Below the pieces are notes generated by a model. The model had not been told where the DNA came from. It made no database searches and worked only from the letters and a program-made list of their open reading frames with translations. Of a DNA stretch of 64,000 bases, positions 1 through 64,000 are shown piece after piece. How positions within the stretch are numbered: the stretch's first letter is position 1; every line of letters starts with the position of its first letter. The translations under genes and the position numbers were made by a program. Source of the stretch: Spirochaetales bacterium (GTDB taxonomy: Bacteria > Spirochaetota > Spirochaetia > Sphaerochaetales > Sphaerochaetaceae); NCBI GenBank assembly GCA_018433865.1, contig JAHDQJ010000004.1, forward strand, positions 62,001 through 126,000, in the 5' to 3' direction.

Positions 1-1070
1 ACCTTTCCGGCGACAGACAGGACCGTAGCGCGACCGAATCCGGTAGTCATCGTCGATCCGCCGTTGATGCCGGTCATCTTCTTTTCCTCACGATAGCCAC
101 CGAGTGCGAGCGCCTTCTCGATCACCGGTGTGAAATCCTTGTTCTCACCGATATGGACGAGACCGGGGTAGGAGACCACCTCGGTGGTGAAGACGCGATC
201 CATGTAGTTCTGCTTCGGGGGCATGAGGCAGTTGGTGGTGAAGAGCACCGCGCCAGGCATGTCGAGGAATTCCTTCTGCTGGTTCTGCCATGCAGTACCG
301 AAGTTGCCTTTCAAATGCTTGAACGCCTTGAGCTTCGGATATCCGTGTGCAGGGAGCATCTCACCGTGCGTGTAGATATTGATGCCTTTCCCCTCGGTCT
401 GCCTGAGCAGCTCGTGAAGATCGAACAGGTCGTGTCCGCTGACCACGATGAAGGGACCTTTCTCGATCGCAAGGGGAACCTCGACGGGAACCGGATCACC
501 ATATGTGGTGGTATTCGCCCTGTCGAGCATCTCCATGCACTTCAGGTTCACTTCTCCGGTCTTCAGGACCAAGGGGAGCAACTGTGATGCATCCATGTCA
601 CTGCCGATGGCACGCATGGCGGTGAAGAAGAATTCATTCACTTCATCATCAAAGTAGCCCAGGACCCACGCATGGTACGCGTAGGCACCCATGCCCCGCA
701 ATCCCAGCAGGATGAGTGTCTTCAGGGACCGGATATCCTCATTGCCCCTCCAGATGTCAGCCATGGGATACGCATCGGTCTTCCCGCCAAGCGCTGCAGT
801 CTTCGCATCGATGCGGCTGATCAGTTCTTTCAGCACCGGATCGTTGAAGTTGACATTCGTGATGGCGGTGAACTGGCCTTCCAGCATGATGTGCGCCACT
901 TCCTTGGAAAGTTTCTTCCCTTCCGCGGCACGTGCCAAGGCAACCAGTGCCCCGGTCATCTCATCCTGCAAGTTTGCGGTGTCAGCCATCTTTCCGCATA
1001 CTCCCTTGGCTCCCGTACAGGCTTTGCCACCTGCAGTCTGCTCACACTGGAAACAGAACATTTCGGACAT
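1..1070 (-). CDS. hcp: Hybrid-cluster protein (hydroxylamine/NO reductase), 3' end outside window
   Basis: The reverse strand encodes about 356 codons of a hybrid-cluster protein, running off the left edge; full proteins are about 540-550 residues. Its N-terminus has the cysteine cluster C6-x2-C9-x8-C18-x6-C25 that binds the first Fe-S cluster. In the family it acts in the cytoplasm on nitric oxide or hydroxylamine and protects anaerobes against nitrosative stress. The ATG at 1068-1070 follows a clear GGAGGAACCG ribosome site. It lies last in a same-strand run behind a cupin and a NimA-like flavoprotein, 55 bp downstream of the cupin, so co-transcription is likely. The catalytic hybrid-cluster ligands lie beyond the window. 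Confidence 0.93.
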   Translation of the reverse strand, partial: MSEMFCFQCEQTAGGKACTGAKGVCGKMADTANLQDEMTGALVALARAAEGKKLSKEVAHIMLEGQFTAITNVNFNDPVLKELISRIDAKTAALGGKTDAYPMADIWRGNEDIRSLKTLILLGLRGMGAYAYHAWVLGYFDDEVNEFFFTAMRAIGSDMDASQLLPLVLKTGEVNLKCMEMLDRANTTTYGDPVPVEVPLAIEKGPFIVVSGHDLFDLHELLRQTEGKGINIYTHGEMLPAHGYPKLKAFKHLKGNFGTAWQNQQKEFLDMPGAVLFTTNCLMPPKQNYMDRVFTTEVVSYPGLVHIGENKDFTPVIEKALALGGYREEKKMTGINGGSTMTTGFGRATVLSVAGK

Positions 1071-1082
1071 CGGTTCCTCCTC

Positions 1083-1097
1083 GGGGGCGATTCCCCC
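1083..1097 (-). other. Small G/C hairpin between cupin and hcp
   Basis: A perfect 5-bp stem (GGGGG/CCCCC) with loop CGATT sits in the 55-bp gap just upstream of the hcp ribosome site on the minus strand. There is no U-run, so it is not a normal terminator. It could affect processing or translation of the hcp part of the transcript. This is a structural observation only. Confidence 0.35.
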
Positions 1098-1125
1098 AAT
1101 TTCGTGATTCTCGCGAATTTGGCGA

Positions 1126-1428
1126 TTATTGTGTCTTGACTACGAAGAGGTGCATCGTGCCCTCCCCGAGATTCCTGATTCCCAACAGGGTGTCGGCAGG
1201 GATGCCGACGATGGAGCCCTCAGGGTACCGATGCTCCTCTTGGCTGTCCAAGGTAAGGCCGAGGACTCCCTTGGTGATGATCATGTGTGCAGCCTCCGCC
1301 GTCTTGTGCGGATCTACCGAAGCGTGTTCGGCAAGGCTCAGGTGATTGATCCGCACATCGCCTGTGGCGACGATGCGTTCCACTGCTGTCGCATCAGCGG
1401 TGCTGAATGCGTAGGTTTTCTCTATCAT
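1126..1428 (-). CDS. Small cupin-fold protein
   Basis: A 100-residue single-domain protein with the length and hydrophobic pattern of a small cupin, including HLSLAEHASVDPH-type strands, a PEGSIVGIPADTL turn and a C-terminal strand ending LFVVKTQ. Such proteins often bind a metal or a small ligand; none can be named here. The start at 1426-1428 is chosen over an upstream in-frame codon because AGAGGTCACG precedes it at good spacing. It starts 13 bp after the NimA-like gene and lies upstream of hcp, which suggests a part in the same nitrosative or redox response. The histidine metal ligands cannot be assigned with certainty. Confidence 0.7.
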   Translation of the reverse strand: MIEKTYAFSTADATAVERIVATGDVRINHLSLAEHASVDPHKTAEAAHMIITKGVLGLTLDSQEEHRYPEGSIVGIPADTLLGIRNLGEGTMHLFVVKTQ

Positions 1429-1441
1429 GTCGTGACCTCTC

Positions 1442-1924
1442 TCATGTCGTGGTTTGACTCGGTTTCGGCAGCTTGGCCTTCGCACTCATCTGCGTGATGT
1501 CGATCCGGATGACTGAAGTCTCATTCCGTGCACGTGCGATGTATGCTTCGGCTTCCTGGGTGAATTCGGGCGAATATTTTCGTGCGAGTGCCATCAAGCC
1601 ATCATGTCTTTCCTGTTCATCGGTGACAATCCTGGCTGTGCCGAAGACGACGACCGATTCGTACTCGGTGGAGAATTGGGCTGGAAGGAGGCGGGTCTTT
1701 CCGACGACAGTGAAGCATATCCTGCCATCGGCACCGATGAGACGCAGCTTCTTGCCCTCTGTCGCCCCATGGATATAGATGCGTTCCCCCGCAAGTGCGA
1801 ATGAGATCGGGATCGCATAGGGACTGCCGTCACCATCGATCATGGAGAGGATCCCGTACGGGGCCGTTTCAAGCACCTGTTTGGCAAATGCACCGTCCTG
1901 TTGTCTATCTTTTCTTCGCATCAT
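1442..1924 (-). CDS. NimA-like pyridoxamine 5'-phosphate oxidase family flavoprotein
   Basis: About 160 residues with the split-barrel flavin-binding pattern of the NimA/PNPOx-like family: an N-terminal MRRKDR motif, then GILSMIDGDGSPYAIPISF, a central ICFTVVG strand and a conserved RHDGLMALARKYSP-like helix. Family members bind FMN or haem and some reduce nitro compounds. Several starts are possible (GTG 1939, ATG 1930, ATG 1924); 1924 is chosen because family members start at the MRRKD motif. It is the first gene of the unit that continues into the cupin and hcp. A perfect palindrome lies just upstream. Confidence 0.75.
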   Translation of the reverse strand: MMRRKDRQQDGAFAKQVLETAPYGILSMIDGDGSPYAIPISFALAGERIYIHGATEGKKLRLIGADGRICFTVVGKTRLLPAQFSTEYESVVVFGTARIVTDEQERHDGLMALARKYSPEFTQEAEAYIARARNETSVIRIDITQMSAKAKLPKPSQTTT

Positions 1925-1969
1925 GTCCATATGATACACTGACTATATCATGAAATCATCCAAGATAAT

Positions 1970-1983
1970 GTTGCAATTGCAAC
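1970..1983. promoter_or_regulatory. Perfect 14-bp palindrome, probable operator of the NimA-cupin-hcp unit
   Basis: GTTGCAATTGCAAC is exactly self-complementary and lies between the divergent NimA-like gene and argC. If the minus-strand -10 is TATAGT (1942-1947), its centre is at about -41.5, the class II activator position. No good -35 hexamer is seen for that promoter, which fits activator dependence. The TTG-N6-CAA spacing is shorter than the canonical FNR/CRP spacing, so the regulator is unknown. A second inverted repeat (ATGATACACT at 1931-1940, AGTGTATCAT at 1988-1997) flanks it. Confidence 0.5.
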
Positions 1984-2059
1984 CAAAAGTGTATCATGAT
2001 GGCATCGGATGGGTACATCGCATCCCTAGTGATCATGCAGGTGAAAAGAAATAGATGAA

Positions 2060-2118
2060 ATTGCATAAATATACAAAAATAGTGCTGTACAAAATTGCAA
2101 AATGAATATATATACAAT
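2060..2118 (+). promoter_or_regulatory. Two ArgR-like ARG boxes upstream of argC
   Basis: Two 18-bp sites match the bacterial ARG-box pattern TNTGNATWWWWATNCANA: 2060-2077 (all defined positions but the first) and 2101-2118 (all but the first and last). Their starts are 41 bp apart, about four helical turns, with only a poor intermediate site between them. The region is strongly A/T-rich and ends about 45 bp before the argC start, as expected for an ArgR-repressed promoter. The exact -10 and -35 are not clear because the boxes overlap the candidate hexamers. Confidence 0.65.
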
Positions 2119-2163
2119 CAATACAAAGCTATCATGCGCTTTGGAGAAGGGAGGAGTGATCGG

Positions 2164-3216
2164 ATGCTAACCGTAGGAGTCATCGGTGCGACAGGGTATG
2201 CAGGGGCCGAGTTGATGCGGTTGCTCTGCCGTCATCCTCATGTGGGAAAGATCCTCGCGGGATCGCACAGCTATGTGGGACAACCGTATGCATCCGTCTA
2301 TCCGAATTTTCACAAGATACATGAATTTCCGTGCCAGGATGCTGCCATCGCATCGATGGCAAGACAGTGTGATGTCGTGTTCCTCTCGCTTCCCCATGGC
2401 ATCGCCTCGCAGCAGGTGAACGAGAGTGTATTGGCCGAGTGCGTGATCATCGACCTGGGAGCCGACTTCAGGCTCAGCGATCCGCTCGTGTATGAGAGCT
2501 GGTACAAGACCGTACATGGCAGTCCGCATCTGCTCAAGCAAGCGGTCTACGGATTGTCGGAACTGCAGAGGGACAAGATCGCCGCTTCCCGCCTAATCGC
2601 AAACCCGGGCTGCTACACTACCTGCTCCATCCTGACCCTCCATCCGTTGCTCGCCGAGTCACTCATCGACAGCGAGACGATCATCATCGATGCGAAAAGT
2701 GGCGTCAGCGGTGCAGGCAGGTCCGAGAAGCTCGGTTCGCTGTTCTGTGAGTGTGACGAATCGATCAAGCCGTACGGGGTGACGAACCATCGCCACACGC
2801 CGGAGATCGAGGAACAGCTCACGCTGTCCAACGGGAAGACCGGCAAGCCGGTGGTGCTCACATTCACCCCTCATCTGATTCCGATGAACCGGGGAATTCT
2901 CGTGACAGCGTACGCCAAGCTGAACGAGGGTGTGCGTGGCAAGGATATCGCGGATGCCTATGCCCGGCATTACGGGAACGAGCAGTTCATCAGGATTCTC
3001 AGCCAAGGGACGTTCCCCGAGACACGGTGGGTGAAGGGTTCGAACTACTGCGATATCGGATTTGCCGTGGATAGCAGGACCGATCGGGTCGTCGCCTGCG
3101 GAGCGATCGACAATCTGGTCAAGGGCGCCGCGGGGCAAGCAGTCCAAAACATGAATATTGTGTGTGCGCTGGATGAACAGGCGGGAATAGACGCAATTCC
3201 CGCGTTTCCTCTCTGA
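2164..3216 (+). CDS. argC: N-acetyl-gamma-glutamyl-phosphate reductase
   Basis: A 350-residue ArgC that reduces N-acetylglutamyl-phosphate to the semialdehyde with NADPH, the third step of arginine synthesis. The N-terminal GVIGATGYAGAELMRLL dinucleotide-binding loop, the catalytic cysteine in ANPGCYTT and the C-terminal KGAAGQAVQNMN motif are all present. ATG 2164 is chosen over an in-frame codon at 2095 because it follows a GGAGGAG site and fits the family N-terminus; the upstream stretch is the regulatory region. It is the first gene of argCJBD. Confidence 0.97.
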   Translation: MLTVGVIGATGYAGAELMRLLCRHPHVGKILAGSHSYVGQPYASVYPNFHKIHEFPCQDAAIASMARQCDVVFLSLPHGIASQQVNESVLAECVIIDLGADFRLSDPLVYESWYKTVHGSPHLLKQAVYGLSELQRDKIAASRLIANPGCYTTCSILTLHPLLAESLIDSETIIIDAKSGVSGAGRSEKLGSLFCECDESIKPYGVTNHRHTPEIEEQLTLSNGKTGKPVVLTFTPHLIPMNRGILVTAYAKLNEGVRGKDIADAYARHYGNEQFIRILSQGTFPETRWVKGSNYCDIGFAVDSRTDRVVACGAIDNLVKGAAGQAVQNMNIVCALDEQAGIDAIPAFPL

Positions 3217-3231
3217 TGAAGGAGCGTGATG

Positions 3232-4452
3232 ATGAAATTGATCGATGGCGGCGTGTTGGCCGCAAAAGGATTCAAGGCCGGATCGGTAGCGGCTGGGATC
3301 AAGAAGAAGAAACTCGACATGACCGTGTTGTTCTCCGAATATCCTGCAGTGGTCGCCGGGGCGTTCACCACGAATGTCGTGAAAGCCGCACCCGTGTGGT
3401 GGGATAAGCATATCGTCGAGGCGGGCCACTGTGTCAGGGCACTCGTGGCGAACAGCGGGAATGCGAATGCCTGTACCGGGGAGAAGGGGACTCAGGACAC
3501 ACAGCGGATGGCTGCAGTTGTTGCAGAGCTTCTCGGGGCGGAATCACATGAGGTCCTTGTCTGCTCTACAGGAGTGATCGGTGTTCCCTTGCCGATGGAA
3601 AAGATCGAAGCGGGAATCGGCTCTTGCGTTGCGAAGCTCGATGGTTCGTTGGCGTCGGCGAAAGATTCTGCCGCTGCGATCTGTACCACCGATACGTTCA
3701 GCAAGGAGGTCTCCGTCGAACTCTCGGTGCAGGGGAAGACGATACGCATCGGAGGCATGGCCAAAGGCTCGGGGATGATCCATCCCGACATGGCCACGAT
3801 GCTCTCGTTCATCACCACCGATGCGAATGTCGAACCGGCGTACCTGCAGAAGCTGCTCGGCTCGACGGTTGTCGACTCCTACAACATGATCAGCGTGGAT
3901 GGCGACACCAGTACGAACGATACCGTCCTTGTCCTGGCAAACGGTGCCAGCAACTCGGTGGTGATCAACGCCGGAGTGGAAGGAGAAGAGGAGTTTGCAG
4001 AGGCATTCCTGTATGTGCACACGGAGCTTGCGAAACTGATCGTCCTTGATGGCGAGGGCGCCGGCAAGTTCATCGAGATGACGGTTTCGGGTGCCAAGAC
4101 CAAGGAGGATGCACGGCTGATCGCGCGTTCGGCGATTTCGAGCAGCCTCGTCAAGGCAGCCTTCTTCGGTGCCGATGCGAATTGGGGGAGGATCCTCTGC
4201 GCGATGGGGTATTCGAAGGCCTCCTTCGATCCCGAAGCGGTGACAGTCACCTACACGAGCGATGCCGGTACGATCACCGTGCTTGAGCACGGATCACCGA
4301 TCGCGTTCGATGAGTCGTACGCGAAGAAAGTGCTCAGGGAGAAGGTGATCCGCGTACAGGCCCAGGTGGGGGACGGAACGGAATCGGCGATCGCGTGGGG
4401 ATGCGATCTCACCTACGAATATGTACGAATCAACGGAGATTATAGAAGTTGA
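3232..4452 (+). CDS. argJ: Bifunctional ornithine acetyltransferase / N-acetylglutamate synthase
   Basis: About 406 residues. The ArgJ family transfers acetyl from N-acetylornithine to glutamate, making the arginine pathway cyclic; bifunctional members also use acetyl-CoA. The self-cleavage site is in HPDMATMLSF, where the threonine becomes the nucleophile of the beta chain. The oxyanion motif (CSTGVIG) and the C-terminal GCDLTYEYVRINGDY are intact. GTG 3226, ATG 3229 and ATG 3232 are all in frame; 3232 gives the best spacing to AAGGAG. It follows argC by about 15 bp. Its presence implies no separate N-acetylornithine deacetylase is required. Confidence 0.96.
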   Translation: MKLIDGGVLAAKGFKAGSVAAGIKKKKLDMTVLFSEYPAVVAGAFTTNVVKAAPVWWDKHIVEAGHCVRALVANSGNANACTGEKGTQDTQRMAAVVAELLGAESHEVLVCSTGVIGVPLPMEKIEAGIGSCVAKLDGSLASAKDSAAAICTTDTFSKEVSVELSVQGKTIRIGGMAKGSGMIHPDMATMLSFITTDANVEPAYLQKLLGSTVVDSYNMISVDGDTSTNDTVLVLANGASNSVVINAGVEGEEEFAEAFLYVHTELAKLIVLDGEGAGKFIEMTVSGAKTKEDARLIARSAISSSLVKAAFFGADANWGRILCAMGYSKASFDPEAVTVTYTSDAGTITVLEHGSPIAFDESYAKKVLREKVIRVQAQVGDGTESAIAWGCDLTYEYVRINGDYRS

Positions 4453-4454
4453 CC

Positions 4455-5315
4455 ATGAAAAATGTCATTGAAAAAGCCGAGGTCCTGATCGAGGCGCTCC
4501 CGTACATCAGGCGGTTCGCCGGGAGCATCGTCGTGGTGAAGTATGGCGGGAGTGCGATGATCGATGATGAGATCAAGAACTCCGTGATCCAGGATATCGC
4601 GATGATGAAGCGGATCGGCATGCGCCCGGTAGTGGTCCACGGCGGAGGGAATTCGATCACGAACCTCATGGAGCGTCTGGGAAAGAAGAGTACCTTCGTC
4701 GACGGATTGCGCATCACCGATGCCGAGACTGCGCAGATTGCCGAGATGGTCCTCTCCGGATCGATTTCGAAGGAACTGGTGCAATGCCTCCAGGGACAGG
4801 GAATCAACGCCGTGGGCATCAACGGGAAGGATGGCGATACCTTGATGGCGACGAAGAAGCTGAGCAACGGAAAGGATCTCGGGTTCGTCGGTGAGGTGGT
4901 ACGGGTCAATACCGGACTTCTCGATTCATTGATGGCCAATGATTTCATCCCCGTGGTCGCTCCCATCGGTACCGATTTCGCAGGCAATACGTACAATATC
5001 AACGCAGACTACGCGGCGAGTGCCATCGCAGGGGCGTTGCATGCGCAGAAGCTGGTATTTCTCACCGATGTGGAGGGTATCCTCAAGGACAAGGATGATC
5101 CATCGACCATCCTCAGCCAGCTGACACTTACCGAGGCAGAGAACTATATCGCGGACGGTACGATCAGCGGGGGAATGATCCCGAAGGCCCAATGCTGCAT
5201 GGACGGCATCAGGCAAGGCGTACAGAGCGTCCACATCTTGGATGGGCGCATCCCCCACTCACTCTTGCTCGAGATCTTCACCAATGAGGGAATCGGCACG
5301 ATGATGACACGCTAG
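4455..5315 (+). CDS. argB: N-acetylglutamate kinase
   Basis: A 286-residue amino-acid kinase family protein that phosphorylates N-acetyl-L-glutamate. Visible motifs are VVKYGGSAM near the N-terminus (ATP site), VVVHGGGNSI (substrate loop) and the C-terminal GGMIPKAQCCMDGIRQGVQ with the ATP-binding lysine. An N-terminal helix (KAEVLIEALPYIRRF) like that of arginine-inhibited hexameric NAGKs is present, so feedback control by arginine is likely but not proven. The start at 4455 is next to the argJ stop; an in-frame TTG at 4449 would overlap argJ. The product enters ArgC. Confidence 0.96.
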   Translation: MKNVIEKAEVLIEALPYIRRFAGSIVVVKYGGSAMIDDEIKNSVIQDIAMMKRIGMRPVVVHGGGNSITNLMERLGKKSTFVDGLRITDAETAQIAEMVLSGSISKELVQCLQGQGINAVGINGKDGDTLMATKKLSNGKDLGFVGEVVRVNTGLLDSLMANDFIPVVAPIGTDFAGNTYNINADYAASAIAGALHAQKLVFLTDVEGILKDKDDPSTILSQLTLTEAENYIADGTISGGMIPKAQCCMDGIRQGVQSVHILDGRIPHSLLLEIFTNEGIGTMMTR

Positions 5316-5324
5316 GAGCAGGAT

Positions 5325-6521
5325 ATGGACACAAACGGAATGATCGGAATCGGAAAGGACGCATTGATGGGAACCTACGCCCAGTACCCGGTGGTGCTGG
5401 CCGGAGGGGAGGGGCGTCGTGTACGGGATCTAGCGGGGAAGACCTATCTCGACCTGGTTGCCGGTATCGCAGTCAACATCCTGGGCTATCATGATCCCGG
5501 CTTGAGCGCTGCACTGCACGGTGTGATCGATGGGGGGCTGCTGCACTGTTCGAACCTCTATTGGAATCCGTACGCGATCCGGGCTGCCGAACGTCTCAAG
5601 CGGCTTTCCTCACTCTCCCGGGTGTTCTTCTGCAACAGCGGGACCGAGGCGAACGAGGCTGCCTTGAAGCTGGTCCGCAAGTATGGCGCATCGAAAGCCG
5701 AGGGAAGGACCGAAGTCATCACGATGCAGCAATCCTTCCACGGAAGGACCTATGGAGCGTTGAGCGCGACCGGACAACCGAAGTACCAGGAACCGTTCAA
5801 ACCGATGCTTGGTGGCTTCTTCTACGCTCCGTTCAACGATATCGAAGGAGTGAAGGCGCTCATCGGGCCCAAGACCTGTGCCATTTTCGTGGAGGCTGTC
5901 CAAGGGGAAGGGGGAGTGATTCCCGCGACCACGACTTTTCTCCGGCAACTGCGAACGCTGTGTGACGACCATGACATCCTGCTCGTATGCGACGAGGTAC
6001 AGTGCGGGATGGGCAGGACAGGGTATCCGTTCGCATTCCAGAAGTCCGGGATCTCCTGCGATGTCATGACCTTGGCTAAGGGCCTGGGCGGAGGGGTTCC
6101 CATCGGAGCGACCTTGGTCGCGGAGAAACTCGCCCACGTGCTGGTTCCCGGAGACCATGGAGCGACGTTCGGAGGCAACCTGCTTGCCTGTGCGGCAGCG
6201 GACCATGTGCTTTCACGCCTGGAGGAGGGTGAGTTGATCGAGCATGTCAGGAAGGTCTCCGCCCACCTCGTGAAACGGTTGCAAGAGATGCAGTCGGAGT
6301 TCCCCAGGATCGAGGAGATCCGTGGCGAGGGGTTGATGCTCGGCATCAGGATGACCGATCCGGTACGGCCGCTGATCGAAGCGTGCATGGACGAGGGACT
6401 GTTGATCGCCAATGCAGGAGCGCATGTGTTGCGCATGGTTCCGCCATTGACCATCACCGTTGATGAGATCGATGAGGCCATCATGATACTGAGAAAGGTT
6501 TTCTCCTCTGCGTTCTCCTGA
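5325..6521 (+). CDS. argD: Acetylornithine aminotransferase
   Basis: A 398-residue class III PLP aminotransferase that converts N-acetylglutamate semialdehyde to N-acetylornithine. The substrate motif NSGTEANEAALKLVRKYG, the PLP aspartate region VCDEVQCGMGRTG and the PLP lysine in TLAKGLGGGVPIGA are intact. AGGAGCAGGAT precedes the ATG, 9 bp after argB. It ends the argCJBD run; argF, argG and argH are not in the window. A separate promoter for the next gene lies just downstream. Confidence 0.95.
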   Translation: MDTNGMIGIGKDALMGTYAQYPVVLAGGEGRRVRDLAGKTYLDLVAGIAVNILGYHDPGLSAALHGVIDGGLLHCSNLYWNPYAIRAAERLKRLSSLSRVFFCNSGTEANEAALKLVRKYGASKAEGRTEVITMQQSFHGRTYGALSATGQPKYQEPFKPMLGGFFYAPFNDIEGVKALIGPKTCAIFVEAVQGEGGVIPATTTFLRQLRTLCDDHDILLVCDEVQCGMGRTGYPFAFQKSGISCDVMTLAKGLGGGVPIGATLVAEKLAHVLVPGDHGATFGGNLLACAAADHVLSRLEEGELIEHVRKVSAHLVKRLQEMQSEFPRIEEIRGEGLMLGIRMTDPVRPLIEACMDEGLLIANAGAHVLRMVPPLTITVDEIDEAIMILRKVFSSAFS

Positions 6522-6539
6522 GAGTCCCAAAGGGATTTG

Positions 6540-6568
6540 TTGCCAGCCCTGTAGGAATCCGTTATGAT
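6540..6568 (+). promoter_or_regulatory. Promoter of the patatin-barrel gene
   Basis: TTGCCA (6540-6545), a 17-bp spacer and TATGAT (6563-6568) make a near-consensus housekeeping promoter just after argD. Transcription should begin near 6575, leaving a leader of about 30 nt with a GGAGG ribosome site. This separates the downstream genes from the arginine operon. Confidence 0.6.
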
Positions 6569-6604
6569 AGGTCACCAGGCGCATGTGCGTCGACGGAGGG
6601 TCGG

Positions 6605-8608
6605 ATGGGTCGTACGGTAAGACGGATGATGTTGGTTGCGCTGCTTGCTCTGGTCACGGCGCTTCGGTTGTCCTCTGCCTCGATACCCAACAACACCAAC
6701 GATCTCATGGCGGCTGCTGTGCCCATCTCCTATGGGGAATCACTGTTCATGCAGCGGATCCTCGTGCAGACCGAGGGGGAACGCGACCCTGTGGGGCTCG
6801 TACTCTCGGGAGGATCGGCACGTGCGTTCGCCCATATCGGAGTATTGCAGTACCTTGAGGAACAGGGAATCGTTCCCGATTTCATCATCTCGAACTCGAT
6901 GGGATCCATCGTGGGCATCCTCTATGCAGCAGGGCTTTCCCCTGACCAGATCCTCTCCATCATCACCGAAGTCGACATCACGCAACTGTTCGACCTCTCC
7001 ATCCCGCTTGCCGGAGGGGTGCTGGACATCTCGCGTTTCCTCTCCTTGGTCGCCTCCCACCTGGGGGAGTCGCTGCGTATCGAAGAATTGCCGATACCGA
7101 TCATGATCGTATGCGAGGACCTGGCGACAAAACGGCAGGTCAGGATCATGGAGGGCGACATGCTGACGGTCATGGGAGCGGCGTTCGCCTTGCCCGTCTA
7201 CTTCCCGCCGGTGGAATACAACGGTCATATGCTGGTGGACGGTGGAATCACGAATCTGGTTCCGCTCGATATCGCGTATCGATTCACCGATACCACGATC
7301 GTTTCCACTACATTCTATGAAGGAGAGGACATCAACCTTCGCAATCCGCTCTCGATCCTCAATGTCTCCATAGATATCGGGAAACGACGCGCAGGAGTAC
7401 TGGAACTCGCGAAACACAGCTCTACCATCTGGATCAGGTGCAATGTCGAGGATTTCTCCTTCATGGACTTCAGCGCGATCGTCGAGCTCGCGAGGAGGGG
7501 GTATGAGACGGCTGCTTCGCAGCGGGAGAAGATCGGCAGGTTGGACAGTCGCGGTCCTGATGAGAGGATCCTTGATTTCCGCGCATCCTACGCGATCAGC
7601 GAGCATGCCGTCCGCCACAACTACAATCTTTACCAGAGGACGAAGCATCGCGGATTCTCTCACCAGCTGTTCTTCGGGATCAGGAGCTTCATGCCGGAGG
7701 ACGACCGATGGTTCCTCAGGGATGAGGTGCTGATCGGTCCTACCTACCATCTTCGGTGGAAGGGTTTGTGGCTCTCCCTCTATGGCGGCGCTGCATGGAA
7801 GTCATTCACTCCGATGGATATCTATCCTTCGGTAACGGCCAGGATATCCCAGCAGGTGTTCCCGCCGTTGATCCTTGAGGGGGATGTGACGATCTCCTCC
7901 ACACAAGGATCGTTCATTCCCACGCTCTACCACCGGCTTGGAATGCGGTTCCGCCAACGATTGTTCGATGAACGTCTCACCGCCACCGCGCTTGCGTGGT
8001 GGGAACAGCAACTCGATCCATCCTGGAGGATCGGTTCGAAGCTCATCCATGGCGGTTTCGACCTCAACTGGAAGGCTGATCCCGCAGGCGTTCTTGCCCT
8101 GGACCTCGAGGCTGCATGGCAGCTGTCAGGAGCGTATGACCGGCACTTTCTCCATACCAAGGTCGACACCACGCTGCCTCTTCCGGTCGATATGCTGCTG
8201 CACCTCGGATATACCGGTCGCTACGCGCTGGACGGTGGCGGTTCCGTGCCATTGTATGCTGGTGACGGCTTCAGGACAGCCGATTCCCGGCTTCTCAGCC
8301 AAGGTACGGCCGATGCTCCCGCGAGAGTCGAGAATGCCATGGTGATCGGACGGCTTGGAATCGACTGGCAACCGGAAAGCTTCAAGCCGACTGCCGGGGA
8401 GTTGCTGATATTCGAGCGGTCCTCGGTCGGATTGTTCGCCGACTTGTTATGGAATGACCGGGGGGTATGGCTTCCCTGGATCGTCGTCGGTGCCAAGATT
8501 TCCACCACGGTCTCCTTGCTGGGGTTGAACTCCATCCCCACTTCGGTGTATGTCGGATACGACAGCCCCTCGGGTTCAATAGCCTGGGGATTCGTATTCG
8601 GAAGGTGA
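6605..8608 (+). CDS. Exported patatin-like phospholipase fused to a C-terminal beta-barrel
   Basis: A 667-residue protein. Residues 1-25 are a signal peptide. Residues about 62-320 form a patatin domain: oxyanion loop GGSARAFAHIG (69-79), the nucleophile in SNSMG (Ser98) and the catalytic DGG (212-214). The remaining 300-plus residues are a series of alternating, aromatic-rich strands ending WGFVFGR, typical of an outer-membrane beta-barrel. This order resembles the PlpD/FplA class of self-secreting (type Vd) lipases. The first position of the usual GxSxG elbow is Ser rather than Gly. Membrane insertion and secretion are inferred. The next gene overlaps its stop. Confidence 0.82.
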   Translation: MGRTVRRMMLVALLALVTALRLSSASIPNNTNDLMAAAVPISYGESLFMQRILVQTEGERDPVGLVLSGGSARAFAHIGVLQYLEEQGIVPDFIISNSMGSIVGILYAAGLSPDQILSIITEVDITQLFDLSIPLAGGVLDISRFLSLVASHLGESLRIEELPIPIMIVCEDLATKRQVRIMEGDMLTVMGAAFALPVYFPPVEYNGHMLVDGGITNLVPLDIAYRFTDTTIVSTTFYEGEDINLRNPLSILNVSIDIGKRRAGVLELAKHSSTIWIRCNVEDFSFMDFSAIVELARRGYETAASQREKIGRLDSRGPDERILDFRASYAISEHAVRHNYNLYQRTKHRGFSHQLFFGIRSFMPEDDRWFLRDEVLIGPTYHLRWKGLWLSLYGGAAWKSFTPMDIYPSVTARISQQVFPPLILEGDVTISSTQGSFIPTLYHRLGMRFRQRLFDERLTATALAWWEQQLDPSWRIGSKLIHGGFDLNWKADPAGVLALDLEAAWQLSGAYDRHFLHTKVDTTLPLPVDMLLHLGYTGRYALDGGGSVPLYAGDGFRTADSRLLSQGTADAPARVENAMVIGRLGIDWQPESFKPTAGELLIFERSSVGLFADLLWNDRGVWLPWIVVGAKISTTVSLLGLNSIPTSVYVGYDSPSGSIAWGFVFGR

Positions 8609-9048
8609 TGATGGAACATACGCAGTGCGTCCCCGATTGGTTTGCGAGGCGGGACCTTCCCGCTCATGTCTCTTTGCAACTGCTCGATGCGAGTGGGAAC
8701 GTGGTGTTCGCCAGCAATGGCAAATGGCTGCATCCCCTGCTGGAGGTCGAGCGGTTCCTTGAGGAATCTTCCCTTGATAGTGGCAAATTGTTCCTGCATG
8801 ATCGCATATCGGGTCGTGCCGCCGCATGCCTGACGGTCCGCATGGGATTCACACGGGTGAAAGCCTCGGTCATGAGCCGTTTGGCCGAGCAGGTGTACCG
8901 TACACATGGGGTATGCTGTCTTGCACAGACGCTGGTTGACCGTATCGCGTGCAAGACGGAGGAGCTGATCAACAGTTCGATGGACCTCGATGCGGTACAT
9001 GCGATGATCGTCGGGCGGGCTTCGCAAGCGAAGGAAACCAGGAATTAA
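8608..9048 (+). CDS. DUF1893 family protein
   Basis: A 146-residue cytoplasmic protein with the pattern of DUF1893: a first strand pair (SLQLLDASGNVVFAS), a GKWLHPLLEV helix, a GRAAACLTVRMGF-type helix and a final helix carrying Cys residues (VCCLAQTLVDRIACK). The family function is not established. ATG 8608 overlaps the TGA of the patatin gene and a second ATG follows at 8611; GGAAGG lies just upstream. Translational coupling to the patatin gene is likely, but a shared function is not implied. Confidence 0.6.
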   Translation: MMEHTQCVPDWFARRDLPAHVSLQLLDASGNVVFASNGKWLHPLLEVERFLEESSLDSGKLFLHDRISGRAAACLTVRMGFTRVKASVMSRLAEQVYRTHGVCCLAQTLVDRIACKTEELINSSMDLDAVHAMIVGRASQAKETRN

Positions 9049-9072
9049 GTTAGCGAACCCGAACAAATCGGA

Positions 9073-9102
9073 TTGACAGGAACAAGACAAAGCAGGTATC
9101 GT
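9073..9102 (+). promoter_or_regulatory. Leaderless-type promoter of the ZIP transporter
   Basis: TTGACA (9073-9078), an 18-bp spacer and TATCGT (9097-9102) stand exactly 6 nt before the ATG at 9109. Transcription is predicted to start at or within a base of the start codon. No convincing Shine-Dalgarno site lies at normal distance. Confidence 0.6.
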
Positions 9103-9108
9103 TTGGGC

Positions 9109-9918
9109 ATGCTTCCTTCGACAGTGATCACCGCTTTGACGCTCACCCTCTTTGCAGGTCTTTCCACGGGTATCGGAGGGCTGTTGAGCATGTTCCAGAA
9201 GCGCAGCAGCTCCAGGTTCCTCTGTGCCTCGCTCGGCTTCTCGGCGGGTGTCATGGTCTACCTTTCGTTCATGGAAATCCTTCCCGAAGCGTTGCACTAC
9301 CTTGAACAGTATTTCTCCCCGACGCGAGCGGGCGTGATGAATGTCGTGATATTCTTTCTCGGCATCCTGGTGATCGGCCTGATCGACCGGTTCGTTCCTT
9401 CGCAGGACAACCCGCATGAGATTCCCGATGTCGTGAGCCTGGTGACGGTCAACCAGCAGACGGATCCCCATCTCATGCGCACCGGAATCCTCTCGGCCTT
9501 GGCGATTGCCATCCACAACCTTCCCGAAGGGTTGGCTACGTTCACCAGCTACATGGCCGATCCGCAGATAGGTATCAGCATCGCAATCGCGGTGGCTATC
9601 CATAACATTCCGGAGGGGATCGCCGTAGCGGTTCCGATCTATTTTGCTACCGGAAACAGGATGAAGAGCATTGTGGTCGCATTGCTCAGCGGGCTTTCGG
9701 AGATGTTGGGTGCGGTGCTGGGACTGGCGCTTTTCTCATTCTCCAATACCGACCTCATGCTCGGGATCGTGCTAGCGCTGACCGCGGGAGTGATGATCTA
9801 CATCTCGTTCGACGAACTGCTCCCGACCGCGGAGCGGTACGGGAAACACCATCTAGCCATCTACGGAGTGCTCGGCGGCATGGCGGTCATGGCGATCAGC
9901 CTTTTGATGCTCGCCTGA
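9109..9918 (+). CDS. zupT: ZIP-family zinc/divalent metal transporter
   Basis: A 269-residue inner-membrane protein with eight hydrophobic segments. The two metal-site helices read HNLPEGLATF and HNIPEGIAVAV, the signature of the ZupT/GufA ZIP group, which imports zinc and other divalent ions. ATG 9109 is preferred to an in-frame TTG at 9073 because that TTG belongs to the -35 hexamer. A histidine-poor loop separates the N-terminal and central helices. Its last 22 codons overlap the end of the convergent queH gene. Confidence 0.92.
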   Translation: MLPSTVITALTLTLFAGLSTGIGGLLSMFQKRSSSRFLCASLGFSAGVMVYLSFMEILPEALHYLEQYFSPTRAGVMNVVIFFLGILVIGLIDRFVPSQDNPHEIPDVVSLVTVNQQTDPHLMRTGILSALAIAIHNLPEGLATFTSYMADPQIGISIAIAVAIHNIPEGIAVAVPIYFATGNRMKSIVVALLSGLSEMLGAVLGLALFSFSNTDLMLGIVLALTAGVMIYISFDELLPTAERYGKHHLAIYGVLGGMAVMAISLLMLA

Positions 9919-10443
9919 GCTTCTCATCGAGAACTCACAACCGCAATAATCCTGTCGGTACAGGTCCAAAAGCCGGGCAAGTTCGATGCTGCGCTGGAAT
10001 CCGCCATTCTTCTTGAAGTCGATCGGAACGAATTCATCCCACGTCTCCCCGATCGAGAAAATAAGCGGAGAATTCTTGTGCGGACTCACCGTGAGTGTCG
10101 TCGTGAAGTAGGGGATGCCTTGTTTGCGGGCTTCGTTTGCAGCCTCGCGCAGGTTGTACGCGAAACAGATATCGCACCTGCTTCCCCGCTCAGGATCGTG
10201 TTCATGCCCTTCGATTTCCTTGCGCCAGGAGTTGTGGTCATACTCGCTCCTGATGACACGAAGGGAAAAGTGGCACCCGACCTTCTCCAGTTCTCCGAAT
10301 CTCCGTCGGGCCTCCTCCTCCGGATAAATGTTGCTGTTCCCGAAGAACAACACCGGTTCATACCCGAGTGTCCTGAGCCGCTCGATGGAGGAGGTCGAGC
10401 AAGGCCCGCAACAACAGTGCAGCAACAGCGCTTTCGATTCCAT
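9853..10443 (-). CDS. queH: Epoxyqueuosine reductase QueH
   Basis: A 196-residue QueH (formerly DUF208), the non-cobalamin enzyme for the last step of queuosine tRNA modification. It has the family cysteines: HCCCGPCS at the N-terminus, RCDICFAYNL in the middle and DYCGCEFS near the C-terminus, which bind an Fe-S cluster and an adjacent metal. After the last motif there is a charged tail of about 20 residues (HQKADRHDRH and so on) that exists only because the frame runs on into the antisense of zupT, with a 66-bp overlap. The tail is probably non-essential. The promoter suggests a leaderless mRNA. Confidence 0.92.
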   Translation of the reverse strand: MESKALLLHCCCGPCSTSSIERLRTLGYEPVLFFGNSNIYPEEEARRRFGELEKVGCHFSLRVIRSEYDHNSWRKEIEGHEHDPERGSRCDICFAYNLREAANEARKQGIPYFTTTLTVSPHKNSPLIFSIGETWDEFVPIDFKKNGGFQRSIELARLLDLYRQDYCGCEFSMRSSGEHQKADRHDRHAAEHSVDG

Positions 10444-10449
10444 GACGAT

Positions 10450-10478
10450 ACTGTACCGCGTGCATGTTCAATTGGCAA
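10450..10478 (-). promoter_or_regulatory. Leaderless-type promoter of queH
   Basis: On the minus strand TTGCCA (10473-10478), a 17-bp spacer and TACAGT (10450-10455) lie 6 nt before the queH ATG at 10443. There is no Shine-Dalgarno sequence in that interval. Confidence 0.55.
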
Positions 10479-10539
10479 GGGTGGCATTCTCCAGGGAAAT
10501 GTGCCATGATGCAAAGCATCGGACAGGGGAGGCCGACGG

Positions 10540-11625
10540 ATGAGAAATCAGTCATTTCTGGTACTCTTGATAGTGGTCGTGGGCATCATGGTCATGCCGA
10601 TCGCCCAAACGGCGAAACTGGCGTTGGTGGTCTTGGCCTTGCTCGTACTGCTCTACCTGAAGAGAGGGTACTTCTATGTGGCATTGGGATCCCGTGCCCT
10701 GAATGCGAAGGAACCTGATGAAGAGAAGGCGTGGCGTTTCTATGAGCAGGGGTGGAAGGCAGGATTGCCTCTTCACTATACCGTCATGCTCGGAAACCTC
10801 TTTGTCCAACGCGGTGATGCTGCCGTCGCGCTCAAGATCTTCGATTCGGTCCTGGTGAGGGCAACGAGAAAGCGCGGCCAGAACGCCGAGATCGCAATCA
10901 GTGCGACCGTATCACGATCGATGGCCCTTTGGGTGCTCAACCGAAGGGAGGAAGCCATAGAATCCTTGATGGAAGTGCGCAAGGGCGGGAAGATGGACAA
11001 GAACCTCGCGATAAATCTCGGCAGCTACTTGCTTGAGGAAGGCCGATTGGATGAAGCAAGACAGCTCATCGATGAAGCCTCCTCCCAGTTGCCTGAGAAT
11101 CCCGGGATGACCGACAACCGGGGCCACCTGATGCTGCTCGTCGGCCAGTTGTCCGCCGCCCATGCACTCTACGAGAGATTCCTTGCGGAAGGTACGCCTC
11201 AGTTCCCGGAGGCGTATGTGCACGCTGCTCAGGTGAACATCGCGTTGGGCAAGTACGGAAGGGCAGGGAAGCAGTTGCGGGAAGCGCTCACCAAGCCGTT
11301 CTACCAGACTTCGGTCGTCACCAAGGAAACGGTGGAGACGATGCTCGCGCAAATCGCGGACCTTCACGATTCTTCTGATGACGGCGAGGGGTTGGACGAA
11401 CAACTTGTCGCCACCTTGTACGAGGAGGATCTGTTCGATGACGATTCCCCGAACACGGATGTCGACGATGACGATGATCTCGATCCGAACATCGAGTTGG
11501 ATCCGGAGGATTACGATGACGATGATGATCCGGACATCGATGTCGAAATGGATGACGAATCGGTATTGGAATCCCAATTGTTCGACGACGAGTATGATGA
11601 TGACGAGGAGGGCAGCAAGAAGTAG
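10540..11625 (+). CDS. Membrane-anchored TPR protein with an aspartate-rich tail
   Basis: A 361-residue protein with two hydrophobic segments at residues about 5-42, then tetratricopeptide-like helix pairs (for example NLAINLGSYLLEEGRLDEARQLIDEA and the following repeats) up to about residue 275. The last 75 residues are extremely acidic, mostly Asp and Glu with few hydrophobics, encoded by a GAT/GAC-rich tract at 11440-11615. The TPR part is probably cytoplasmic and mediates protein contacts. It has a GGGGAGG site and lies 6 bp before cardiolipin synthase, so the two are very likely co-expressed. The specific role is unknown. Confidence 0.75.
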   Translation: MRNQSFLVLLIVVVGIMVMPIAQTAKLALVVLALLVLLYLKRGYFYVALGSRALNAKEPDEEKAWRFYEQGWKAGLPLHYTVMLGNLFVQRGDAAVALKIFDSVLVRATRKRGQNAEIAISATVSRSMALWVLNRREEAIESLMEVRKGGKMDKNLAINLGSYLLEEGRLDEARQLIDEASSQLPENPGMTDNRGHLMLLVGQLSAAHALYERFLAEGTPQFPEAYVHAAQVNIALGKYGRAGKQLREALTKPFYQTSVVTKETVETMLAQIADLHDSSDDGEGLDEQLVATLYEEDLFDDDSPNTDVDDDDDLDPNIELDPEDYDDDDDPDIDVEMDDESVLESQLFDDEYDDDEEGSKK

Positions 11626-11631
11626 GCAGCC

Positions 11632-13170
11632 ATGAAAAAGTTTCTCAAGCTCCTCACGGGGAGACTTTTCACGTTCATCGCATTGCTTGCCATACAGCTT
11701 GCTGCATTGGTTTGGCTGATCATGAACTTCATGGTCGCCAGTACCTATTATATCCCGATCGTCTCTGCGATCGCGTTCATCAGCGTATTCGTCATCGTCA
11801 ACAGGGATGAGAATCCGGTATTCAAGCTCTCCTGGATCCTCGTCATCCTGGTGGCTCCGATCTTCGGTGTCCCGTTCTACATGCTGTTCGGAAACAAGCG
11901 GCTCGGCCGGCGTGTCGCACGGCAGATGGCCAAGTACCAGGAGCATTATGAGAAGGAGATGCGCACCGTCCTTCCCGAACCGGGGGGCCATGTGCGTGAG
12001 GAACTGTCACGCTATTCGGCGAACCTCTGCCGCCAAGCCGACTACATCAGGAACCTGACCGGGGCTCCTGCTTGGGACAAGACCTCCGTGGAGTACTACC
12101 CCCTCGGAGAACAGGCATTCTCGAGCATTCTCGACGAAGTCGCGAAGGCCACACGGTTCATCCTCTTCGAATACTTCATCGTCGAAGAGGGGGAGATGTG
12201 GAGCGCGATGCTCTCGCTGCTCAAGCGGAAGCTCGATGAGGGGGTGACGATACGGATCATGTACGATGATCTCGGGAGCATCCAGACGCTTCCGAACGGC
12301 TATGAGAAGCGATTGGCGGCCATGGGTTTCAAGGTCGGCGTGTTCAACCGGATCAAACCGCACCTCAACGCGAAATTGAACTACCGCGATCACCGGAAGA
12401 TCCTCATCATCGACGGTGACGTGGGATTCACCGGCGGCATCAACTTCGCCGATGAATACATCAACCGCAAGATTCGGTACGGACACTGGAAGGACACCAC
12501 CGTGATGCTCAAGGGCGATGCGGTGTGGAACCTCACCCTGATGTTCTTCCAGCAATGGATGTTCACCACGGGGGAAGACATCGATCTTACCGAGTATACT
12601 CCTCGGGTCTCCTATCGGTCCGACGGCTATGTGCAGCCGTTCGGTGACAGCCCGCTCGATGGGGAGAATATCGCGGAGAACGCCTATATCCAGATCATCA
12701 ACCACGCGAAGGACTATGTATGGATCACCACGCCGTACCTGATCATGGACACACAGATGTCGAACGCATTGTGCGTGGCTGCCCAAAGCGGAGTCGACGT
12801 GCGGATCATCACTCCGAACTTCCCCGACAAGTGGTATGTGCACCCGGTCACGCGTTCCAACTACCTTCCCCTGCTCTCGGCAGGGGTGAGGATATTCGAA
12901 TATACCCCGGGATTCATGCACGCGAAGATGTTCGTATCTGATGACGAGGTATCGATCGTAGGGACCACCAACATGGATTACCGGAGTTTCTACATGCACT
13001 TCGAGTGCGGTGTGGCGTTCTTCCGTTCCTCCGTCGCAGCGCACGTGCGCAATGATATCCTCCGCACGCTGGATCTGTGCACGGAGATCACTCTCTTCGA
13101 AGAGGAGTCGAAGACTCTGCCGGTCCGGTTCGCAAGAAGCGTGCTGAAACTGTTCAGTCCCCTGATGTGA
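11632..13170 (+). CDS. cls: Cardiolipin synthase (phospholipase D superfamily)
   Basis: A 512-residue membrane protein that joins phosphatidylglycerol molecules into cardiolipin. Two N-terminal transmembrane helices (residues about 10-60) and a PLDc_N-type segment (WILVILVAPIFGVPFY) precede two HKD motifs: HRKILIIDGDVGFTGG and HAKMFVSDDEVSIVGTTN. The length matches bacterial ClsA. It follows the TPR protein in one operon. Its last 17 bp overlap the end of the convergent FAD oxidoreductase gene. Confidence 0.93.
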   Translation: MKKFLKLLTGRLFTFIALLAIQLAALVWLIMNFMVASTYYIPIVSAIAFISVFVIVNRDENPVFKLSWILVILVAPIFGVPFYMLFGNKRLGRRVARQMAKYQEHYEKEMRTVLPEPGGHVREELSRYSANLCRQADYIRNLTGAPAWDKTSVEYYPLGEQAFSSILDEVAKATRFILFEYFIVEEGEMWSAMLSLLKRKLDEGVTIRIMYDDLGSIQTLPNGYEKRLAAMGFKVGVFNRIKPHLNAKLNYRDHRKILIIDGDVGFTGGINFADEYINRKIRYGHWKDTTVMLKGDAVWNLTLMFFQQWMFTTGEDIDLTEYTPRVSYRSDGYVQPFGDSPLDGENIAENAYIQIINHAKDYVWITTPYLIMDTQMSNALCVAAQSGVDVRIITPNFPDKWYVHPVTRSNYLPLLSAGVRIFEYTPGFMHAKMFVSDDEVSIVGTTNMDYRSFYMHFECGVAFFRSSVAAHVRNDILRTLDLCTEITLFEEESKTLPVRFARSVLKLFSPLM

Positions 13171-14452
13171 GAGATGAGCGCAGGATGCCCCGTGCGCACC
13201 TGATTCCGCTTGCCCATGCCGCGGTGATTCCGCGGCTGGTACCCGCGCCGTCTCCTGCCAGGTAGACCGAGTCGGTCACCCGGAAGTGGTCGTCGAGGAA
13301 CACCGGCTTGTTCGCATAGAGCTTGATCTCGGGGTAGTACATGATCGTGGAGGGATGCAACACTCCCGGTACGATGGTGTCCAGGTTCTTCATCGCCTTC
13401 CAGATGACTCTGAGGATCTTCGCGGGCATCGCGAGAGAGATATCCCCGGGACAACAATCCTTGAGGCTCGGAACAAAGTCGTAGAGGTCGGAATTGAAGC
13501 TGCTCTCCTTGCTCCGGGAACCGAGCCTGAAGTCTCCCACGCGTTGCATGAGCGGTTTCCCTCCGCCCATCAGGGCAGCTTGCATGCCGAGATTCTCCGC
13601 GTAGATCTGTCCGCTTGCAAGGGGTGCGGTGAACTTGACGGTCTTGAGGATCGCGAAGTTGACCAATCCGTTCGCCTCATGCGTGGCGGCCGAGTAGGCA
13701 TGTCCGTTCACCGAGAACCACGTATCTCCGCGAGCACTCGTGTAGCGTTCCTTCACCACGTGGGCATCACCGCTGTTCGTACAGAAGGTCCGTACCTTCT
13801 CGGGGAAATAGAACTTCGGATCGTAGTAATCCCGCACGATGGGATAGTGTTCGATCCTGGTCTCGACCCTGATCCCGATATCGACGATATTGTCGATGAA
13901 CGGGACTCCCAGGCTCTGCATCATCATCTGCAGGAAGTGGAACCCTTTCCTCCCCGGTGCGATGAGCAGCGCACCGTAGCCGATGTCCCGCTTGTCGGTC
14001 TGGATATATTTCTGACTCTCATCCACCGAAAGCATGGTCTCCCCGAGCGACAGTTCGACTCCCAACGCGTTCAACTCCGCCAGCAGCTTCTTGATCAACA
14101 GCAGTCCCCCATCGGTGCCAAGGTGGGATTGCTTGATCTCCAGAAGGCGGCATCCGAGCCGCTGTGCCCGTTTTTGGTAGATATCTATATTGCTTTTCGG
14201 CATGATCGACGGTTCGAGGAAGCGGGTCACCTGCGCAAGATATTCGTTCGCTTGCGCTTTTGTCCAATATTCCTCGGGAAACCCGATCGGGTAGGTGAAG
14301 TTCATCTTGCAGTCATTGCGCATGCCACCGGTGGAGAATCGCTCCTGATCGATCATGAGCACCGTAAGGTCGGACCTCTTCGCCGCGATTTCAAAAGCTG
14401 CTCCCATCCCGGCTGGCCCGGAGCCAATGATCACCACATCATACCTTTCCAC
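13154..14452 (-). CDS. FAD-dependent oxidoreductase (COG2509-like)
   Basis: A 432-residue flavoprotein with an N-terminal Rossmann motif (VVIIGSGPAGMGAAFE) and a C-terminal FAD segment (VYLAGDGAGTSRGITAAWASG). The middle resembles the COG2509 group of uncharacterised FAD dehydrogenases. The start is GTG at 14450-14452 after a TAGGAG site. Substrate and pathway are unknown. A redox role in the cytoplasm is the most that can be said. It is convergent with cls and divergent from the D-amino-acid deacylase. Confidence 0.8.
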   Translation of the reverse strand: MERYDVVIIGSGPAGMGAAFEIAAKRSDLTVLMIDQERFSTGGMRNDCKMNFTYPIGFPEEYWTKAQANEYLAQVTRFLEPSIMPKSNIDIYQKRAQRLGCRLLEIKQSHLGTDGGLLLIKKLLAELNALGVELSLGETMLSVDESQKYIQTDKRDIGYGALLIAPGRKGFHFLQMMMQSLGVPFIDNIVDIGIRVETRIEHYPIVRDYYDPKFYFPEKVRTFCTNSGDAHVVKERYTSARGDTWFSVNGHAYSAATHEANGLVNFAILKTVKFTAPLASGQIYAENLGMQAALMGGGKPLMQRVGDFRLGSRSKESSFNSDLYDFVPSLKDCCPGDISLAMPAKILRVIWKAMKNLDTIVPGVLHPSTIMYYPEIKLYANKPVFLDDHFRVTDSVYLAGDGAGTSRGITAAWASGIRCARGILRSSLTSGD

Positions 14453-14549
14453 AACTGTTCTCCTACCGCGTCAGTATACACAATCGAAGCACCTTGGAGA
14501 ACCTCCGCAGCGTCTTCCCGAACTCGAAGGAACGGACTAGGATGGGATC

Positions 14550-16121
14550 ATGCAGTACGATACCATCATCAGGAATGCCACGATCGTGGATGGCGGCGGT
14601 ACGAAACCGTTCCCGGGTATCCTTGCCATCGAGGGGGAGCGCATCGCACTCGTCGGCAACGAGAACGCCGATGTGCACGGCACACGGCTCATCGATGCGA
14701 CGGGTTGCCTCCTCTGTCCCGGATTCATCGACATGCACGGTCATGGCGATCTTCATGTGCTTGGCAAGCCGGGTACGGATGCCAAGATCGCACAAGGCAT
14801 CACCACCGAGGTCACGGGAAATTGCGGGATGGGCGTATTTCCCCTGCCTGACGATCCCAAGAAGCGGGACGTGCTGTCACGGATGGCCGCGGACATCCTG
14901 GGAAGTTATCCGAAAGCATGGCCTTGGCATGACTTCGACTCCTATGCACGGTACGCATGCGCGGTCGGAATGTACGCGAACATCGTCGGCATGCAAGCCC
15001 ACGCCCCCTTGCGGATCGCCTCGATGGAAGGTACGGTGAACCGGGAGGCGACCGATCGCGAACTGTCACGGATGGTCGAACTTCTGCAGCTTTCCTACGC
15101 ACAGGGAGCCGCCGGCTTCTCAAGCGGACTTTACTATGCACCGTGCATGTTCTCCAACAGGAAAGAATTGCATGCGCTCTTGACAGAGACGGCCCGTCAG
15201 GACCGCCTGTTTGCGGTCCATCATCGGTGTGAGGGCAACGGGGTGCTCGATTCGCTTGCTGAGGTCCTCGATCTCGCGAAGGAGACCGGCGTACGCATCC
15301 AGATTTCCCATCTCAAGGCGATCGGACGGAACAACCAGCCGATGGTGCCGCGAATGCTCGATCTCATCGACTCCTATGCGAACTGGGGTGTACGCGTGCA
15401 TTTCGACCAGTATCCCTATCTGTTCGGATCCACCTCCCTCTACAGTCTCCTTCCTCCCGACTTCCTTCGCTTGGACCGGGATGACCTCCTTGCGGCCTTG
15501 GAAGATGCTAGGGAACGCCAGCGGATGCGGGAACAGATGTTGCATCCGAAAGGTTGGGACAGCATCGTGGAGCTCTGCGGATGGGAGGATGTGTCGGTGA
15601 TGCACGTGGAGGGCCGACCGGAACTGAAAGGCCGTTCGATCGCATCGTTGGCACGGGAATCTGGCGAAGACCCGTTCGACGTCTGTTTCGACCTGCTCAA
15701 GACGGGACCGTCGGTTGCCGTCATGACCGACATCACGCAATCGGAATCCTCGTTGAAAGCCATCATGCGTCACCCGTCGAGCTGCTTCGGTACCGATGCC
15801 CTCTACAGCGGCACCTGCCTCCACCCACGTTCGACGGAAGCGACGACACACCTGCTGACCCGCTATTGGAAGCAGTCGGAGGTCCTCCCTATCGAGCAGC
15901 ATATCAGGAGGATGACCTCATCTCCCGCACGGATACTGGGATTGGATGATCGTGGAATGATCGCAGAGGGGAAGGTGGCCGACTTGGTGCTGGTCGATCC
16001 GGATGCGTTGCCAGAAGGATCGGGTATCGCGATGGTGATGGTGGCAGGGTCGGTGGCCTGGGAAGGCGGTCGTACCCCGCATGGGATGCGCGGTCGGGTC
16101 CTCCGGTTCAGAAACGGCTGA
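14550..16121 (+). CDS. N-acyl-D-amino-acid deacylase (D-aminoacylase family)
   Basis: A 523-residue amidohydrolase of the D-aminoacylase group (COG3653). The metal-binding DMHGHGD motif (near residue 68), TGNCGMGV, the HHRCEGN/ISHLK region and [12 protein letters not shown] with the catalytic aspartate are in family order. It should cleave N-acyl groups such as acetyl from D-amino acids; N-acyl-D-glutamate deacylases belong to the same group. TAGGAT lies 6 nt before the ATG and could be either a -10 element or part of a weak ribosome site. Together with the dgcNA pair at 55.9-58.0 kb it hints at D-amino-acid use. Its end overlaps the ABC ATPase gene by 14 bp. Confidence 0.85.
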
Positions 16122-16863
16122 GAAACCGCTTCGTCCGCTCATTCTTCGTATTGGAGAAGACCGCTTCGGGAGTTCCTTCCTCCACGATCAATCCGTCGTC
16201 CATGAAAATGACACGGTTTGAGATGTCGCGTGCGAATGCCATCTCGTGGGTGACGACCATCATGGTCATGTGCTCGGTCGCCAGTTTCTTGATCACCGCA
16301 AGTATTTCGCCGGTCAGTTCAGGATCGAGCGCGCTGGTAGGTTCGTCGAAACAAAGGACCTGTGGTTTCAGAGCGAGTGCGCGTGCGATCGAGACCCGTT
16401 GCTGTTGTCCGCCTGAGAGTTGGAACGGATACGCATCGGCTTTCTCGGGAAGACCCATCTTCCTGAGCAGGTCGCTGGCGATATCCTGCGCCTCGTCTTT
16501 CGGCGTCTTCAACACGTGCATCTGTGCTTCGGTGATGTTGCGCATGACCGAAAAGTGGGGGAAGAGATTGAAATTCTGGAACACCAGTCCGACCCTGAGG
16601 CGGATGCGCGCGACGGTATGCTTGTCCGCGTATTGGGTGATGCCCTGGTCGTCGGTGTGTACGAGTGTGTCACCGCCGATGGAGATCGTACCGCTGTCCA
16701 CTTGCTCGAGGTTCGTGATACATCGCAGGAGAGTCGATTTTCCCGAACCTGAGGGACCGATGATAGAGAGGACTTCCCCCGTTTCGAGCGCGAAGGAGAT
16801 ATCCTTCAGGACCTCGAGCGAGGAGAATGACTTGCGCACATGGTCGACGGTGATCACTGCCAT
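16108..16863 (-). CDS. Polar amino-acid ABC transporter ATPase
   Basis: A 251-residue GlnQ/HisP-type ATPase. Walker A is [12 protein letters not shown], the signature is [15 protein letters not shown], Walker B is [13 protein letters not shown] and the switch histidine is in [11 protein letters not shown]. It powers the importer formed with the permease and binding protein just upstream on the same strand (gene order binding protein, permease, ATPase). The family takes up arginine, lysine, histidine, glutamine or related polar amino acids. Context suggests a basic amino acid. Confidence 0.95.
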
Positions 16864-16876
16864 CTGCCGGTTCCCC

Positions 16877-17512
16877 CTATCGGTAGTAGTCGAGCTTGCG
16901 CTCGATCAGGTCGAAGCTCTTCGAGACGATGGCATTCATCACGAAGTAGAAAATTCCGGCGATGAAGATCGGCATCGTGGAGAATTCCCTGGCAGCTGCA
17001 TTCTGTGCAACCCTGAACAGCTCTGCGACCCCGATCGTTTGTGCGAGTGCGGTATCCTTGACCAGCGTGATCACCTCGTTTCCCATCGCAGGCATGATCC
17101 GTTTGACGACCTGCGGCATGATGACGTGGGTGAAGGTGTGGACCTTCGTGAACCCGAGGACCGAAGCTGCCTCCAGCTGGCCTTGGGGGATGCTCTGGAT
17201 ACCTCCCCGGTAGATCTCGGCAAAGTATGCGGCGTAGTTGATCGCATAGGCGATGATGACCGCAGTGAAGCGGTCGGTAGATGAACCGAAGATGTAATAG
17301 GGAGCGAAGTAGACGAAGATCAGCTGGAGGATCAGCGGGGTACCCCGCATGATCATGATGTAGCCGTTCACGAGGGAGCTGATGATGCGATGCCTGCTCA
17401 TCCGCCCCTTGGCGACCACTAGTCCCAAGGGGAGTGAGAACAGGAGGGTGAGGAAGAAGATGCGCAACGAGGTGAAAGTCCCCTCGAGCATCAGCATCAG
17501 CAGCTTTCCCAT
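16877..17512 (-). CDS. Polar amino-acid ABC transporter permease
   Basis: A 211-residue HisM/GlnP-type inner-membrane subunit with about five transmembrane helices. It carries the EAA coupling loop ([21 protein letters not shown]), which binds the ATPase. One permease gene implies a homodimeric channel. It starts 12 bp after the binding-protein gene and ends 13 bp before the ATPase gene, so all three are one operon. Confidence 0.94.
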
Positions 17513-17524
17513 GCGAAGGTATCC

Positions 17525-18334
17525 TTACTTGCCGACGACGGTGATGTCGCCGCCGAACCAATCTGTCGAGATCTTGGCGAGCGTTCCGTCTGCGGCCATG
17601 GCGAGCAGTTGCTTCTGCACTTCATCGCGCAGCGCCTGGTCATTCTTGCGGAAACCGATGCCATACTCTTCGGCTGAGAGCGACTCGGCGAGGATCTTGA
17701 AGTCCTTTCCGCTGCGCTTGATGTTGTCATTGGCGACGAAGAGGTCGAGGACCACCGCATCGACACCGCCGATCTCGAGATCCATCAGGGCGGTCAGGTT
17801 GTCCTTGACCTCGACGATCTCCTTCAGCGATTTGGCGAATGCCTCATTGCCGTAGACGGCGTCGGAGGCGCTGGATCCGGCCTGGATTCCCACCTTCTTC
17901 CCGGCAAGGTCCGCGAGCGTCTTCACCGGGCTGCCGGCTTTCACGACCGCGACCTGGGCATTGTTCACGTACGGATCGGTGAAGTTGATCACCTGCTTGC
18001 GCTCCTCGGTCATGGTGAATCCGTTCCAGATGCAGTCGATATTGCCGGTGTTGAGCTCCTGCTCCTTCGCGTTCCAATCGATCGGTTGGAGTTTGAGGGT
18101 CACGCCCATCCGCTTGGTGACTTCCTTGGCGAGGTCGATATCGAATCCGACGATCTCATTGTTCTCATTCCGATACCCCATCGGAGGGAACGAGTCGTCG
18201 AGACCAAGTACGAAAACTCCCTTGTCCAGGACCTTCTGCAAGGACTGGTCCCCGCCCTGTTCCTTGACCCCGGCAGCGCCAATGGTGGCGACGGCCAACC
18301 CGGCCAACATGAGAATCAACAGAAATTTTTTCAT
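17525..18334 (-). CDS. Polar amino-acid ABC transporter substrate-binding protein
   Basis: A 269-residue periplasmic binding protein of family 3 (SBP_bac_3) with a signal peptide (residues 1-20). The sequence shows the usual GLDDSFPPMGYRNENNEIVGFDIDLAKEV start, a central NFTDPYVNNAQ strand and a C-terminal GIGFRKND. The pattern fits binding proteins for basic or polar amino acids, but the ligand cannot be fixed by reading. A TATACT -10 element lies at 18350-18355 on the minus strand. An ArgR-like box about 100 bp upstream supports arginine-related control. Confidence 0.93.
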   Translation of the reverse strand: MKKFLLILMLAGLAVATIGAAGVKEQGGDQSLQKVLDKGVFVLGLDDSFPPMGYRNENNEIVGFDIDLAKEVTKRMGVTLKLQPIDWNAKEQELNTGNIDCIWNGFTMTEERKQVINFTDPYVNNAQVAVVKAGSPVKTLADLAGKKVGIQAGSSASDAVYGNEAFAKSLKEIVEVKDNLTALMDLEIGGVDAVVLDLFVANDNIKRSGKDFKILAESLSAEEYGIGFRKNDQALRDEVQKQLLAMAADGTLAKISTDWFGGDITVVGK

Positions 18335-18436
18335 CTTGATACCCCTTTCAGTATAGTGGGAATGGTTTTTTCAGTTCCCGTTGACTTGGCATGATACGGT
18401 GTTTTCACGGTTTTGGAAAGTATTCGATGAATGAAT

Positions 18437-18454
18437 AATGAATAAATATACAAA
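18437..18454. promoter_or_regulatory. ArgR-like box between amino-acid importer and sodium pump genes
   Basis: The 18-bp site matches TNTGNATWWWWATNCANA at every defined position but the first. It shares a 13-bp core, ATAAATATACAAA, with the first argC box at 2060-2077. It lies about 100 bp upstream of the importer binding-protein gene and about 23 bp before the oadB -35. Control of the importer is the more natural reading, but it could affect both sides. Confidence 0.5.
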
Positions 18455-18476
18455 CAGCACAGAATTACCATGCAGA

Positions 18477-18506
18477 TTGACCTCCTGCGCAGTGCGGTGC
18501 TATAGT
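18477..18506 (+). promoter_or_regulatory. Promoter of oadB
   Basis: TTGACC (18477-18482), an 18-bp spacer and TATAGT (18501-18506) precede an AAGGAGG site and the ATG at 18534. Confidence 0.6.
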
Positions 18507-18533
18507 CAATTCGCACTCCAAGGAGGACGGATC

Positions 18534-19673
18534 ATGGAATTCTTGCTGCAAGGCCTCACTGCCACCACTTGGCAGCAATTGGTCATGTATGTCATCGGCG
18601 CTATCCTTATCTATCTTGCGATATCGAAAAAACTTGAACCGGCTCTCCTTTTACCCATGGGCTTCGGTGCGATCCTGGTGAACATACCGTTCTCGGGTGC
18701 CCTGCACACCACCATGCCCGGCATCGGGGAGGTCGCAGGTATCCTGGAGTGGCTTTTCGAGGTAGGCATCGAGGCCTCGGAGGCGATGCCGTTGCTGTTG
18801 TTCATCGGCATCGGCGCGATGATCGATTTCGGCCCGCTACTCAGCAACCCGAAACTCGTCCTCTTCGGTGCGGCTGCCCAGTTCGGAATCTTCGCGACCA
18901 TCTCGGTCGCGGCGCTCCTCGGATTCCCGCTCAAGGATGCCGCCTCCATCGGCATCATCGGTGCAGCGGACGGGCCGACCTCGATCCTTGTCTCCCAGGT
19001 GCTGAAAAGTCAGTATGTCGGGGCGATCGCAGTCGCCGCCTACTCGTACATGGCACTCGTGCCGATCATCCAGCCGTTCGCCATCAAGCTGGTCACGACG
19101 AAGAAGGAGCGGGCGATCAGGATGCCGTACAATCCGAAATCGGTCTCCAGGATGGCTCGGCTGCTCTTCCCCATCATCGTGACCATGATCGCCGGCTATG
19201 TCGCTCCCGCTTCGGTCAGCCTGGTCGGCCTGTTGATGTTCGGGAACCTGATCAGGGAATCGGGCGTACTCGGAAGTCTTTCGGAAACTGCGCAGAACGT
19301 GTTGGCGAACCTGATCACGCTTCTTCTGGGGATCACGATCGCGGCGTCGATGCAAGCCGACAAGTTCGTCCGTCCCGAGACGATGCTCATCATGCTCCTC
19401 GGATTGCTCGCCTTCGTCTTCGATACGATCGCAGGGGTCCTGTTCGCGAAGCTGATGAACCTCTTCAGCCGCCAGAAGGTGAACCCGATGGTGGGTGCCG
19501 CGGGAATCTCCGCGTTTCCGATGTCCGCACGTGTCGTGCAGCGGATGGGGCAGGAGGCGGACAGCCAGAACCACCTGCTCATGCACGCGGTTGGGGCGAA
19601 CGTGGCCGGACAGATCGCCTCGGTGATCGCCGGCGGAGTCATCCTGGGCCTGGTGCCCGGGATGCTGGCTTGA
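18534..19673 (+). CDS. oadB: Sodium-pumping decarboxylase beta subunit (OadB/GcdB/MmdB family)
   Basis: A 379-residue, very hydrophobic protein with about nine or more membrane segments. It carries the conserved sodium-site region IIGAADGPTSILVSQ and the family motifs LLFIGIGAMIDFGPLLSNP and MVGAAGISAFPMSARVVQ. In the family it couples carboxy-biotin decarboxylation to sodium export. Choice among oxaloacetate, glutaconyl-CoA and methylmalonyl-CoA decarboxylase depends on the alpha subunit, which is not in the window, as is the biotin carrier. AAGGAGG lies 7 bp before the ATG. A small gamma-like subunit follows. Confidence 0.92.
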   Translation: MEFLLQGLTATTWQQLVMYVIGAILIYLAISKKLEPALLLPMGFGAILVNIPFSGALHTTMPGIGEVAGILEWLFEVGIEASEAMPLLLFIGIGAMIDFGPLLSNPKLVLFGAAAQFGIFATISVAALLGFPLKDAASIGIIGAADGPTSILVSQVLKSQYVGAIAVAAYSYMALVPIIQPFAIKLVTTKKERAIRMPYNPKSVSRMARLLFPIIVTMIAGYVAPASVSLVGLLMFGNLIRESGVLGSLSETAQNVLANLITLLLGITIAASMQADKFVRPETMLIMLLGLLAFVFDTIAGVLFAKLMNLFSRQKVNPMVGAAGISAFPMSARVVQRMGQEADSQNHLLMHAVGANVAGQIASVIAGGVILGLVPGMLA

Positions 19674-19687
19674 GAAGGAGTGATGTG

Positions 19688-19813
19688 ATGATGGATGTTT
19701 TCAGACAGTCATTGACCCTGATGTGGCAGGGGATGCTGGCCATATTCGTGGTCATTTTCCTGATCTTCGTGGTCCTGACCCTATTTCCGAGGATATTCAA
19801 GCACAAGAAATGA
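19688..19813 (+). CDS. Small gamma-like subunit of the sodium pump (OadG-like)
   Basis: A 41-residue protein made of one transmembrane helix (about residues 15-33) and a short basic tail. OadG subunits have a single N-terminal helix, stabilise the alpha-beta complex and are usually 80-100 residues, so this is a minimal version without the hydrophilic C-terminal half. It starts 14 bp after oadB with AGAAGGAG at good spacing, so it is real and co-translated. ATG 19691 is an alternative start. Confidence 0.65.
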   Translation: MMDVFRQSLTLMWQGMLAIFVVIFLIFVVLTLFPRIFKHKK

Positions 19814-19846
19814 GCCGAGGGGGATGATTCGTCCCGAACCCACCCG

Positions 19847-19875
19847 TTGCATCCGCATAGGCTCCGTGGTACCAT
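19847..19875 (+). promoter_or_regulatory. Promoter of the DtxR-family regulator
   Basis: TTGCAT (19847-19852), a 17-bp spacer and TACCAT (19870-19875) precede a GGGGAGG site at 19885-19891. Confidence 0.5.
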
Positions 19876-19899
19876 GGCGTATTGGGGGAGGATGTTCGG

Positions 19900-20274
19900 A
19901 TGCGAGAATCTGGCGAGGATTATCTCGAGGCCGTCTTGGCCTTGGAACAGGAACACGGAACGGTACGCCTGACCGATGTCGCGCTCAGGCTCGGCGTGAC
20001 CAAGCCGAGCGTCAGCCGCGCGATGAAGATCCTTCAGGCCGACGGGTTCATCCACCAGGAAAACTACGGGACGATCGAACTCACTGCAAAGGGGCGGCTG
20101 AAGGCCTCTCAGGTCTACACCAGGCACAAGACACTCACCACGTTCCTCGGAGAGGTGTTGGGACTCGATGCTGAGACCGCGGAGACCGATGCGTGCCGGA
20201 TGGAACACATCCTGAGTGCCGAGACGATGGAACGGCTCAGTGCGTTCGTCGAGGAACACAAAGCACAAGAATAG
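19900..20274 (+). CDS. DtxR/MntR-family metal-dependent regulator
   Basis: A 124-residue regulator with the DtxR layout: a helix ending EDYLEAVLALEQEH, a winged helix (VRLTDVALRLGVTKPSVSRAMKIL), then a dimerisation and metal domain with RHKTLTTFLGEVLGL and ETDACRMEH, which contributes metal ligands. It lacks the C-terminal SH3-like domain, as in MntR. It should sense manganese or iron and repress uptake genes. ATG 19900 is chosen for its GGGGAGG site. No metal transporter is adjacent; the ZIP gene is 10 kb away. Confidence 0.88.
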   Translation: MRESGEDYLEAVLALEQEHGTVRLTDVALRLGVTKPSVSRAMKILQADGFIHQENYGTIELTAKGRLKASQVYTRHKTLTTFLGEVLGLDAETAETDACRMEHILSAETMERLSAFVEEHKAQE

Positions 20275-20284
20275 TCGAACAATG

Positions 20285-20299
20285 ATGAAATCGTTTCAT
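20285..20299. promoter_or_regulatory. Inverted repeat, probable operator of the sugar importer
   Basis: ATGAAA and TTTCAT flank a central TCG, giving a perfect 6-3-6 inverted repeat in the 84-bp gap before the sugar-binding-protein gene. The TGAAA/TTTCA arms and central CG recall LacI/CcpA-type operators, although those usually have an even spacer. There is no U-run, so a terminator for the upstream gene is less likely. Confidence 0.45.
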
Positions 20300-20358
20300 T
20301 GCGTCCGCCGTCATTCCCTACGAAAATATGGGTATGGATACACTATGGAGGTAGTGAA

Positions 20359-21654
20359 ATGAAAAAGACAGTGTTGGTGCTTATCGCACTCATGCTCTTC
20401 ATCGCGCCCTTGGCAGCCCAGGGACCCAAAGAAGAGCAAGGCCCGATCGTTTTGAAATACTGGACGCACGAGGATCCGAACAGGACGAGGATCGAGGATC
20501 GGTACATCCAGGAGTTCCAGGCAGCGAACCCGAATATCACGATCGAGCGGACCACACAGGCCTCGACAAAGATGATGGAACTGGTGCAGACGGCATTCGC
20601 CGCCAACTCCGGCCCCGATATCTTCAACATCTCTATCGAGGATGAATACCAGTACATCGTCAACGGAAGAGTCGCACCGGTGAATCCCCAGGCAGCCGGG
20701 TACAAGGACCTCAAGGACCTGCTGGACACCTACACCGACGGCATCCTTGATCCGGTGACCCTTGATGGCAATGTCTATGGCCTGCCCCTCGAACTGACCA
20801 ACTGGTGCATCTTCATCAACAAGAAGGTGTTCCGCTCGGCAGGTCTCGATCCTGAGAAGGATTATCCGAAGACTTGGGAAGAGATGGCCGACCTCTCCGA
20901 GAAGCTGGTGATCCGTGATGGCGATATCCTGATCCGCCGCGGATTCGACTTCCGCTATCCGTACTATCTGGTCGCGTTCCTCCCGATGGTCGAGCAACTC
21001 GGCGGTCAGCTGATCAGCGATGATGGCAAGACTGCGATCGTCAATGAGCAAGCTTGGCTCAAGTTCCTCACGTTCATGCAGCAGTGGGGCCCCAGCGGAC
21101 GGAATCTCGGTTCCCCGACCTACAAGAATGCACGCAATCTTTTCAACAAGGACAACAACGACATCGCTATGGCTACCACCGGTCTCTATCAGATTGGCCG
21201 CATCAGGGCCGAGAACCCCGCGTTCTACAACAGCAAGGAGTGGATGGTCGTCCCCTTCCCGGTATTCAAGGATGCGGTGCAGGATGTAGCGGCCTCTTTC
21301 TATGGCCATTACCTGATGGTCAATGCACAGAGCAGCAAGGCTACACAGGATGCAGCTTGGAAGTTCATCGGCTACATGCTCAGCCACGCGGAGGAGTACC
21401 TGACCGAAGTCAGCCTCATCCAGCCGAAGAAGGCTCTGTTCGCTTCCGATGCATACAAGAACATCCCGTATTCCGATGTCTTCACGAAGGATTTCGATCG
21501 TGGCCACATCGTCTACTACGGAGCGGCAAGTGCAGAGTTCCAGACCTTGATCCGCAGTGCCGTGGAATCGGTGATACTCTCGGGAGAGACTCCGGAGAAG
21601 GCTCTTGCTACCTTGAAGCGTGATGCGCAGGAGTTGTTGGACGAACAACTCTGA
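20359..21654 (+). CDS. Sugar ABC transporter substrate-binding protein
   Basis: A 431-residue extracellular binding protein of family 1, with a signal peptide at residues 1-21 (ending PLAAQG). It has the usual ILKYWTHEDPNRTRIEDRYIQEF-type start and the downstream SKATQDAAWKFIGYML motif of MalE/UgpB-like proteins. The sugar cannot be read from sequence. ATG 20359 follows TGGAGG. The two permease genes follow, but no ATPase gene is present, so the importer must share an ATPase (MsmX/UgpC type) encoded elsewhere. Confidence 0.93.
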   Translation: MKKTVLVLIALMLFIAPLAAQGPKEEQGPIVLKYWTHEDPNRTRIEDRYIQEFQAANPNITIERTTQASTKMMELVQTAFAANSGPDIFNISIEDEYQYIVNGRVAPVNPQAAGYKDLKDLLDTYTDGILDPVTLDGNVYGLPLELTNWCIFINKKVFRSAGLDPEKDYPKTWEEMADLSEKLVIRDGDILIRRGFDFRYPYYLVAFLPMVEQLGGQLISDDGKTAIVNEQAWLKFLTFMQQWGPSGRNLGSPTYKNARNLFNKDNNDIAMATTGLYQIGRIRAENPAFYNSKEWMVVPFPVFKDAVQDVAASFYGHYLMVNAQSSKATQDAAWKFIGYMLSHAEEYLTEVSLIQPKKALFASDAYKNIPYSDVFTKDFDRGHIVYYGAASAEFQTLIRSAVESVILSGETPEKALATLKRDAQELLDEQL

Positions 21655-21672
21655 GCAATGAGATGACGAAAG

Positions 21673-21703
21673 GGGAGGTCGATGTACCACAAGTCGGCCT
21701 CCC
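21673..21703 (+). other. Intercistronic hairpin after the sugar-binding protein
   Basis: A 10-bp stem (21673-21682 with 21694-21703, one G-U pair) and an 11-nt loop lie between the binding-protein and permease genes. No U-run follows. Such hairpins commonly protect the upstream mRNA so that more binding protein than permease is made. Confidence 0.5.
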
Positions 21704-21734
21704 ATCATGTTCCTGACCGGAAGAGAGGACCTCT

Positions 21735-22646
21735 ATGAAACGGAAATACATCGGTATCGAGCGAAAGGAGGCTCGCTGGGGATTCGCATTCACCGTCCCG
21801 GCGATCCTGTTCTTCTCACTCTTCAGCTTCTATCCCATCCTGAACGCCCTCTACACGAGCATGTTCGACAAGCGGGTCCTCTCCCTGGCAGCTCCGAAAT
21901 TCATGGGATTCGGCAACTACTCCTACATCTTCACTTCGCCAGATTTCTGGAACTCGATCCGGGCAACCTTCGTCTTCACGTTGGGCACGTTCCTTCCGAT
22001 CGTGATCTTCAGCCTGATGCTTGCAGTCTTCATGGTGAACCTGAAGAGCAACAAGGTGCGGGGTTTCTTCCAGATCGCCTATTATACTCCAGCGGTAATC
22101 TCTTCCGTGGTGGCCGCGGCAATCTGGCTGATCATGTTCGACCCCAGGGGGTTGGGAAACCAGTGGCTGAATGCGCTGCTCCGCACTCCCGGTGTCGACC
22201 GCAAGTGGCTTGCCGATGCCACGATGGTCCAGGTTTCGACGATGGTCGTCTATTTCTGGAAATATATCGGGTACTTCGTGGTGCTCTTCATCACCGGGCT
22301 TTCTGCGATTCCCCCGGCCATCTACGAGGCGGCGACGATCGACGGTTCCTCGAAATGGCAAGCTTTCTGGCGGATCACATTGCCCCTGCTCAAGCCGACG
22401 GTGGTGTTGGTGTCGATCATGGCGATGCTCCAGTGCCTGAAGACGTTCAGCACACAATACCTCTTCGTACAGGGAGGAGCGCCCCGCGCACCGATCAACG
22501 TGATCACCCTGAACATCTATACCACCGGTATCAGGAACCAAAGGATCGGAAGGGCCAGTGCGATGAGCATCGTGCTTTTCTTGATCATGCTGCTGTTCAC
22601 TTGGATGCAATTCAGGTTCTCCAAGAGCGAAGAAGTGGAATACTAG
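21735..22646 (+). CDS. Sugar ABC transporter permease (MalF/UgpA type)
   Basis: A 303-residue inner-membrane protein with six transmembrane helices. The EAA coupling loop reads IYEAATIDGSSKWQAFWRITLP, as in carbohydrate permeases. It pairs with the next permease to form the channel for the upstream binding protein. It starts 80 bp after that gene, beyond the hairpin, and ends 11 bp before its partner. Confidence 0.94.
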   Translation: MKRKYIGIERKEARWGFAFTVPAILFFSLFSFYPILNALYTSMFDKRVLSLAAPKFMGFGNYSYIFTSPDFWNSIRATFVFTLGTFLPIVIFSLMLAVFMVNLKSNKVRGFFQIAYYTPAVISSVVAAAIWLIMFDPRGLGNQWLNALLRTPGVDRKWLADATMVQVSTMVVYFWKYIGYFVVLFITGLSAIPPAIYEAATIDGSSKWQAFWRITLPLLKPTVVLVSIMAMLQCLKTFSTQYLFVQGGAPRAPINVITLNIYTTGIRNQRIGRASAMSIVLFLIMLLFTWMQFRFSKSEEVEY

Positions 22647-22657
22647 GAGGACACAAG

Positions 22658-23506
22658 ATGATGCGATTCAAGCGGTTTTCCCTCTCGACGGTTCTCATCT
22701 GGGCAGCACTTCTTCTCGTCCTGGTATTCACCCTGGCTCCTCTGCTTTTCATGCTGACCAGCTCATTCATGACCAGCAGGCAAATCGTGAGGATGCCGTA
22801 CAGCTGGATCCCCGATCCGCTGTACTCGGCCAATTATCTCAAGGCGCTCGCGGGCAACGACGGCTCATGGATTTTCCTGCGGAACCTGTTCAATTCCCTG
22901 TTCGTCTCGATCACGGTGGCGATCACCACGGTCCTGATCGCTTCGATCACCGGCTATGGGATCGCGAAGTTCAATTTCCGTGGACGGAACTTCATCTTCA
23001 TGCTCATCATGGCCACGATGATGATCCCGTTCGAAGCGATCATGATCCCGCTTTATATGGTCGCGACCGGCCTGAAGATGCAGGATTCGTATGCCGGTCT
23101 CATCATTCCCTTCCTGGTAAGCGCATTCGGAGTGTTCCAGATGCGCCAATACCTCACCACATTCCCCAGTGAGTATCTCGATGCATCGCGTGTCGACGGC
23201 TTGGGTGAGTTCGGCATTTTCTGGAGGATCGTATTTCCCAACTGTGCTCCTGTGATCGCCACCTTGGGCATCCTCTCCTTCCGCGGGCAGTGGGACAACC
23301 TGTTGTGGCCTCTTTTGGTCACGCAAACCGAGAAGATGAAGACGATTCCCCTGTATATCTCGAAATTCGCCGAGGAGAAACTCACCGACGAAGGTGCGAT
23401 GATGGCCGTTGCCGTGATCGCCAGCCTGCCGATGTTCATTCTCTTCGGAGCATTGTCCAAATACTTCATAGGGGGCTCGGCTGTCTACGAGTCTCGCAAA
23501 GGCTGA
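22658..23506 (+). CDS. Sugar ABC transporter permease (MalG/UgpE type)
   Basis: A 282-residue second permease with six transmembrane helices and the coupling loop YLDASRVDGLGEFGIFWRIVFP. The true start is ATG 22658 (or 22661) after AGGAGG, although the reading frame is open far upstream through the overlapping permease gene. It forms the heterodimeric channel with the preceding permease. The next gene begins 4 bp later. Confidence 0.94.
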   Translation: MMRFKRFSLSTVLIWAALLLVLVFTLAPLLFMLTSSFMTSRQIVRMPYSWIPDPLYSANYLKALAGNDGSWIFLRNLFNSLFVSITVAITTVLIASITGYGIAKFNFRGRNFIFMLIMATMMIPFEAIMIPLYMVATGLKMQDSYAGLIIPFLVSAFGVFQMRQYLTTFPSEYLDASRVDGLGEFGIFWRIVFPNCAPVIATLGILSFRGQWDNLLWPLLVTQTEKMKTIPLYISKFAEEKLTDEGAMMAVAVIASLPMFILFGALSKYFIGGSAVYESRKG

Positions 23507-23510
23507 TTGC

Positions 23511-24104
23511 ATGAGAAACCTGCTTGACCAAGACCTCTTCATCTTCGACATGGGCAATGTCGTCATCCGTGACATCACCACACTCGAAGCCATCGTGGCC
23601 CGATATGGGTTCGATTTCGATGAATTGCATGAGGATTATCGTCACTATGTGTATCCGTTGATGGACGGGACCATCGATTCGGCCCTCTGGTGGGATCACG
23701 TGGCCCATCAGTTCGGCATCCGGGTGGAAGGGGATCCGCTGGCAACCTTTTTCCTTCCGCGGTGGAATGAGCCCGTGGTACGTCTGATCGGGTATCTGCG
23801 AAGCCATGGCAAACGGATCGTCGTCGGATCCAACACGTATGCTCCCCATTGGGATTTCCTGCGGGAAAGGGGTTTCCTTGAGGTGTTCGATGCCTGCTAT
23901 GCATCACACCTGATGGGCATCTGCAAGCCTTCCAAGCGGTTTTTCTCCCACATCCTGCAAGCGGAGTCAATCAAGCCGCAGAAAGCCTTCTTCCTTGATG
24001 ATTATGAGGAGAACGTGATCGCTGCACGACAGATGGGAATTCCCTCACACCACTATGTATTGGATTCAGACCTGACTGCCGTGTTCGGGCCCATCTTTAC
24101 CTGA
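23511..24104 (+). CDS. HAD-superfamily phosphatase
   Basis: A 197-residue HAD hydrolase. Motif I is FIFDMGNVV, motif II the serine in VVGSNT, motif III the lysine in GICKPSKRFF and motif IV FFLDDYEENV. The variant motif I (Asp-x-Gly-x-Val) and the size resemble the YihX sugar-phosphate phosphatase group. It begins 4 bp after the permease gene, so it likely acts on an intermediate from the imported sugar. The first motif has Gly at the second usual Asp position, as in other YihX-like proteins. Confidence 0.82.
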   Translation: MRNLLDQDLFIFDMGNVVIRDITTLEAIVARYGFDFDELHEDYRHYVYPLMDGTIDSALWWDHVAHQFGIRVEGDPLATFFLPRWNEPVVRLIGYLRSHGKRIVVGSNTYAPHWDFLRERGFLEVFDACYASHLMGICKPSKRFFSHILQAESIKPQKAFFLDDYEENVIAARQMGIPSHHYVLDSDLTAVFGPIFT

Positions 24105-24178
24105 CCTTTACCGATTGATGATGTGTCGCTCACCTTCCGGGTGTATCATGGCATATCCTGAGTCGAAAGAGGTTTCCC

Positions 24179-25036
24179 ATGAAACGGAGAGGAGAGAGCG
24201 CGAAGAGGATCCGGTTGACAGTCCAGATCCTTTTCTTTGTGGTGGTGGCAAGCACGACGGTCGTGCATGCGCTTGGGGAGATGGGGATCTCGGTTCCCGT
24301 GCTTGCAGGAGCGAGCCTCCATGCGATTTGCCCGTTCGGGGGAGTGGTCACACTCTATCGCTTGATCACCGAAGGGGCCTATGTGCAGAAAATCCACGAG
24401 TCGGCGGTATGGCTGTTGGGAATCGTCATGATCTCGACCGTCCTCGTAGGTCCTGCATTCTGTGGATGGGTCTGTCCGTTCGGATCGTTTCAGGAGTGGA
24501 TCGGTACCATAGGAAAACGATTGTTCAAACGCCGATACAACCGCTTCGTTCCTCCGCGGTTGGACAGGGTGCTGCGCTACCTCCGGTACGTGGTGCTCAT
24601 CTGGGTAGTCGTCATGACCGCCACTACCGCGACCTTGATATTCTCTGCCTATGATCCTTATTATGCACTGTTCAATTTCTATACCGGAGAGGTTGCCGTC
24701 ACCGGCTATGTCTCCCTTGGTCTGGTCATGGTCCTCTCACTCTTCGTGGAACGCCCCTTTTGCAAGTATGCGTGTCCCTACGGAGCGTTGCTGGGAACCG
24801 CCAATCTCTTCAGGATATTCCGCCTGCGCAGGAATGCGAGCACCTGTATCGATTGCAAGGCTTGCGACACATCCTGTCCGATGAACATCCGGGTAAGCAC
24901 CGTATCTGTGGTGAGAGACCACCAGTGCAACGTGTGCTTGAAGTGCACCAGCGAACAATCCTGTCCGATTCCCCATACGGTCGAGCTCAACAGTACCCGC
25001 CTGGAGGATGTAGCTACCCGGGAGGCACGACAATGA
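24179..25036 (+). CDS. Membrane polyferredoxin (NapH/YccM-like 4Fe-4S protein)
   Basis: A 285-residue membrane protein with about five transmembrane segments, the cytoplasmic CGWVCPFG and CKYACPYG motifs of the NapH/NosR family, and a C-terminal pair of 4Fe-4S sites (CIDCKACDTSCPMNI and CNVCLKCTSEQSCP). It can carry electrons between a quinol or flavodoxin pool and a partner. The AAAGAGG site supports the start. Its stop overlaps the next gene (ATGA), an exported repeat protein that is likely its partner. No terminal reductase gene is nearby. Confidence 0.86.
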   Translation: MKRRGESAKRIRLTVQILFFVVVASTTVVHALGEMGISVPVLAGASLHAICPFGGVVTLYRLITEGAYVQKIHESAVWLLGIVMISTVLVGPAFCGWVCPFGSFQEWIGTIGKRLFKRRYNRFVPPRLDRVLRYLRYVVLIWVVVMTATTATLIFSAYDPYYALFNFYTGEVAVTGYVSLGLVMVLSLFVERPFCKYACPYGALLGTANLFRIFRLRRNASTCIDCKACDTSCPMNIRVSTVSVVRDHQCNVCLKCTSEQSCPIPHTVELNSTRLEDVATREARQ

Positions 25037-25776
25037 GAGTCACCGTACGATCGATCGCATTCATGCTCGTAGTGACGATGATCGGGGGAGTCCTGTTGCT
25101 TTCCCTGTCCGGATTGTGGAAAACCACCAGTTCGAAGACGCCGGTCAAATTCTCCACGGGTGAGTTCGCGGGACTGTCGAATCCCGCGGATATCCGCGGT
25201 TCCTACAGCTTTGCCGATGTCGAGAAGAATTTCTCCGTGACCGCCGAAACGTTGGCGAATGCCTTCTCGTTCGATACTTCATCGAAACCGGCCGGAACCT
25301 ACGTAGCCAAGGACATCGAAGGAGCATACGGTGCACTGGTACCGGAGGGGGGCGAAGTCGGTACCGACAGCCTCAAGTGGTTCGTCTCGCTGTACATGGG
25401 AATCCCTTATGAAGCCGAAGGAGATACCTTGTTGCCGACAAGTGCGCTCGACTTGTTGTTTCGTGAAGGAAAGATCGATGCAGCCGCTCGCGAGGAACTG
25501 GCATCGCGATCCGTCGAACCTCCAGGGGAGGGGATGAAGTCTCCTGTGGTCATCACGGAGCACGTGGAATCGGCCGAAGACGGGGTGATCAAGGGAAGCA
25601 CCACGTATGCCGATGTCATTGCATGGGGTGTCAGCCAGCAACAGATCGAAGAGATCATCGGCATGCCGCTTCCTGGCAAGACCACCAACATCAGGGATCA
25701 CCTGCAGAAGAACGGTCTGAGCTTTTCCACCGTGAAAGCCCAGCTGCAATCCTTGGTCGACGTATCAGGTCAGTGA
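25033..25776 (+). CDS. Membrane-anchored protein with three short internal repeats, partner of the polyferredoxin
   Basis: A 247-residue protein with one N-terminal membrane anchor (about residues 8-30) and an exported domain. Three similar units of about 45-60 residues are visible: one beginning IRGSYSFADVEKNF, one in SLKWFVSLYMGIPYEAEG and one beginning IKGSTTYADVIAWG. Each has a pattern of G-S-x-[ST]-[FY]-A-D-V or its equivalent, a helix, and a G-[IM]-P motif followed by T-L/T-N and a second helix. I do not recognise a named function. The 4-bp overlap with the polyferredoxin gene implies coupled expression. The end overlaps yesN by 12 bp. Confidence 0.7.
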   Translation: MRVTVRSIAFMLVVTMIGGVLLLSLSGLWKTTSSKTPVKFSTGEFAGLSNPADIRGSYSFADVEKNFSVTAETLANAFSFDTSSKPAGTYVAKDIEGAYGALVPEGGEVGTDSLKWFVSLYMGIPYEAEGDTLLPTSALDLLFREGKIDAAAREELASRSVEPPGEGMKSPVVITEHVESAEDGVIKGSTTYADVIAWGVSQQQIEEIIGMPLPGKTTNIRDHLQKNGLSFSTVKAQLQSLVDVSGQ

Positions 25777-26535
25777 GTCTGTCCCGGTCCGGTACTGTGT
25801 CGGCGTCATCCCGATGAAGCGCCTGAATACCTTCGTGAAATAACCCGGGGTAGGGAATCCGCACCGGGTGCACACCATGGTGATGTTCATTCTCGGGTCA
25901 TCAAGGAGCTCCAGAGCCCTGTTGACCCGCCATGCGTTCAGGTACTGCAGGAAATTGATGCCGGTGTGTTCCTTGAACAATCGGCTCAGGTGACCCTCGC
26001 TGATGTTCAGGTGTGTGGCGGTCTCCTGCAGTCCGATCGGTTTGGCATACTGGTGTGCGATGATCCTGATCGCATGATCGACTATGTGGTTGGAGACCTT
26101 GACCGGCAGTTCGATCCTGTTTCCATCGGTCCTGGTGTTCCCGAGTGATGCGATCTCGTCCTCCTCCTGACGCAAGGCTTCCACCAAGGAAATCAGGGTC
26201 TGTTCAAGTTCCTCATCGTCGAAGGGCTTGCGAAGGTAGTCGAACACACCGAGCTTGATCGCCGTACGCATGTACGTGAAATCGCTGTGCCCGCTGAGTA
26301 TGATCGCGTGTTCGACCGCACAGGTCCGAAGCATCTCCAATCCATCCTGTCCGGGAAGCCTGATATCGGTGATCACGATGTCCGGTTCGGTCTCCCGGAT
26401 GATCCGTTCTCCTTCGATCCCGTCGGCTGCACTTCCGACCACCTGCAATCCTATCCGTTCCCAAGGCGTGCTCTGCAAAATTTCCTCGCGGATCAACTGT
26501 TCATCCTCGACGATCACGACTGTGAAGGGTGTCAT
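25765..26535 (-). CDS. YesN-type response regulator (REC plus AraC DNA-binding domain)
   Basis: A 256-residue regulator. The receiver domain has VIVEDEQLIREE, the phosphoacceptor Asp in VITDIRLPGQDG and the KPFDDEE lysine. A linker leads to two AraC helix-turn-helix units (ETATHLNISEGHLSRLFKEHTG and TMVCTRCGFPTPGYFTKVFRRFIG). This is the usual partner of YesM-type kinases, which control carbohydrate importers. Its start overlaps the kinase end by 4 bp. The sugar ABC operon 4 kb away is a plausible target. Confidence 0.92.
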   Translation of the reverse strand: MTPFTVVIVEDEQLIREEILQSTPWERIGLQVVGSAADGIEGERIIRETEPDIVITDIRLPGQDGLEMLRTCAVEHAIILSGHSDFTYMRTAIKLGVFDYLRKPFDDEELEQTLISLVEALRQEEDEIASLGNTRTDGNRIELPVKVSNHIVDHAIRIIAHQYAKPIGLQETATHLNISEGHLSRLFKEHTGINFLQYLNAWRVNRALELLDDPRMNITMVCTRCGFPTPGYFTKVFRRFIGMTPTQYRTGTDSLT

Positions 26536-28334
26536 ACCACCTCCTTCCGTTCCGATGGGATATGGATGGTCACGACGGTTCCTTCATCCTCTGCCGAATC
26601 GATGGTCAATCCCGCCGCGTCGCCGTAGCGGAGCTTGAGGCGGCGGTGGATGTTGTAGAGTCCGACATGCTGTTGGGACTCAGGCTCGAACAGCTCATCA
26701 AACGAGGTCTTTCCCGCGAAGCCAACTCCGTTGTCGGCTATGGTGATGAGAATCCTGGAACCGCTGGCATACGCCTTGACCGAGAGCCTCCAGATGCCGA
26801 CCTTCGGTTCGAGTCCGTGTATCAGCGCATTTTCAACCAGAGGCTGGATGATCAGCTTCGGGGTCCGCAGGTTGGCTATGGATTCGTCCAATTCCACCTT
26901 TGCATGCAACTTGTCCCCGAAACGGATCCGTTGGATCGTCAGGTAGCTTTCCACCAGGGCGAAACTCTCCTGAAGCGTGGTCTCAGCATCCCGATTGTCA
27001 ATCGCGTTGCGAAGCAGTTTTCCCAGTTTCGTGGTGATCAGCAGGATTTCCTCCTCGTGATGAAGCTTTGCGATCGCCTTCACGGTATTGAGCGTGTTGT
27101 AAAGAAAGTGCGGATTCAGCTGTGCTTCGAGTGCCTTTCGCTCAGCCTCTTGCAACTTCGCCTCCTCCTCCCTCGTCACCTCCATCAGTGTCGTGATCTG
27201 ACGCACCATCGTGTTGAATGAACGCTCGAGTGCACTGATTTCCCAGATATCCGATTCTGCGACCCGCGCATGCAGGTCTCCGGACTCCACCTGGTGCATG
27301 GTCCGCGCAAGCGTGTCGATCGGACGGGCGATCGAACGGCTGAAGAAATAGGCGAGGATTCCCGCCAGCATGGCGCCGATCGCAAGCACCATGATGATGA
27401 TGACGAGATATTCATCGATGCTCTGCTGTATGATGGTCGTGTCGGTCACCCCGGCGATGAAGAGCTGGGTATTGGCGATCGGGGTCAGTGAGATGATGTT
27501 GTTGCCCACCAACCTGCTTCCGTCAGTGAGCGGGAACGTGATGCCGCCCAGCTCAGGGAACCGGGAGAAATCACCATGCTTGTCCAAGTGCATGACCGAG
27601 TGCGCCGCGAACGTTCCGGTATCGATCAGGATGATGTCGGAAAATCCGTAACCGGAGGGAACCACGCCCACCGTCTCCTGGAGGATGTCGACCGCGACAT
27701 ACCCCAGGACATTGCCCGACTGGTCACGGACTTTCCTGAGGATGCTCATGAATGCGATAGCATTGTTTTGGGTTACGTAGCGGTTGTCCAGCGTGATCAG
27801 CGAAGCCGTCTCCACCCCGGCGCGGGAGAGGTCGAAGAAGGGATTCGTATCATTCCCTTGGTACCGCAGGTCGTACTGCGGGGGGAACAGATGGGTGGAG
27901 ATCCTGGTCCTTCCCGAGCTGCTTACCACCGAGGCGGTGGCCATGTAGGTGTCACCCTTCATGATGCTGAACAATTGTTCATAGATTCCTGAGATCTTTG
28001 TCTGGCTGCTGTCCGATCCTTCTTGTTGCAGGAGCCTCACGATGTCCTCGTTCGTACTGATCGCATAGGCCTTGTGGCGATATCCCTCGACCACGTGCGA
28101 AAGTCGTGCTCCCACCTGGCCGATATTGTTCTGCGACTGCTCCATGAGGTTGTTCTGTACTGCCCTCCGACCTGCCGCAAGGTAGGAGAATCCGAGCAGC
28201 GATACGGGTATGAGCATCACCACAAGGAAAAAAAGCATCAATCGGGAAAAGAGTGTCGTAAAGATCGATGAACGGGCCATGAAACCAGTGTATCGCAGCA
28301 ATTCCCTGTTGGCTAGGGGGTTGTCATTTTCCAT
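26532..28334 (-). CDS. YesM-type sensor histidine kinase
   Basis: A 600-residue kinase. A first transmembrane helix (about residues 28-50), a 240-residue extracytoplasmic sensor domain, a second helix (LVIIIMVLAIGAMLAGILAYFF), HAMP, then the His_kinase motif LNPHFLYNTLNTVKA with the phosphorylated His, N-box QPLVENALIHGLE and G-box ADNGVGF. ATG 28334 is supported by AGAAGG at 5-nt spacing; an ATG at 28280 is an alternative. It is transcribed away from the ilv leader and together with yesN. Confidence 0.92.
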   Translation of the reverse strand: MENDNPLANRELLRYTGFMARSSIFTTLFSRLMLFFLVVMLIPVSLLGFSYLAAGRRAVQNNLMEQSQNNIGQVGARLSHVVEGYRHKAYAISTNEDIVRLLQQEGSDSSQTKISGIYEQLFSIMKGDTYMATASVVSSSGRTRISTHLFPPQYDLRYQGNDTNPFFDLSRAGVETASLITLDNRYVTQNNAIAFMSILRKVRDQSGNVLGYVAVDILQETVGVVPSGYGFSDIILIDTGTFAAHSVMHLDKHGDFSRFPELGGITFPLTDGSRLVGNNIISLTPIANTQLFIAGVTDTTIIQQSIDEYLVIIIMVLAIGAMLAGILAYFFSRSIARPIDTLARTMHQVESGDLHARVAESDIWEISALERSFNTMVRQITTLMEVTREEEAKLQEAERKALEAQLNPHFLYNTLNTVKAIAKLHHEEEILLITTKLGKLLRNAIDNRDAETTLQESFALVESYLTIQRIRFGDKLHAKVELDESIANLRTPKLIIQPLVENALIHGLEPKVGIWRLSVKAYASGSRILITIADNGVGFAGKTSFDELFEPESQQHVGLYNIHRRLKLRYGDAAGLTIDSAEDEGTVVTIHIPSERKEVV

Positions 28335-28393
28335 TCATACCTTCTTTTTGCATATTGTTTGTATAAATATTGAAAAAATGTGTAGAGGTGGAG

Positions 28394-28420
28394 TTGACAT
28401 TTCCCGTCTCGCTGTATACA
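28394..28420 (+). promoter_or_regulatory. Promoter of the ilv-leu operon
   Basis: A perfect TTGACA (28394-28399) is followed by TATACA (28415-28420, spacer 15); TACAAC with a 17-bp spacer is an overlapping -10 choice. Transcription would start near 28427 and read into the leader-peptide gene. Confidence 0.6.
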
Positions 28421-28453
28421 ACAGAAACAATCTTCTGTAATGAGGTGCCAGTC

Positions 28454-28663
28454 ATGAGAGCGGCAGGGAAACATCAATGTTCCGCGAGAGAACCAAGACA
28501 TCGGCACATGACGAGTCAAATCGCATGTGATCCGACTTCCAGTTTTGCAACACCTTCCGGTGCTGCGCTCGTCATTCCCTCCCTCCTCATTTCTTCCACC
28601 CTCCTTCCCGTAATCGCAATCCTACCTGCGATCATCATTATCGTAAGCCTTATTATTCTCTGA
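28454..28663 (+). CDS. ilvL: Branched-chain amino-acid leader peptide (attenuator)
   Basis: A 69-codon gene with GAGGTG six nt before the ATG. The last 32 codons hold 21 Ile, Leu or Val residues, including runs such as AIIIIVSLIIL just before the stop. Such a composition is typical of leader peptides of the ilv and leu operons, where ribosome stalling at these codons, when charged tRNA is scarce, changes the fold of the downstream RNA. It lies 135 bp before ilvN, with a strong hairpin starting 9 nt after its stop. A shorter version from an internal ATG at 28508 is possible. The peptide itself probably has no function. Confidence 0.72.
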   Translation: MRAAGKHQCSAREPRHRHMTSQIACDPTSSFATPSGAALVIPSLLISSTLLPVIAILPAIIIIVSLIIL

Positions 28664-28672
28664 CTCACGGTA

Positions 28673-28720
28673 CGCCGATTCAGGTGCAACCGTGGGGACA
28701 CCCTCCACGGTGAATCGGTG
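28673..28720 (+). promoter_or_regulatory. Attenuator hairpin after the leader peptide
   Basis: Arms 28673-28682 and 28711-28720 (10 bp, one G-U) enclose an inner 6-bp stem CCGTGG/CCACGG (28690-28695 with 28705-28710), with a 7-nt bulge on the 5' side. An alternative TCGGT/ACCGA stem around 28715-28727 would compete with it. No U-run follows, so classic intrinsic termination is not shown; a Rho-dependent or translation-linked mechanism is equally possible. Confidence 0.5.
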
Positions 28721-28797
28721 TAACCGAATCATCGGCATCGACCGGCCACAGGGGCAGTCGGGCCGCCAGCACACACCTAATATAGGGGGAGTGACAT

Positions 28798-30373
<1,576 letters not shown>

Positions 30374-30447
30374 GGGGTACGGCAACGTCACGCCGCAGGC
30401 ACAGGACGATCGGGTTCACGACCGATAAAGAATTTCGGAGGTAGGAT

Positions 30448-32109
30448 ATGGCCGAGCACATTGCGATTTTCGATACGACGCTCCGTGACGGGGAGCAAGC
30501 TCCCGGGTACAGCATGAACCTTGAGGAGAAGCTGCGGTTCGCACGGCAGCTCGAGGCCTTGGGGGTCGATGTGATCGAGGCGGGATTCGCGATCGCCTCT
30601 CCCGGGGATTTCGCTTCGGTGCAGGCCATCGCCTCCGCAGTCCGAGAATGTACGGTCGCCAGCCTCTCGCGTGCGTTGCGCAAGGATATCGATTGTGCGT
30701 GGGATGCGGTCAAGGGTGCTGCCCGGCCGCGTATCCACACGTTCATCGCGAGCAGCGACCTGCATCTCGAATACAAACTGAAGATGTCGAGGCAACAGGC
30801 CTACGAGCAAGCGGTCAGCATGGTCCGCCATGCGCGCAATCTCTGCGATGACATCGAGTTTTCGCCCGAAGACGCAGCCCGGAGCGATCGGGATTTCCTC
30901 TGCCGGCTGGTGGAGGGGGTGATCGATGCCGGTGCACGGGTGATCAACGTTCCCGATACCGTGGGATACAGCATGCCGCAGGAATTCGGCGAGCTCATCT
31001 CCTATCTGATGCACCATGTGCCGAACATTGACAAGGCGATCATCTCGGTGCACTGCCACAACGACCTCGGCCTTGCGGTTGCCAATACGTTGGCGGGGCT
31101 GAAGGCCGGAGCCCGACAGGCCGAGTGTACGGTATGCGGAATCGGTGAGCGGGCGGGAAACGCGGCGGTCGAGGAGCTCGTGATGGCGATCAGGACCCGA
31201 AGGGACCTGTACGACTTCGATTACCGCCTGAAGACCGAGGAACTGTACAAGACCAGCCGCCTTCTCTCGAGCATCACCGGTGTGGCGATCGCTCCGAACA
31301 AAGCGGTCGTGGGGGCAAACGCTTTCGCTCATGAATCGGGTATCCACCAACATGGCATGATGGCCAACGCGAAGACGTATGAGATCATGACTCCCGAGTC
31401 CATCGGATTGAAGAAGACGACGATGGTCCTGGGGAAGCATTCGGGGCAGCACGCGTTCGTGAAACGGATGGAAGACCTTGGCTACTCTCTCTCTGCAGAG
31501 ATGACAGCGAAGCTCTTCGCCGATTTCAAGAACGTCGCGGACAAGAAGAAGGAGATCACCGACCGGGATCTGGTCGCGCTCATGGAGAGCGGAACCCATG
31601 CCGCACCGAAAATCTACGAGCTGGACAATTTCGTGGTCAACAGCGGCAACACTATGACCGCAACCGCTTGCGTGACCTTGAAAAGGGATGGCAAGAAGAT
31701 TCAGGCGGTCGAGATGGCGACCGGTCCCGTCTACGCCTGCTTCAAGGCGGTGGAACGGATCATCAAGCACTCATATGTACTCGAGGATTACCAGCTCCGG
31801 GCAGTTACCGAACACCGTGACGCGCTTGGCGAGGTCCTGGTGAAGATCAGTGACAATCACGGTGTCTACCGTGGGCGGGGCGTGAGCACGGACGTGATCG
31901 AGGCGAGCATGCAGAGCCTTCTCGCCGCGGTGAATCGCATGATTGAAGTTGCGGAGCGCGCACACCAAGAAGCGGAATCGGGCGATCAGAGCGCAGGAAG
32001 GAAAGCGAAGGAGTGGGTCCCCCTCTCCGAGGAGGCCCGTTCGCGTGACATGAAAATCACCGGAACGGTCGAAGGCGATGTGACCAAGGAGACCCTTCAT
32101 GCAAGATAA
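30448..32109 (+). CDS. leuA: 2-Isopropylmalate synthase
   Basis: A 553-residue DRE-TIM metallolyase that condenses acetyl-CoA with 2-oxoisovalerate, the first step of leucine synthesis. The FDTTLRDGEQAPG motif, the HCHNDLGLAVANTLA metal ligands, GIGERAGNAAVEE and the HESGIHQHGM subdomain are present. The C-terminal regulatory LeuA dimer domain, about residues 390-510, contains GVSTDVIEAS, implying leucine feedback. It overlaps cimA by 11 bp. A long A/E/K-rich tail of about 35 residues follows the regulatory domain. Confidence 0.95.
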   Translation: MAEHIAIFDTTLRDGEQAPGYSMNLEEKLRFARQLEALGVDVIEAGFAIASPGDFASVQAIASAVRECTVASLSRALRKDIDCAWDAVKGAARPRIHTFIASSDLHLEYKLKMSRQQAYEQAVSMVRHARNLCDDIEFSPEDAARSDRDFLCRLVEGVIDAGARVINVPDTVGYSMPQEFGELISYLMHHVPNIDKAIISVHCHNDLGLAVANTLAGLKAGARQAECTVCGIGERAGNAAVEELVMAIRTRRDLYDFDYRLKTEELYKTSRLLSSITGVAIAPNKAVVGANAFAHESGIHQHGMMANAKTYEIMTPESIGLKKTTMVLGKHSGQHAFVKRMEDLGYSLSAEMTAKLFADFKNVADKKKEITDRDLVALMESGTHAAPKIYELDNFVVNSGNTMTATACVTLKRDGKKIQAVEMATGPVYACFKAVERIIKHSYVLEDYQLRAVTEHRDALGEVLVKISDNHGVYRGRGVSTDVIEASMQSLLAAVNRMIEVAERAHQEAESGDQSAGRKAKEWVPLSEEARSRDMKITGTVEGDVTKETLHAR

Positions 32110-33730
32110 GAGCCGGCGTGTCTCGATATTCGACTCGACGCTTCGTGACGGAGCCCAAGCCGAGGGTATCTCATTCTCGGTATTGGACAAGCTCAAGATC
32201 GTCAAGGCGCTGGACGACCTGTGCGTCGACTACGTGGAAGCAGGCAATCCCGGGTCGAACCCTAAGGACCTGGAGTTTTTCCATGAAGTCGCCTCCTTGT
32301 CCCTGAGCCATGTGAAACTGGTCGCCTTCGGTGCCACGCGAAGACGGGACACCGATGTGGCCGATGATGCGAATATCCGTTCGCTTCTCAGTGCGAATAC
32401 CCCCGCGGTCGCGATCTTCGGCAAGAGCTGGGATTTCCAGGTGACCGACATCATCCGGACCTCGCTCGAGGAGAATCTTGCGATGATCAGGGATACGGTC
32501 GGCTTCCTCGTCGCTCACGGCAAGGAGGTGATCTTCGATGCCGAACATTTCTTCGACGGGTATGCCGACAATCCCTCCTATGCGCTAAAGACGGTGAGGA
32601 CAGCCGCCGAGGCAGGAGCCGCTTCCATAGCCCTGTGCGATACCCGAGGTGGTGCGATTCCATCATTCGTCGCCGACGCCACACGCGTGGTGGTCGACAT
32701 GCTGGAGGTCTCACACCCTCAGGTGATCGTGGGAATCCATGCCCACAATGACAACTCCTGTGCCGATGCCAACTCGGTCATGGCCGTGGAGGCAGGAGCC
32801 CGACAGGTACAGGGTACCTTGGTCGGATTCGGGGAGCGGTGCGGAAACGCTCGCCTGGCGACCATCATCCCGACCCTGCAACTGAAGATGGGATTCGAAG
32901 TGATCGGATCGGAGGCTCTTTCGCGTCTCTATCTGGTAAGCCATTCGGTCGCGGAGATCGCAAATGTCTCCATACCGCACGGGACGCCCTACATCGGCAG
33001 GAGTGCATTCACACACAAGGGTGGCATGCATATCGATGGGATCGCGAAGAATCCCAAGTCGTTCGAACATATCGATCCCGAGACGGTCGGCAATGAGCGC
33101 CGCCTTTTGATGAGTGAGGTCGCAGGCCGCGCGACGATTCTCAAGCGTATACAGCGGTATGCCCCGGAGCTGGGCAAGGATGCTCCCGAGACGCAACAGA
33201 TCATCGATACGCTGAAACTCATGGAGATGAACGGGTATCAATTCGAAGGTGCCGAGAGTTCCTTCGAGCTGGTCATCGCGAAGCATCTGGGCAAGCATAC
33301 TCCCTACTTCTTGCTCGACCACTACAGGACCTTGGGAGAAAAGCCGTTCGTCAGCGATCCGAACACCAGCCACACTGCCGTGGTGAAGGTCGCGGTCGAC
33401 AAGCAGACGGCGATCGCCGCCGCGCAGGGAGACGGACCGGTCCACGCCCTGGACAAGGCGCTGAGAAAGGTCCTTGAGGATTTTTATCCCACGCTCTCGA
33501 CAATCCACCTGACCGACTACAAAGTCCGTGTGCTCGATTCGCAACAAGCCTCCGCGGCGAAGGTCAGGGTCCTGATAGAAACTACCGATGGGGAGACCTC
33601 CTGGTCGACAGTCGGCGTTTCCACCGATATCATAGAGGCCAGTTGGATGGCTCTGGTCGATTCGATCGAATACAAACTGATGCGGGAGGGGGTGAAACCC
33701 CCTGCCGATCATACGGAAGGAGAATATTGA
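32099..33730 (+). CDS. cimA: (R)-Citramalate synthase
   Basis: A 543-residue relative of LeuA of the CimA type, with [17 protein letters not shown] rather than the LeuA GEQAPG motif, plus [13 protein letters not shown] and [13 protein letters not shown]. It joins pyruvate and acetyl-CoA to citramalate, the start of the threonine-independent isoleucine route; LeuC/D and LeuB then carry it to 2-oxobutyrate. GTSTDI-type C-terminal repeats ([12 protein letters not shown]) imply feedback control. AAGGAG precedes the ATG inside the end of leuA. The presence of this gene explains the absence of ilvA here. Confidence 0.94.
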
Positions 33731-34998
33731 TGAGCATGACCATGTCACAGAAGATTCTGGCGGCCCACGCCAAGGTCGACGCAGTACAACCCGGACAGTT
33801 GGTGATGGCCGACCTCGATCTCGTGCTGGGAAACGATATCACGGCCCCTGTGGCGATCAAGGAATTCGCCAAGTTCGGGACTGATCAGGTTTTCGACAAG
33901 AAGAAGATCGCACTGGTTCCCGATCACTTCACCCCGAACAAGGATATCAAGGCTGCGCAGCAGTGCAAGATGATGCGTGAGTTCGCGCATGAAAAGGAGA
34001 TCGAGAACTATTTCGAGATCGGTGCGATGGGCATCGAGCACGCATTGCTTCCCGAGCAGGGACTCGTCGATGCGGGAGATCTCATCATCGGTGCAGACAG
34101 TCATACCTGTACCTACGGTGCGCTCGGAGCATTTTCCACAGGTGTCGGCAGTACCGACATGGCCGCTGCGATGGCAACCGGAAAGGCATGGTTCAAGGTT
34201 CCTGCCGCATTGCGGTTCAACCTGAGCGGTAAGCTTCCCGCATGGGTCTCGGGCAAGGATCTCATCCTCCATATCATCGGGATGATCGGAGTCGATGGCG
34301 CGCTCTACAAATCGATGGAATTCACGGGTGAGGGAGTCTCCTCCCTGACGATGGACGATCGGTTCACCATCTGCAACATGGCGATCGAAGCCGGAGCCAA
34401 GAATGGCATCTTCGGGGTCGATGAGATCGCCTTGGAATATCTTGCGGCACATTGTGCACGCAAGCCGGTCATATTCAGCGCTGACGAGGATGCGGAATAT
34501 GAGAAGACTTACGAGATAGATCTTTCCACCATCAGGCCGACGGTCTCTTTCCCGCACCTGCCGGACAATACCCGGACGATCGACGAGGTCGGAGAGATCA
34601 GGATCGACCAGGTGGTGATCGGTTCCTGCACGAACGGCCGGATCAGCGATCTTCGCGTGGCCGCGCAGATCCTCAAGGGAAAGAAAGTCGACCCGCGGGT
34701 ACGGACCATCATTTTCCCCGCTACACAGAACATCTACCTGCAGGCAATGGACGAGGGATTGTTGAAAATCTTCGTGCAAGCGGGAGCTGTCGTCAGCACG
34801 CCGACTTGCGGACCCTGTCTCGGCGGTCACATGGGAATCCTCGCCGAAGGTGAACGGGCGGTGGCTACCACCAACCGGAACTTCGTCGGTCGCATGGGCC
34901 ATGTCGGAAGCGAGGTCTATCTTGCAAGTCCAGCCGTGGCTGCCGCCTCGGCACTGACCGGGTACATCACGAATCCCGAAACCATCAAGGAGAACTGA
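33730..34998 (+). CDS. leuC: 3-Isopropylmalate/citramalate dehydratase large subunit
   Basis: A 422-residue aconitase-family protein of the short LeuC (HacA-like) type. The substrate motif [13 protein letters not shown], and the cluster cysteines in [13 protein letters not shown] and [14 protein letters not shown], are intact. The ATG at 33730 overlaps the cimA stop by one base and has GGAAGGAG. With LeuD it isomerises both 2-isopropylmalate and citramalate, serving leucine and isoleucine synthesis together. Confidence 0.96.
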
Positions 34999-35000
34999 AT

Positions 35001-35495
35001 ATGGATGCCAAAGGAAAAGCTTTCCGCTACGGGAATAACGTCGATACCGATGTGATCATCCCTGCGCGATACCTCAATACCACCGATCCGAAAGAGCTCG
35101 CGAGCCATTGCATGGAGGACATCGACGCCAATTTCGTGAAACAGGTCAAAGCGGGTGACATCATGGTTGCGAACCATAATTTCGGGTGCGGTTCAAGCCG
35201 CGAACATGCGCCGCTCGCGATCAAGGCCGCGGGAATCAGCTGTGTGATCGCTTCGTCATTCGCCCGGATCTTCTACAGGAACTCGATCAACATCGGACTC
35301 GCGATCCTCGAGTGCGAGGAGGCGGTACAGGGTATAAAGGCAGGAGACACGGTGAGTGTCGATTTCTCCAGCGGGACCATCAAGAACGAAAGTACCGGAG
35401 AATCCTGGTCCGCCCAGCCGTTTCCCCCATTCATCCAAAAGATGATCAAAGCCGACGGTCTCATCAATTATCTTCGGAAGGAGGCCCGGGCATGA
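35001..35495 (+). CDS. leuD: 3-Isopropylmalate/citramalate dehydratase small subunit
   Basis: A 164-residue swivel-domain subunit with [17 protein letters not shown], the substrate loop [20 protein letters not shown] and [14 protein letters not shown]. It partners LeuC, which ends 2 bp before it. AAGGAG precedes the ATG. Its stop overlaps the leuB start (ATGA), so subunit and dehydrogenase are translated together. Confidence 0.96.
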
Positions 35496-36556
35496 AACTG
35501 CGCATAGCCTTGATTCCCGGAGACGGGATCGGACCCGATATCGTCGCCGAAGCGCTGAAAGTCATGGGAGCGGTGGGAACCAAGTTCGGCCACAAGCTCG
35601 ATTTTTCGTTCTACCTTGCCGGAGGTGCTGCGATCGACAGTGTCGGTGTCCCGCTTCCCGAGTCCACCTTGCTTGGTTGCCAGGATGCCGAGGCAGTGCT
35701 GCTCGGTGCCGTGGGAGGTCCCAAGTGGGACCACCTGGGTGGTGAGATGCGGCCGGAGAAGGCACTGCTAGGATTGCGCGGCGGACTGGGGCTGTTTTGC
35801 AACCTGCGCCCTGCGATACTCTATCCGCAGCTGGCCGATGCATGTCCGCTCAAGAGCTCCCTGATCGAAGGCGGTCTTGACCTCATGGTGGTGCGCGAGC
35901 TTACCGGCGGCATCTATTTCGGCAAGCGGGGGAGGAATGAGGCTGGAGATGCAGCTTTCGATACCATGGCCTATACGACAGCTGAGGTCGAGCGGATCGT
36001 CCGCATGGCCTTCGATATCGCGATGAAACGGAACAAGCATCTTACCAGCATCGACAAGGCGAACATACTGGAGACCTCAAGGCTCTGGCGATCGGTCGTG
36101 AACAGGCTTGCTGCCGATTACCCCGAGGTTGTGGTGGATCACCAGTATGTCGATAACGCCGCGATGCAGTTGGTGCGAAAGCCCAGGCAGTTCGATGTGA
36201 TCGTGACCGAGAACATGTTCGGTGACATCCTGAGCGATGAGGCGAGCCAGATCACCGGTTCGATCGGCATGCTCCCTTCTGCAAGTCTCCGTTCCGACAG
36301 TTTCGGCATGTATGAGCCGATCCATGGTTCCGCTCCCGACATCGCGGGACAGGACAAGGCGAATCCGATCGCCACGATACTCTCCGTAGCGATGATGCTC
36401 CGTTATACGTTCAGACTCGCTTCCGAAGCCGATGCGATCGAGTCTGCGGTAGGGCGTGTCCTCGATGCCGGATGGCGTACCGGGGACATCATGAGCGAGG
36501 GGATGCGCCTGGTGGGCACGAAGGAGATGGGCACGCTGATCGCCCAGCAGATCTGA
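35492..36556 (+). CDS. leuB: 3-Isopropylmalate dehydrogenase
   Basis: A 354-residue NAD-dependent beta-decarboxylating dehydrogenase. It has [11 protein letters not shown], the substrate helix [18 protein letters not shown], the catalytic YFGKR and the metal motif [14 protein letters not shown], then the cofactor loop [15 protein letters not shown]. In this operon it probably also oxidises 3-methylmalate from the citramalate route. Start ATG overlaps leuD by 4 bp with GGAAGGAGG upstream. Confidence 0.95.
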
Positions 36557-36596
36557 TAGGTTCGACCGACTGGAGGCAGTCGGCAAGGAGAGAATG

Positions 36597-37481
36597 ATGA
36601 GTGAAATGATAGTGTATCTCGAAGGCGCGTACGTACCGCTTGGTGAAGCCAAGATTCCCGTGATGGACCATGGATTGCTCTACGGAGATGGAATTTTCGA
36701 GGGCATCCGGGCCTATGGCGGTCGGGTTTTCCGTCTGGATGACCATATGAAGCGGTTCCAGTCGGCCGCACGCGCGATCAACCTCACGCTGCCGTTGCCT
36801 CTGGAAGAGATTACCGAGATCGTGCTGGAGACATGCCGCAGGAACCAGATTGTCGACGGATATGTCCGTCTCGTATGTACCCGCGGAGCTGATGGCCTCG
36901 GCCTCTATCCGAAACCCCAGGCCCATGGACCGCGGTTGTTCTGTATTGCCGGCCAGGTGGCTCTCTATCCCGAAGAAGCATACAGACGCGGACTGAAGGT
37001 CATCACCAGCCACCTCAGGCGGAACAAGGCGACGATCGTCGATCCGCAGATCAAGAGCCTGAACTATCTGAACAACATCCTCGCTTCGATCGAAGCCCAC
37101 CGCTACGGTGCTGATGAGGCACTGATGCTCAACGAGGACGGTATCGTCACCGAGTGCACGGGGGACAACGTGTTCTTGGTCAAGGACCATGTTGTGAAGA
37201 CCCCTCCGGTGTGGCTCGGAACGTTGGATGGGATCACCCGCCAGAGCGTCATCAAGATCTGCAAGGAGCTCGGTGTCGAGCTGAAGGAAGAACCGTTCAC
37301 CCACTTCAACCTGCTGAATGCTGACGAGGCGTTCCTCACGGGAACCGCGGCGGAAATCATCGCACTCACCGAGCTTGACAGCCAGAAGATCGGAAACGGT
37401 GTGGCGGGAGACATGACGATGAAACTGCTCAAGGCGTTCCGTGAGTACGTGAGACGTCCGGAGAATGGAGCGAAGATATGA
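36597..37481 (+). CDS. ilvE: Branched-chain amino-acid aminotransferase
   Basis: A 294-residue class IV PLP aminotransferase, final step for Val, Leu and Ile. It has [19 protein letters not shown], the PLP lysine in [26 protein letters not shown] and the phosphate-binding [14 protein letters not shown] 36597 gives 6-nt spacing to AAGGAG; ATG 36594 is also in frame. Its stop overlaps ilvD by 4 bp. Confidence 0.94.
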
Positions 37482-39148
37482 GAAGCGACCAGATGAAGAG
37501 CGGGAGCACGCGAGCTCCCCACCGATCGTTGATGAAGGCCCTCGGCCTTACCGACAGGGAGATTGCCGCTCCCTTGATCGGTATCGTCAACTCCGCAAAC
37601 GGAATCATTCCGGGTCACGTGCATGTGAACCGGATCGTCGATGCGGTGAAGGCCGGGGTACGCAATGCCGGGGGAACACCGATCGACTTTTCTGTCATCG
37701 GTGTGTGTGACGGTATCGCGATGGGACACAAAGGGATGAAGTATTCCCTTGCGAGCAGGGAACTGATCGCCGATTCCATCGAGATCATGGCGACCGCTCA
37801 CCCCTTCGACGCACTGGTCATGGTACCGAACTGTGACAAGATCGTTCCCGCCATGCTCATGGCAGCTGCCCGGATCAACATTCCTACCATCGTCGTCTCG
37901 GGTGGCGCGATGCTCGCCGGACATCTTCCCGGACAAAAAAGTGCCATCGACCTCACCAGTGTCTTCGAGGCGGTCGGTGCGCACGCCGCGGGAAAGATGA
38001 GTGACAGCGAGTTGCTCGCCTGCGAAAGCAACGCATGCCCCACCTGCGGTTCTTGTTCCGGCATGTTCACCGCGAACAGCATGAACTGTCTCACCGAAGC
38101 CTTGGGGATGGGACTGCCGGGAAACGGAACGGTTCCTGCTGTCTATGCGGAACGTGACCGCCTTGCCAAGGAGGCAGGATACGCGATCATGGAGCTCTAC
38201 AAGAAACAGGTCAAACCTTCCGATATCATGACCGAGAAGGCATTCGAGAACGCGCTTGCCGTCGACATGGCCTTGGGATGCAGCACGAACAGCATGTTGC
38301 ACCTCCCGGCCATCGCGCACGAGGCGCATGTCGACCTGGATATCTTCAAGGCCAACGAAATCAGCAAGCGCACTCCGAACCTCTGTCACCTCGCACCAGC
38401 GGGACCCTATCATATCGAGGACCTCTATCGTGCAGGCGGCGTCATGGCCGTGATGGGGGAGTTGCACAAGAAGCATCTGATCCACACCGATGTGACCACC
38501 GTCTCGGGTCAGACCATGGGTTCGCAGATCGCGAAAGCAGCCAACTACGACCACGAGGTGATCAGACCGATCGAGAAACCCTACAGCCTGACCGGAGGAA
38601 TCGCGGTCCTGCGTGGAAACCTCGCTCCGGATGGTGCGGTGGTGAAGCGCTCCGCGGTAGCTCCCGAGATGCTCAGGCACTCAGGGCCTGCCCGGGTCTT
38701 CGAATCCGAGGAAGAGGTGAGCCTCGCCATCTATCGGGGACAGATCAAGAAGGGAGATGTCATCGTCATCCGCTATGAAGGACCCAAAGGTGGTCCGGGA
38801 ATGCGTGAGATGCTCGGTCCCACCTCAGCGATCGCAGGGATGGGATTGGACAAGGATGTCGCCCTCATCACCGACGGACGATTCAGCGGGGCGACTCGCG
38901 GTGCCTCCATCGGCCACGTTTCTCCGGAGGCTGCCGAAGGCGGACCGATCGCGTTCGTCAAGGAAGGTGACATCATCGAGATCGACATCGAGCACGGTAC
39001 GTTGGCGCTCAAGGTCGATGATGCCGAATTGGCAAAGAGGAAAGAGGGGTGGAAGGCCCCGGTTCCTCCCATCACCACAGGGTATCTCGGTCGCTATGCA
39101 AAGCAGGTTACCAGCGCAGCAACAGGAGCTGTGTTCGCAGACAGATGA
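37478..39148 (+). CDS. ilvD: Dihydroxy-acid dehydratase
   Basis: A 556-residue Fe-S dehydratase that makes the 2-oxo acids for valine and isoleucine. Cluster cysteines are in [12 protein letters not shown] and [18 protein letters not shown], and the C-terminal [20 protein letters not shown] motif is intact. The ATGA overlap with ilvE shows tight coupling. ilvB follows 65 bp after its stop. Confidence 0.97.
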
Positions 39149-39213
39149 CAGGAAAGGTTCTTTCCTGCACATGACAGCCGGATCACGGATTGATGGCTGG
39201 GGGAGTAATTCGC

Positions 39214-40884
39214 ATGAAGTTGAACGGAGCAGAAATCATCATCGCTTGCCTCAAGGAACAGGGTGTCGATACCGTGTTCGGATTTCCCGGCGGAGCGGTA
39301 CTCAACATCTACGATGCCCTGTACAAGCACAGGGATTCGATCCGGCATATCCTGACCAGCCATGAACAGGGTGCCGCCCACGCGGCCGACGGGTATGCCC
39401 GTTCGACGGGGAAAGTCGGAGTGGTGTTCGCTACCAGCGGTCCGGGAGCGACCAACCTCGTCACCGGGCTCGCGACTGCCTACATGGATTCGATTCCTGT
39501 GGTTGCGATCACCGGGAACGTGACCACGCAGCTGTTGGGCAAGGACAGTTTCCAGGAAGTCGACATCAGTGGCATCACGATGCCGATCACGAAACACAAC
39601 TACATCGTCAAGGATGTGGCGCAGCTGGCTGCAGTCATCCGGAATGCCTTCAAGATAGCCCGGGAAGGACGGCCGGGGCCTGTGCTTATCGACATCCCGA
39701 AGGATGTCACGGCATCCCTCGCGGAGTATGAGGCGGTGAAGATCGACTCCTACGTACCCTCCGAGGTAGCAAAGCAGAGCGCGCTGGAGAAGACGATCAA
39801 ACTGATCGGAGAGTCCCACAAGCCGATGCTCTACGTCGGCGGCGGTGTCATCCGTTCCGCCGCACAACAAGAGCTGGCCGAGTTCATCGAGAAGATCGAC
39901 AGCCCGATGGGGGTCTCCCTGATGGGAAACGGTTCGATCGATGCCATGCACCCTCGGTTCACCGGCATGATCGGCATGCACGGGACCAGGGTCTCGAACA
40001 TTGCGGTGAGCAATTGCGACCTGCTGGTGGTGATCGGCGCCCGGTTCAGCGACCGCGTCGTGAGCAAGGCAAGTGCCTTCGCCAAGAAAGCGAGGATCGT
40101 CCATATCGACGTTGATCCTGCTGAGATCAACAAGAACATCTCGACCTATCACCACGTGATCGGTGATGTGAAGGTCATCCTCGGCAAGCTCAACTCGATG
40201 ATCACGATGCCTATGGTCCACGGTCCGTGGATGGAACAGATTGCCAAGTGGAAGGCGGAGTATCCGGTGAAGATCGCGGGAGAGACGCGCAGGCCTTCCG
40301 AGATATTGAAGGCGCTCTCGCGCGTGATGCCCGAGGATGCAATCCTCGTCACCGAGGTCGGACAGCATCAGATGTGGGCTGCTCAGTTCTATCGTCACAC
40401 TCCGGGCCGGCGGTTCTTGACCTCGGGGGGGCTGGGGACGATGGGGTACGGTACCGGTGCCGCGATCGGAGCACAGGTGGGAAGCAGGGGCAAGCGGGTG
40501 GTCAACGTAGCGGGGGACGGATCGTTCCGGATGAACTGCAACGAACTCGCCACCATATCGCGCTACCGATTGCCAGTGGTGGTGCTCGTGATGAACAATC
40601 ATACCTTGGGAATGGTGCGACAGTGGCAGACACTCTTCTATGATGAACGGTACTCGGAAACCACGTTGGATACGGAAATCAACTGGGTTGCCTTGGCACA
40701 AGCATACGGTGTGAAGGGAATGCGTCTGGGCATCGACGATGATCCCGAAGCGATCCTCACCGCCGCGCTCTCGCTCAACGGTCCCGTGGTGATCGACTGC
40801 GAGATCCCGTTGGACAACAAGGTCTACCCGATGGTAGCTCCCGGAGCCTCCATCGAGGATATGATCGAAGAGGAAATCAACTGA
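39214..40884 (+). CDS. ilvB: Acetolactate synthase large (catalytic) subunit
   Basis: A 556-residue ThDP enzyme. The catalytic glutamate is in ILTSHEQGAAHAADGYAR, the FAD region and the ThDP motif (GDGSFRMNCNELATISRYRLPVV-type) are intact. It forms acetolactate from pyruvate. ATG 39214 with GGGGGAG is preferred over an upstream ATG at 39193. It is the last gene of the operon, far from its regulatory subunit ilvN, and is followed by a strong hairpin. Confidence 0.96.
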   Translation: MKLNGAEIIIACLKEQGVDTVFGFPGGAVLNIYDALYKHRDSIRHILTSHEQGAAHAADGYARSTGKVGVVFATSGPGATNLVTGLATAYMDSIPVVAITGNVTTQLLGKDSFQEVDISGITMPITKHNYIVKDVAQLAAVIRNAFKIAREGRPGPVLIDIPKDVTASLAEYEAVKIDSYVPSEVAKQSALEKTIKLIGESHKPMLYVGGGVIRSAAQQELAEFIEKIDSPMGVSLMGNGSIDAMHPRFTGMIGMHGTRVSNIAVSNCDLLVVIGARFSDRVVSKASAFAKKARIVHIDVDPAEINKNISTYHHVIGDVKVILGKLNSMITMPMVHGPWMEQIAKWKAEYPVKIAGETRRPSEILKALSRVMPEDAILVTEVGQHQMWAAQFYRHTPGRRFLTSGGLGTMGYGTGAAIGAQVGSRGKRVVNVAGDGSFRMNCNELATISRYRLPVVVLVMNNHTLGMVRQWQTLFYDERYSETTLDTEINWVALAQAYGVKGMRLGIDDDPEAILTAALSLNGPVVIDCEIPLDNKVYPMVAPGASIEDMIEEEIN

Positions 40885-40917
40885 GGAATTTCCTGTCGTC
40901 CGGGATCCAGGATAATA

Positions 40918-40952
40918 CAAGAGACTGTCAGCGTATGTGTGACAGTCTCTTG
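40918..40952 (+). terminator. Hairpin terminator of the ilv-leu operon
   Basis: A perfect 13-bp stem (40918-40930 with 40940-40952) and a 9-nt loop lie 33 bp after the ilvB stop, followed by TTCGT, only a weak U-run. By position it ends the 12-kb operon. The remaining 150 bp up to the XRE gene hold nothing else I can support. Confidence 0.75.
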
Positions 40953-41101
40953 TTCGTATGCCATACGGCGTATGCCGCGGCAGTTCCCAAACGGTTCTGC
41001 CCGTACAATCGGGCGGATCCCCATGCCCTCGTGCAGAGTGGCCCAGGTTCCGAAGCAGAATCCAGCCAGTGGCCGATTCGTCAGCCTGAGAGTCCGATCG
41101 A

Positions 41102-41326
41102 TCAGGACAATTTCTCAGGATACTGTGTCTCAGCAAATATGATGATATCGGAGACACGCATATTAAGCACAGACGCAATCTTCTCCATGGTCTCGACTCG
41201 TGGAACACATCTTCCGGATTCGATGAAGTAGAGCTGGCTTCTGGAAATTCCTGTTTGCGCAACAAGCTTGTCTTGCGAGAATCCAGCCTTCACTCTCAAA
41301 TCCCTTATCGCTTTTCCAACATCCAT
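41102..41326 (-). CDS. XRE-family helix-turn-helix regulator
   Basis: A 74-residue single-domain Cro/CI-type regulator: IRDLRVKAGFSQDKLVAQTG then ISRSQLYFIESGRCVPRVETMEKIASVLN, the two core helices. There is no sensor domain. It has no Shine-Dalgarno site; a promoter places the transcription start at the ATG. It lies downstream of the MFS gene on the same strand, so it may regulate that exporter or itself. Confidence 0.88.
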   Translation of the reverse strand: MDVGKAIRDLRVKAGFSQDKLVAQTGISRSQLYFIESGRCVPRVETMEKIASVLNMRVSDIIIFAETQYPEKLS

Positions 41327-41332
41327 GTCATA

Positions 41333-41361
41333 ACAATAAAGTCGTTTATCAATAATGTAAA
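41333..41361 (-). promoter_or_regulatory. Leaderless-type promoter of the XRE regulator
   Basis: On the minus strand TTTACA (41356-41361), a 17-bp spacer and TATTGT (41333-41338) stand 6 nt before the ATG at 41326. Confidence 0.6.
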
Positions 41362-41480
41362 GTGGTCGGCAGTCTTTTGTACGAAAATACCACGAAACTA
41401 AACCAGTTCACTTTCGATTCCCGATAATTCATCCCGATATATAGATATATTACATTATTGGAATAGGTGCTCAATTTCAT

Positions 41481-42725
41481 TCATTGCATTTTCCGAGGCT
41501 CGGTAAGATATAGCAGAAAGACTCCTGCGGCACCGACCAGGGCAGTCGCTCCTACCAGGATCCAGAGCACCGAAAGGCCGTGGCGGGCACTGATCTGACC
41601 ACCGATCAACGGTGCCAATCCGTGACCGAATCCCATGATCACCGGGAGTATCGCATTGAATCTCGCCCGATGGCTCATCGGCGTATTGTTCGCGATGTAG
41701 TAGTGGGTATTCGTTGCATCGACAACCTCTCCCAAGGTGAATATGACCGTCAAGAGATAGAAAACGACAGGAATCGTGGCGAAGCCCATGCACGCGAATC
41801 CGATCGCATAGAGAACTCCCGCCAATGCGATATTCCTCAGCGGATGATGCTTGCGCAGGATCATGACGATGAAGGCGTTCGAACATACCACCACCACAGC
41901 GTTGAGAGACATCATGCTTCCGTAGAGCGTGGCTCCGGCTTCTCCGAACAATCGGGTGGTATACAGGGGAAGGGCAAAGAGTGATTGACTGTAGGAGAAA
42001 CTGAAAAAGGTGATGCAGAGGGCGAGCAGCATGAGCCGGGGACGGGAGAACAGAGCCTTGAAGAGGCCTCCCGGATAGGCTTTCTCCGTCGATTCGCTAC
42101 GGTAGCTTGCTTCTATCGCAGCTTGGTCCGGCTTGGATTCCGGGACCATGAAGGCGACGAAGATGATCGACACCGTGGCGGCGATCGCGTTGCCGAAGAA
42201 CAACCATTGGGGTGCGCGATAAAAGAACAGCCCCGCGATGACCGGTCCTGCGGCAAATCCCATGTTATGTCCCAGGTAGTTCAAGGAAAAGCTTGCCTGT
42301 CGATTTTCAGGGTTGGTCACATCGGTCATCAACGCACTGCGGGCAGGGTCGGTCATGCCATCGAACAGGAGATTGAGGAAAATGAACAGCGGTATCAGAC
42401 GGGAACTGCCAAGAAAGCCGCAGACCACGAACATCGCGCTTGCCATCAATTGGCCGGCGATCATGACTTTTTTCCGTCCGATCTTGTCTGCCAATTTCCC
42501 TCCCGCGAAGGATCCCGGAAGGTAGGCGAGGGAAGCGACCGACATGAACGCACCGGTCCACGCATCGCTGTAACCAAGATGCTGGGTGAGCAGCAGGACC
42601 ATGAACGGATAGACGAAGATACCGACACCGTTCATGATGGTCGCTGCAAAGAGGACATATACCGGGCGTGGAAGACCCCTATAGAGCCGGAGCATTCCCT
42701 TCAATCCTGTTTCCATTTCGGACAT
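41481..42725 (-). CDS. MFS transporter, probable drug or metabolite exporter
   Basis: A 414-residue, 12-helix major facilitator. The motif A loop reads GGKLADKIGRKKVMIAG, with LPGSFAG before it, as in DHA1-type exporters. Substrate unknown. ATG 42725 is chosen over an in-frame TTG at 42752 because a near-consensus promoter ends 7 nt before it. It is divergent from the TRAP receptor gene. Confidence 0.88.
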   Translation of the reverse strand: MSEMETGLKGMLRLYRGLPRPVYVLFAATIMNGVGIFVYPFMVLLLTQHLGYSDAWTGAFMSVASLAYLPGSFAGGKLADKIGRKKVMIAGQLMASAMFVVCGFLGSSRLIPLFIFLNLLFDGMTDPARSALMTDVTNPENRQASFSLNYLGHNMGFAAGPVIAGLFFYRAPQWLFFGNAIAATVSIIFVAFMVPESKPDQAAIEASYRSESTEKAYPGGLFKALFSRPRLMLLALCITFFSFSYSQSLFALPLYTTRLFGEAGATLYGSMMSLNAVVVVCSNAFIVMILRKHHPLRNIALAGVLYAIGFACMGFATIPVVFYLLTVIFTLGEVVDATNTHYYIANNTPMSHRARFNAILPVIMGFGHGLAPLIGGQISARHGLSVLWILVGATALVGAAGVFLLYLTEPRKMQ

Positions 42726-42732
42726 GCGGTGA

Positions 42733-42761
42733 ATTCTAATCACATCAAGCAATTATGACAA
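42733..42761 (-). promoter_or_regulatory. Leaderless-type promoter of the MFS gene
   Basis: On the minus strand TTGTCA (42756-42761), a 17-bp spacer and TAGAAT (42733-42738) stand 7 nt before the ATG. Both hexamers match consensus in five of six positions. Confidence 0.6.
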
Positions 42762-42893
42762 CTGGTAGAAGGAAAGATCCCTCATATATCACATCACCTC
42801 CAGAAGACGACGATTGGAACCTCCGGAGGATCTCCGATGATTTGCAGGGATTCCGGTACACATCGGCACATTCTGATGCTAAGATGCTTGAAG

Positions 42894-43958
42894 ATGAATA
42901 CCCAAGTGAAACACAGACGTGTACGGCGTGCGGACAAGAGGAAACGATCGGTCATCGTGCTGGTACTCTTGCTGTGTATCGGACTTTTTCCTGTCGCTGC
43001 AACGGCACAGTTGCCGGTCATCCGGATTTCCGTCGAAACCTCCGGTGCGCAGGTGCAAGCACATGTGGTGCAGCGGTTCGCAGAACAGCTTGCGGAGAAT
43101 TTGGCAGGCAGGTACGCAGTCCGTTTCCACGATGGAGCATCCCTATACCGTGATGCCGATGTCTTCAGGGCTCTCTCCATGGGAAGATTGGAGATCGCGG
43201 TACCGGGTTCTTGGCACATCGGGCGCCATGTGCCTGGGGTAGGCCTCCTTGCGCTTCCTTCGCTCCATGGCAGGGAAGCGACAGTGTACCATGCGCTCAT
43301 GGAGAGTCCGGTTGGTGCAAAGATGATCGGGGAGATCGAGAGAACACTCGATGTGCACGTCTTGGGACGGTGGATCGATCTCGGACATGCAAATCTCTTC
43401 ACCACCGTGGATACCATCCGTCGTCCAGCGGATATCGTGGGCAGGACGATACAGGTTGCGCTCACACGTGCCGATGAGTTGCGGATCGCCGCGATGGGAG
43501 GCATTCCCGCAACGCAAGAGGGAAACGACCTTTCCAAAAGGTTGCGCGAAGGAAGCACCGATACACTCTTGGCCGCTCATGAGACGGTTGTGCAGGCTCG
43601 CTTGTGGGAGCATGGCATTCGTACGGTGTATGAGGACAAGCAGCGTTTCTTGCAGTATGTTCCCATCTGCTCAGGATTGTTCTGGGATTCCCTTCCTCCC
43701 GATGTACGGCAGATCATACGGGAAACATGGGACGGCATGGTCGATCAGGCGAGAGTCGCAGCAGAGATTGCGCAGGGCCTCGCCCGATCGGCGTTGGTGG
43801 CACACGGTGTTTCGATCACCATGTCAGGACCACTCCAGATCGAACAGACTCGTGCCCTTCTCGTGAAGGAGGAGGCGAGGATCGTCCGGACTCTTGGGAT
43901 CAGCGATCCGCTCTACCGTGATTTCGTCTCCTTCATGACCGGCCTTGATTCCCCGTGA
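42894..43958 (+). CDS. Orphan TRAP-type periplasmic solute receptor
   Basis: A 354-residue exported protein with a basic N-terminus and a membrane segment at residues about 19-38, then the DctP fold: VIRISVETSGA, a middle DIVGRTIQVALTRADELRIAAMGGIPAT and LPPDVRQIIRETWDGMVDQAR. TRAP receptors bind carboxylates or related acids and need DctQ and DctM membrane subunits; neither is in the window. The start is uncertain because no good ribosome site is seen. It may work with a distant transporter or act as a sensor. Confidence 0.78.
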   Translation: MNTQVKHRRVRRADKRKRSVIVLVLLLCIGLFPVAATAQLPVIRISVETSGAQVQAHVVQRFAEQLAENLAGRYAVRFHDGASLYRDADVFRALSMGRLEIAVPGSWHIGRHVPGVGLLALPSLHGREATVYHALMESPVGAKMIGEIERTLDVHVLGRWIDLGHANLFTTVDTIRRPADIVGRTIQVALTRADELRIAAMGGIPATQEGNDLSKRLREGSTDTLLAAHETVVQARLWEHGIRTVYEDKQRFLQYVPICSGLFWDSLPPDVRQIIRETWDGMVDQARVAAEIAQGLARSALVAHGVSITMSGPLQIEQTRALLVKEEARIVRTLGISDPLYRDFVSFMTGLDSP

Positions 43959-43990
43959 GGTTTCTCCGATAGGGCAACACTCGCCTGCAC

Positions 43991-44563
43991 TCAGATGGGC
44001 ACTCCCACGAGAGAGGCGATCACCGTGAGGATCCCGGAACCGAGGATCACGTGAATCGGATTGATCTTCCTGATTCTCATCAGCACGAAGCCTGCGAGGA
44101 ACACACCGATCGCATACCATGAGACCTGTTCGATCGAGTCGGGCAACCGTTGTGCGCCGAAGAGCGCGAGGAAGAGGATCGACAGTCCTGCGGAGGCGAT
44201 CAGCGCGACGACAGCGGGGCGAAGCCCGAAAAGAATGCCTTTCATCGCTCTCAAGGTCCTGAACCTGAAATAGATCCAGGCGAGAAAGAGGACGATTACC
44301 AGCGATGGCAAAACGTTGCCGACCGTTGCGATGATGGCCCCGGGAATGCCTGCCATCCGCGTTCCGACGAATGAAGCTGCGTTCAAGGCTATCGGTCCGG
44401 GAGTCATCTGCGAAATCGTCAGTACATCGGCGAATTCCTGTACGGTGAGCCATCCATGCACATGCACCACCTGCTGCTGGATCAGCGGGAGCGCGGCGTA
44501 GCCGCCTCCGAAGCTGAACAACCCGATCTGGATGAAGCTCCAGAGCAATTGGAGGAGGATCAT
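43991..44563 (-). CDS. chrA: Chromate transporter (CHR) half, second gene
   Basis: A 190-residue membrane protein with about five or six helices and the CHR signature FSFGGGYAALPLIQQQVV and TPGPIALNAASFVGTRMAGIPGA. Such short CHR proteins act in pairs as one ChrA antiporter. It overlaps the upstream half by 4 bp. Whether chromate is the true substrate is unclear; the family name comes from a few studied members. Confidence 0.88.
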   Translation of the reverse strand: MILLQLLWSFIQIGLFSFGGGYAALPLIQQQVVHVHGWLTVQEFADVLTISQMTPGPIALNAASFVGTRMAGIPGAIIATVGNVLPSLVIVLFLAWIYFRFRTLRAMKGILFGLRPAVVALIASAGLSILFLALFGAQRLPDSIEQVSWYAIGVFLAGFVLMRIRKINPIHVILGSGILTVIASLVGVPI

Positions 44564-45156
44564 GAGGCTGCCTCCTCTTTGGAAAGCACGAGGGTGGAGA
44601 TCACGCCGATCGCAGCACAGGAAACGATGATGATCACGATGTTCAGATGCAACACGGAGGTGGCGATGAAGGCGAGGATCATGATGATCGGGGGAAGTAT
44701 CTTCTTAGTCGCGAGCACGGTTCTCGCCATGGTCACCACCGCATCCAGGATGACGATTGCCACGCCGATGCTCATCCCGTAGAAGAGCGTCTTCACCATG
44801 GCACTGTCCTTGATAGCTCCGTATACGTAGGAGAGGAGGGTCAACATGATCAGTGGAGGAAGTATTGTTCCCAGTAGCGTGACGAGTGCTCCCGTAACCG
44901 ACGCGATCTTGTAGCCGATGAGGATGGATGTGTTCACCGCGATCGGTCCCGGTGCCGATTGGGCGATGGCGATCAGGTCGAGCATCTCCTTCTCTTCGAT
45001 CCACCCGAGTTTATCCACGAAGGTCTTTCGCATGAGCGGGACGATGACATACCCACCGCCGATGGTGAATGCGCTGAGGGTGAATGTGGAGGAAAACAAT
45101 GTCCAGAAGAGTCGACCCCTGGACAGCTGGTTCGGTTTGTTCGGTTCGGTGGTCAC
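44560..45156 (-). CDS. chrA: Chromate transporter (CHR) half, first gene
   Basis: A 198-residue partner with the equivalent FTIGGGYVIVPLMRKTFV and APGPIAVNTSILIGYKIASVTGA motifs. The two halves together correspond to the fused long-chain ChrA. It is transcribed first. It lies 56 bp downstream of the deoD gene, so the three genes could share a transcript. Confidence 0.88.
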   Translation of the reverse strand: MTTEPNKPNQLSRGRLFWTLFSSTFTLSAFTIGGGYVIVPLMRKTFVDKLGWIEEKEMLDLIAIAQSAPGPIAVNTSILIGYKIASVTGALVTLLGTILPPLIMLTLLSYVYGAIKDSAMVKTLFYGMSIGVAIVILDAVVTMARTVLATKKILPPIIMILAFIATSVLHLNIVIIIVSCAAIGVISTLVLSKEEAAS

Positions 45157-45212
45157 GGGTGCTCCTTCATCGCGACTCTACCACAGAGGCGCCCGCGGGG
45201 GCAATCGGTCGC

Positions 45213-45929
45213 TCATGCGACCGCGGTCTCCAGTCCCAGGACGATCATATCGGTGAGGGACCGTTCACGTTCCTCGCTCGACATCTCGTTCTCGCCGAAC
45301 GGCAGGTCGCTGATGGTCAGCAGGCATGCTGCCTGTGCGGAAGAACTTTGTGCCGTCATGTAGAGCGAGGCAGCTTCCATCTCGACCGCCAGTGCTCCCA
45401 TGCGGGCCCACGGTCTCAGGGCCTCGACACCATCAAGATGGTAAAACAGGTCGCTCGAGAGCACCGTTCCCATCTGCAGTGCGATTTTCCTGTCGAGAGC
45501 GCATCGATACGCCGTCTCCAGCAATCCGAAAGAACCTGCAGGGACGATGGTACCGGGAACGCCATGCTGTTTCGCATAGTCGGTATCGTAGTGAGCCGCG
45601 GTCACGCCGATCAGGTCACCAAGACGCAAGTGGTCCTGCAATGCTCCCGCAGAGCCGATCCTGATCAGCCGTTCCACACCATAGGCGTGGATCAACTCGT
45701 AGGCATAGATTCCCATCGACGGTCCGCCCATTCCGGTTCCCTGGACGGAGACGGGTACCCCCTTGTATCGGCCGGAATATCCGTACATCCCGCGAACCTG
45801 CGAGTAGAGGACTGCCTCCTCGAGAAAGTTCTCTGCGATGTACTTGGCCCTCAGCGGATCCCCGGGCAGAAGGATGGTCCGTGCTATCTCGTGCGCGGCG
45901 GCTCCGATGTGAATGGTAGGTGTACGCAT
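45213..45929 (-). CDS. deoD: Purine nucleoside phosphorylase, DeoD type (copy 1)
   Basis: A 238-residue hexameric-type phosphorylase that splits purine (deoxy)nucleosides to base and (deoxy)ribose-1-phosphate. The phosphate loop ILLPGDPLRAKYIAE, GMGGPSMGIYAYEL, RIGSAGA and the specificity helix ALAVEMEAASLY are intact, and the catalytic Asp is in TISDLPF. It has an AGGAGGAGC site. A second, divergent copy lies at 49.9 kb in the nucleoside transporter operon. Confidence 0.94.
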   Translation of the reverse strand: MRTPTIHIGAAAHEIARTILLPGDPLRAKYIAENFLEEAVLYSQVRGMYGYSGRYKGVPVSVQGTGMGGPSMGIYAYELIHAYGVERLIRIGSAGALQDHLRLGDLIGVTAAHYDTDYAKQHGVPGTIVPAGSFGLLETAYRCALDRKIALQMGTVLSSDLFYHLDGVEALRPWARMGALAVEMEAASLYMTAQSSSAQAACLLTISDLPFGENEMSSEERERSLTDMIVLGLETAVA

Positions 45930-46058
45930 ATGCTCCTCCTAGATGCTCCGATCATACAGGAAACTCCTGTGATATGCACCTGCTGTCGCCAACCGAAGAG
46001 CATAGCCGCATCAAGTGTGGAGATTCTGTGAATTTGAGGAATCATGATGGAATCAAGC

Positions 46059-46087
46059 TTGCCACTTTCCGAAGACAGTTGCATAGT
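46059..46087 (+). promoter_or_regulatory. Leaderless-type promoter of the OmpR-family regulator
   Basis: TTGCCA (46059-46064), a 17-bp spacer and CATAGT (46082-46087) stand 6 nt before the ATG at 46094. No Shine-Dalgarno sequence is visible. Confidence 0.55.
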
Positions 46088-46093
46088 TTGCCT

Positions 46094-46804
46094 ATGAAGC
46101 ATGTGTATCTGGTGGAGGATCATGAGGCGATTCGCGAGAGTGTCGCCCGGTATCTGCAGCTTTCCGGGTTCAAGGTCTCCTCGTTCGCGCTGCTCAAGGA
46201 AGCCTCCGAAGCAATTGCGCGGATGGTGCCTGATCTGTTGATCCAGGATGTCATGATGCCGGACGGGGATGGATTCGCGTTCGTGAAGCAACTGCGGCAA
46301 CATCATGGATTTCCGGTGATCTTCATGACTGCACGCGGTTCGGAGAGCGACAAGGTGTTGGGATTCGAACTCGGCGGAGACGACTACATCGTCAAGCCAT
46401 TCAGCCCGAAAGAGTTGGTAATGCGCATCAGGGCAATCCTGAGGAGGGTGGAACCGAAAGACTCCTCTCTGGAAGAGGACGGCTCTCTGTGGGTAATGGA
46501 AGACAGCACGCTGCTCTTCGATGAGCGAGCTCACAACTGCCGTCTCGATGATCAGGAGGTTCCGCTGACCGCAGCGGAATGGAGGATCCTCTCCCTGCTC
46601 ATCGTACACGCGGGAACATTGGTCACGCGAAGCCGGATCCTTGCCACCTGCTTTGATTACAGCCTGGAATCCTACGATCGTATCGTCGATACCCATATCA
46701 AGAACATCAGGAGCAAGCTCGGTGACAAGGGACAACAGTGGATCGAGACGGTTCGCGGTTATGGGTACCGGTTCGCGGCATCGAGAAGCGGAGGAGACCA
46801 GTGA
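46094..46804 (+). CDS. OmpR-family response regulator
   Basis: A 236-residue regulator. Receiver domain: YLVEDHEAIRES, phosphoacceptor in LLIQDVMMPDGDG, and the KPFSPKE lysine. The C-terminal winged helix has VPLTAAEWRILSLLI and SYDRIVDTHIKNIRSKLGDKG with the recognition helix. The start at 46094 fits the family; upstream in-frame sequence does not. Its stop overlaps the kinase GTG start by 3 bp, so they form one operon. Confidence 0.92.
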   Translation: MKHVYLVEDHEAIRESVARYLQLSGFKVSSFALLKEASEAIARMVPDLLIQDVMMPDGDGFAFVKQLRQHHGFPVIFMTARGSESDKVLGFELGGDDYIVKPFSPKELVMRIRAILRRVEPKDSSLEEDGSLWVMEDSTLLFDERAHNCRLDDQEVPLTAAEWRILSLLIVHAGTLVTRSRILATCFDYSLESYDRIVDTHIKNIRSKLGDKGQQWIETVRGYGYRFAASRSGGDQ

Positions 46805-48306
46805 CTGTTGCCAGGAAGACCGGACAGCCGTGGAGGAGTCTCTTTCTCCGGATGTTCCTATCGATCATGATGATCGTGGTGGTGATTCTTGTGACCCAGG
46901 TCCTGGTGGTGGCCGCGATGTTCACCGCCCAGAGCCATAGGTTCGAGAAGGATGTCTTCGATACCTTCACCTACGAGTTGCAGAGCGCGCTTGATATCGG
47001 CACCGAAGCCGGGGCGATGTGGGACCTCCGGTCGGTGATCCCTTTGCTCCACATGGCCGCCGACGACCGGGTCTCGGGCATCATCCTCAGGGATGCACAG
47101 GGTCGGACGATCCTCACCAGCGGCAAGACTCCGAGCGGAACGGCACTCCCCGACTTCTATCTCACGGTCGAGCGGATCACCCTGCCGGATGCTGATCCGG
47201 TACAACCCGTATCCTCGGTCCAGCGCGTATTCCTCAAGAGTTCGGAGCAGGGGAGCGTGAACAAGATCATCTTCTCACAATATCCCGATCCGGTGCGAAA
47301 GCAGGACATCGTCGGGACGATCATGCTCTATGGGGACAGGGAGGAGTCCGTGCTGTTGGGTTCGGTGGACCTTTTGGTGTTCAGCCCGATGTACTACAAC
47401 CTCACGGCACTGTTGCTCAGAAGGATGGTAATGGCATTCGTCATCACCATCCCCATCGCACTGGTCATCGCACTGATCGGAGCCCATTTCGTGGCACGTG
47501 CGGTGTCGAAATATGCAGCGAGCATCTCCCGCACGCTCGAATCGGTAGCTGCCGGTTCCTATGCAGTGGCTACCGTGCGACCGACGATCCGGGAGCTTGA
47601 CCAGATTTCCGAGTCTGTGGATCGGCTCTCGCGACAACTGGCTAGCCATGAGCGGATGCGTCAGCAGTGGTTGCGTGGCATCGCGCATGATCTGAACACT
47701 CCGGTCACCGCGTTGCGCCTTTCCATCGAGAGTGCCATCGACGGGCTCGTTCCTGTGGATGGCACGGTCTTGCAGCGAATGCAAGCGGAGCTTGACGAAT
47801 TGCAGCGAAGGGTTGATTCCGTCATGACATTGGCCTCCATGGAGGCTCCCGATTTCCAGTTGCATCCCCAGCCGTTCGAAGTCCTCGATTTCACCGATGA
47901 AGTACTCAGGACCGGATTGTTTGCACGTTCGATAGAGCTTGATTTGCACACGGAAACCCTGGTTGCGGACAGACCGCTGCTGCTCATTGCCTCGCGGGAG
48001 TTGATCAAGAACGCATGCAAGTACGGAAATGCCGGATATCCGGTACGATGGCACATCCGCCTTGCAGGTGATGACGCGGTCATGGAAGTGACGAATTGCG
48101 GTTCAGTCCCCGAGGGAACTGCCCAGCGCGTCTTCGAACCGTGGTTCCGAGCTGATGAGTCCCGCTCCCAATCGGGCTCAGGCATGGGACTGGCAATCGT
48201 CAGGCACATCATGGAGGTTCACGGCGGCAGTGCACTTTTCGAATCCCGGGACGGGATGGTCACCGTGAGAATGATGTGGCCGCAACAGCCCCTTAGACAC
48301 GAGTGA
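46801..48306 (+). CDS. Sensor histidine kinase (EnvZ/BaeS type)
   Basis: A 501-residue kinase starting at GTG 46801. A first helix (about residues 15-40), an extracytoplasmic sensor of about 160 residues, a second helix (MVMAFVITIPIALVIALIGAHF), HAMP, then the H-box GIAHDLNTPVTAL, N-box SRELIKNACKYG and G-box GSGMGLAIV. It phosphorylates the preceding regulator. The signal is not evident; neighbours are nucleoside-use genes. Confidence 0.92.
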   Translation: MTVARKTGQPWRSLFLRMFLSIMMIVVVILVTQVLVVAAMFTAQSHRFEKDVFDTFTYELQSALDIGTEAGAMWDLRSVIPLLHMAADDRVSGIILRDAQGRTILTSGKTPSGTALPDFYLTVERITLPDADPVQPVSSVQRVFLKSSEQGSVNKIIFSQYPDPVRKQDIVGTIMLYGDREESVLLGSVDLLVFSPMYYNLTALLLRRMVMAFVITIPIALVIALIGAHFVARAVSKYAASISRTLESVAAGSYAVATVRPTIRELDQISESVDRLSRQLASHERMRQQWLRGIAHDLNTPVTALRLSIESAIDGLVPVDGTVLQRMQAELDELQRRVDSVMTLASMEAPDFQLHPQPFEVLDFTDEVLRTGLFARSIELDLHTETLVADRPLLLIASRELIKNACKYGNAGYPVRWHIRLAGDDAVMEVTNCGSVPEGTAQRVFEPWFRADESRSQSGSGMGLAIVRHIMEVHGGSALFESRDGMVTVRMMWPQQPLRHE

Positions 48307-48330
48307 GGAGGGAGATTCCTGAGGATCCGG

Positions 48331-48359
48331 TTGCATCGGGCAGGATGTTCGCGCATACT
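48331..48359 (+). promoter_or_regulatory. Promoter of the nucleoside hydrolase
   Basis: TTGCAT (48331-48336), a 17-bp spacer and CATACT (48354-48359) precede a GGGAGG site and the ATG at 48385. Confidence 0.5.
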
Positions 48360-48384
48360 TGCGGGTAACGAAGGGAGGCCGCGT

Positions 48385-49305
48385 ATGGCAGAAAAGATCA
48401 TCATGGATGTGGATACCGGTCACGACGACATGGTGGCCATTGTCATGGCCGCGGGATTGCAGGAGATCGAACTGATGGGCATCGTTGCCGTGTCAGGCAA
48501 TCAGGTGCTTGAGAAAACCTTGTCCAATACGCTGAAGGTGTGTGAGTTGATCGGAGCCGATGTCCCTGTCTTTGCGGGAATGGACAGGCCGTTGCTTCGT
48601 CCGCAGCTGATCGGCGGTGACATCCACGGTGAAACCGGGTTGGATGGTCCGGTCTTTCCTCCGCTGTGCAAGAACGCAGAGCCGATACATGGCGTCCGGT
48701 TCATCATCGATACCGTATTGGCACATCCGCATGAGATCACCTTGGTCCCGGTCGGTCCGCTGACCGATATCGCGATGGCGATGCGGCTCGAGCCTCGCCT
48801 GTCCTCATTGGTCAAGAAGATCGTGCTGATGGGAGGTTCGATGGGGAAGGGCAATCGTACTCCCTACGCCGAGTTCAACATCTTTGCCGATCCCGAAGCG
48901 GCACACATCGTTTTCTCCAGCGGTGCGCCGATCGTGATGATGGGGTTGGATGTTACCCTCCAAGTCCTCCTCGATGACCCCCTGTTGCAACGGTTCCGTT
49001 CCCGAAGGACGAAAAGTGCGACGATGTTCGGAGATTCCATGACCTTCTACACGAAGGCATGCAAGGCGCACGGGAGCGAGCATCCGGCGATGCACGATCC
49101 TTGTTGCATAGCCTACGTGGCAGAGCCTTCATTGTTCACCCTCGAGCGTCGTGATATCACGGTTGAGTTGCAGGACAAGCTTACCTACGGCAAGACCTAT
49201 GCTTCGAAGAGTGAGGACGCGATCGGCAACACATGGGTCGGCGTCAAGGCCGACGCCCCGCGGTTCTGGGAATTGCTGGACCGTGCATTCGATTCCTTGC
49301 CCTGA
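48385..49305 (+). CDS. Inosine-uridine-preferring nucleoside hydrolase
   Basis: A 306-residue IunH/Rih family enzyme with the calcium-binding DVDTGHDD motif at residues 8-15, VPVFAGMDRPL and the PVGPLTDIA loop. The C-terminal catalytic histidine region (HDPCCIAYV) is present. It hydrolyses ribonucleosides to base and ribose. It faces the nucleoside-uptake operon, which ends 2 bp away. ATG 48385 follows GGGAGG. Confidence 0.92.
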   Translation: MAEKIIMDVDTGHDDMVAIVMAAGLQEIELMGIVAVSGNQVLEKTLSNTLKVCELIGADVPVFAGMDRPLLRPQLIGGDIHGETGLDGPVFPPLCKNAEPIHGVRFIIDTVLAHPHEITLVPVGPLTDIAMAMRLEPRLSSLVKKIVLMGGSMGKGNRTPYAEFNIFADPEAAHIVFSSGAPIVMMGLDVTLQVLLDDPLLQRFRSRRTKSATMFGDSMTFYTKACKAHGSEHPAMHDPCCIAYVAEPSLFTLERRDITVELQDKLTYGKTYASKSEDAIGNTWVGVKADAPRFWELLDRAFDSLP

Positions 49306-49306
49306 T

Positions 49307-49939
49307 TCAATGGTATTCGACCAGATGTTCGAGAGGTTCCCGGATCTTCGGTCTCACCGGTTCTGCGGGTAATCCGAAGGGGATGACCAAACCCACCTGC
49401 CACACGTGTGCATCGATGCCGAGCACCTTGATCACCTCCTCCTCCTTGAATCCTTCGATGGCACAGCTCTGGATTCCCTCCGTGGCCGCTGCGTTCATCA
49501 TGTTCGCCGCGGCGATATAGCACTGGGAGCGTGACCAGCACTCGATCCTGCCCGATTCTTGCAGGAATTGATGATAGCCTACATAGTCATCGATGAACGC
49601 TTCCAAGGTACCGGGGAAACGGATTCCACGCTGTGCGACGAAGGCTCCGTACGGCGCATAGGACTCAGCCCGAAGCGCAGTGATGATGATGTTCACCGCT
49701 GCACTCGCGACAGATTCCTGTGCGAAGCATGCTGCAGCCAAGTCCTTGCGCATTGCCGGATCGGTGACCACGTGGAATCTCCACCCCTCCAGACCGAACG
49801 ATGTGGGACTGAGCCGTCCCGCCTCGAGTATCATCCTGATCTGCGCCGAACCAAGAGGTTCTGATGTGAAGGACTTGCACGCGAACCGGACGTGCATCAA
49901 CTCCAAAAATGTTTCCATGGGAGAGTGTCGATCATGCAT
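49307..49939 (-). CDS. Nitroreductase-family flavoprotein
   Basis: About 210 residues with the NfsB-like fold: ELMHVRFACKSFTSEPL, an SPTSFGLEGWRFHVV FMN loop, and SQCYIAAANMMNAAATEGIQSCAIEGF near the C-terminus. It reduces quinones or nitro compounds with FMN. ATG 49939, after GGAG at 7 nt, overlaps the upstream deoD by 8 bp; ATG 49918 is an alternative. It is the last gene of the nucleoside-uptake operon, where its role is not obvious. Confidence 0.82.
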   Translation of the reverse strand: MHDRHSPMETFLELMHVRFACKSFTSEPLGSAQIRMILEAGRLSPTSFGLEGWRFHVVTDPAMRKDLAAACFAQESVASAAVNIIITALRAESYAPYGAFVAQRGIRFPGTLEAFIDDYVGYHQFLQESGRIECWSRSQCYIAAANMMNAAATEGIQSCAIEGFKEEEVIKVLGIDAHVWQVGLVIPFGLPAEPVRPKIREPLEHLVEYH

Positions 49940-50663
49940 GCCGAGACTCCGCGGTGTGTGCGGTCTCGAGAGCGACACGTGCCATCGGACCCATCGCCTC
50001 CATCCGCGTGCGGTCATCCAGGGATGCCCCTGTGACACAACAATCGGTCATGGTGAGTATGGAGAGGGCTCGCTTGCCCATATAAGCCGCAACGCTATAG
50101 AGCGCGTATGTCTCCATGTCCTGGGCAATCGCTCCCATGTGTGACCACGCTTTCCAGCTTTGCTCTCCCAGGGCATTGTAGGAGGAAAAGAGGTCACTGG
50201 AAAATATCATCCCCGCGTGGATGCGAAACCCCAGCTTCCTCGCTTGGCCAAGCGCTGTCTCGAGCAAGGGGAAATCTACGGGAGGACTGTAGCTTCCATG
50301 CAATCGGTACTGATGTGCCCAGTTGCCATCGGTACTCGCCGTGAGGGCGAGTATGAGGTCTCCCGGAACGATCCGTTCGGAAAAACCCCCGCACGTGCCG
50401 ATCCTGATGATCGATTCCACTTTATAGTGCGTGTACAGCTCGTAACTGTAGATACCTGCGGATGGGCCGCCCATGCCGCTTGACATGACGCTTACCCGCT
50501 CGTTGCGGTAGGTACCGGTGAACCCTCGCATGCCCCGCACCGAGGTGACCTCGCGTGCATCGGTGAGAAAGGAGCTTGCCACCCATGCGGCACGGTCGGG
50601 GTCTCCGGGGAGCAGCACCGTCGGAGCGATTTCCCCGATCGCTGCCTTGTTATGGGGTGTCAT
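49932..50663 (-). CDS. deoD: Purine nucleoside phosphorylase, DeoD type (copy 2)
   Basis: A 243-residue phosphorylase with VLLPGDPDRAAWVASSF, GMGGPSAGIYSYEL, RIGTCGGF and AIAQDMETYALY in place of the copy 1 specificity helix (Asp for Val before Met). The catalytic region is TMTDCC, Cys replacing the usual Leu. It shares one operon with the importer, its start overlapping the permease stop by one base. Substrate preference probably differs from copy 1. Confidence 0.92.
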   Translation of the reverse strand: MTPHNKAAIGEIAPTVLLPGDPDRAAWVASSFLTDAREVTSVRGMRGFTGTYRNERVSVMSSGMGGPSAGIYSYELYTHYKVESIIRIGTCGGFSERIVPGDLILALTASTDGNWAHQYRLHGSYSPPVDFPLLETALGQARKLGFRIHAGMIFSSDLFSSYNALGEQSWKAWSHMGAIAQDMETYALYSVAAYMGKRALSILTMTDCCVTGASLDDRTRMEAMGPMARVALETAHTAESRHA

Positions 50664-51571
50664 CAGGAGGCTCCTTTCACATACGGCTTTCCGTTCGCAC
50701 GAGGTGCATAGTTCTTCCCGCTGAAGACGACGAGAGCGATCAACGTGATCACATAAGGCAGGATGTTGAATACTTCGGTGGGGAGTACCCGGAGTGCAGG
50801 AAAGTTGTTTGCGATGATCGCGAAAGCCTGTGCGGTACCGAAGAGGAAGGCGGCGAAGGTAACGCCGACAGGCCTCCAACGGCCGAACGATACGGCGGCG
50901 AGCGCGATGAATCCACGTCCGTTGATCGTATTGGAGGTGTATTGGATCGTCTGGGTAAGCACGATGCATCCTCCGGCAAGCCCTGCGAGGAGTCCGCTGC
51001 TGAGTACTGCGATATAGCGGATCCGCTTTACATTGATACCGACACTGTCGGCAGCATGCGGATGCTCCCCGCACGCCCGCAGGTGCATCCCGAACGGCAA
51101 CTTGTAGAGAACGAACCACGCGAGAAGTACCACGATCACCGCGATATAGGCGGTGGGATAGATCCCCAGCTTGTCGGTCTGCATGCCCATCTTGAACTCA
51201 CGGGTCCTGTCTGCCGAGAAGAGTATCTGCGCCGCGAAGATCGTCACGCCATCCGCGAGAAGGTTGATGCCGGTACCGCTGATGGTCTGGTCAGCGTTCA
51301 GGTTGATCGCCGCGACCGCGTGAATGGCACTGAACGCTGCGCCGATGAGCGCTCCTATGGCAAGGGAGAGCCAGATCGAAGGCATCCCCAATCCTGCGGA
51401 CTCCATGAGTACGTGAGCCGAGGCAGCGGCACATGCGCCGATGCCCATGAGCCCTTCGAGGGCGATGTTCACCACACCCGATTTCTCGCTGATCATGCCT
51501 CCTACGGCGGTGATGAGGATGGGAGAGACAATCATGAGGACGGAGGGAATCATGCCGATGAGTGTGTTCAT
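50663..51571 (-). CDS. Nucleoside ABC transporter permease (COG1079 type)
   Basis: A 302-residue inner-membrane protein with 8-9 helices, with SEKSGVVNIALEGLMGIGA and the ALAAVSFGRWRPVGVTF motif of the simple-sugar/nucleoside (BmpC/NupC) permease group. It pairs with the next upstream permease. ATG 51571 with AAGGAGG overlaps that gene by 4 bp. Confidence 0.93.
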   Translation of the reverse strand: MNTLIGMIPSVLMIVSPILITAVGGMISEKSGVVNIALEGLMGIGACAAASAHVLMESAGLGMPSIWLSLAIGALIGAAFSAIHAVAAINLNADQTISGTGINLLADGVTIFAAQILFSADRTREFKMGMQTDKLGIYPTAYIAVIVVLLAWFVLYKLPFGMHLRACGEHPHAADSVGINVKRIRYIAVLSSGLLAGLAGGCIVLTQTIQYTSNTINGRGFIALAAVSFGRWRPVGVTFAAFLFGTAQAFAIIANNFPALRVLPTEVFNILPYVITLIALVVFSGKNYAPRANGKPYVKGAS

Positions 51572-52686
51572 TTTGCCAATACCTCCTTCTGCAACTGTCT
51601 CTTGCTGCGCCATGCGAGATAGATGGCTATCGCAGAGCGAAGTGCGATGAAGACGACGATGAGGCCTTGGATGATGAAGGTGATCTCCTTCGGTATCTGC
51701 TTGCCTTGCATGAGTGCCTGTGCGTTTTTGAGCATGCCGAAGAGGAATCCCGCGAGCATCGTTCCGATTGCCGTGTTGTTACCGACCAGTGCGACCGCTA
51801 TGCCGTTGAATCCGTAATTGTCCATCCCTGCCAACACCCGTCCGTAACGGAATGATCCGAGCGCCACGATACCTCCGGCAAGTCCGGCGAACGCACCTGC
51901 GATGGCCATGGAGATCGCGATGCTCTTGACCACCGGGATGCCGCTGCACCGGGCCGCCTCACGGTTGAAACCGGTTGCTCGCAATCCGAAGCCCAGATTC
52001 GTCTTCTCCATGATGAACCAGTAGACCACCACGGAGAGTAACATCAGGTAAAATCCGTTGTTCAGCATCGAGTTGTTGGTGAGCGATCGGAACAATCCGT
52101 TTGAAAGCAACGCGGTTTCCGGATAGTTCGCAGTCTTGTACGTGGTCGCTCCGGGAAGCTGCAGGCAGATGATGCGTGAGAGGTAGAGAGCCACGTAGTT
52201 GAGCATGATCGTCGAAACAACCTCAGAGACCTCGAACTTTGCTTTCAGCAGTCCGACGAGACCTCCCCAGACGGCTCCTATGCACATGGCACCGAGGATG
52301 GCGAGCATCCAGTGCAGGCCGGCGACATTCGGACCGAGCAATCCGATGACCTGTGCCACAGTCAGTCCCATGATGTACTGACCCTCTCCCCCAATGTTGA
52401 ACAATCCCGCACGCGCGGCGAACGCCATCGAGAACCCGCAGAGGATGAACGGGACCGCATAATTCAGTGTCTCTCCGATATACCGGACGTTCATCTTTCC
52501 GTTGTCGACGTTATAACCGCTGAGAGATTGCAAGATCGCCTTGTACATGTTCAGCGGATTCTTGCCGACCATCCAGACCAAGATCGTCCCGACCAGAAAT
52601 CCGAGCAACACGACCAGGACCGAGACTGCTCCGTCGGATCCGAGCAGACGGTTGGTGAAGGATTCCCGCCTTTCCAGTGATCTCAT
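51568..52686 (-). CDS. Nucleoside ABC transporter permease (COG4603 type)
   Basis: A 372-residue permease with about 10 helices and the motifs RAGLFNIGGEGQYIMG, VSTIMLNY and GIAVALVGNNTAIGTM typical of the BmpB/NupB group. Overlaps the ATPase gene by 4 bp. With its partner it forms the channel that receives nucleosides from the BMP lipoprotein. Confidence 0.93.
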   Translation of the reverse strand: MRSLERRESFTNRLLGSDGAVSVLVVLLGFLVGTILVWMVGKNPLNMYKAILQSLSGYNVDNGKMNVRYIGETLNYAVPFILCGFSMAFAARAGLFNIGGEGQYIMGLTVAQVIGLLGPNVAGLHWMLAILGAMCIGAVWGGLVGLLKAKFEVSEVVSTIMLNYVALYLSRIICLQLPGATTYKTANYPETALLSNGLFRSLTNNSMLNNGFYLMLLSVVVYWFIMEKTNLGFGLRATGFNREAARCSGIPVVKSIAISMAIAGAFAGLAGGIVALGSFRYGRVLAGMDNYGFNGIAVALVGNNTAIGTMLAGFLFGMLKNAQALMQGKQIPKEITFIIQGLIVVFIALRSAIAIYLAWRSKRQLQKEVLAK

Positions 52687-54215
52687 GCCTCACCTCCTTC
52701 CCGTCGTGATCCGGCCATCATCATACCGATCTCCCGTTCCGATACTTCATGTTGCGCGAAGATGCCGACGATGGATCCCTTGCTGATCGTGGCGATCCTG
52801 TCGCAGAGATTCATGATCTCGTCGAGTTCGAAGGAGATGAGGAGTATGCCCCGTCCCTTGTCCCGCTCGGCGATGATCCGATGTCTGATGTACTCGATCG
52901 CACCGACATCGAGCCCTCGGGTAGGCTGGGCGATCAGCAACACATGCGGCGAGAGGTTGATCTCCCTCGCGACGATCGTCTTCTGTTGGTTTCCTCCCGA
53001 GAGACTGCCCGCTTTCGTCTTGGATCCCTGGCCCGCACGGATATCGAATTGAACGATCAGTTGGCTGGCATCCGCCTCCATTCTCTTCTGATCGAGCAGT
53101 CCATACCTGTTGCTGTAGGGTTTTTGGTAGTAATTCTTCAGGATGCAATTCTCCGCGACGGAAAAATCGCTAACCATGCCGTGTTTCTGCCGGTCCTCCG
53201 GAATGTGCCCGAGACCGAGTTCGATGCGTTTCCTGATCGTCGCTTTCGTGATGTCCTGACCGTCGAGGAGGATCGTCCCGGAAGCTACCGGAGAAAGACC
53301 CGCCAAACCGTAGAGCAACTCTGTCTGTCCGTTTCCATCGACTCCGGCGATCCCTACGATCTCACCTTTGTGCACCTCGACGGAAAGGTCGCGTACCTTC
53401 AGGTGGCCGGCTTGGTCGGCAACCGAAAGGTTTTTGATCGAGAGGACCACCTCACCGATTCGAGCCGGTTTCTTCTCGATCTCGAACTCGACCGCTCTTC
53501 CCACCATCATCTCAGCCAACTGCTGCTCAGAAACATCGGCGACATCGACGGTACCGATGCAGGCACCCCGGCGCAGTACCGTGCAACGATCTGCGACCGC
53601 CTTGATCTCCTTCAGCTTGTGGGTGATGAGCACGATGGTCTTTCCCTCTTCCTTGAGCCTCCGGATGATCTGGATCAACTCTTCGATCTCCTGGGGAGTC
53701 AGCACTGCGGTCGGTTCGTCGAAGATGATGATGTTCGCATTCCTGTAAAGCGTCTTCAGGATTTCGACACGCTGTTGTGCACCGACCGTGATATCCTCGA
53801 CCAATGCTTTGGCATCGACCTTGAGTCCATAGGTTTCCGACAGCTTGGCGACCCGCTTCTCAGCCCTGCCGATGTCGAGCAGGCCGAGCCGACGTGTCGG
53901 TTCCATGCCGAGCACGATGTTCTCGGTGACCGTATAGTTGTGTACCAACTTGAAGTGCTGGTGGACCATCCCGATCCCGAGTTCCGTGGCGACGTTCGGA
54001 TCCTTGATGTCCACCTCTTTCCCATGGATGCGAATGGTTCCGCTGTCGGCATTGTATGCACCGAAGAGGATGGACATGAGGGTCGATTTCCCTGCTCCGT
54101 TCTCTCCCAGGAGCGCGTGGACCTCTCCGTCGGCGACACGGAGTGTCACCTTGTCATTCGCAACCACACCGGGAAAGGTCTTGGTGATGCCGATCATCTC
54201 GATGGCGTGTTCCAC
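52683..54215 (-). CDS. Nucleoside ABC transporter ATPase, two-domain (COG3845 type)
   Basis: A 510-residue protein with two ABC domains. The first has GENGAGKSTLMSILFG and FDEPTAVLTPQE; the second, degenerate half has VDGNGQTELLYGLAG and LSGGNQQKTIVAREI. This is the usual ATPase of PnrA/BMP-type importers for purine nucleosides or simple sugars. A hairpin separates it from the upstream binding-protein gene. Confidence 0.94.
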   Translation of the reverse strand: MEHAIEMIGITKTFPGVVANDKVTLRVADGEVHALLGENGAGKSTLMSILFGAYNADSGTIRIHGKEVDIKDPNVATELGIGMVHQHFKLVHNYTVTENIVLGMEPTRRLGLLDIGRAEKRVAKLSETYGLKVDAKALVEDITVGAQQRVEILKTLYRNANIIIFDEPTAVLTPQEIEELIQIIRRLKEEGKTIVLITHKLKEIKAVADRCTVLRRGACIGTVDVADVSEQQLAEMMVGRAVEFEIEKKPARIGEVVLSIKNLSVADQAGHLKVRDLSVEVHKGEIVGIAGVDGNGQTELLYGLAGLSPVASGTILLDGQDITKATIRKRIELGLGHIPEDRQKHGMVSDFSVAENCILKNYYQKPYSNRYGLLDQKRMEADASQLIVQFDIRAGQGSKTKAGSLSGGNQQKTIVAREINLSPHVLLIAQPTRGLDVGAIEYIRHRIIAERDKGRGILLISFELDEIMNLCDRIATISKGSIVGIFAQHEVSEREIGMMMAGSRREGGEA

Positions 54216-54276
54216 TGTGTTTCCTCCCTGAACCTTCCGTCCTGAAACCTGACTTGGCCCCGATTTCCGGATAGAA

Positions 54277-54303
54277 GTGGTGCGCCGTTCTACGGCGCAC
54301 CAC
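54277..54303 (-). terminator. Strong intercistronic hairpin after the BMP gene
   Basis: A perfect 11-bp stem (54277-54287 with 54293-54303), loop TTCTA, lies in the 118-bp gap between the binding-protein and ATPase genes. No U-run follows on the minus strand, so it is more likely an mRNA-stabilising or partial-termination element than a full terminator. Confidence 0.6.
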
Positions 54304-54333
54304 AGGTACGGTCATGACAACTTGGTGCGTTGA

Positions 54334-55494
54334 TCAGTCATCGAGGGCTGCAAGTCCGGCAGGAGCCGCACCAGCGGCAAGCGCGTCCTTGTAGGTTCCG
54401 TAGATCTTGATCGTCCCGTTGATGACATCGGCCTTCGCTGCATCCACTGCAGCGACGACTTCAGCCTTCAGTTCCGGATTCGCCGTGGAGTAGCCGACAC
54501 CGTCGTCGGACATGGTCATCTTGACGATCTTGCCGCTGAAGGAACCTTCCTCGACGGCATTCAGGCAATAGAGGGATGAGTTCTCGACCTTCTTGAGCAT
54601 CGAGGTCAGGACGGCCGACTTGGTGCCTTCATAGATACCATCCTCGTATTGGTCGCTGTCCACACCGATTGCCCAGACGTTCTTGCCCTGCAACCGATAC
54701 TCCTTCGCCTGGGCGATGGTTCCGTTTCCGGTACCGCCTGCCGCGGAGAAGATTGCGTATACGCCGCTGTCAAACCAGTTCTTCGCCTGTGCTTTTGCCA
54801 GCTCCGGCTTTCCCCAGTCGTTCGCGTAGTAGTCGACGATCTGTGCGTTCGGGAACACCGAGAGGATACCCTGCACATAACCCATCTCGAACTTGGTGAT
54901 CGTGGCTCCGGGGACTCCTCCGATGAAGCCGAACCGGGGATTCGCGATACCTTCGGCCTTAGCCTGCAACGCGGCGGCAAGACCGACTAGGTAGGAACCT
55001 TGCTCCTCACTGTAGATGAACTCCATGACGTTGGGCTGACCGACCCAGTCGACATCGACTATCACGAAATTCTGATCGGGATAGAGCGGAGCGACTTCGC
55101 CGAGCGCGTCTGCCCAGGTGAATCCGGTGACCATGATGATGTCATACCCTTCATCCGCAGCCTGTTTCAGGTTGGGGATATACATGTCCTGGGTCTGAGC
55201 GGTCACGACATCGTAGTACTTGCCGCGGTTCGGGGTGTTTGCGACCGTATCGCCATAGAACTCGACTATTCCCCTCCACGCTGCCGCGTTGAAGGACTTG
55301 TCATCGATTCCCGTGGCATCGGTGAGCAGCCGGATGGTCGGCTTGGCCTGGACGGCTGGTGCCGGAGCTGCCGGTGCAGCTGGGGCTGGGGTTGCGGCGG
55401 GGGCGGTTGCCGTGGCAGCCTCCTTCTTCCCGCAAGAGACCATGACGAGGGCGATAGCAAGCACCATCAACCCTACATACAGAGCTTTTTTCAT
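54334..55494 (-). CDS. BMP/PnrA-family nucleoside-binding lipoprotein
   Basis: A 386-residue lipoprotein: signal peptide ending VMVSC with the lipidated Cys near residue 21, then an Ala/Pro-rich linker of about 25 residues, then the binding fold (TDATGIDDKSFNAAAWRGI, MVTGFTWADALGEVAP, GFIGGVPGATITKFEMGY, FSAAGGTGNGTI and IGVDSDQYE). PnrA proteins of spirochaetes bind purine nucleosides. AAGGAG precedes the ATG. It heads the operon and is separated from the tRNA-Val terminator by about 145 bp. Confidence 0.94.
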   Translation of the reverse strand: MKKALYVGLMVLAIALVMVSCGKKEAATATAPAATPAPAAPAAPAPAVQAKPTIRLLTDATGIDDKSFNAAAWRGIVEFYGDTVANTPNRGKYYDVVTAQTQDMYIPNLKQAADEGYDIIMVTGFTWADALGEVAPLYPDQNFVIVDVDWVGQPNVMEFIYSEEQGSYLVGLAAALQAKAEGIANPRFGFIGGVPGATITKFEMGYVQGILSVFPNAQIVDYYANDWGKPELAKAQAKNWFDSGVYAIFSAAGGTGNGTIAQAKEYRLQGKNVWAIGVDSDQYEDGIYEGTKSAVLTSMLKKVENSSLYCLNAVEEGSFSGKIVKMTMSDDGVGYSTANPELKAEVVAAVDAAKADVINGTIKIYGTYKDALAAGAAPAGLAALDD

Positions 55495-55638
55495 GTGTTT
55501 TCTCCTTGCCAAAAAAAATTTTCGGATACGACAAGAGTATCGCATCACGGATGAATTGAAAAGTCCGATTTCCCATTTGCACTTGACTTCTTCCCAGCTT
55601 CGGTGCGTACTTCCGATCTCCGATTGCCGGTGGACATG

Positions 55639-55667
55639 AAAAAGCCGGATACCCGAAGGTACCCGGC
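55639..55667 (-). terminator. Intrinsic terminator of tRNA-Val copy 1
   Basis: On the minus strand GCCGGGTACC, tetraloop TTCG and GGTATCCGGC (55644-55667, one G-U) are followed by five Us (55639-55643). It lies 4 bp after the tRNA 3' end. Confidence 0.85.
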
Positions 55668-55671
55668 GAGT

Positions 55672-55743
55672 TGGGCGGTATTGGATTTGAACCAACGACT
55701 TCCACCATGTCAAGGTGGCACTCTCCCACTGAGTTAACCGCCC
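55672..55743 (-). tRNA. tRNA-Val (GAC), copy 1
   Basis: A 72-nt cloverleaf: acceptor GGGCGGT/ACCGCCC, discriminator A, anticodon stem CCACC/GGTGG and loop TTGACAT with anticodon GAC (valine), T arm GTTGG/CCAAT with loop TTCAAAT. CCA is not encoded. It has its own promoter and terminator. The second copy at 58058-58129 is identical at 70 of 72 positions and in the same orientation. Confidence 0.95.
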
Positions 55744-55766
55744 GTTGATTCTTGTGACTGGAAAAC

Positions 55767-55795
55767 ACTATACCGTAATCATCGAATCCTGTCCA
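55767..55795 (-). promoter_or_regulatory. Promoter of tRNA-Val copy 1
   Basis: On the minus strand TGGACA (55790-55795), a 17-bp spacer and TATAGT (55767-55772) lie about 24 bp before the tRNA. The other copy has the same -35. Confidence 0.6.
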
Positions 55796-55802
55796 TATAC
55801 AC

Positions 55803-55831
55803 TTGATAACTTGGCCGAACTGAAGTAATCC
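55803..55831 (+). promoter_or_regulatory. Promoter of the dgcNA pair
   Basis: TTGATA (55803-55808), a 17-bp spacer and TAATCC (55826-55831) precede an AGGAGG site and the TTG start at 55867. It lies back-to-back with the tRNA promoter. Confidence 0.45.
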
Positions 55832-55866
55832 TAACTTGCAGGTCTCGAATTGACAGGAGGTGCGTC

Positions 55867-56949
55867 TTGAAAGACGGAAATGCATTGGTATATTGCGACG
55901 AGATGTTCGATACGATATGGGGAAAGACCGCCCACGGACTGGTCCGTTTCACCAAGCGCTACGATGTGCTCGGTGTCATCGATCGGAACCACGTGGGAGA
56001 GGATGCGGGAAAGCTTCTCGACGGGAAGGCCTCGGGAATCCCCATCTACGCCGACCTTGAGTCGGGCATGCACGCGTGTGCCGCGATGGGCAAGCCTGTC
56101 ACGCATTTCGTGTTCGGACTCGCCACCGATGGTGGCCGACTCACCGCGAAAATGCGTGCCGACTTGCTGCAGGCCTTGGAACGGGGCTTGCATGTCGATT
56201 GCGGGATGCACTACTTCCTCTCGGATGATCCGGAAATGCAGGCGGCAGCCAGACAAAGTGGAGCAGTCATCCGGGATATCAGGAAGACACCGCCCAGACA
56301 TGAGCTGCACGGCTACACGGGACGGATCAAGGAGGTCGGATCATTCAGGATCGCGATGTTCGGGACCGACTCTTCGGTCGGCAAGCGTACCACCGCCTGG
56401 AAACTGGTCGATGCCTTCAATGCCCGCGGCATCAAGGCGGAAATGATCGGTACCGGTCAAACCGCCTGGCTGCAGGGAGCGCGCTATGGCGTGCGCATGG
56501 ATGCCCTGATCAATGATTTCGTCGCGGGGGAGATCGAGAACGCGATACTCGAGGCTTGGGATCATGAACGGCCCCAGGTGATGGTGATCGAGGGCCAGGG
56601 GAGCCTGATGAACCCGATTTACCCCGGAGGATTCGAGATCCTCAGCGCAGGACAGCCGCACGCGGTCGTGATGCAGCATGCTCCTCTCAGGGTCGACTAC
56701 GATGGCATTCCCGGGACTCCCGTACACCCGTTGAAAACCCAGATCCAAGCGGTCGAGCTCCTGAGCGGGAAGCCGGTAGTAGCGATCACGATCAACCACG
56801 AGCACATGAAGCCGCAGGAGATCGATGCGCAGTGCGCCAAACTGGAAGCCGAAACTGGATTGCCGACCACGGATGGCCTGTCAGGCGATCTCGGCCCGAT
56901 CGTCGAAGTACTGGTCAGGATGATGGAGACACAGGGGGGAGTGGCATGA
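55867..56949 (+). CDS. dgcN: DUF1611 family protein, probable D-glutamate N-acetyltransferase
   Basis: A 360-residue DUF1611 protein. Residues about 1-155 form a Rossmann-like domain (GVIDRNHVGEDAG, FVFGLATDGGRL); the C-terminal half has a P-loop-like IAMFGTDSSVGKRTTAWKL, then GTGQTAWLQGARYG and MVIEGQGSLMNP. In the described DgcN-DgcA pathway this family acetylates D-glutamate with acetyl-CoA, and the partner epimerase follows, exactly as here. The start is TTG 55867 with AGGAGG at 6 nt. Its stop overlaps dgcA by 4 bp. Activity on D-glutamate is inferred from the pairing. Confidence 0.75.
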   Translation: MKDGNALVYCDEMFDTIWGKTAHGLVRFTKRYDVLGVIDRNHVGEDAGKLLDGKASGIPIYADLESGMHACAAMGKPVTHFVFGLATDGGRLTAKMRADLLQALERGLHVDCGMHYFLSDDPEMQAAARQSGAVIRDIRKTPPRHELHGYTGRIKEVGSFRIAMFGTDSSVGKRTTAWKLVDAFNARGIKAEMIGTGQTAWLQGARYGVRMDALINDFVAGEIENAILEAWDHERPQVMVIEGQGSLMNPIYPGGFEILSAGQPHAVVMQHAPLRVDYDGIPGTPVHPLKTQIQAVELLSGKPVVAITINHEHMKPQEIDAQCAKLEAETGLPTTDGLSGDLGPIVEVLVRMMETQGGVA

Positions 56950-58016
56950 GGATTCTCTCCTGCGAAGTCTGGCCGGTCGAGCTTACCTTGGAAGAACCGT
57001 TTGTCATCGCCTATTCGACGATGGAAAGGGCGGTGAACTATTTCTTGCGCATCGATACCGATGCCGGCATCTCCGGATTCGGATGCAGCGCATTCGACGA
57101 AGAAGTCACCGGTGAGAACGAACGTACCGTCGGGACTGCACTCAGGGAGATTGCGGTTCCCCTTCTGATCGGCGAAGATCCGCTCTCGTACGCATCGATC
57201 CTCGAGCGCCTGCATCATCAGATTCCCGACCAACCCACCGCGATGGCATCGGTGGACATGGCCTTGCTCGATATCGTGGGGAAGAAGGCCGGCTTGCCAC
57301 TGTACAAGCTGCTCGGAGGGGCGCGTCATGCGATCAAGAGCAGCATCACCATCGGTATCCAGCCGGTCGATGCTGTCGTCTCGAAGGCAGTGATGTGGAC
57401 GGACAGGGGATATCGCGCACTGAAGATCAAGTGCGGAATCTCCGTCGAAGAGGACATCGAGAAGCTGCACAAGGTCCGTGAGCGTGTGGGAAGGGAAGTG
57501 GAAATCTACGTCGATGCGAATCAAGGGTATGATATCCAGAGTGCCCTCCGGTTCATCCGTGCTGTCGATTCCCTTGGCATCGAATTCATCGAACAGCCCT
57601 GTGACAAACGAAAACCGGATGCATTCTCCGTGCTCAGGGAACGCTCCGGTGGGACCGTTCCGCTCATGGCCGACGAAGCGATTCTCGGGCCTGAGGATGT
57701 CTTGCACCTCATCAAGGCCGGAGGAGCGGACCTGTACAATATCAAGCTCGCGAAGACAGGAGGCATCTGGCGTGCACGCCAACTCGATGCCGTCGCCGCT
57801 GCCGCCGGATCGGCTACGATGGTAGGATGCATGGACGAGGCAGGCCTCGGGATAGCGGCTGCCTTGCACATGGCGCTCTCCAGCACGAACGTCCGTTACG
57901 CCGATCTGGACGGACACGTGGAGTTCATCGATGATCCCTCCTACGATGCGGTCCGGATCAAGGACGGATTCGTCTACCCGAACGAGAGCCCGGGCTTGGG
58001 CTTCTCCTTTCCCTGA
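56946..58016 (+). CDS. dgcA: Enolase-superfamily epimerase, probable N-acetyl-D-glutamate racemase
   Basis: A 356-residue dipeptide-epimerase-like member of the enolase superfamily. It has the catalytic KIKCG pair (ALKIKCGIS), metal ligands in YVDANQGY, IEQPC and MADEAI, and the second catalytic lysine in NIKLAKTGG, with the C-terminal MVGCMDEAG. Annotated relatives racemise L-Ala-D/L-Glu, but next to DUF1611 proteins it racemises N-acetyl-D- to N-acetyl-L-glutamate. The 4-bp overlap with dgcN strongly supports that pairing. Confidence 0.8.
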   Translation: MRILSCEVWPVELTLEEPFVIAYSTMERAVNYFLRIDTDAGISGFGCSAFDEEVTGENERTVGTALREIAVPLLIGEDPLSYASILERLHHQIPDQPTAMASVDMALLDIVGKKAGLPLYKLLGGARHAIKSSITIGIQPVDAVVSKAVMWTDRGYRALKIKCGISVEEDIEKLHKVRERVGREVEIYVDANQGYDIQSALRFIRAVDSLGIEFIEQPCDKRKPDAFSVLRERSGGTVPLMADEAILGPEDVLHLIKAGGADLYNIKLAKTGGIWRARQLDAVAAAAGSATMVGCMDEAGLGIAAALHMALSSTNVRYADLDGHVEFIDDPSYDAVRIKDGFVYPNESPGLGFSFP

Positions 58017-58023
58017 CAGCATG

Positions 58024-58050
58024 AAAAAGCATCCTCGATCCCGAGGATGC
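58024..58050. terminator. Terminator of tRNA-Val copy 2, possibly bidirectional with dgcA
   Basis: A perfect 9-bp stem GCATCCTCG/CGAGGATGC (58029-58037 with 58042-58050), 4-nt loop. On the minus strand five Us (58024-58028) follow; on the plus strand TTTCTTC follows. It can end both the tRNA transcript and the dgcNA transcript, 12 bp after the dgcA stop. Confidence 0.8.
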
Positions 58051-58057
58051 TTTCTTC

Positions 58058-58129
58058 TGGGCGATATTGGATTTGAACCAACGACTTCCACCATGTCAAG
58101 GTGGCACTCTCCCGCTGAGTTAACCGCCC
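58058..58129 (-). tRNA. tRNA-Val (GAC), copy 2
   Basis: The same cloverleaf as copy 1, with anticodon GAC, differing at two positions: one in the D region (C for T) and one in the acceptor 3' strand, where ATCGCCC gives a G-U pair. CCA is not encoded. Orientation is the same as copy 1, 2386 bp away, with the dgcNA pair between them on the opposite strand. Confidence 0.95.
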
Positions 58130-58140
58130 GCGCACGATGC

Positions 58141-58169
58141 ACCTTAAAGGAAAAATCGGGTTATGTCCA
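58141..58169 (-). promoter_or_regulatory. Promoter of tRNA-Val copy 2
   Basis: On the minus strand TGGACA (58164-58169), a 17-bp spacer and TAAGGT (58141-58146) lie 11 bp before the tRNA. Its -35 is the same as copy 1 and its -10 is weaker. Confidence 0.5.
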
Positions 58170-58280
58170 GTATCCTGCACCGGCATGTTGTCCGATGTGA
58201 AGCCACCAGGGGCACTGCACGTTTCATGCTGTTGCTGTTGTGCCGTTTGCGCCGTACACTGTGCACAGGAGGATACGGAA

Positions 58281-59765
58281 TTGGCAACGTTTCAGACCGA
58301 TGTGCTGACATCGCTTGGCCGCGTACGGGGAACGACGGATCATCGGACGTGCAGTTGGAAGGGCATTCCCTATGCGCTCCCGCTGGAAAGCCGATTGCGG
58401 TTCTCACCACCCGAACCGCTTGCCAGGTGGAACGGAACCTTGGATGCAAGCAGGTTCGGCAGCATCGCACCACAGAGGAGCCTGCTGCGCACGAAGGTGG
58501 GTCCCGATTGCCTGACTCTGAATATCTGGAGTCCCGCTGCCGATGCCAAACGACGTCCGGTACTCTTCTTCATCCACGGGGGAGCGTTCTCCCACGGTGC
58601 AGGCAGCGAATCGTTCTATCATGGCGCATACCTTGCATCGAGGTGGGATATCGTGGTCGTGACCTGCAACTATCGCCTGGGCATATTCGGGTTTCTCGAC
58701 TTCTCCCTGCTGGACGGCAGCTGTTCGGGGAACAATGGGCTCAGGGATGTCCTGACCGCCTTGCGCTGGACGCATGACCATATCGGTGACTTCGGTGGCG
58801 ATCCGCAGAACATCACCATCGCAGGACAATCGGCCGGGGGGACGATGGTCAGCGCGTTGGCATCGATGCGCGATACGCACAGGCTCTACAGACAGGCTAT
58901 CATGATGAGCGGGGGGCCGACACAGCTGCAATCGCGCGATAGCTGCCGTATAAGTTCCGAGGCATTTGTCACCCTCAACGGGATCGAAACCTGTAATGAG
59001 CTGTATGCGGCCGATTTGCAGGATCTGGTGACGAAGCAGAAGCGGTTCATGCGAAAGCATGGCTTGGGAGCGGCAACCTTCAGGATTACCGTCGATGAGG
59101 ATCTCGTGCACGAGTTTCCGATCGTCGCCGCCCGGAAAGGGGTCATGGACCATCTTCCCTTCCTCATCGGTACCACGAAGGAAGAGATGGGATTCATGGC
59201 GATCAAGCCTTTGGCACGCCTGATCGATGTCGGGAATATCGTCAACAAAGGATTGGAGGAGGAAGATCCGCAGATACGGCAGGAGCTTCTCGACACGTAT
59301 GTCGCACTGTATGGCGAGGATCGTGGGATCCCCATGATGTATACGGACTTGCTGTTCCGCATCTCGAGTACATGGTTCGCACGGAACGTGGCCAGCGGCC
59401 AGCATGCGTGGATGTACCGGTTCGACTATGAGACGCAGATTCTCAGGATGAATGGATTCCACGCGATCCACTCCTCGGACCTTCCCTACGTGTTCGGCAA
59501 TTTCAAAACCGCGCTGGTCAGGCCGATGTTCCTTTTGACTCCCGACATGTCGCAGGTACGGGCGGTGGCGGATGAAGTACAGCAGGACATCGTGAGCTTC
59601 ATGCGAGAGGGATCGTTGCCCTGGGACCCCTGCACCGACGAGCATCCGCTGGGAAAATGTTATGACGATCCTCCCACGATAGGGGAGATGGTGGACCGAA
59701 GACTTGATGCTCTTCACGATCGTACCCGATACAAGTACCGCAGCTTCCACGGCATCTCACTCTGA
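58281..59765 (+). CDS. Type B carboxylesterase
   Basis: A 494-residue alpha/beta hydrolase. Oxyanion loop FIHGGAFSHGAGS, nucleophile elbow TIAGQSAGGTMVSAL, the acidic residue region GTTKEEMGFMA and the catalytic histidine in GFHAIHSSDLPYVFGN. No signal peptide is present with this start. TTG 58281 is chosen because CAGGAGG lies 8 nt upstream; the frame is open further back but the upstream residues (a run of cysteines) look non-coding. Substrate unknown. It is divergent from tRNA-Val copy 2. Confidence 0.88.
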   Translation: MATFQTDVLTSLGRVRGTTDHRTCSWKGIPYALPLESRLRFSPPEPLARWNGTLDASRFGSIAPQRSLLRTKVGPDCLTLNIWSPAADAKRRPVLFFIHGGAFSHGAGSESFYHGAYLASRWDIVVVTCNYRLGIFGFLDFSLLDGSCSGNNGLRDVLTALRWTHDHIGDFGGDPQNITIAGQSAGGTMVSALASMRDTHRLYRQAIMMSGGPTQLQSRDSCRISSEAFVTLNGIETCNELYAADLQDLVTKQKRFMRKHGLGAATFRITVDEDLVHEFPIVAARKGVMDHLPFLIGTTKEEMGFMAIKPLARLIDVGNIVNKGLEEEDPQIRQELLDTYVALYGEDRGIPMMYTDLLFRISSTWFARNVASGQHAWMYRFDYETQILRMNGFHAIHSSDLPYVFGNFKTALVRPMFLLTPDMSQVRAVADEVQQDIVSFMREGSLPWDPCTDEHPLGKCYDDPPTIGEMVDRRLDALHDRTRYKYRSFHGISL

Positions 59766-59836
59766 GCACACATGTGCTCGCAAAGGCCTCAGCTTGATAT
59801 ATCATTTGAGGTTATCATTTTTTCTAGGCGGAATCG

Positions 59837-59865
59837 TTCACCTTCCCGGTGTTGTCTGCTATAGT
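59837..59865 (+). promoter_or_regulatory. Leaderless-type promoter of the phospholipase-D lipoprotein
   Basis: TTCACC (59837-59842), a 17-bp spacer and TATAGT (59860-59865) stand 7 nt before the ATG at 59873, with no Shine-Dalgarno site between. Confidence 0.55.
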
Positions 59866-59872
59866 CTCCCAT

Positions 59873-61159
59873 ATGGATTTTCGCAAGCTGAAGAATGCTG
59901 TCACGATCCTCTTGTGCTCCTGTGTCCTGTTGGTCTCCTGTTCCACGACCGGTAATCTGGAGCGATTGGTTGCACAGGGAACCACAGCTGAAGAGCTTTT
60001 GCGCAGCGTGGGAATCGCATCATATCCCTCCACGCTTCCCCACTACTACAATACGGGGGCAGCGTGGAACGCACGTTCCCTCGAGCTGATCGCACAGGCT
60101 CAGGATTATATCTTGGTCTCCACCTTCCTCGGTGTCGAGCATCCGTCGGTCCAACCTGTCTGGCAAGCGCTCGCGGACAAGGCTCGATCAGGAGTGCGAG
60201 TGTATATCATCATCGACTCATCCTCGAACTTCCAGATGGTGCCGCTCTCCAAGGAACGGATCAAAGCCGCCTACATGCAACTGCAGGAGATGGGATTGGA
60301 GGTGGTCGAGTACAACTCGCTCTCCCTGAGCAACCTGTTCTTCATCCCGAAGCTGTTTGACCGGGACCACCGCAAGTATTGGGTCATCGACGGCAAGGTG
60401 TTGGCAGTCGGTGGGGTGAATGTGAACCATACCTCGATCGATTGGCCCGAGGGAATAGGGAATATCGACACGATGGCGGAGATCGTATCGCCCGGTGCAA
60501 GTGCACAAGTGATCGAAACCTTTGTCGACACATGGAACAACCATGCTCCCAAGAAACTCTTGCGAGAAGACTTTACGGTCCCTGAGGTTGAGCTCGCTAC
60601 AGCGGCAGGGGTCACCACGGTACATCTTCTGGATCACTACTGGCCATCGGTTTCCCAAGTCTCCACACTGTTCGATCTCTTCAGCGTCTCGGCGACGAAA
60701 GAATTGTGGATGATCCAAGGGTATACATTCCTGACACCTGCGTTGCTCGACCGCATCCGGTTCGCAGTCGGACGGGGTGTTGAAGTTCACATCATGCTTT
60801 CCGAATTCTCATCGCAACCGAAGTATGAGATGGCATCCCGGTACGGAGTGCTGGACCTCCTGGAGGCGGGGGCGACCGTATACATGTATCGATCTCCCGA
60901 TGGAGCGTTCCTCCATGCGAAGCTCATGGTCGCCGATGGCAAACTGGTGACCATCGGCAGCGCCAACTACAATTTCAGGTCCCAGACGCTCTCCCGCGAG
61001 ATGAACTTCATCTTCGAAGATGAGCGGATCGGAACCTATTCCATGCAGTACATCCGCGAATTGCTCGGACACTGTCGGATCGTCACCCGGCAAGAGGCTG
61101 AATCGTATCGGAACATCCGCTCGTGGTACAACTACGTGCTCATGCAGATCTGGGGGTGA
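59873..61159 (+). CDS. Phospholipase D-superfamily lipoprotein
   Basis: A 428-residue protein with a lipoprotein signal (CSCVLLVSC, lipidated Cys near residue 23). Two HKD sites: DRDHRKYWVIDGKVLAVGGVN and HAKLMVADGKLVTIGSANYN, as in cardiolipin synthase, but it lacks the two N-terminal membrane helices of the 11.6-kb cls. It probably acts in the periplasm on phospholipid head groups or other phosphodiesters. It heads a three-gene run with two small exported proteins. Confidence 0.85.
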   Translation: MDFRKLKNAVTILLCSCVLLVSCSTTGNLERLVAQGTTAEELLRSVGIASYPSTLPHYYNTGAAWNARSLELIAQAQDYILVSTFLGVEHPSVQPVWQALADKARSGVRVYIIIDSSSNFQMVPLSKERIKAAYMQLQEMGLEVVEYNSLSLSNLFFIPKLFDRDHRKYWVIDGKVLAVGGVNVNHTSIDWPEGIGNIDTMAEIVSPGASAQVIETFVDTWNNHAPKKLLREDFTVPEVELATAAGVTTVHLLDHYWPSVSQVSTLFDLFSVSATKELWMIQGYTFLTPALLDRIRFAVGRGVEVHIMLSEFSSQPKYEMASRYGVLDLLEAGATVYMYRSPDGAFLHAKLMVADGKLVTIGSANYNFRSQTLSREMNFIFEDERIGTYSMQYIRELLGHCRIVTRQEAESYRNIRSWYNYVLMQIWG

Positions 61160-61162
61160 TGG

Positions 61163-61690
61163 GTGAGACACATCAAGCTTGCGATCTTGGCTGTCATGCT
61201 TCTTTTCAGCATGGATTCCTTCCTGGCTGCTTCCCCGTGGGTCGCCGGATACCGTGTCGGTCTGGATGGGTATGATGTGCCGACGATCTCCACGGACGAA
61301 TACTGGTCCGCATCACTTTTCGCCGACCTGATGCCGACCAGCCGGTTCTCCCCATCGGTTCATGTGGGGTTCCTGCTTCCTCCCTATCCGTTTGAAGAGG
61401 CGGCATATGCAACGGCAGGCGCAAGCATACCGTTGGCTTATTGGCTTGGACATCCGTTGCGATCGCTGTTCAGGAGGGATAGTGCCTATGCCCCGGTGTT
61501 CGGAGTGCAGGCCTTGTTCGATCTTGGACACATGCGCTTGGGTGGCGGCTCGGCCAACTTGCAGCCGTTGCGTTTCGATTTCGGGGACAAACAGGTTGGC
61601 ATCCTCTCAATCCAACTTGTCTACGATACGGTTGCCGACCAGTGGGGTTGGGGCCTTCGCATATTCGAGATCTCCCATTATCTGTGGTAG
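61163..61690 (+). CDS. Small exported protein, unknown function (1)
   Basis: A 175-residue protein with a signal peptide (residues 1-23) and then alternating aromatic-rich strands, ending IFEISHYLW. It looks like a small outer-membrane barrel or a lipid-binding periplasmic protein. GTG 61163 starts 3 bp after the phospholipase gene. I recognise no family. Confidence 0.65.
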   Translation: MRHIKLAILAVMLLFSMDSFLAASPWVAGYRVGLDGYDVPTISTDEYWSASLFADLMPTSRFSPSVHVGFLLPPYPFEEAAYATAGASIPLAYWLGHPLRSLFRRDSAYAPVFGVQALFDLGHMRLGGGSANLQPLRFDFGDKQVGILSIQLVYDTVADQWGWGLRIFEISHYLW

Positions 61691-61696
61691 GAGAAA

Positions 61697-62209
61697 ATGA
61701 TGAGACGCCTGCGATGCACCATGATCTTGCTCCTCTTCATCTCCCTCTCCCTTTCTGCTGGTCACCTCGGTCTTTCGATCGGGACTTTCGGCAACGGCTC
61801 TTCAGGGTTGTTCGGCACGGGGACTCAGGTCCAGGGAGGTCTGGTTTTCGGGTTTGCTCCCCGTTGGGAGACGGAACTGTTCGTCATCACGGCTGCTACT
61901 GCCGATCCGTTCTCCCGGACCATCGGCGGCGTGGGAATCTCCTATGCGGTGGTGAGTCCTGTGTACACACAAAAAGAGGTTCCCTCCTACGGGAACACTT
62001 CCGTGGGATTCGGTTTCATGGGTGACATTGCCGATCTTTCAAGCTACGGACCGTTCTTGCGCGTGACCCCCGTGGCAGTCGGAGGGCCGCAGTTCAAGTT
62101 GCGTGAACGGGCGGTGACGTTCGGTACCTACTACGACGTGCCGAACAAGTCATTCACACTCTTTTGGAACGTATTCATGCTTGATTTCTTCATCAGCCGA
62201 TCTTCCTGA
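61697..62209 (+). CDS. Small exported protein, unknown function (2)
   Basis: A 170-residue protein with a signal peptide (residues 1-21, ending SLSAG) and a Gly-rich run of alternating strands (LSIGTFGNGSSGLFGTGTQ and VSFGFMGDIADLSSYG-like repeats), ending MLDFFISRSS, as in small outer-membrane barrels. It follows its neighbour by 6 bp, and both probably work with the phospholipase lipoprotein in the outer membrane. Function unknown. Confidence 0.65.
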   Translation: MMRRLRCTMILLLFISLSLSAGHLGLSIGTFGNGSSGLFGTGTQVQGGLVFGFAPRWETELFVITAATADPFSRTIGGVGISYAVVSPVYTQKEVPSYGNTSVGFGFMGDIADLSSYGPFLRVTPVAVGGPQFKLRERAVTFGTYYDVPNKSFTLFWNVFMLDFFISRSS

Positions 62210-62247
62210 ACCTTTCGCTCGCGTGCCATGCTTCCCTGCGTATGTTG

Positions 62248-62276
62248 TTGCTTGGTGAACTCTTGTTGTGTATGAT
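62248..62276 (+). promoter_or_regulatory. Promoter of the metallo-beta-lactamase-fold gene
   Basis: TTGCTT (62248-62253), a 17-bp spacer and TATGAT (62271-62276) precede a GGGAG site and the ATG at 62298. Confidence 0.55.
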
Positions 62277-62297
62277 GACATGCAGAGGGAGATGGTA

Positions 62298-63131
62298 ATG
62301 ATCAAGATAACCACATTGATCGACAACCAAGCCGAGCCTGGGAAAGGATTGGAAGCGGAACACGGATTCTCGTGTCTTGCCGAAGTCGGCACCTTGAGGA
62401 TCCTGTTCGACACGGGAACAGGTGATTCCTTCATCCGCAATGCCCGTGCACTGGATGCTGATCTTTCCGTGCTGGATCTCCTGGTGATCAGTCACGGGCA
62501 CTATGATCATGCGGGGGGAGTCGTTGCCCTATTGGAACGGTTCTCCTATCCCGCGCTCGAGCTATGGACCGGCAAGGGGTTCGAATACAAGAAGTACGCT
62601 GACGATCCCGATGGCATGCGGTTTCTCGGATTCGATTTCGACAGGAAATTCCTCGATTCCCACCAGGTGAGCTGGCATACGGTGTGCACCGACACCGTGA
62701 TGGTCAGAAGTGGTGTCTGGCTGGTCTCCTCATTCGCGAGGATGCACCCGATGGAGCGCGCGAATCCCCGTTTCCTTGTGGAAAAACCGAAAGATGGCAC
62801 GGTGACGGATGATTTCGATGATGAGATAGCACTGGTAATGGATTCGCCTCACGGCCTGGTGATGATCGCAGGATGCTCGCACCCGGGGATACTGAACATG
62901 GTGGACTCTGTCAGCGCACGGTTCGCGAAGCCGATCCATATGCTGATCGGGGGAATTCACCTCTATGACGCATCACCTGAGCGTCGCAATCTCGTGGTAC
63001 ACGGCCTGATCGAACGAGGCATTCCCCACCTGGGAGTCTCCCACTGTACAGGAGAAGCCGCCTCGGAGATGCTGCGTGCTTCCTGCCCCGGATATTTTGC
63101 AAACAGAGCCGGTACCGTGACCGTCATATGA
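62298..63131 (+). CDS. Metallo-beta-lactamase-fold hydrolase
   Basis: A 277-residue MBL protein with the metal site SHGHYDHAGG (near residue 65), a following metal ligand in IAGCSHPGI and a C-terminal HCTGEAA. It resembles the group annotated as dihydropterin-ribofuranosylaminobenzene phosphate synthase-like, but that name is not reliable for activity. ATG 62298 is chosen for GGGAG. Its end overlaps the convergent small secreted protein by 8 bp. Confidence 0.85.
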   Translation: MIKITTLIDNQAEPGKGLEAEHGFSCLAEVGTLRILFDTGTGDSFIRNARALDADLSVLDLLVISHGHYDHAGGVVALLERFSYPALELWTGKGFEYKKYADDPDGMRFLGFDFDRKFLDSHQVSWHTVCTDTVMVRSGVWLVSSFARMHPMERANPRFLVEKPKDGTVTDDFDDEIALVMDSPHGLVMIAGCSHPGILNMVDSVSARFAKPIHMLIGGIHLYDASPERRNLVVHGLIERGIPHLGVSHCTGEAASEMLRASCPGYFANRAGTVTVI

Positions 63132-63546
63132 GCGGAATCAGCGGGTCGAATGAAGCGCCTCTCGCAGCAGGCACATAGGCAGAAGCCTCCTGGTCGAACC
63201 TGATGAATGCGATCGATTCCTCTCCCTTGCGCAATATCGGGATCGGTCTTGGTCCTGCCCATCCTCTCTTGGGCATCTTGTAGTGTTCATACAGGATCGT
63301 GATCCGGTCTCCCTCCGTAAGATTGCTCAGGCTCCGTTCGACCCCAATGACCTGTGCATTGACCTGGACCGTAATGTTCCTGCTGAACAGTGGTCGGGAT
63401 GTCTTGACCTTGAGAACCCGGATATCCACCACATCCGGTGCTCCCAGTTGCATGTTCCGGTACTCTTCCGGCGCAATCTCCGCAAGGAGCACAAAGGCGA
63501 TGCAGAGGAACACGAACAGCATGATCACTCTTCTTGGTGCGTGCAT
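63124..63546 (-). CDS. Small secreted protein, unknown function
   Basis: A 140-residue protein with a signal peptide (residues about 8-22) and a beta-rich body containing NITVQVNAQVIGVERS and PILRKGEESIAFI. The pattern resembles small beta-sandwich domains that report or stabilise envelope components. No family is recognised. GGGAGG precedes ATG 63546. Confidence 0.6.
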   Translation of the reverse strand: MHAPRRVIMLFVFLCIAFVLLAEIAPEEYRNMQLGAPDVVDIRVLKVKTSRPLFSRNITVQVNAQVIGVERSLSNLTEGDRITILYEHYKMPKRGWAGPRPIPILRKGEESIAFIRFDQEASAYVPAARGASFDPLIPLI

Positions 63547-63563
63547 GAAATCCTCCCGACTCC

Positions 63564-63592
63564 ACTATGTGTCGGGATCACCTTGCGGTCAA
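63564..63592 (-). promoter_or_regulatory. Promoter of the small secreted protein
   Basis: On the minus strand TTGACC (63587-63592), a 17-bp spacer and CATAGT (63564-63569) precede GGGAGG and the ATG. Confidence 0.55.
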
Positions 63593-63598
63593 GTCGGT

Positions 63599-63627
63599 TT
63601 GACGATTGGCCCGGGATACCGTATCAT
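63599..63627 (+). promoter_or_regulatory. Promoter of the Gfo/Idh/MocA gene
   Basis: TTGACG (63599-63604), a 17-bp spacer and TATCAT (63622-63627). Its -35 lies 6 bp from the -35 of the divergent promoter. Confidence 0.6.
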
Positions 63628-63657
63628 TGCAAGGACCGAGATCGAAAGGAGAGGAAC

Positions 63658-64000
63658 ATGGATATGATCCGTTGGGGCATTATCGGGTGTGGAGATGTCA
63701 CTGAGGTGAAAAGCGGTCCTGCGTTCCAGAAGGTCCCGGGATCCTCCTTGGTCGCAGTGATGAGCAGAAACGGCAAGAAGGCAGCCGATTGGGCTTCCCG
63801 CCACCAAGTACCCCGCTGGTATGATGATGCACAGGCATTGATCGATGACCCGCAGGTGGATGCCATCTATATAGCTACGCCTCCTGATTCCCATATGCAG
63901 TATACCGAGATGGCTGCCAAGGCGAAAAAACCGGTCTACTGTGAGAAGCCGATGGGATTTTCCTACGAACATGCGACACAGATGGTGCAAGCGTGCAAGG
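63658..64000 (+). CDS. Gfo/Idh/MocA-family oxidoreductase, 3' end outside window
   Basis: The first 114 codons of an NAD(P)-dependent oxidoreductase are present. The Rossmann motif GIIGCGDVTEVKSGPAF and the family's DAIYIATPPDSH and YCEKPMGF motifs are clear. AAAGGAG precedes ATG 63658. The family oxidises sugars and cyclitols. The C-terminal substrate domain is not in the window. Confidence 0.9.
   Translation, partial: MDMIRWGIIGCGDVTEVKSGPAFQKVPGSSLVAVMSRNGKKAADWASRHQVPRWYDDAQALIDDPQVDAIYIATPPDSHMQYTEMAAKAKKPVYCEKPMGFSYEHATQMVQACK

Follow-up and report, generated by a model that had tools for sequence, protein, structure and literature searches.

A dgcN–dgcA gene pair between two tRNA-Val genes in a spirochaete genus: probable old relocation into a tRNA site and homogenisation of the flanking tRNAs

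The window, a 64,000-nt stretch lying inside a 312-kb contig, belongs to a spirochaete genome of 2.9 Mb (G000). Its sole tRNA genes according to ARAGORN are two copies of tRNA-Val(GAC), here called tRNA1 and tRNA2, which stand on the same strand, are both complete and agree at 70 of 72 positions (2/72 differ). The 2.3-kb interval between them holds dgcN and dgcA alone, read on the other strand, an arrangement that had been proposed in a sequence-only reading and that ARAGORN and Rfam confirm. Three species of the window's genus were compared (G000, G001 and G002); further genomes include G003, from a sister genus, and G022 and G126, relatives in a genus termed g21. The features of the locus, in window coordinates, are the following.

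54334–55494, minus strand: BMP-family substrate-binding lipoprotein, landmark on the tRNA1 side (family match and synteny)
55644–55667, minus strand: T1, intrinsic terminator of tRNA1 (folding against shuffles, z −5.9)
55672–55743, minus strand: tRNA1, tRNA-Val(GAC) on the dgcN side, probably the copy added in the genus (ARAGORN; Rfam tRNA, 67.5 bits; promoter type)
55766–55797, minus strand: P1, tRNA1 promoter, TGGACA-17-TATAGT (conserved at 28/32 positions in G001 and G002, 27/32 in G003)
55803–55831, plus strand: dgcN promoter, TTGATA-17-TAATCC (sequence reading; spacing and TAATCA box the same in G001, G002, G022 and G126)
55867–56949, plus strand: dgcN-like gene, 360 aa, DUF1611_N and DUF1611 (P-loop) domains (Pfam)
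56946–58016, plus strand: dgcA-like gene, enolase superfamily, dipeptide/N-acyl amino acid epimerase type (domain and structure-database matches)
58018–58057, minus strand: T2, terminator stem between the convergent dgcA and tRNA2 (folding against shuffles, z −5.4)
58058–58129, minus strand: tRNA2, tRNA-Val(GAC), probably the resident (ancestral) copy (ARAGORN; Rfam tRNA, 63.5 bits; neighbours as for the single tRNA-Val of G022 and G126)
58140–58171, minus strand: P2, tRNA2 promoter region, TGGACA-17-TAAGGT, weak −10 (orthologous to P2 of G001 and G002)
58287–59765, plus strand: carboxylesterase (a homologue, 49% identical, also adjoins the single tRNA-Val in G126)
59849–61159, plus strand: cardiolipin synthase-like PLD protein, empty-site landmark (synteny)
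61163–62209, plus strand: two Omp-like genes (61163–61690 and 61697–62209), empty-site landmarks (synteny)

The two protein genes overlap in an ATGA, and their promoter is divergent from P1, starting 7 nt past its TGGACA box. Each tRNA had been credited with its own promoter and terminator. Both terminators fold far better than shuffled sequences and P1 is a good promoter, while P2, weak in the window, is identified chiefly through its conservation in G001 and G002. The 3′ end of tRNA2 is directly adjoined by T2 and the end of dgcA, which places the block on the 3′ side of this tRNA gene. Across 54–60 kb, the tRNA pair is by far the longest repeat (73 nt, bounded by the gene edges), and a repeat search at the block edges gave no inverted repeats and no direct repeats besides the tRNAs. 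The inter-tRNA interval leaves no room for an integrase or IS and contains neither, which bears out, for these 2.3 kb, the earlier remark that the tRNAs are the only trace of this kind.

The DUF1611 protein is related to PDB entries 7xrj, 2g0t and 2obn, and the nearest structures to the enolase-superfamily protein are the dipeptide epimerases 3rit, 2p88, 3jva and 1jpm. The description of the genes as a D-glutamate pair agrees with their domains (DUF1611; MR_MLE) and adjacency but not with the NCBIfam equivalog cut-offs: the DgcN model matches the first protein at 162 bits against a cut-off of 480, and the DgcA model matches the second at 131 bits against 400. Because these scores fall far under the cut-offs, the label applies by homology only. 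In the outgroup genome G052 (L086 7019–10963), an amidohydrolase gene precedes dgcNA. Its product, which we take to resemble N-acyl-D-amino-acid deacylases, matches a general amidohydrolase subfamily of NCBIfam under the cut-off, and its place beside dgcNA hints at the substrate class. From the homologues and this neighbour, the pair is predicted to have a likely role in D-glutamate or N-acyl-D-amino-acid metabolism. DgcN and DgcA would act on D-glutamate itself or on its N-acyl or dipeptide forms, and both tRNAs would be ordinary working valine tRNAs.

All three species of the genus (3/3) carry tRNA–dgcN–dgcA–tRNA at one syntenic locus, and no other dgcN locus examined outside the genus is flanked by both tRNAs. 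On the tRNA1 side, every congener has the BMP lipoprotein gene and its ABC genes; G001 and G002 have in addition genes for a PiT transporter and a DUF47 protein between BMP and tRNA1, and in G002 the two sides are on different contigs, both of which break off at the PiT/DUF47 genes. The PiT gene beside tRNA1 had raised the suspicion of a different location in G001 and G002, which is ruled out by the BMP gene just beyond. The tRNA2 side has the PLD gene, the two Omp genes and an MBL-fold gene in all congeners, with the esterase ahead of PLD in G000 and a porin-like gene ahead of it in G001 and G002. Draft assemblies can duplicate tRNA-bounded contigs, yet an assembly duplication, or a chance proximity of the tRNAs, has practically no probability here: it is refuted by the same block in the separately assembled G001 and G002 and by the position of the window inside a 312-kb contig. 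The BMP-type ABC transporter itself (lipoprotein, ATPase and two permeases; 50663–55494, minus strand) finds its nearest NCBIfam names in a putative B6 transporter, under the cut-off.

Outside the genus, the site occurs without the gene pair. The single tRNA-Val(GAC) is divergent from PLD–Omp–Omp in G022, with the MBL gene also present, and from esterase–PLD–Omp–Omp in G126, and neither genome has dgcNA there. It is oriented to the landmarks as tRNA2 is, and its 3′ side carries other DNA (cas1–cas2 in G126). In both genomes, dgcNA lies elsewhere, adjoining a gene of the Na+/H+-antiporter family. Among the family matches listed, tRNA-Val(GAC) is single-copy except in the window's genus, G123 and G102, the last two each having one copy at a contig start. 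Relatives with one tRNA-Val and no pair at this site are what the sequence-only reading had suggested looking for, and they support insertion. The site in G022 and G126 has a single tRNA and is free of dgcNA, which speaks for an insertion 3′ of tRNA2. The pair and a second tRNA were probably set there in the ancestor of the genus, the empty site being the evidence for the insertion itself.

The tRNA2 neighbours are those of the single tRNA-Val(GAC) in g21, and we regard tRNA2 as the likely resident gene, with tRNA1 having come with, or been made by, the insertion event. For P2 of G001, the closest promoter outside the genus is that of the single tRNA gene in G007 (23/32), a tRNA-Val that a distant porin homologue adjoins. 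For P1, the closest is that of the single tRNA-Val in G003 (27/32; next best 21), and outside the window's genus a P1-type promoter occurs in G003 and in no other of 61 genomes. Going by this common promoter, the second tRNA may predate both the genus and the pair. For the gene adjoining the G003 tRNA, the window's genus offers no close match. With G003 92% and G005 85% complete, it is uncertain that either truly lacks a second tRNA or dgcNA. The sixth acceptor pair of tRNA2 is a G-U, once taken to suggest an older duplicate or a partial copy. Both copies are complete, and G-U stands at that pair in 19 of 58 distinct family tRNA-Val(GAC) loci, G003 included; we reject it as a mark of age or decay and regard it as a common family state.

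Within the family, dgcN is confined to the three genomes of the genus and two of g21, being absent from the other 134 of 139; class-wide, it occurs in 36 of 395 genomes. Maximum-likelihood trees of DgcN and DgcA unite the genus and g21 in one group (bootstrap 99 in both). G052, whose family is the closest by rpoB, branches off next in the DgcA tree and, in the DgcN tree, is one of those that branch off next. Both trees agree with that of rpoB, in which the neighbouring family comes next after the genus and g21. The dgcN promoter (−35, 17-nt spacer, TAATCA) is common to the genus and g21, and the GC3 of dgcNA is that of the neighbour genes. A recent horizontal gain is ruled out by the trees, GC3 and the promoter. 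Viral contigs searched for dgcNA gave no relative, phage records gave distant partial matches only, and plasmids gave only homologues under 60% identity. The earlier proposal had been that integration next to a tRNA, or recombination between tRNA copies, delivered the pair. Insertion beside a tRNA holds up; delivery from a foreign source does not, as the trees follow the species tree (99% bootstrap with g21) and all congeners carry the arrangement. By its sequence relationships, dgcNA appears not to be foreign but a long-standing resident that changed its place, or to be no younger than the clade. We read the insertion as an old relocation inside the lineage, as opposed to a recent cassette.

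A pair that follows the species tree, in relatives that all carry the same two tRNAs, had been named as the sign of an ancestral arrangement. This is what is found at the level of the genus, while the empty site is found outside it. An ancestral block might nevertheless be extended further back, with tRNA–dgcNA–tRNA standing at the PLD site and being lost, by tRNA–tRNA recombination or otherwise, in G022, G126, G003 and G005, and with dgcNA moved in g21. The gene trees do track the species phylogeny as far as the neighbouring family, the 72-nt direct repeat is a ready substrate for deletion, and P1 in G003 indicates that the tRNA1 type was present earlier than, or beyond, the window's genus. 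We nonetheless consider this history unlikely: it requires several independent losses and a relocation in g21, the dgcNA genes of g21 and the outgroups sit in unrelated contexts without tRNAs, and 134 of 139 family genomes have no dgcN.

Within each genome, the two tRNA bodies are nearly or fully identical (2, 0 and 0 differences in G000, G001 and G002), although between G000 and G001/G002 they differ at 13–15 positions, identically in both copies. Of the 13 changes in G001 and G002 relative to the window's tRNA2, ten fall in stems, and all 21 stem pairs are kept. The 70 nt upstream behave differently: at the same position, identity between G000 and the others is 0.77–0.81 for tRNA1 and 0.70–0.71 for tRNA2, but copy against copy within one genome it is 0.56–0.66, close to the shuffle mean of 0.59. 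The tRNA copies thus cluster by genome and the upstream flanks by position, with copy-specific promoters; downstream, the pattern is less clear. This sequence pattern points to homogenisation of the tRNA bodies by repeated gene conversion limited to the gene, and independent parallel change of both copies does not explain it. Because the copies convert one another, the near-identity of tRNA1 and tRNA2 is no evidence of recent duplication, a warning that applies to such pairs of tRNAs. The tRNA-Val(GAC) genes of G001 and G002 (L081 9110–9181 and 11528–11599) carry a T arm whose other occurrences are in the tRNA-Val(TAC) genes of further genera of the family and, imperfectly matched, in the tRNA-Val(CAC) of a single distant genome. 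An arm swap is possible, and no donor could be named from the tRNA-Val(TAC) and tRNA-Val(CAC) matches.

In this family, integrative elements insert 3′ of tRNA-Val(GAC), and in one case the whole tRNA was duplicated. In G021, the gene is followed after 59 nt by the start of a complete tyrosine integrase. In G074, the distance to the integrase start is 115 nt, and tRNA nucleotides 43–72 recur as a perfect 30-nt copy 21.3 kb on; this 21-kb integrative element (L238 5055–6510, L247) has a typical 30-nt att pair. G123 (L134 69–140, L135 5264–5748) contains the whole tRNA-Val(GAC) with about 56 nt of leader twice, with two mismatches, and one copy is followed by a truncated integrase. Elsewhere in the window's genome, tRNA-Val(CAC) on contig C43 (28943–29014; L146 4943–5014, minus strand) has an intact 459-aa tyrosine integrase 121 nt away on its 3′ side, together likely an integrative element; no tRNA-end repeat of at least 15 nt was found within 28 kb. 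The dgcNA block in the window's genus has no integrase, no att core shorter than the tRNA and no other element gene. Since element remnants are absent there, we infer the route and mechanism of the insertion.

Two more detailed courses bear on that route. A Campbell-type integration, a specific form of the insertion reading, would involve a circle of P1–tRNA–T2–dgcA–dgcN crossing over with a resident P2–tRNA–T1 inside the tRNA. One such crossover predicts the observed order P2–tRNA2–T2–dgcAN–P1–tRNA1–T1; G003 has P1–tRNA and a GGCAA-type terminator as a unit, and G123 illustrates a whole tRNA-Val gene duplicated with its leader beside an integrase gene. However, GGCAA-type terminators are so common in the family that they identify no donor, and neither a circle nor an integrase was found, leaving this form rather improbable. 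The other course dispenses with a mobile element: a chromosomal rearrangement brought the BMP/ABC side next to the PLD side, duplicating tRNA-Val, and dgcNA entered the gap later by ordinary rearrangement. It is possible but doubtful. BMP adjoins a Crp-type gene in G003 and G005, so that the BMP–tRNA join is new in the window's genus, and the genes just outside the tRNAs differ between G000 and G001/G002, in keeping with a generally fluid locus; yet a gene content that stops exactly at the two tRNAs, and the placement of the insertion on the 3′ side, which is the side elements use, go unexplained.

We favour, with a probability of about 0.7, relocation into the tRNA site in the genus ancestor, followed by vertical inheritance and homogenisation, the insertion account resting on three species of the genus. 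The resident dgcNA operon of the lineage, with its own promoter, would have been moved to the 3′ side of a single tRNA-Val(GAC) adjoining the esterase/PLD/Omp cluster, and a second complete tRNA-Val(GAC) with another promoter would have arrived together with it. The likeliest route would be recombination through tRNA sequence at the site that family integrative elements use, with subsequent loss of any integrase. The block would then have been inherited vertically while gene conversion homogenised the tRNA bodies and not the flanks. Against this account, att duplications are typically partial tRNA ends (30 nt in G074), whereas the copy here is complete and has its own promoter. A wider conjecture, which we think quite unlikely, is a mobile unit of the family that bears its own complete tRNA-Val and enters by crossover in the tRNA body, gene conversion then keeping the bracketing tRNAs identical and the cargo excisable, with one intact tRNA left.

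The DgcN–DgcA pathway of D-glutamate (PMC10845958; NCBIfam NF041892, NF042940) likewise pairs adjacent genes for a DUF1611 protein and an enolase-superfamily epimerase, but the window's proteins lie far under the curated cut-offs and their substrate is a predicted one. Integrative elements and genomic islands are known at tRNA 3′ ends, such as PAI II536 at leuX (PMC3202238), as are prophages at tRNA genes in Haloquadratum (PMC3119063). As in those systems, the block starts 3′ of a tRNA and ends in a tRNA direct repeat, with an empty site in relatives. Unlike them, it is fixed in the genus and consists of two metabolic genes only, with no integrase; its far repeat is not a 20–45-nt end but a complete 72-nt tRNA under its own promoter, and its cargo has a vertical phylogeny, not a sporadic or foreign one. 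Duplications and insertion hotspots at tRNA loci of E. coli (tRNA-Tyr duplication; pheV; PMC11739808) resemble the locus in the gain of a full tRNA copy. They differ in that the window has two protein genes between the copies, in a fixed state. Repeated genes such as rrn operons evolve in concert by gene conversion. Here, too, copies within a genome are more alike than orthologues between species and the flanks are not, though the tract here spans one 72-nt tRNA gene at either side of a 2.3-kb operon. The kinds of process are known and the instance is new. It offers a worked case of a metabolic operon made permanent at a tRNA insertion hotspot, its traces of mobility gone and its empty site identified, and a compact bacterial example in which concerted evolution stays within a 72-nt tRNA gene, with multi-base compensatory change in both copies.
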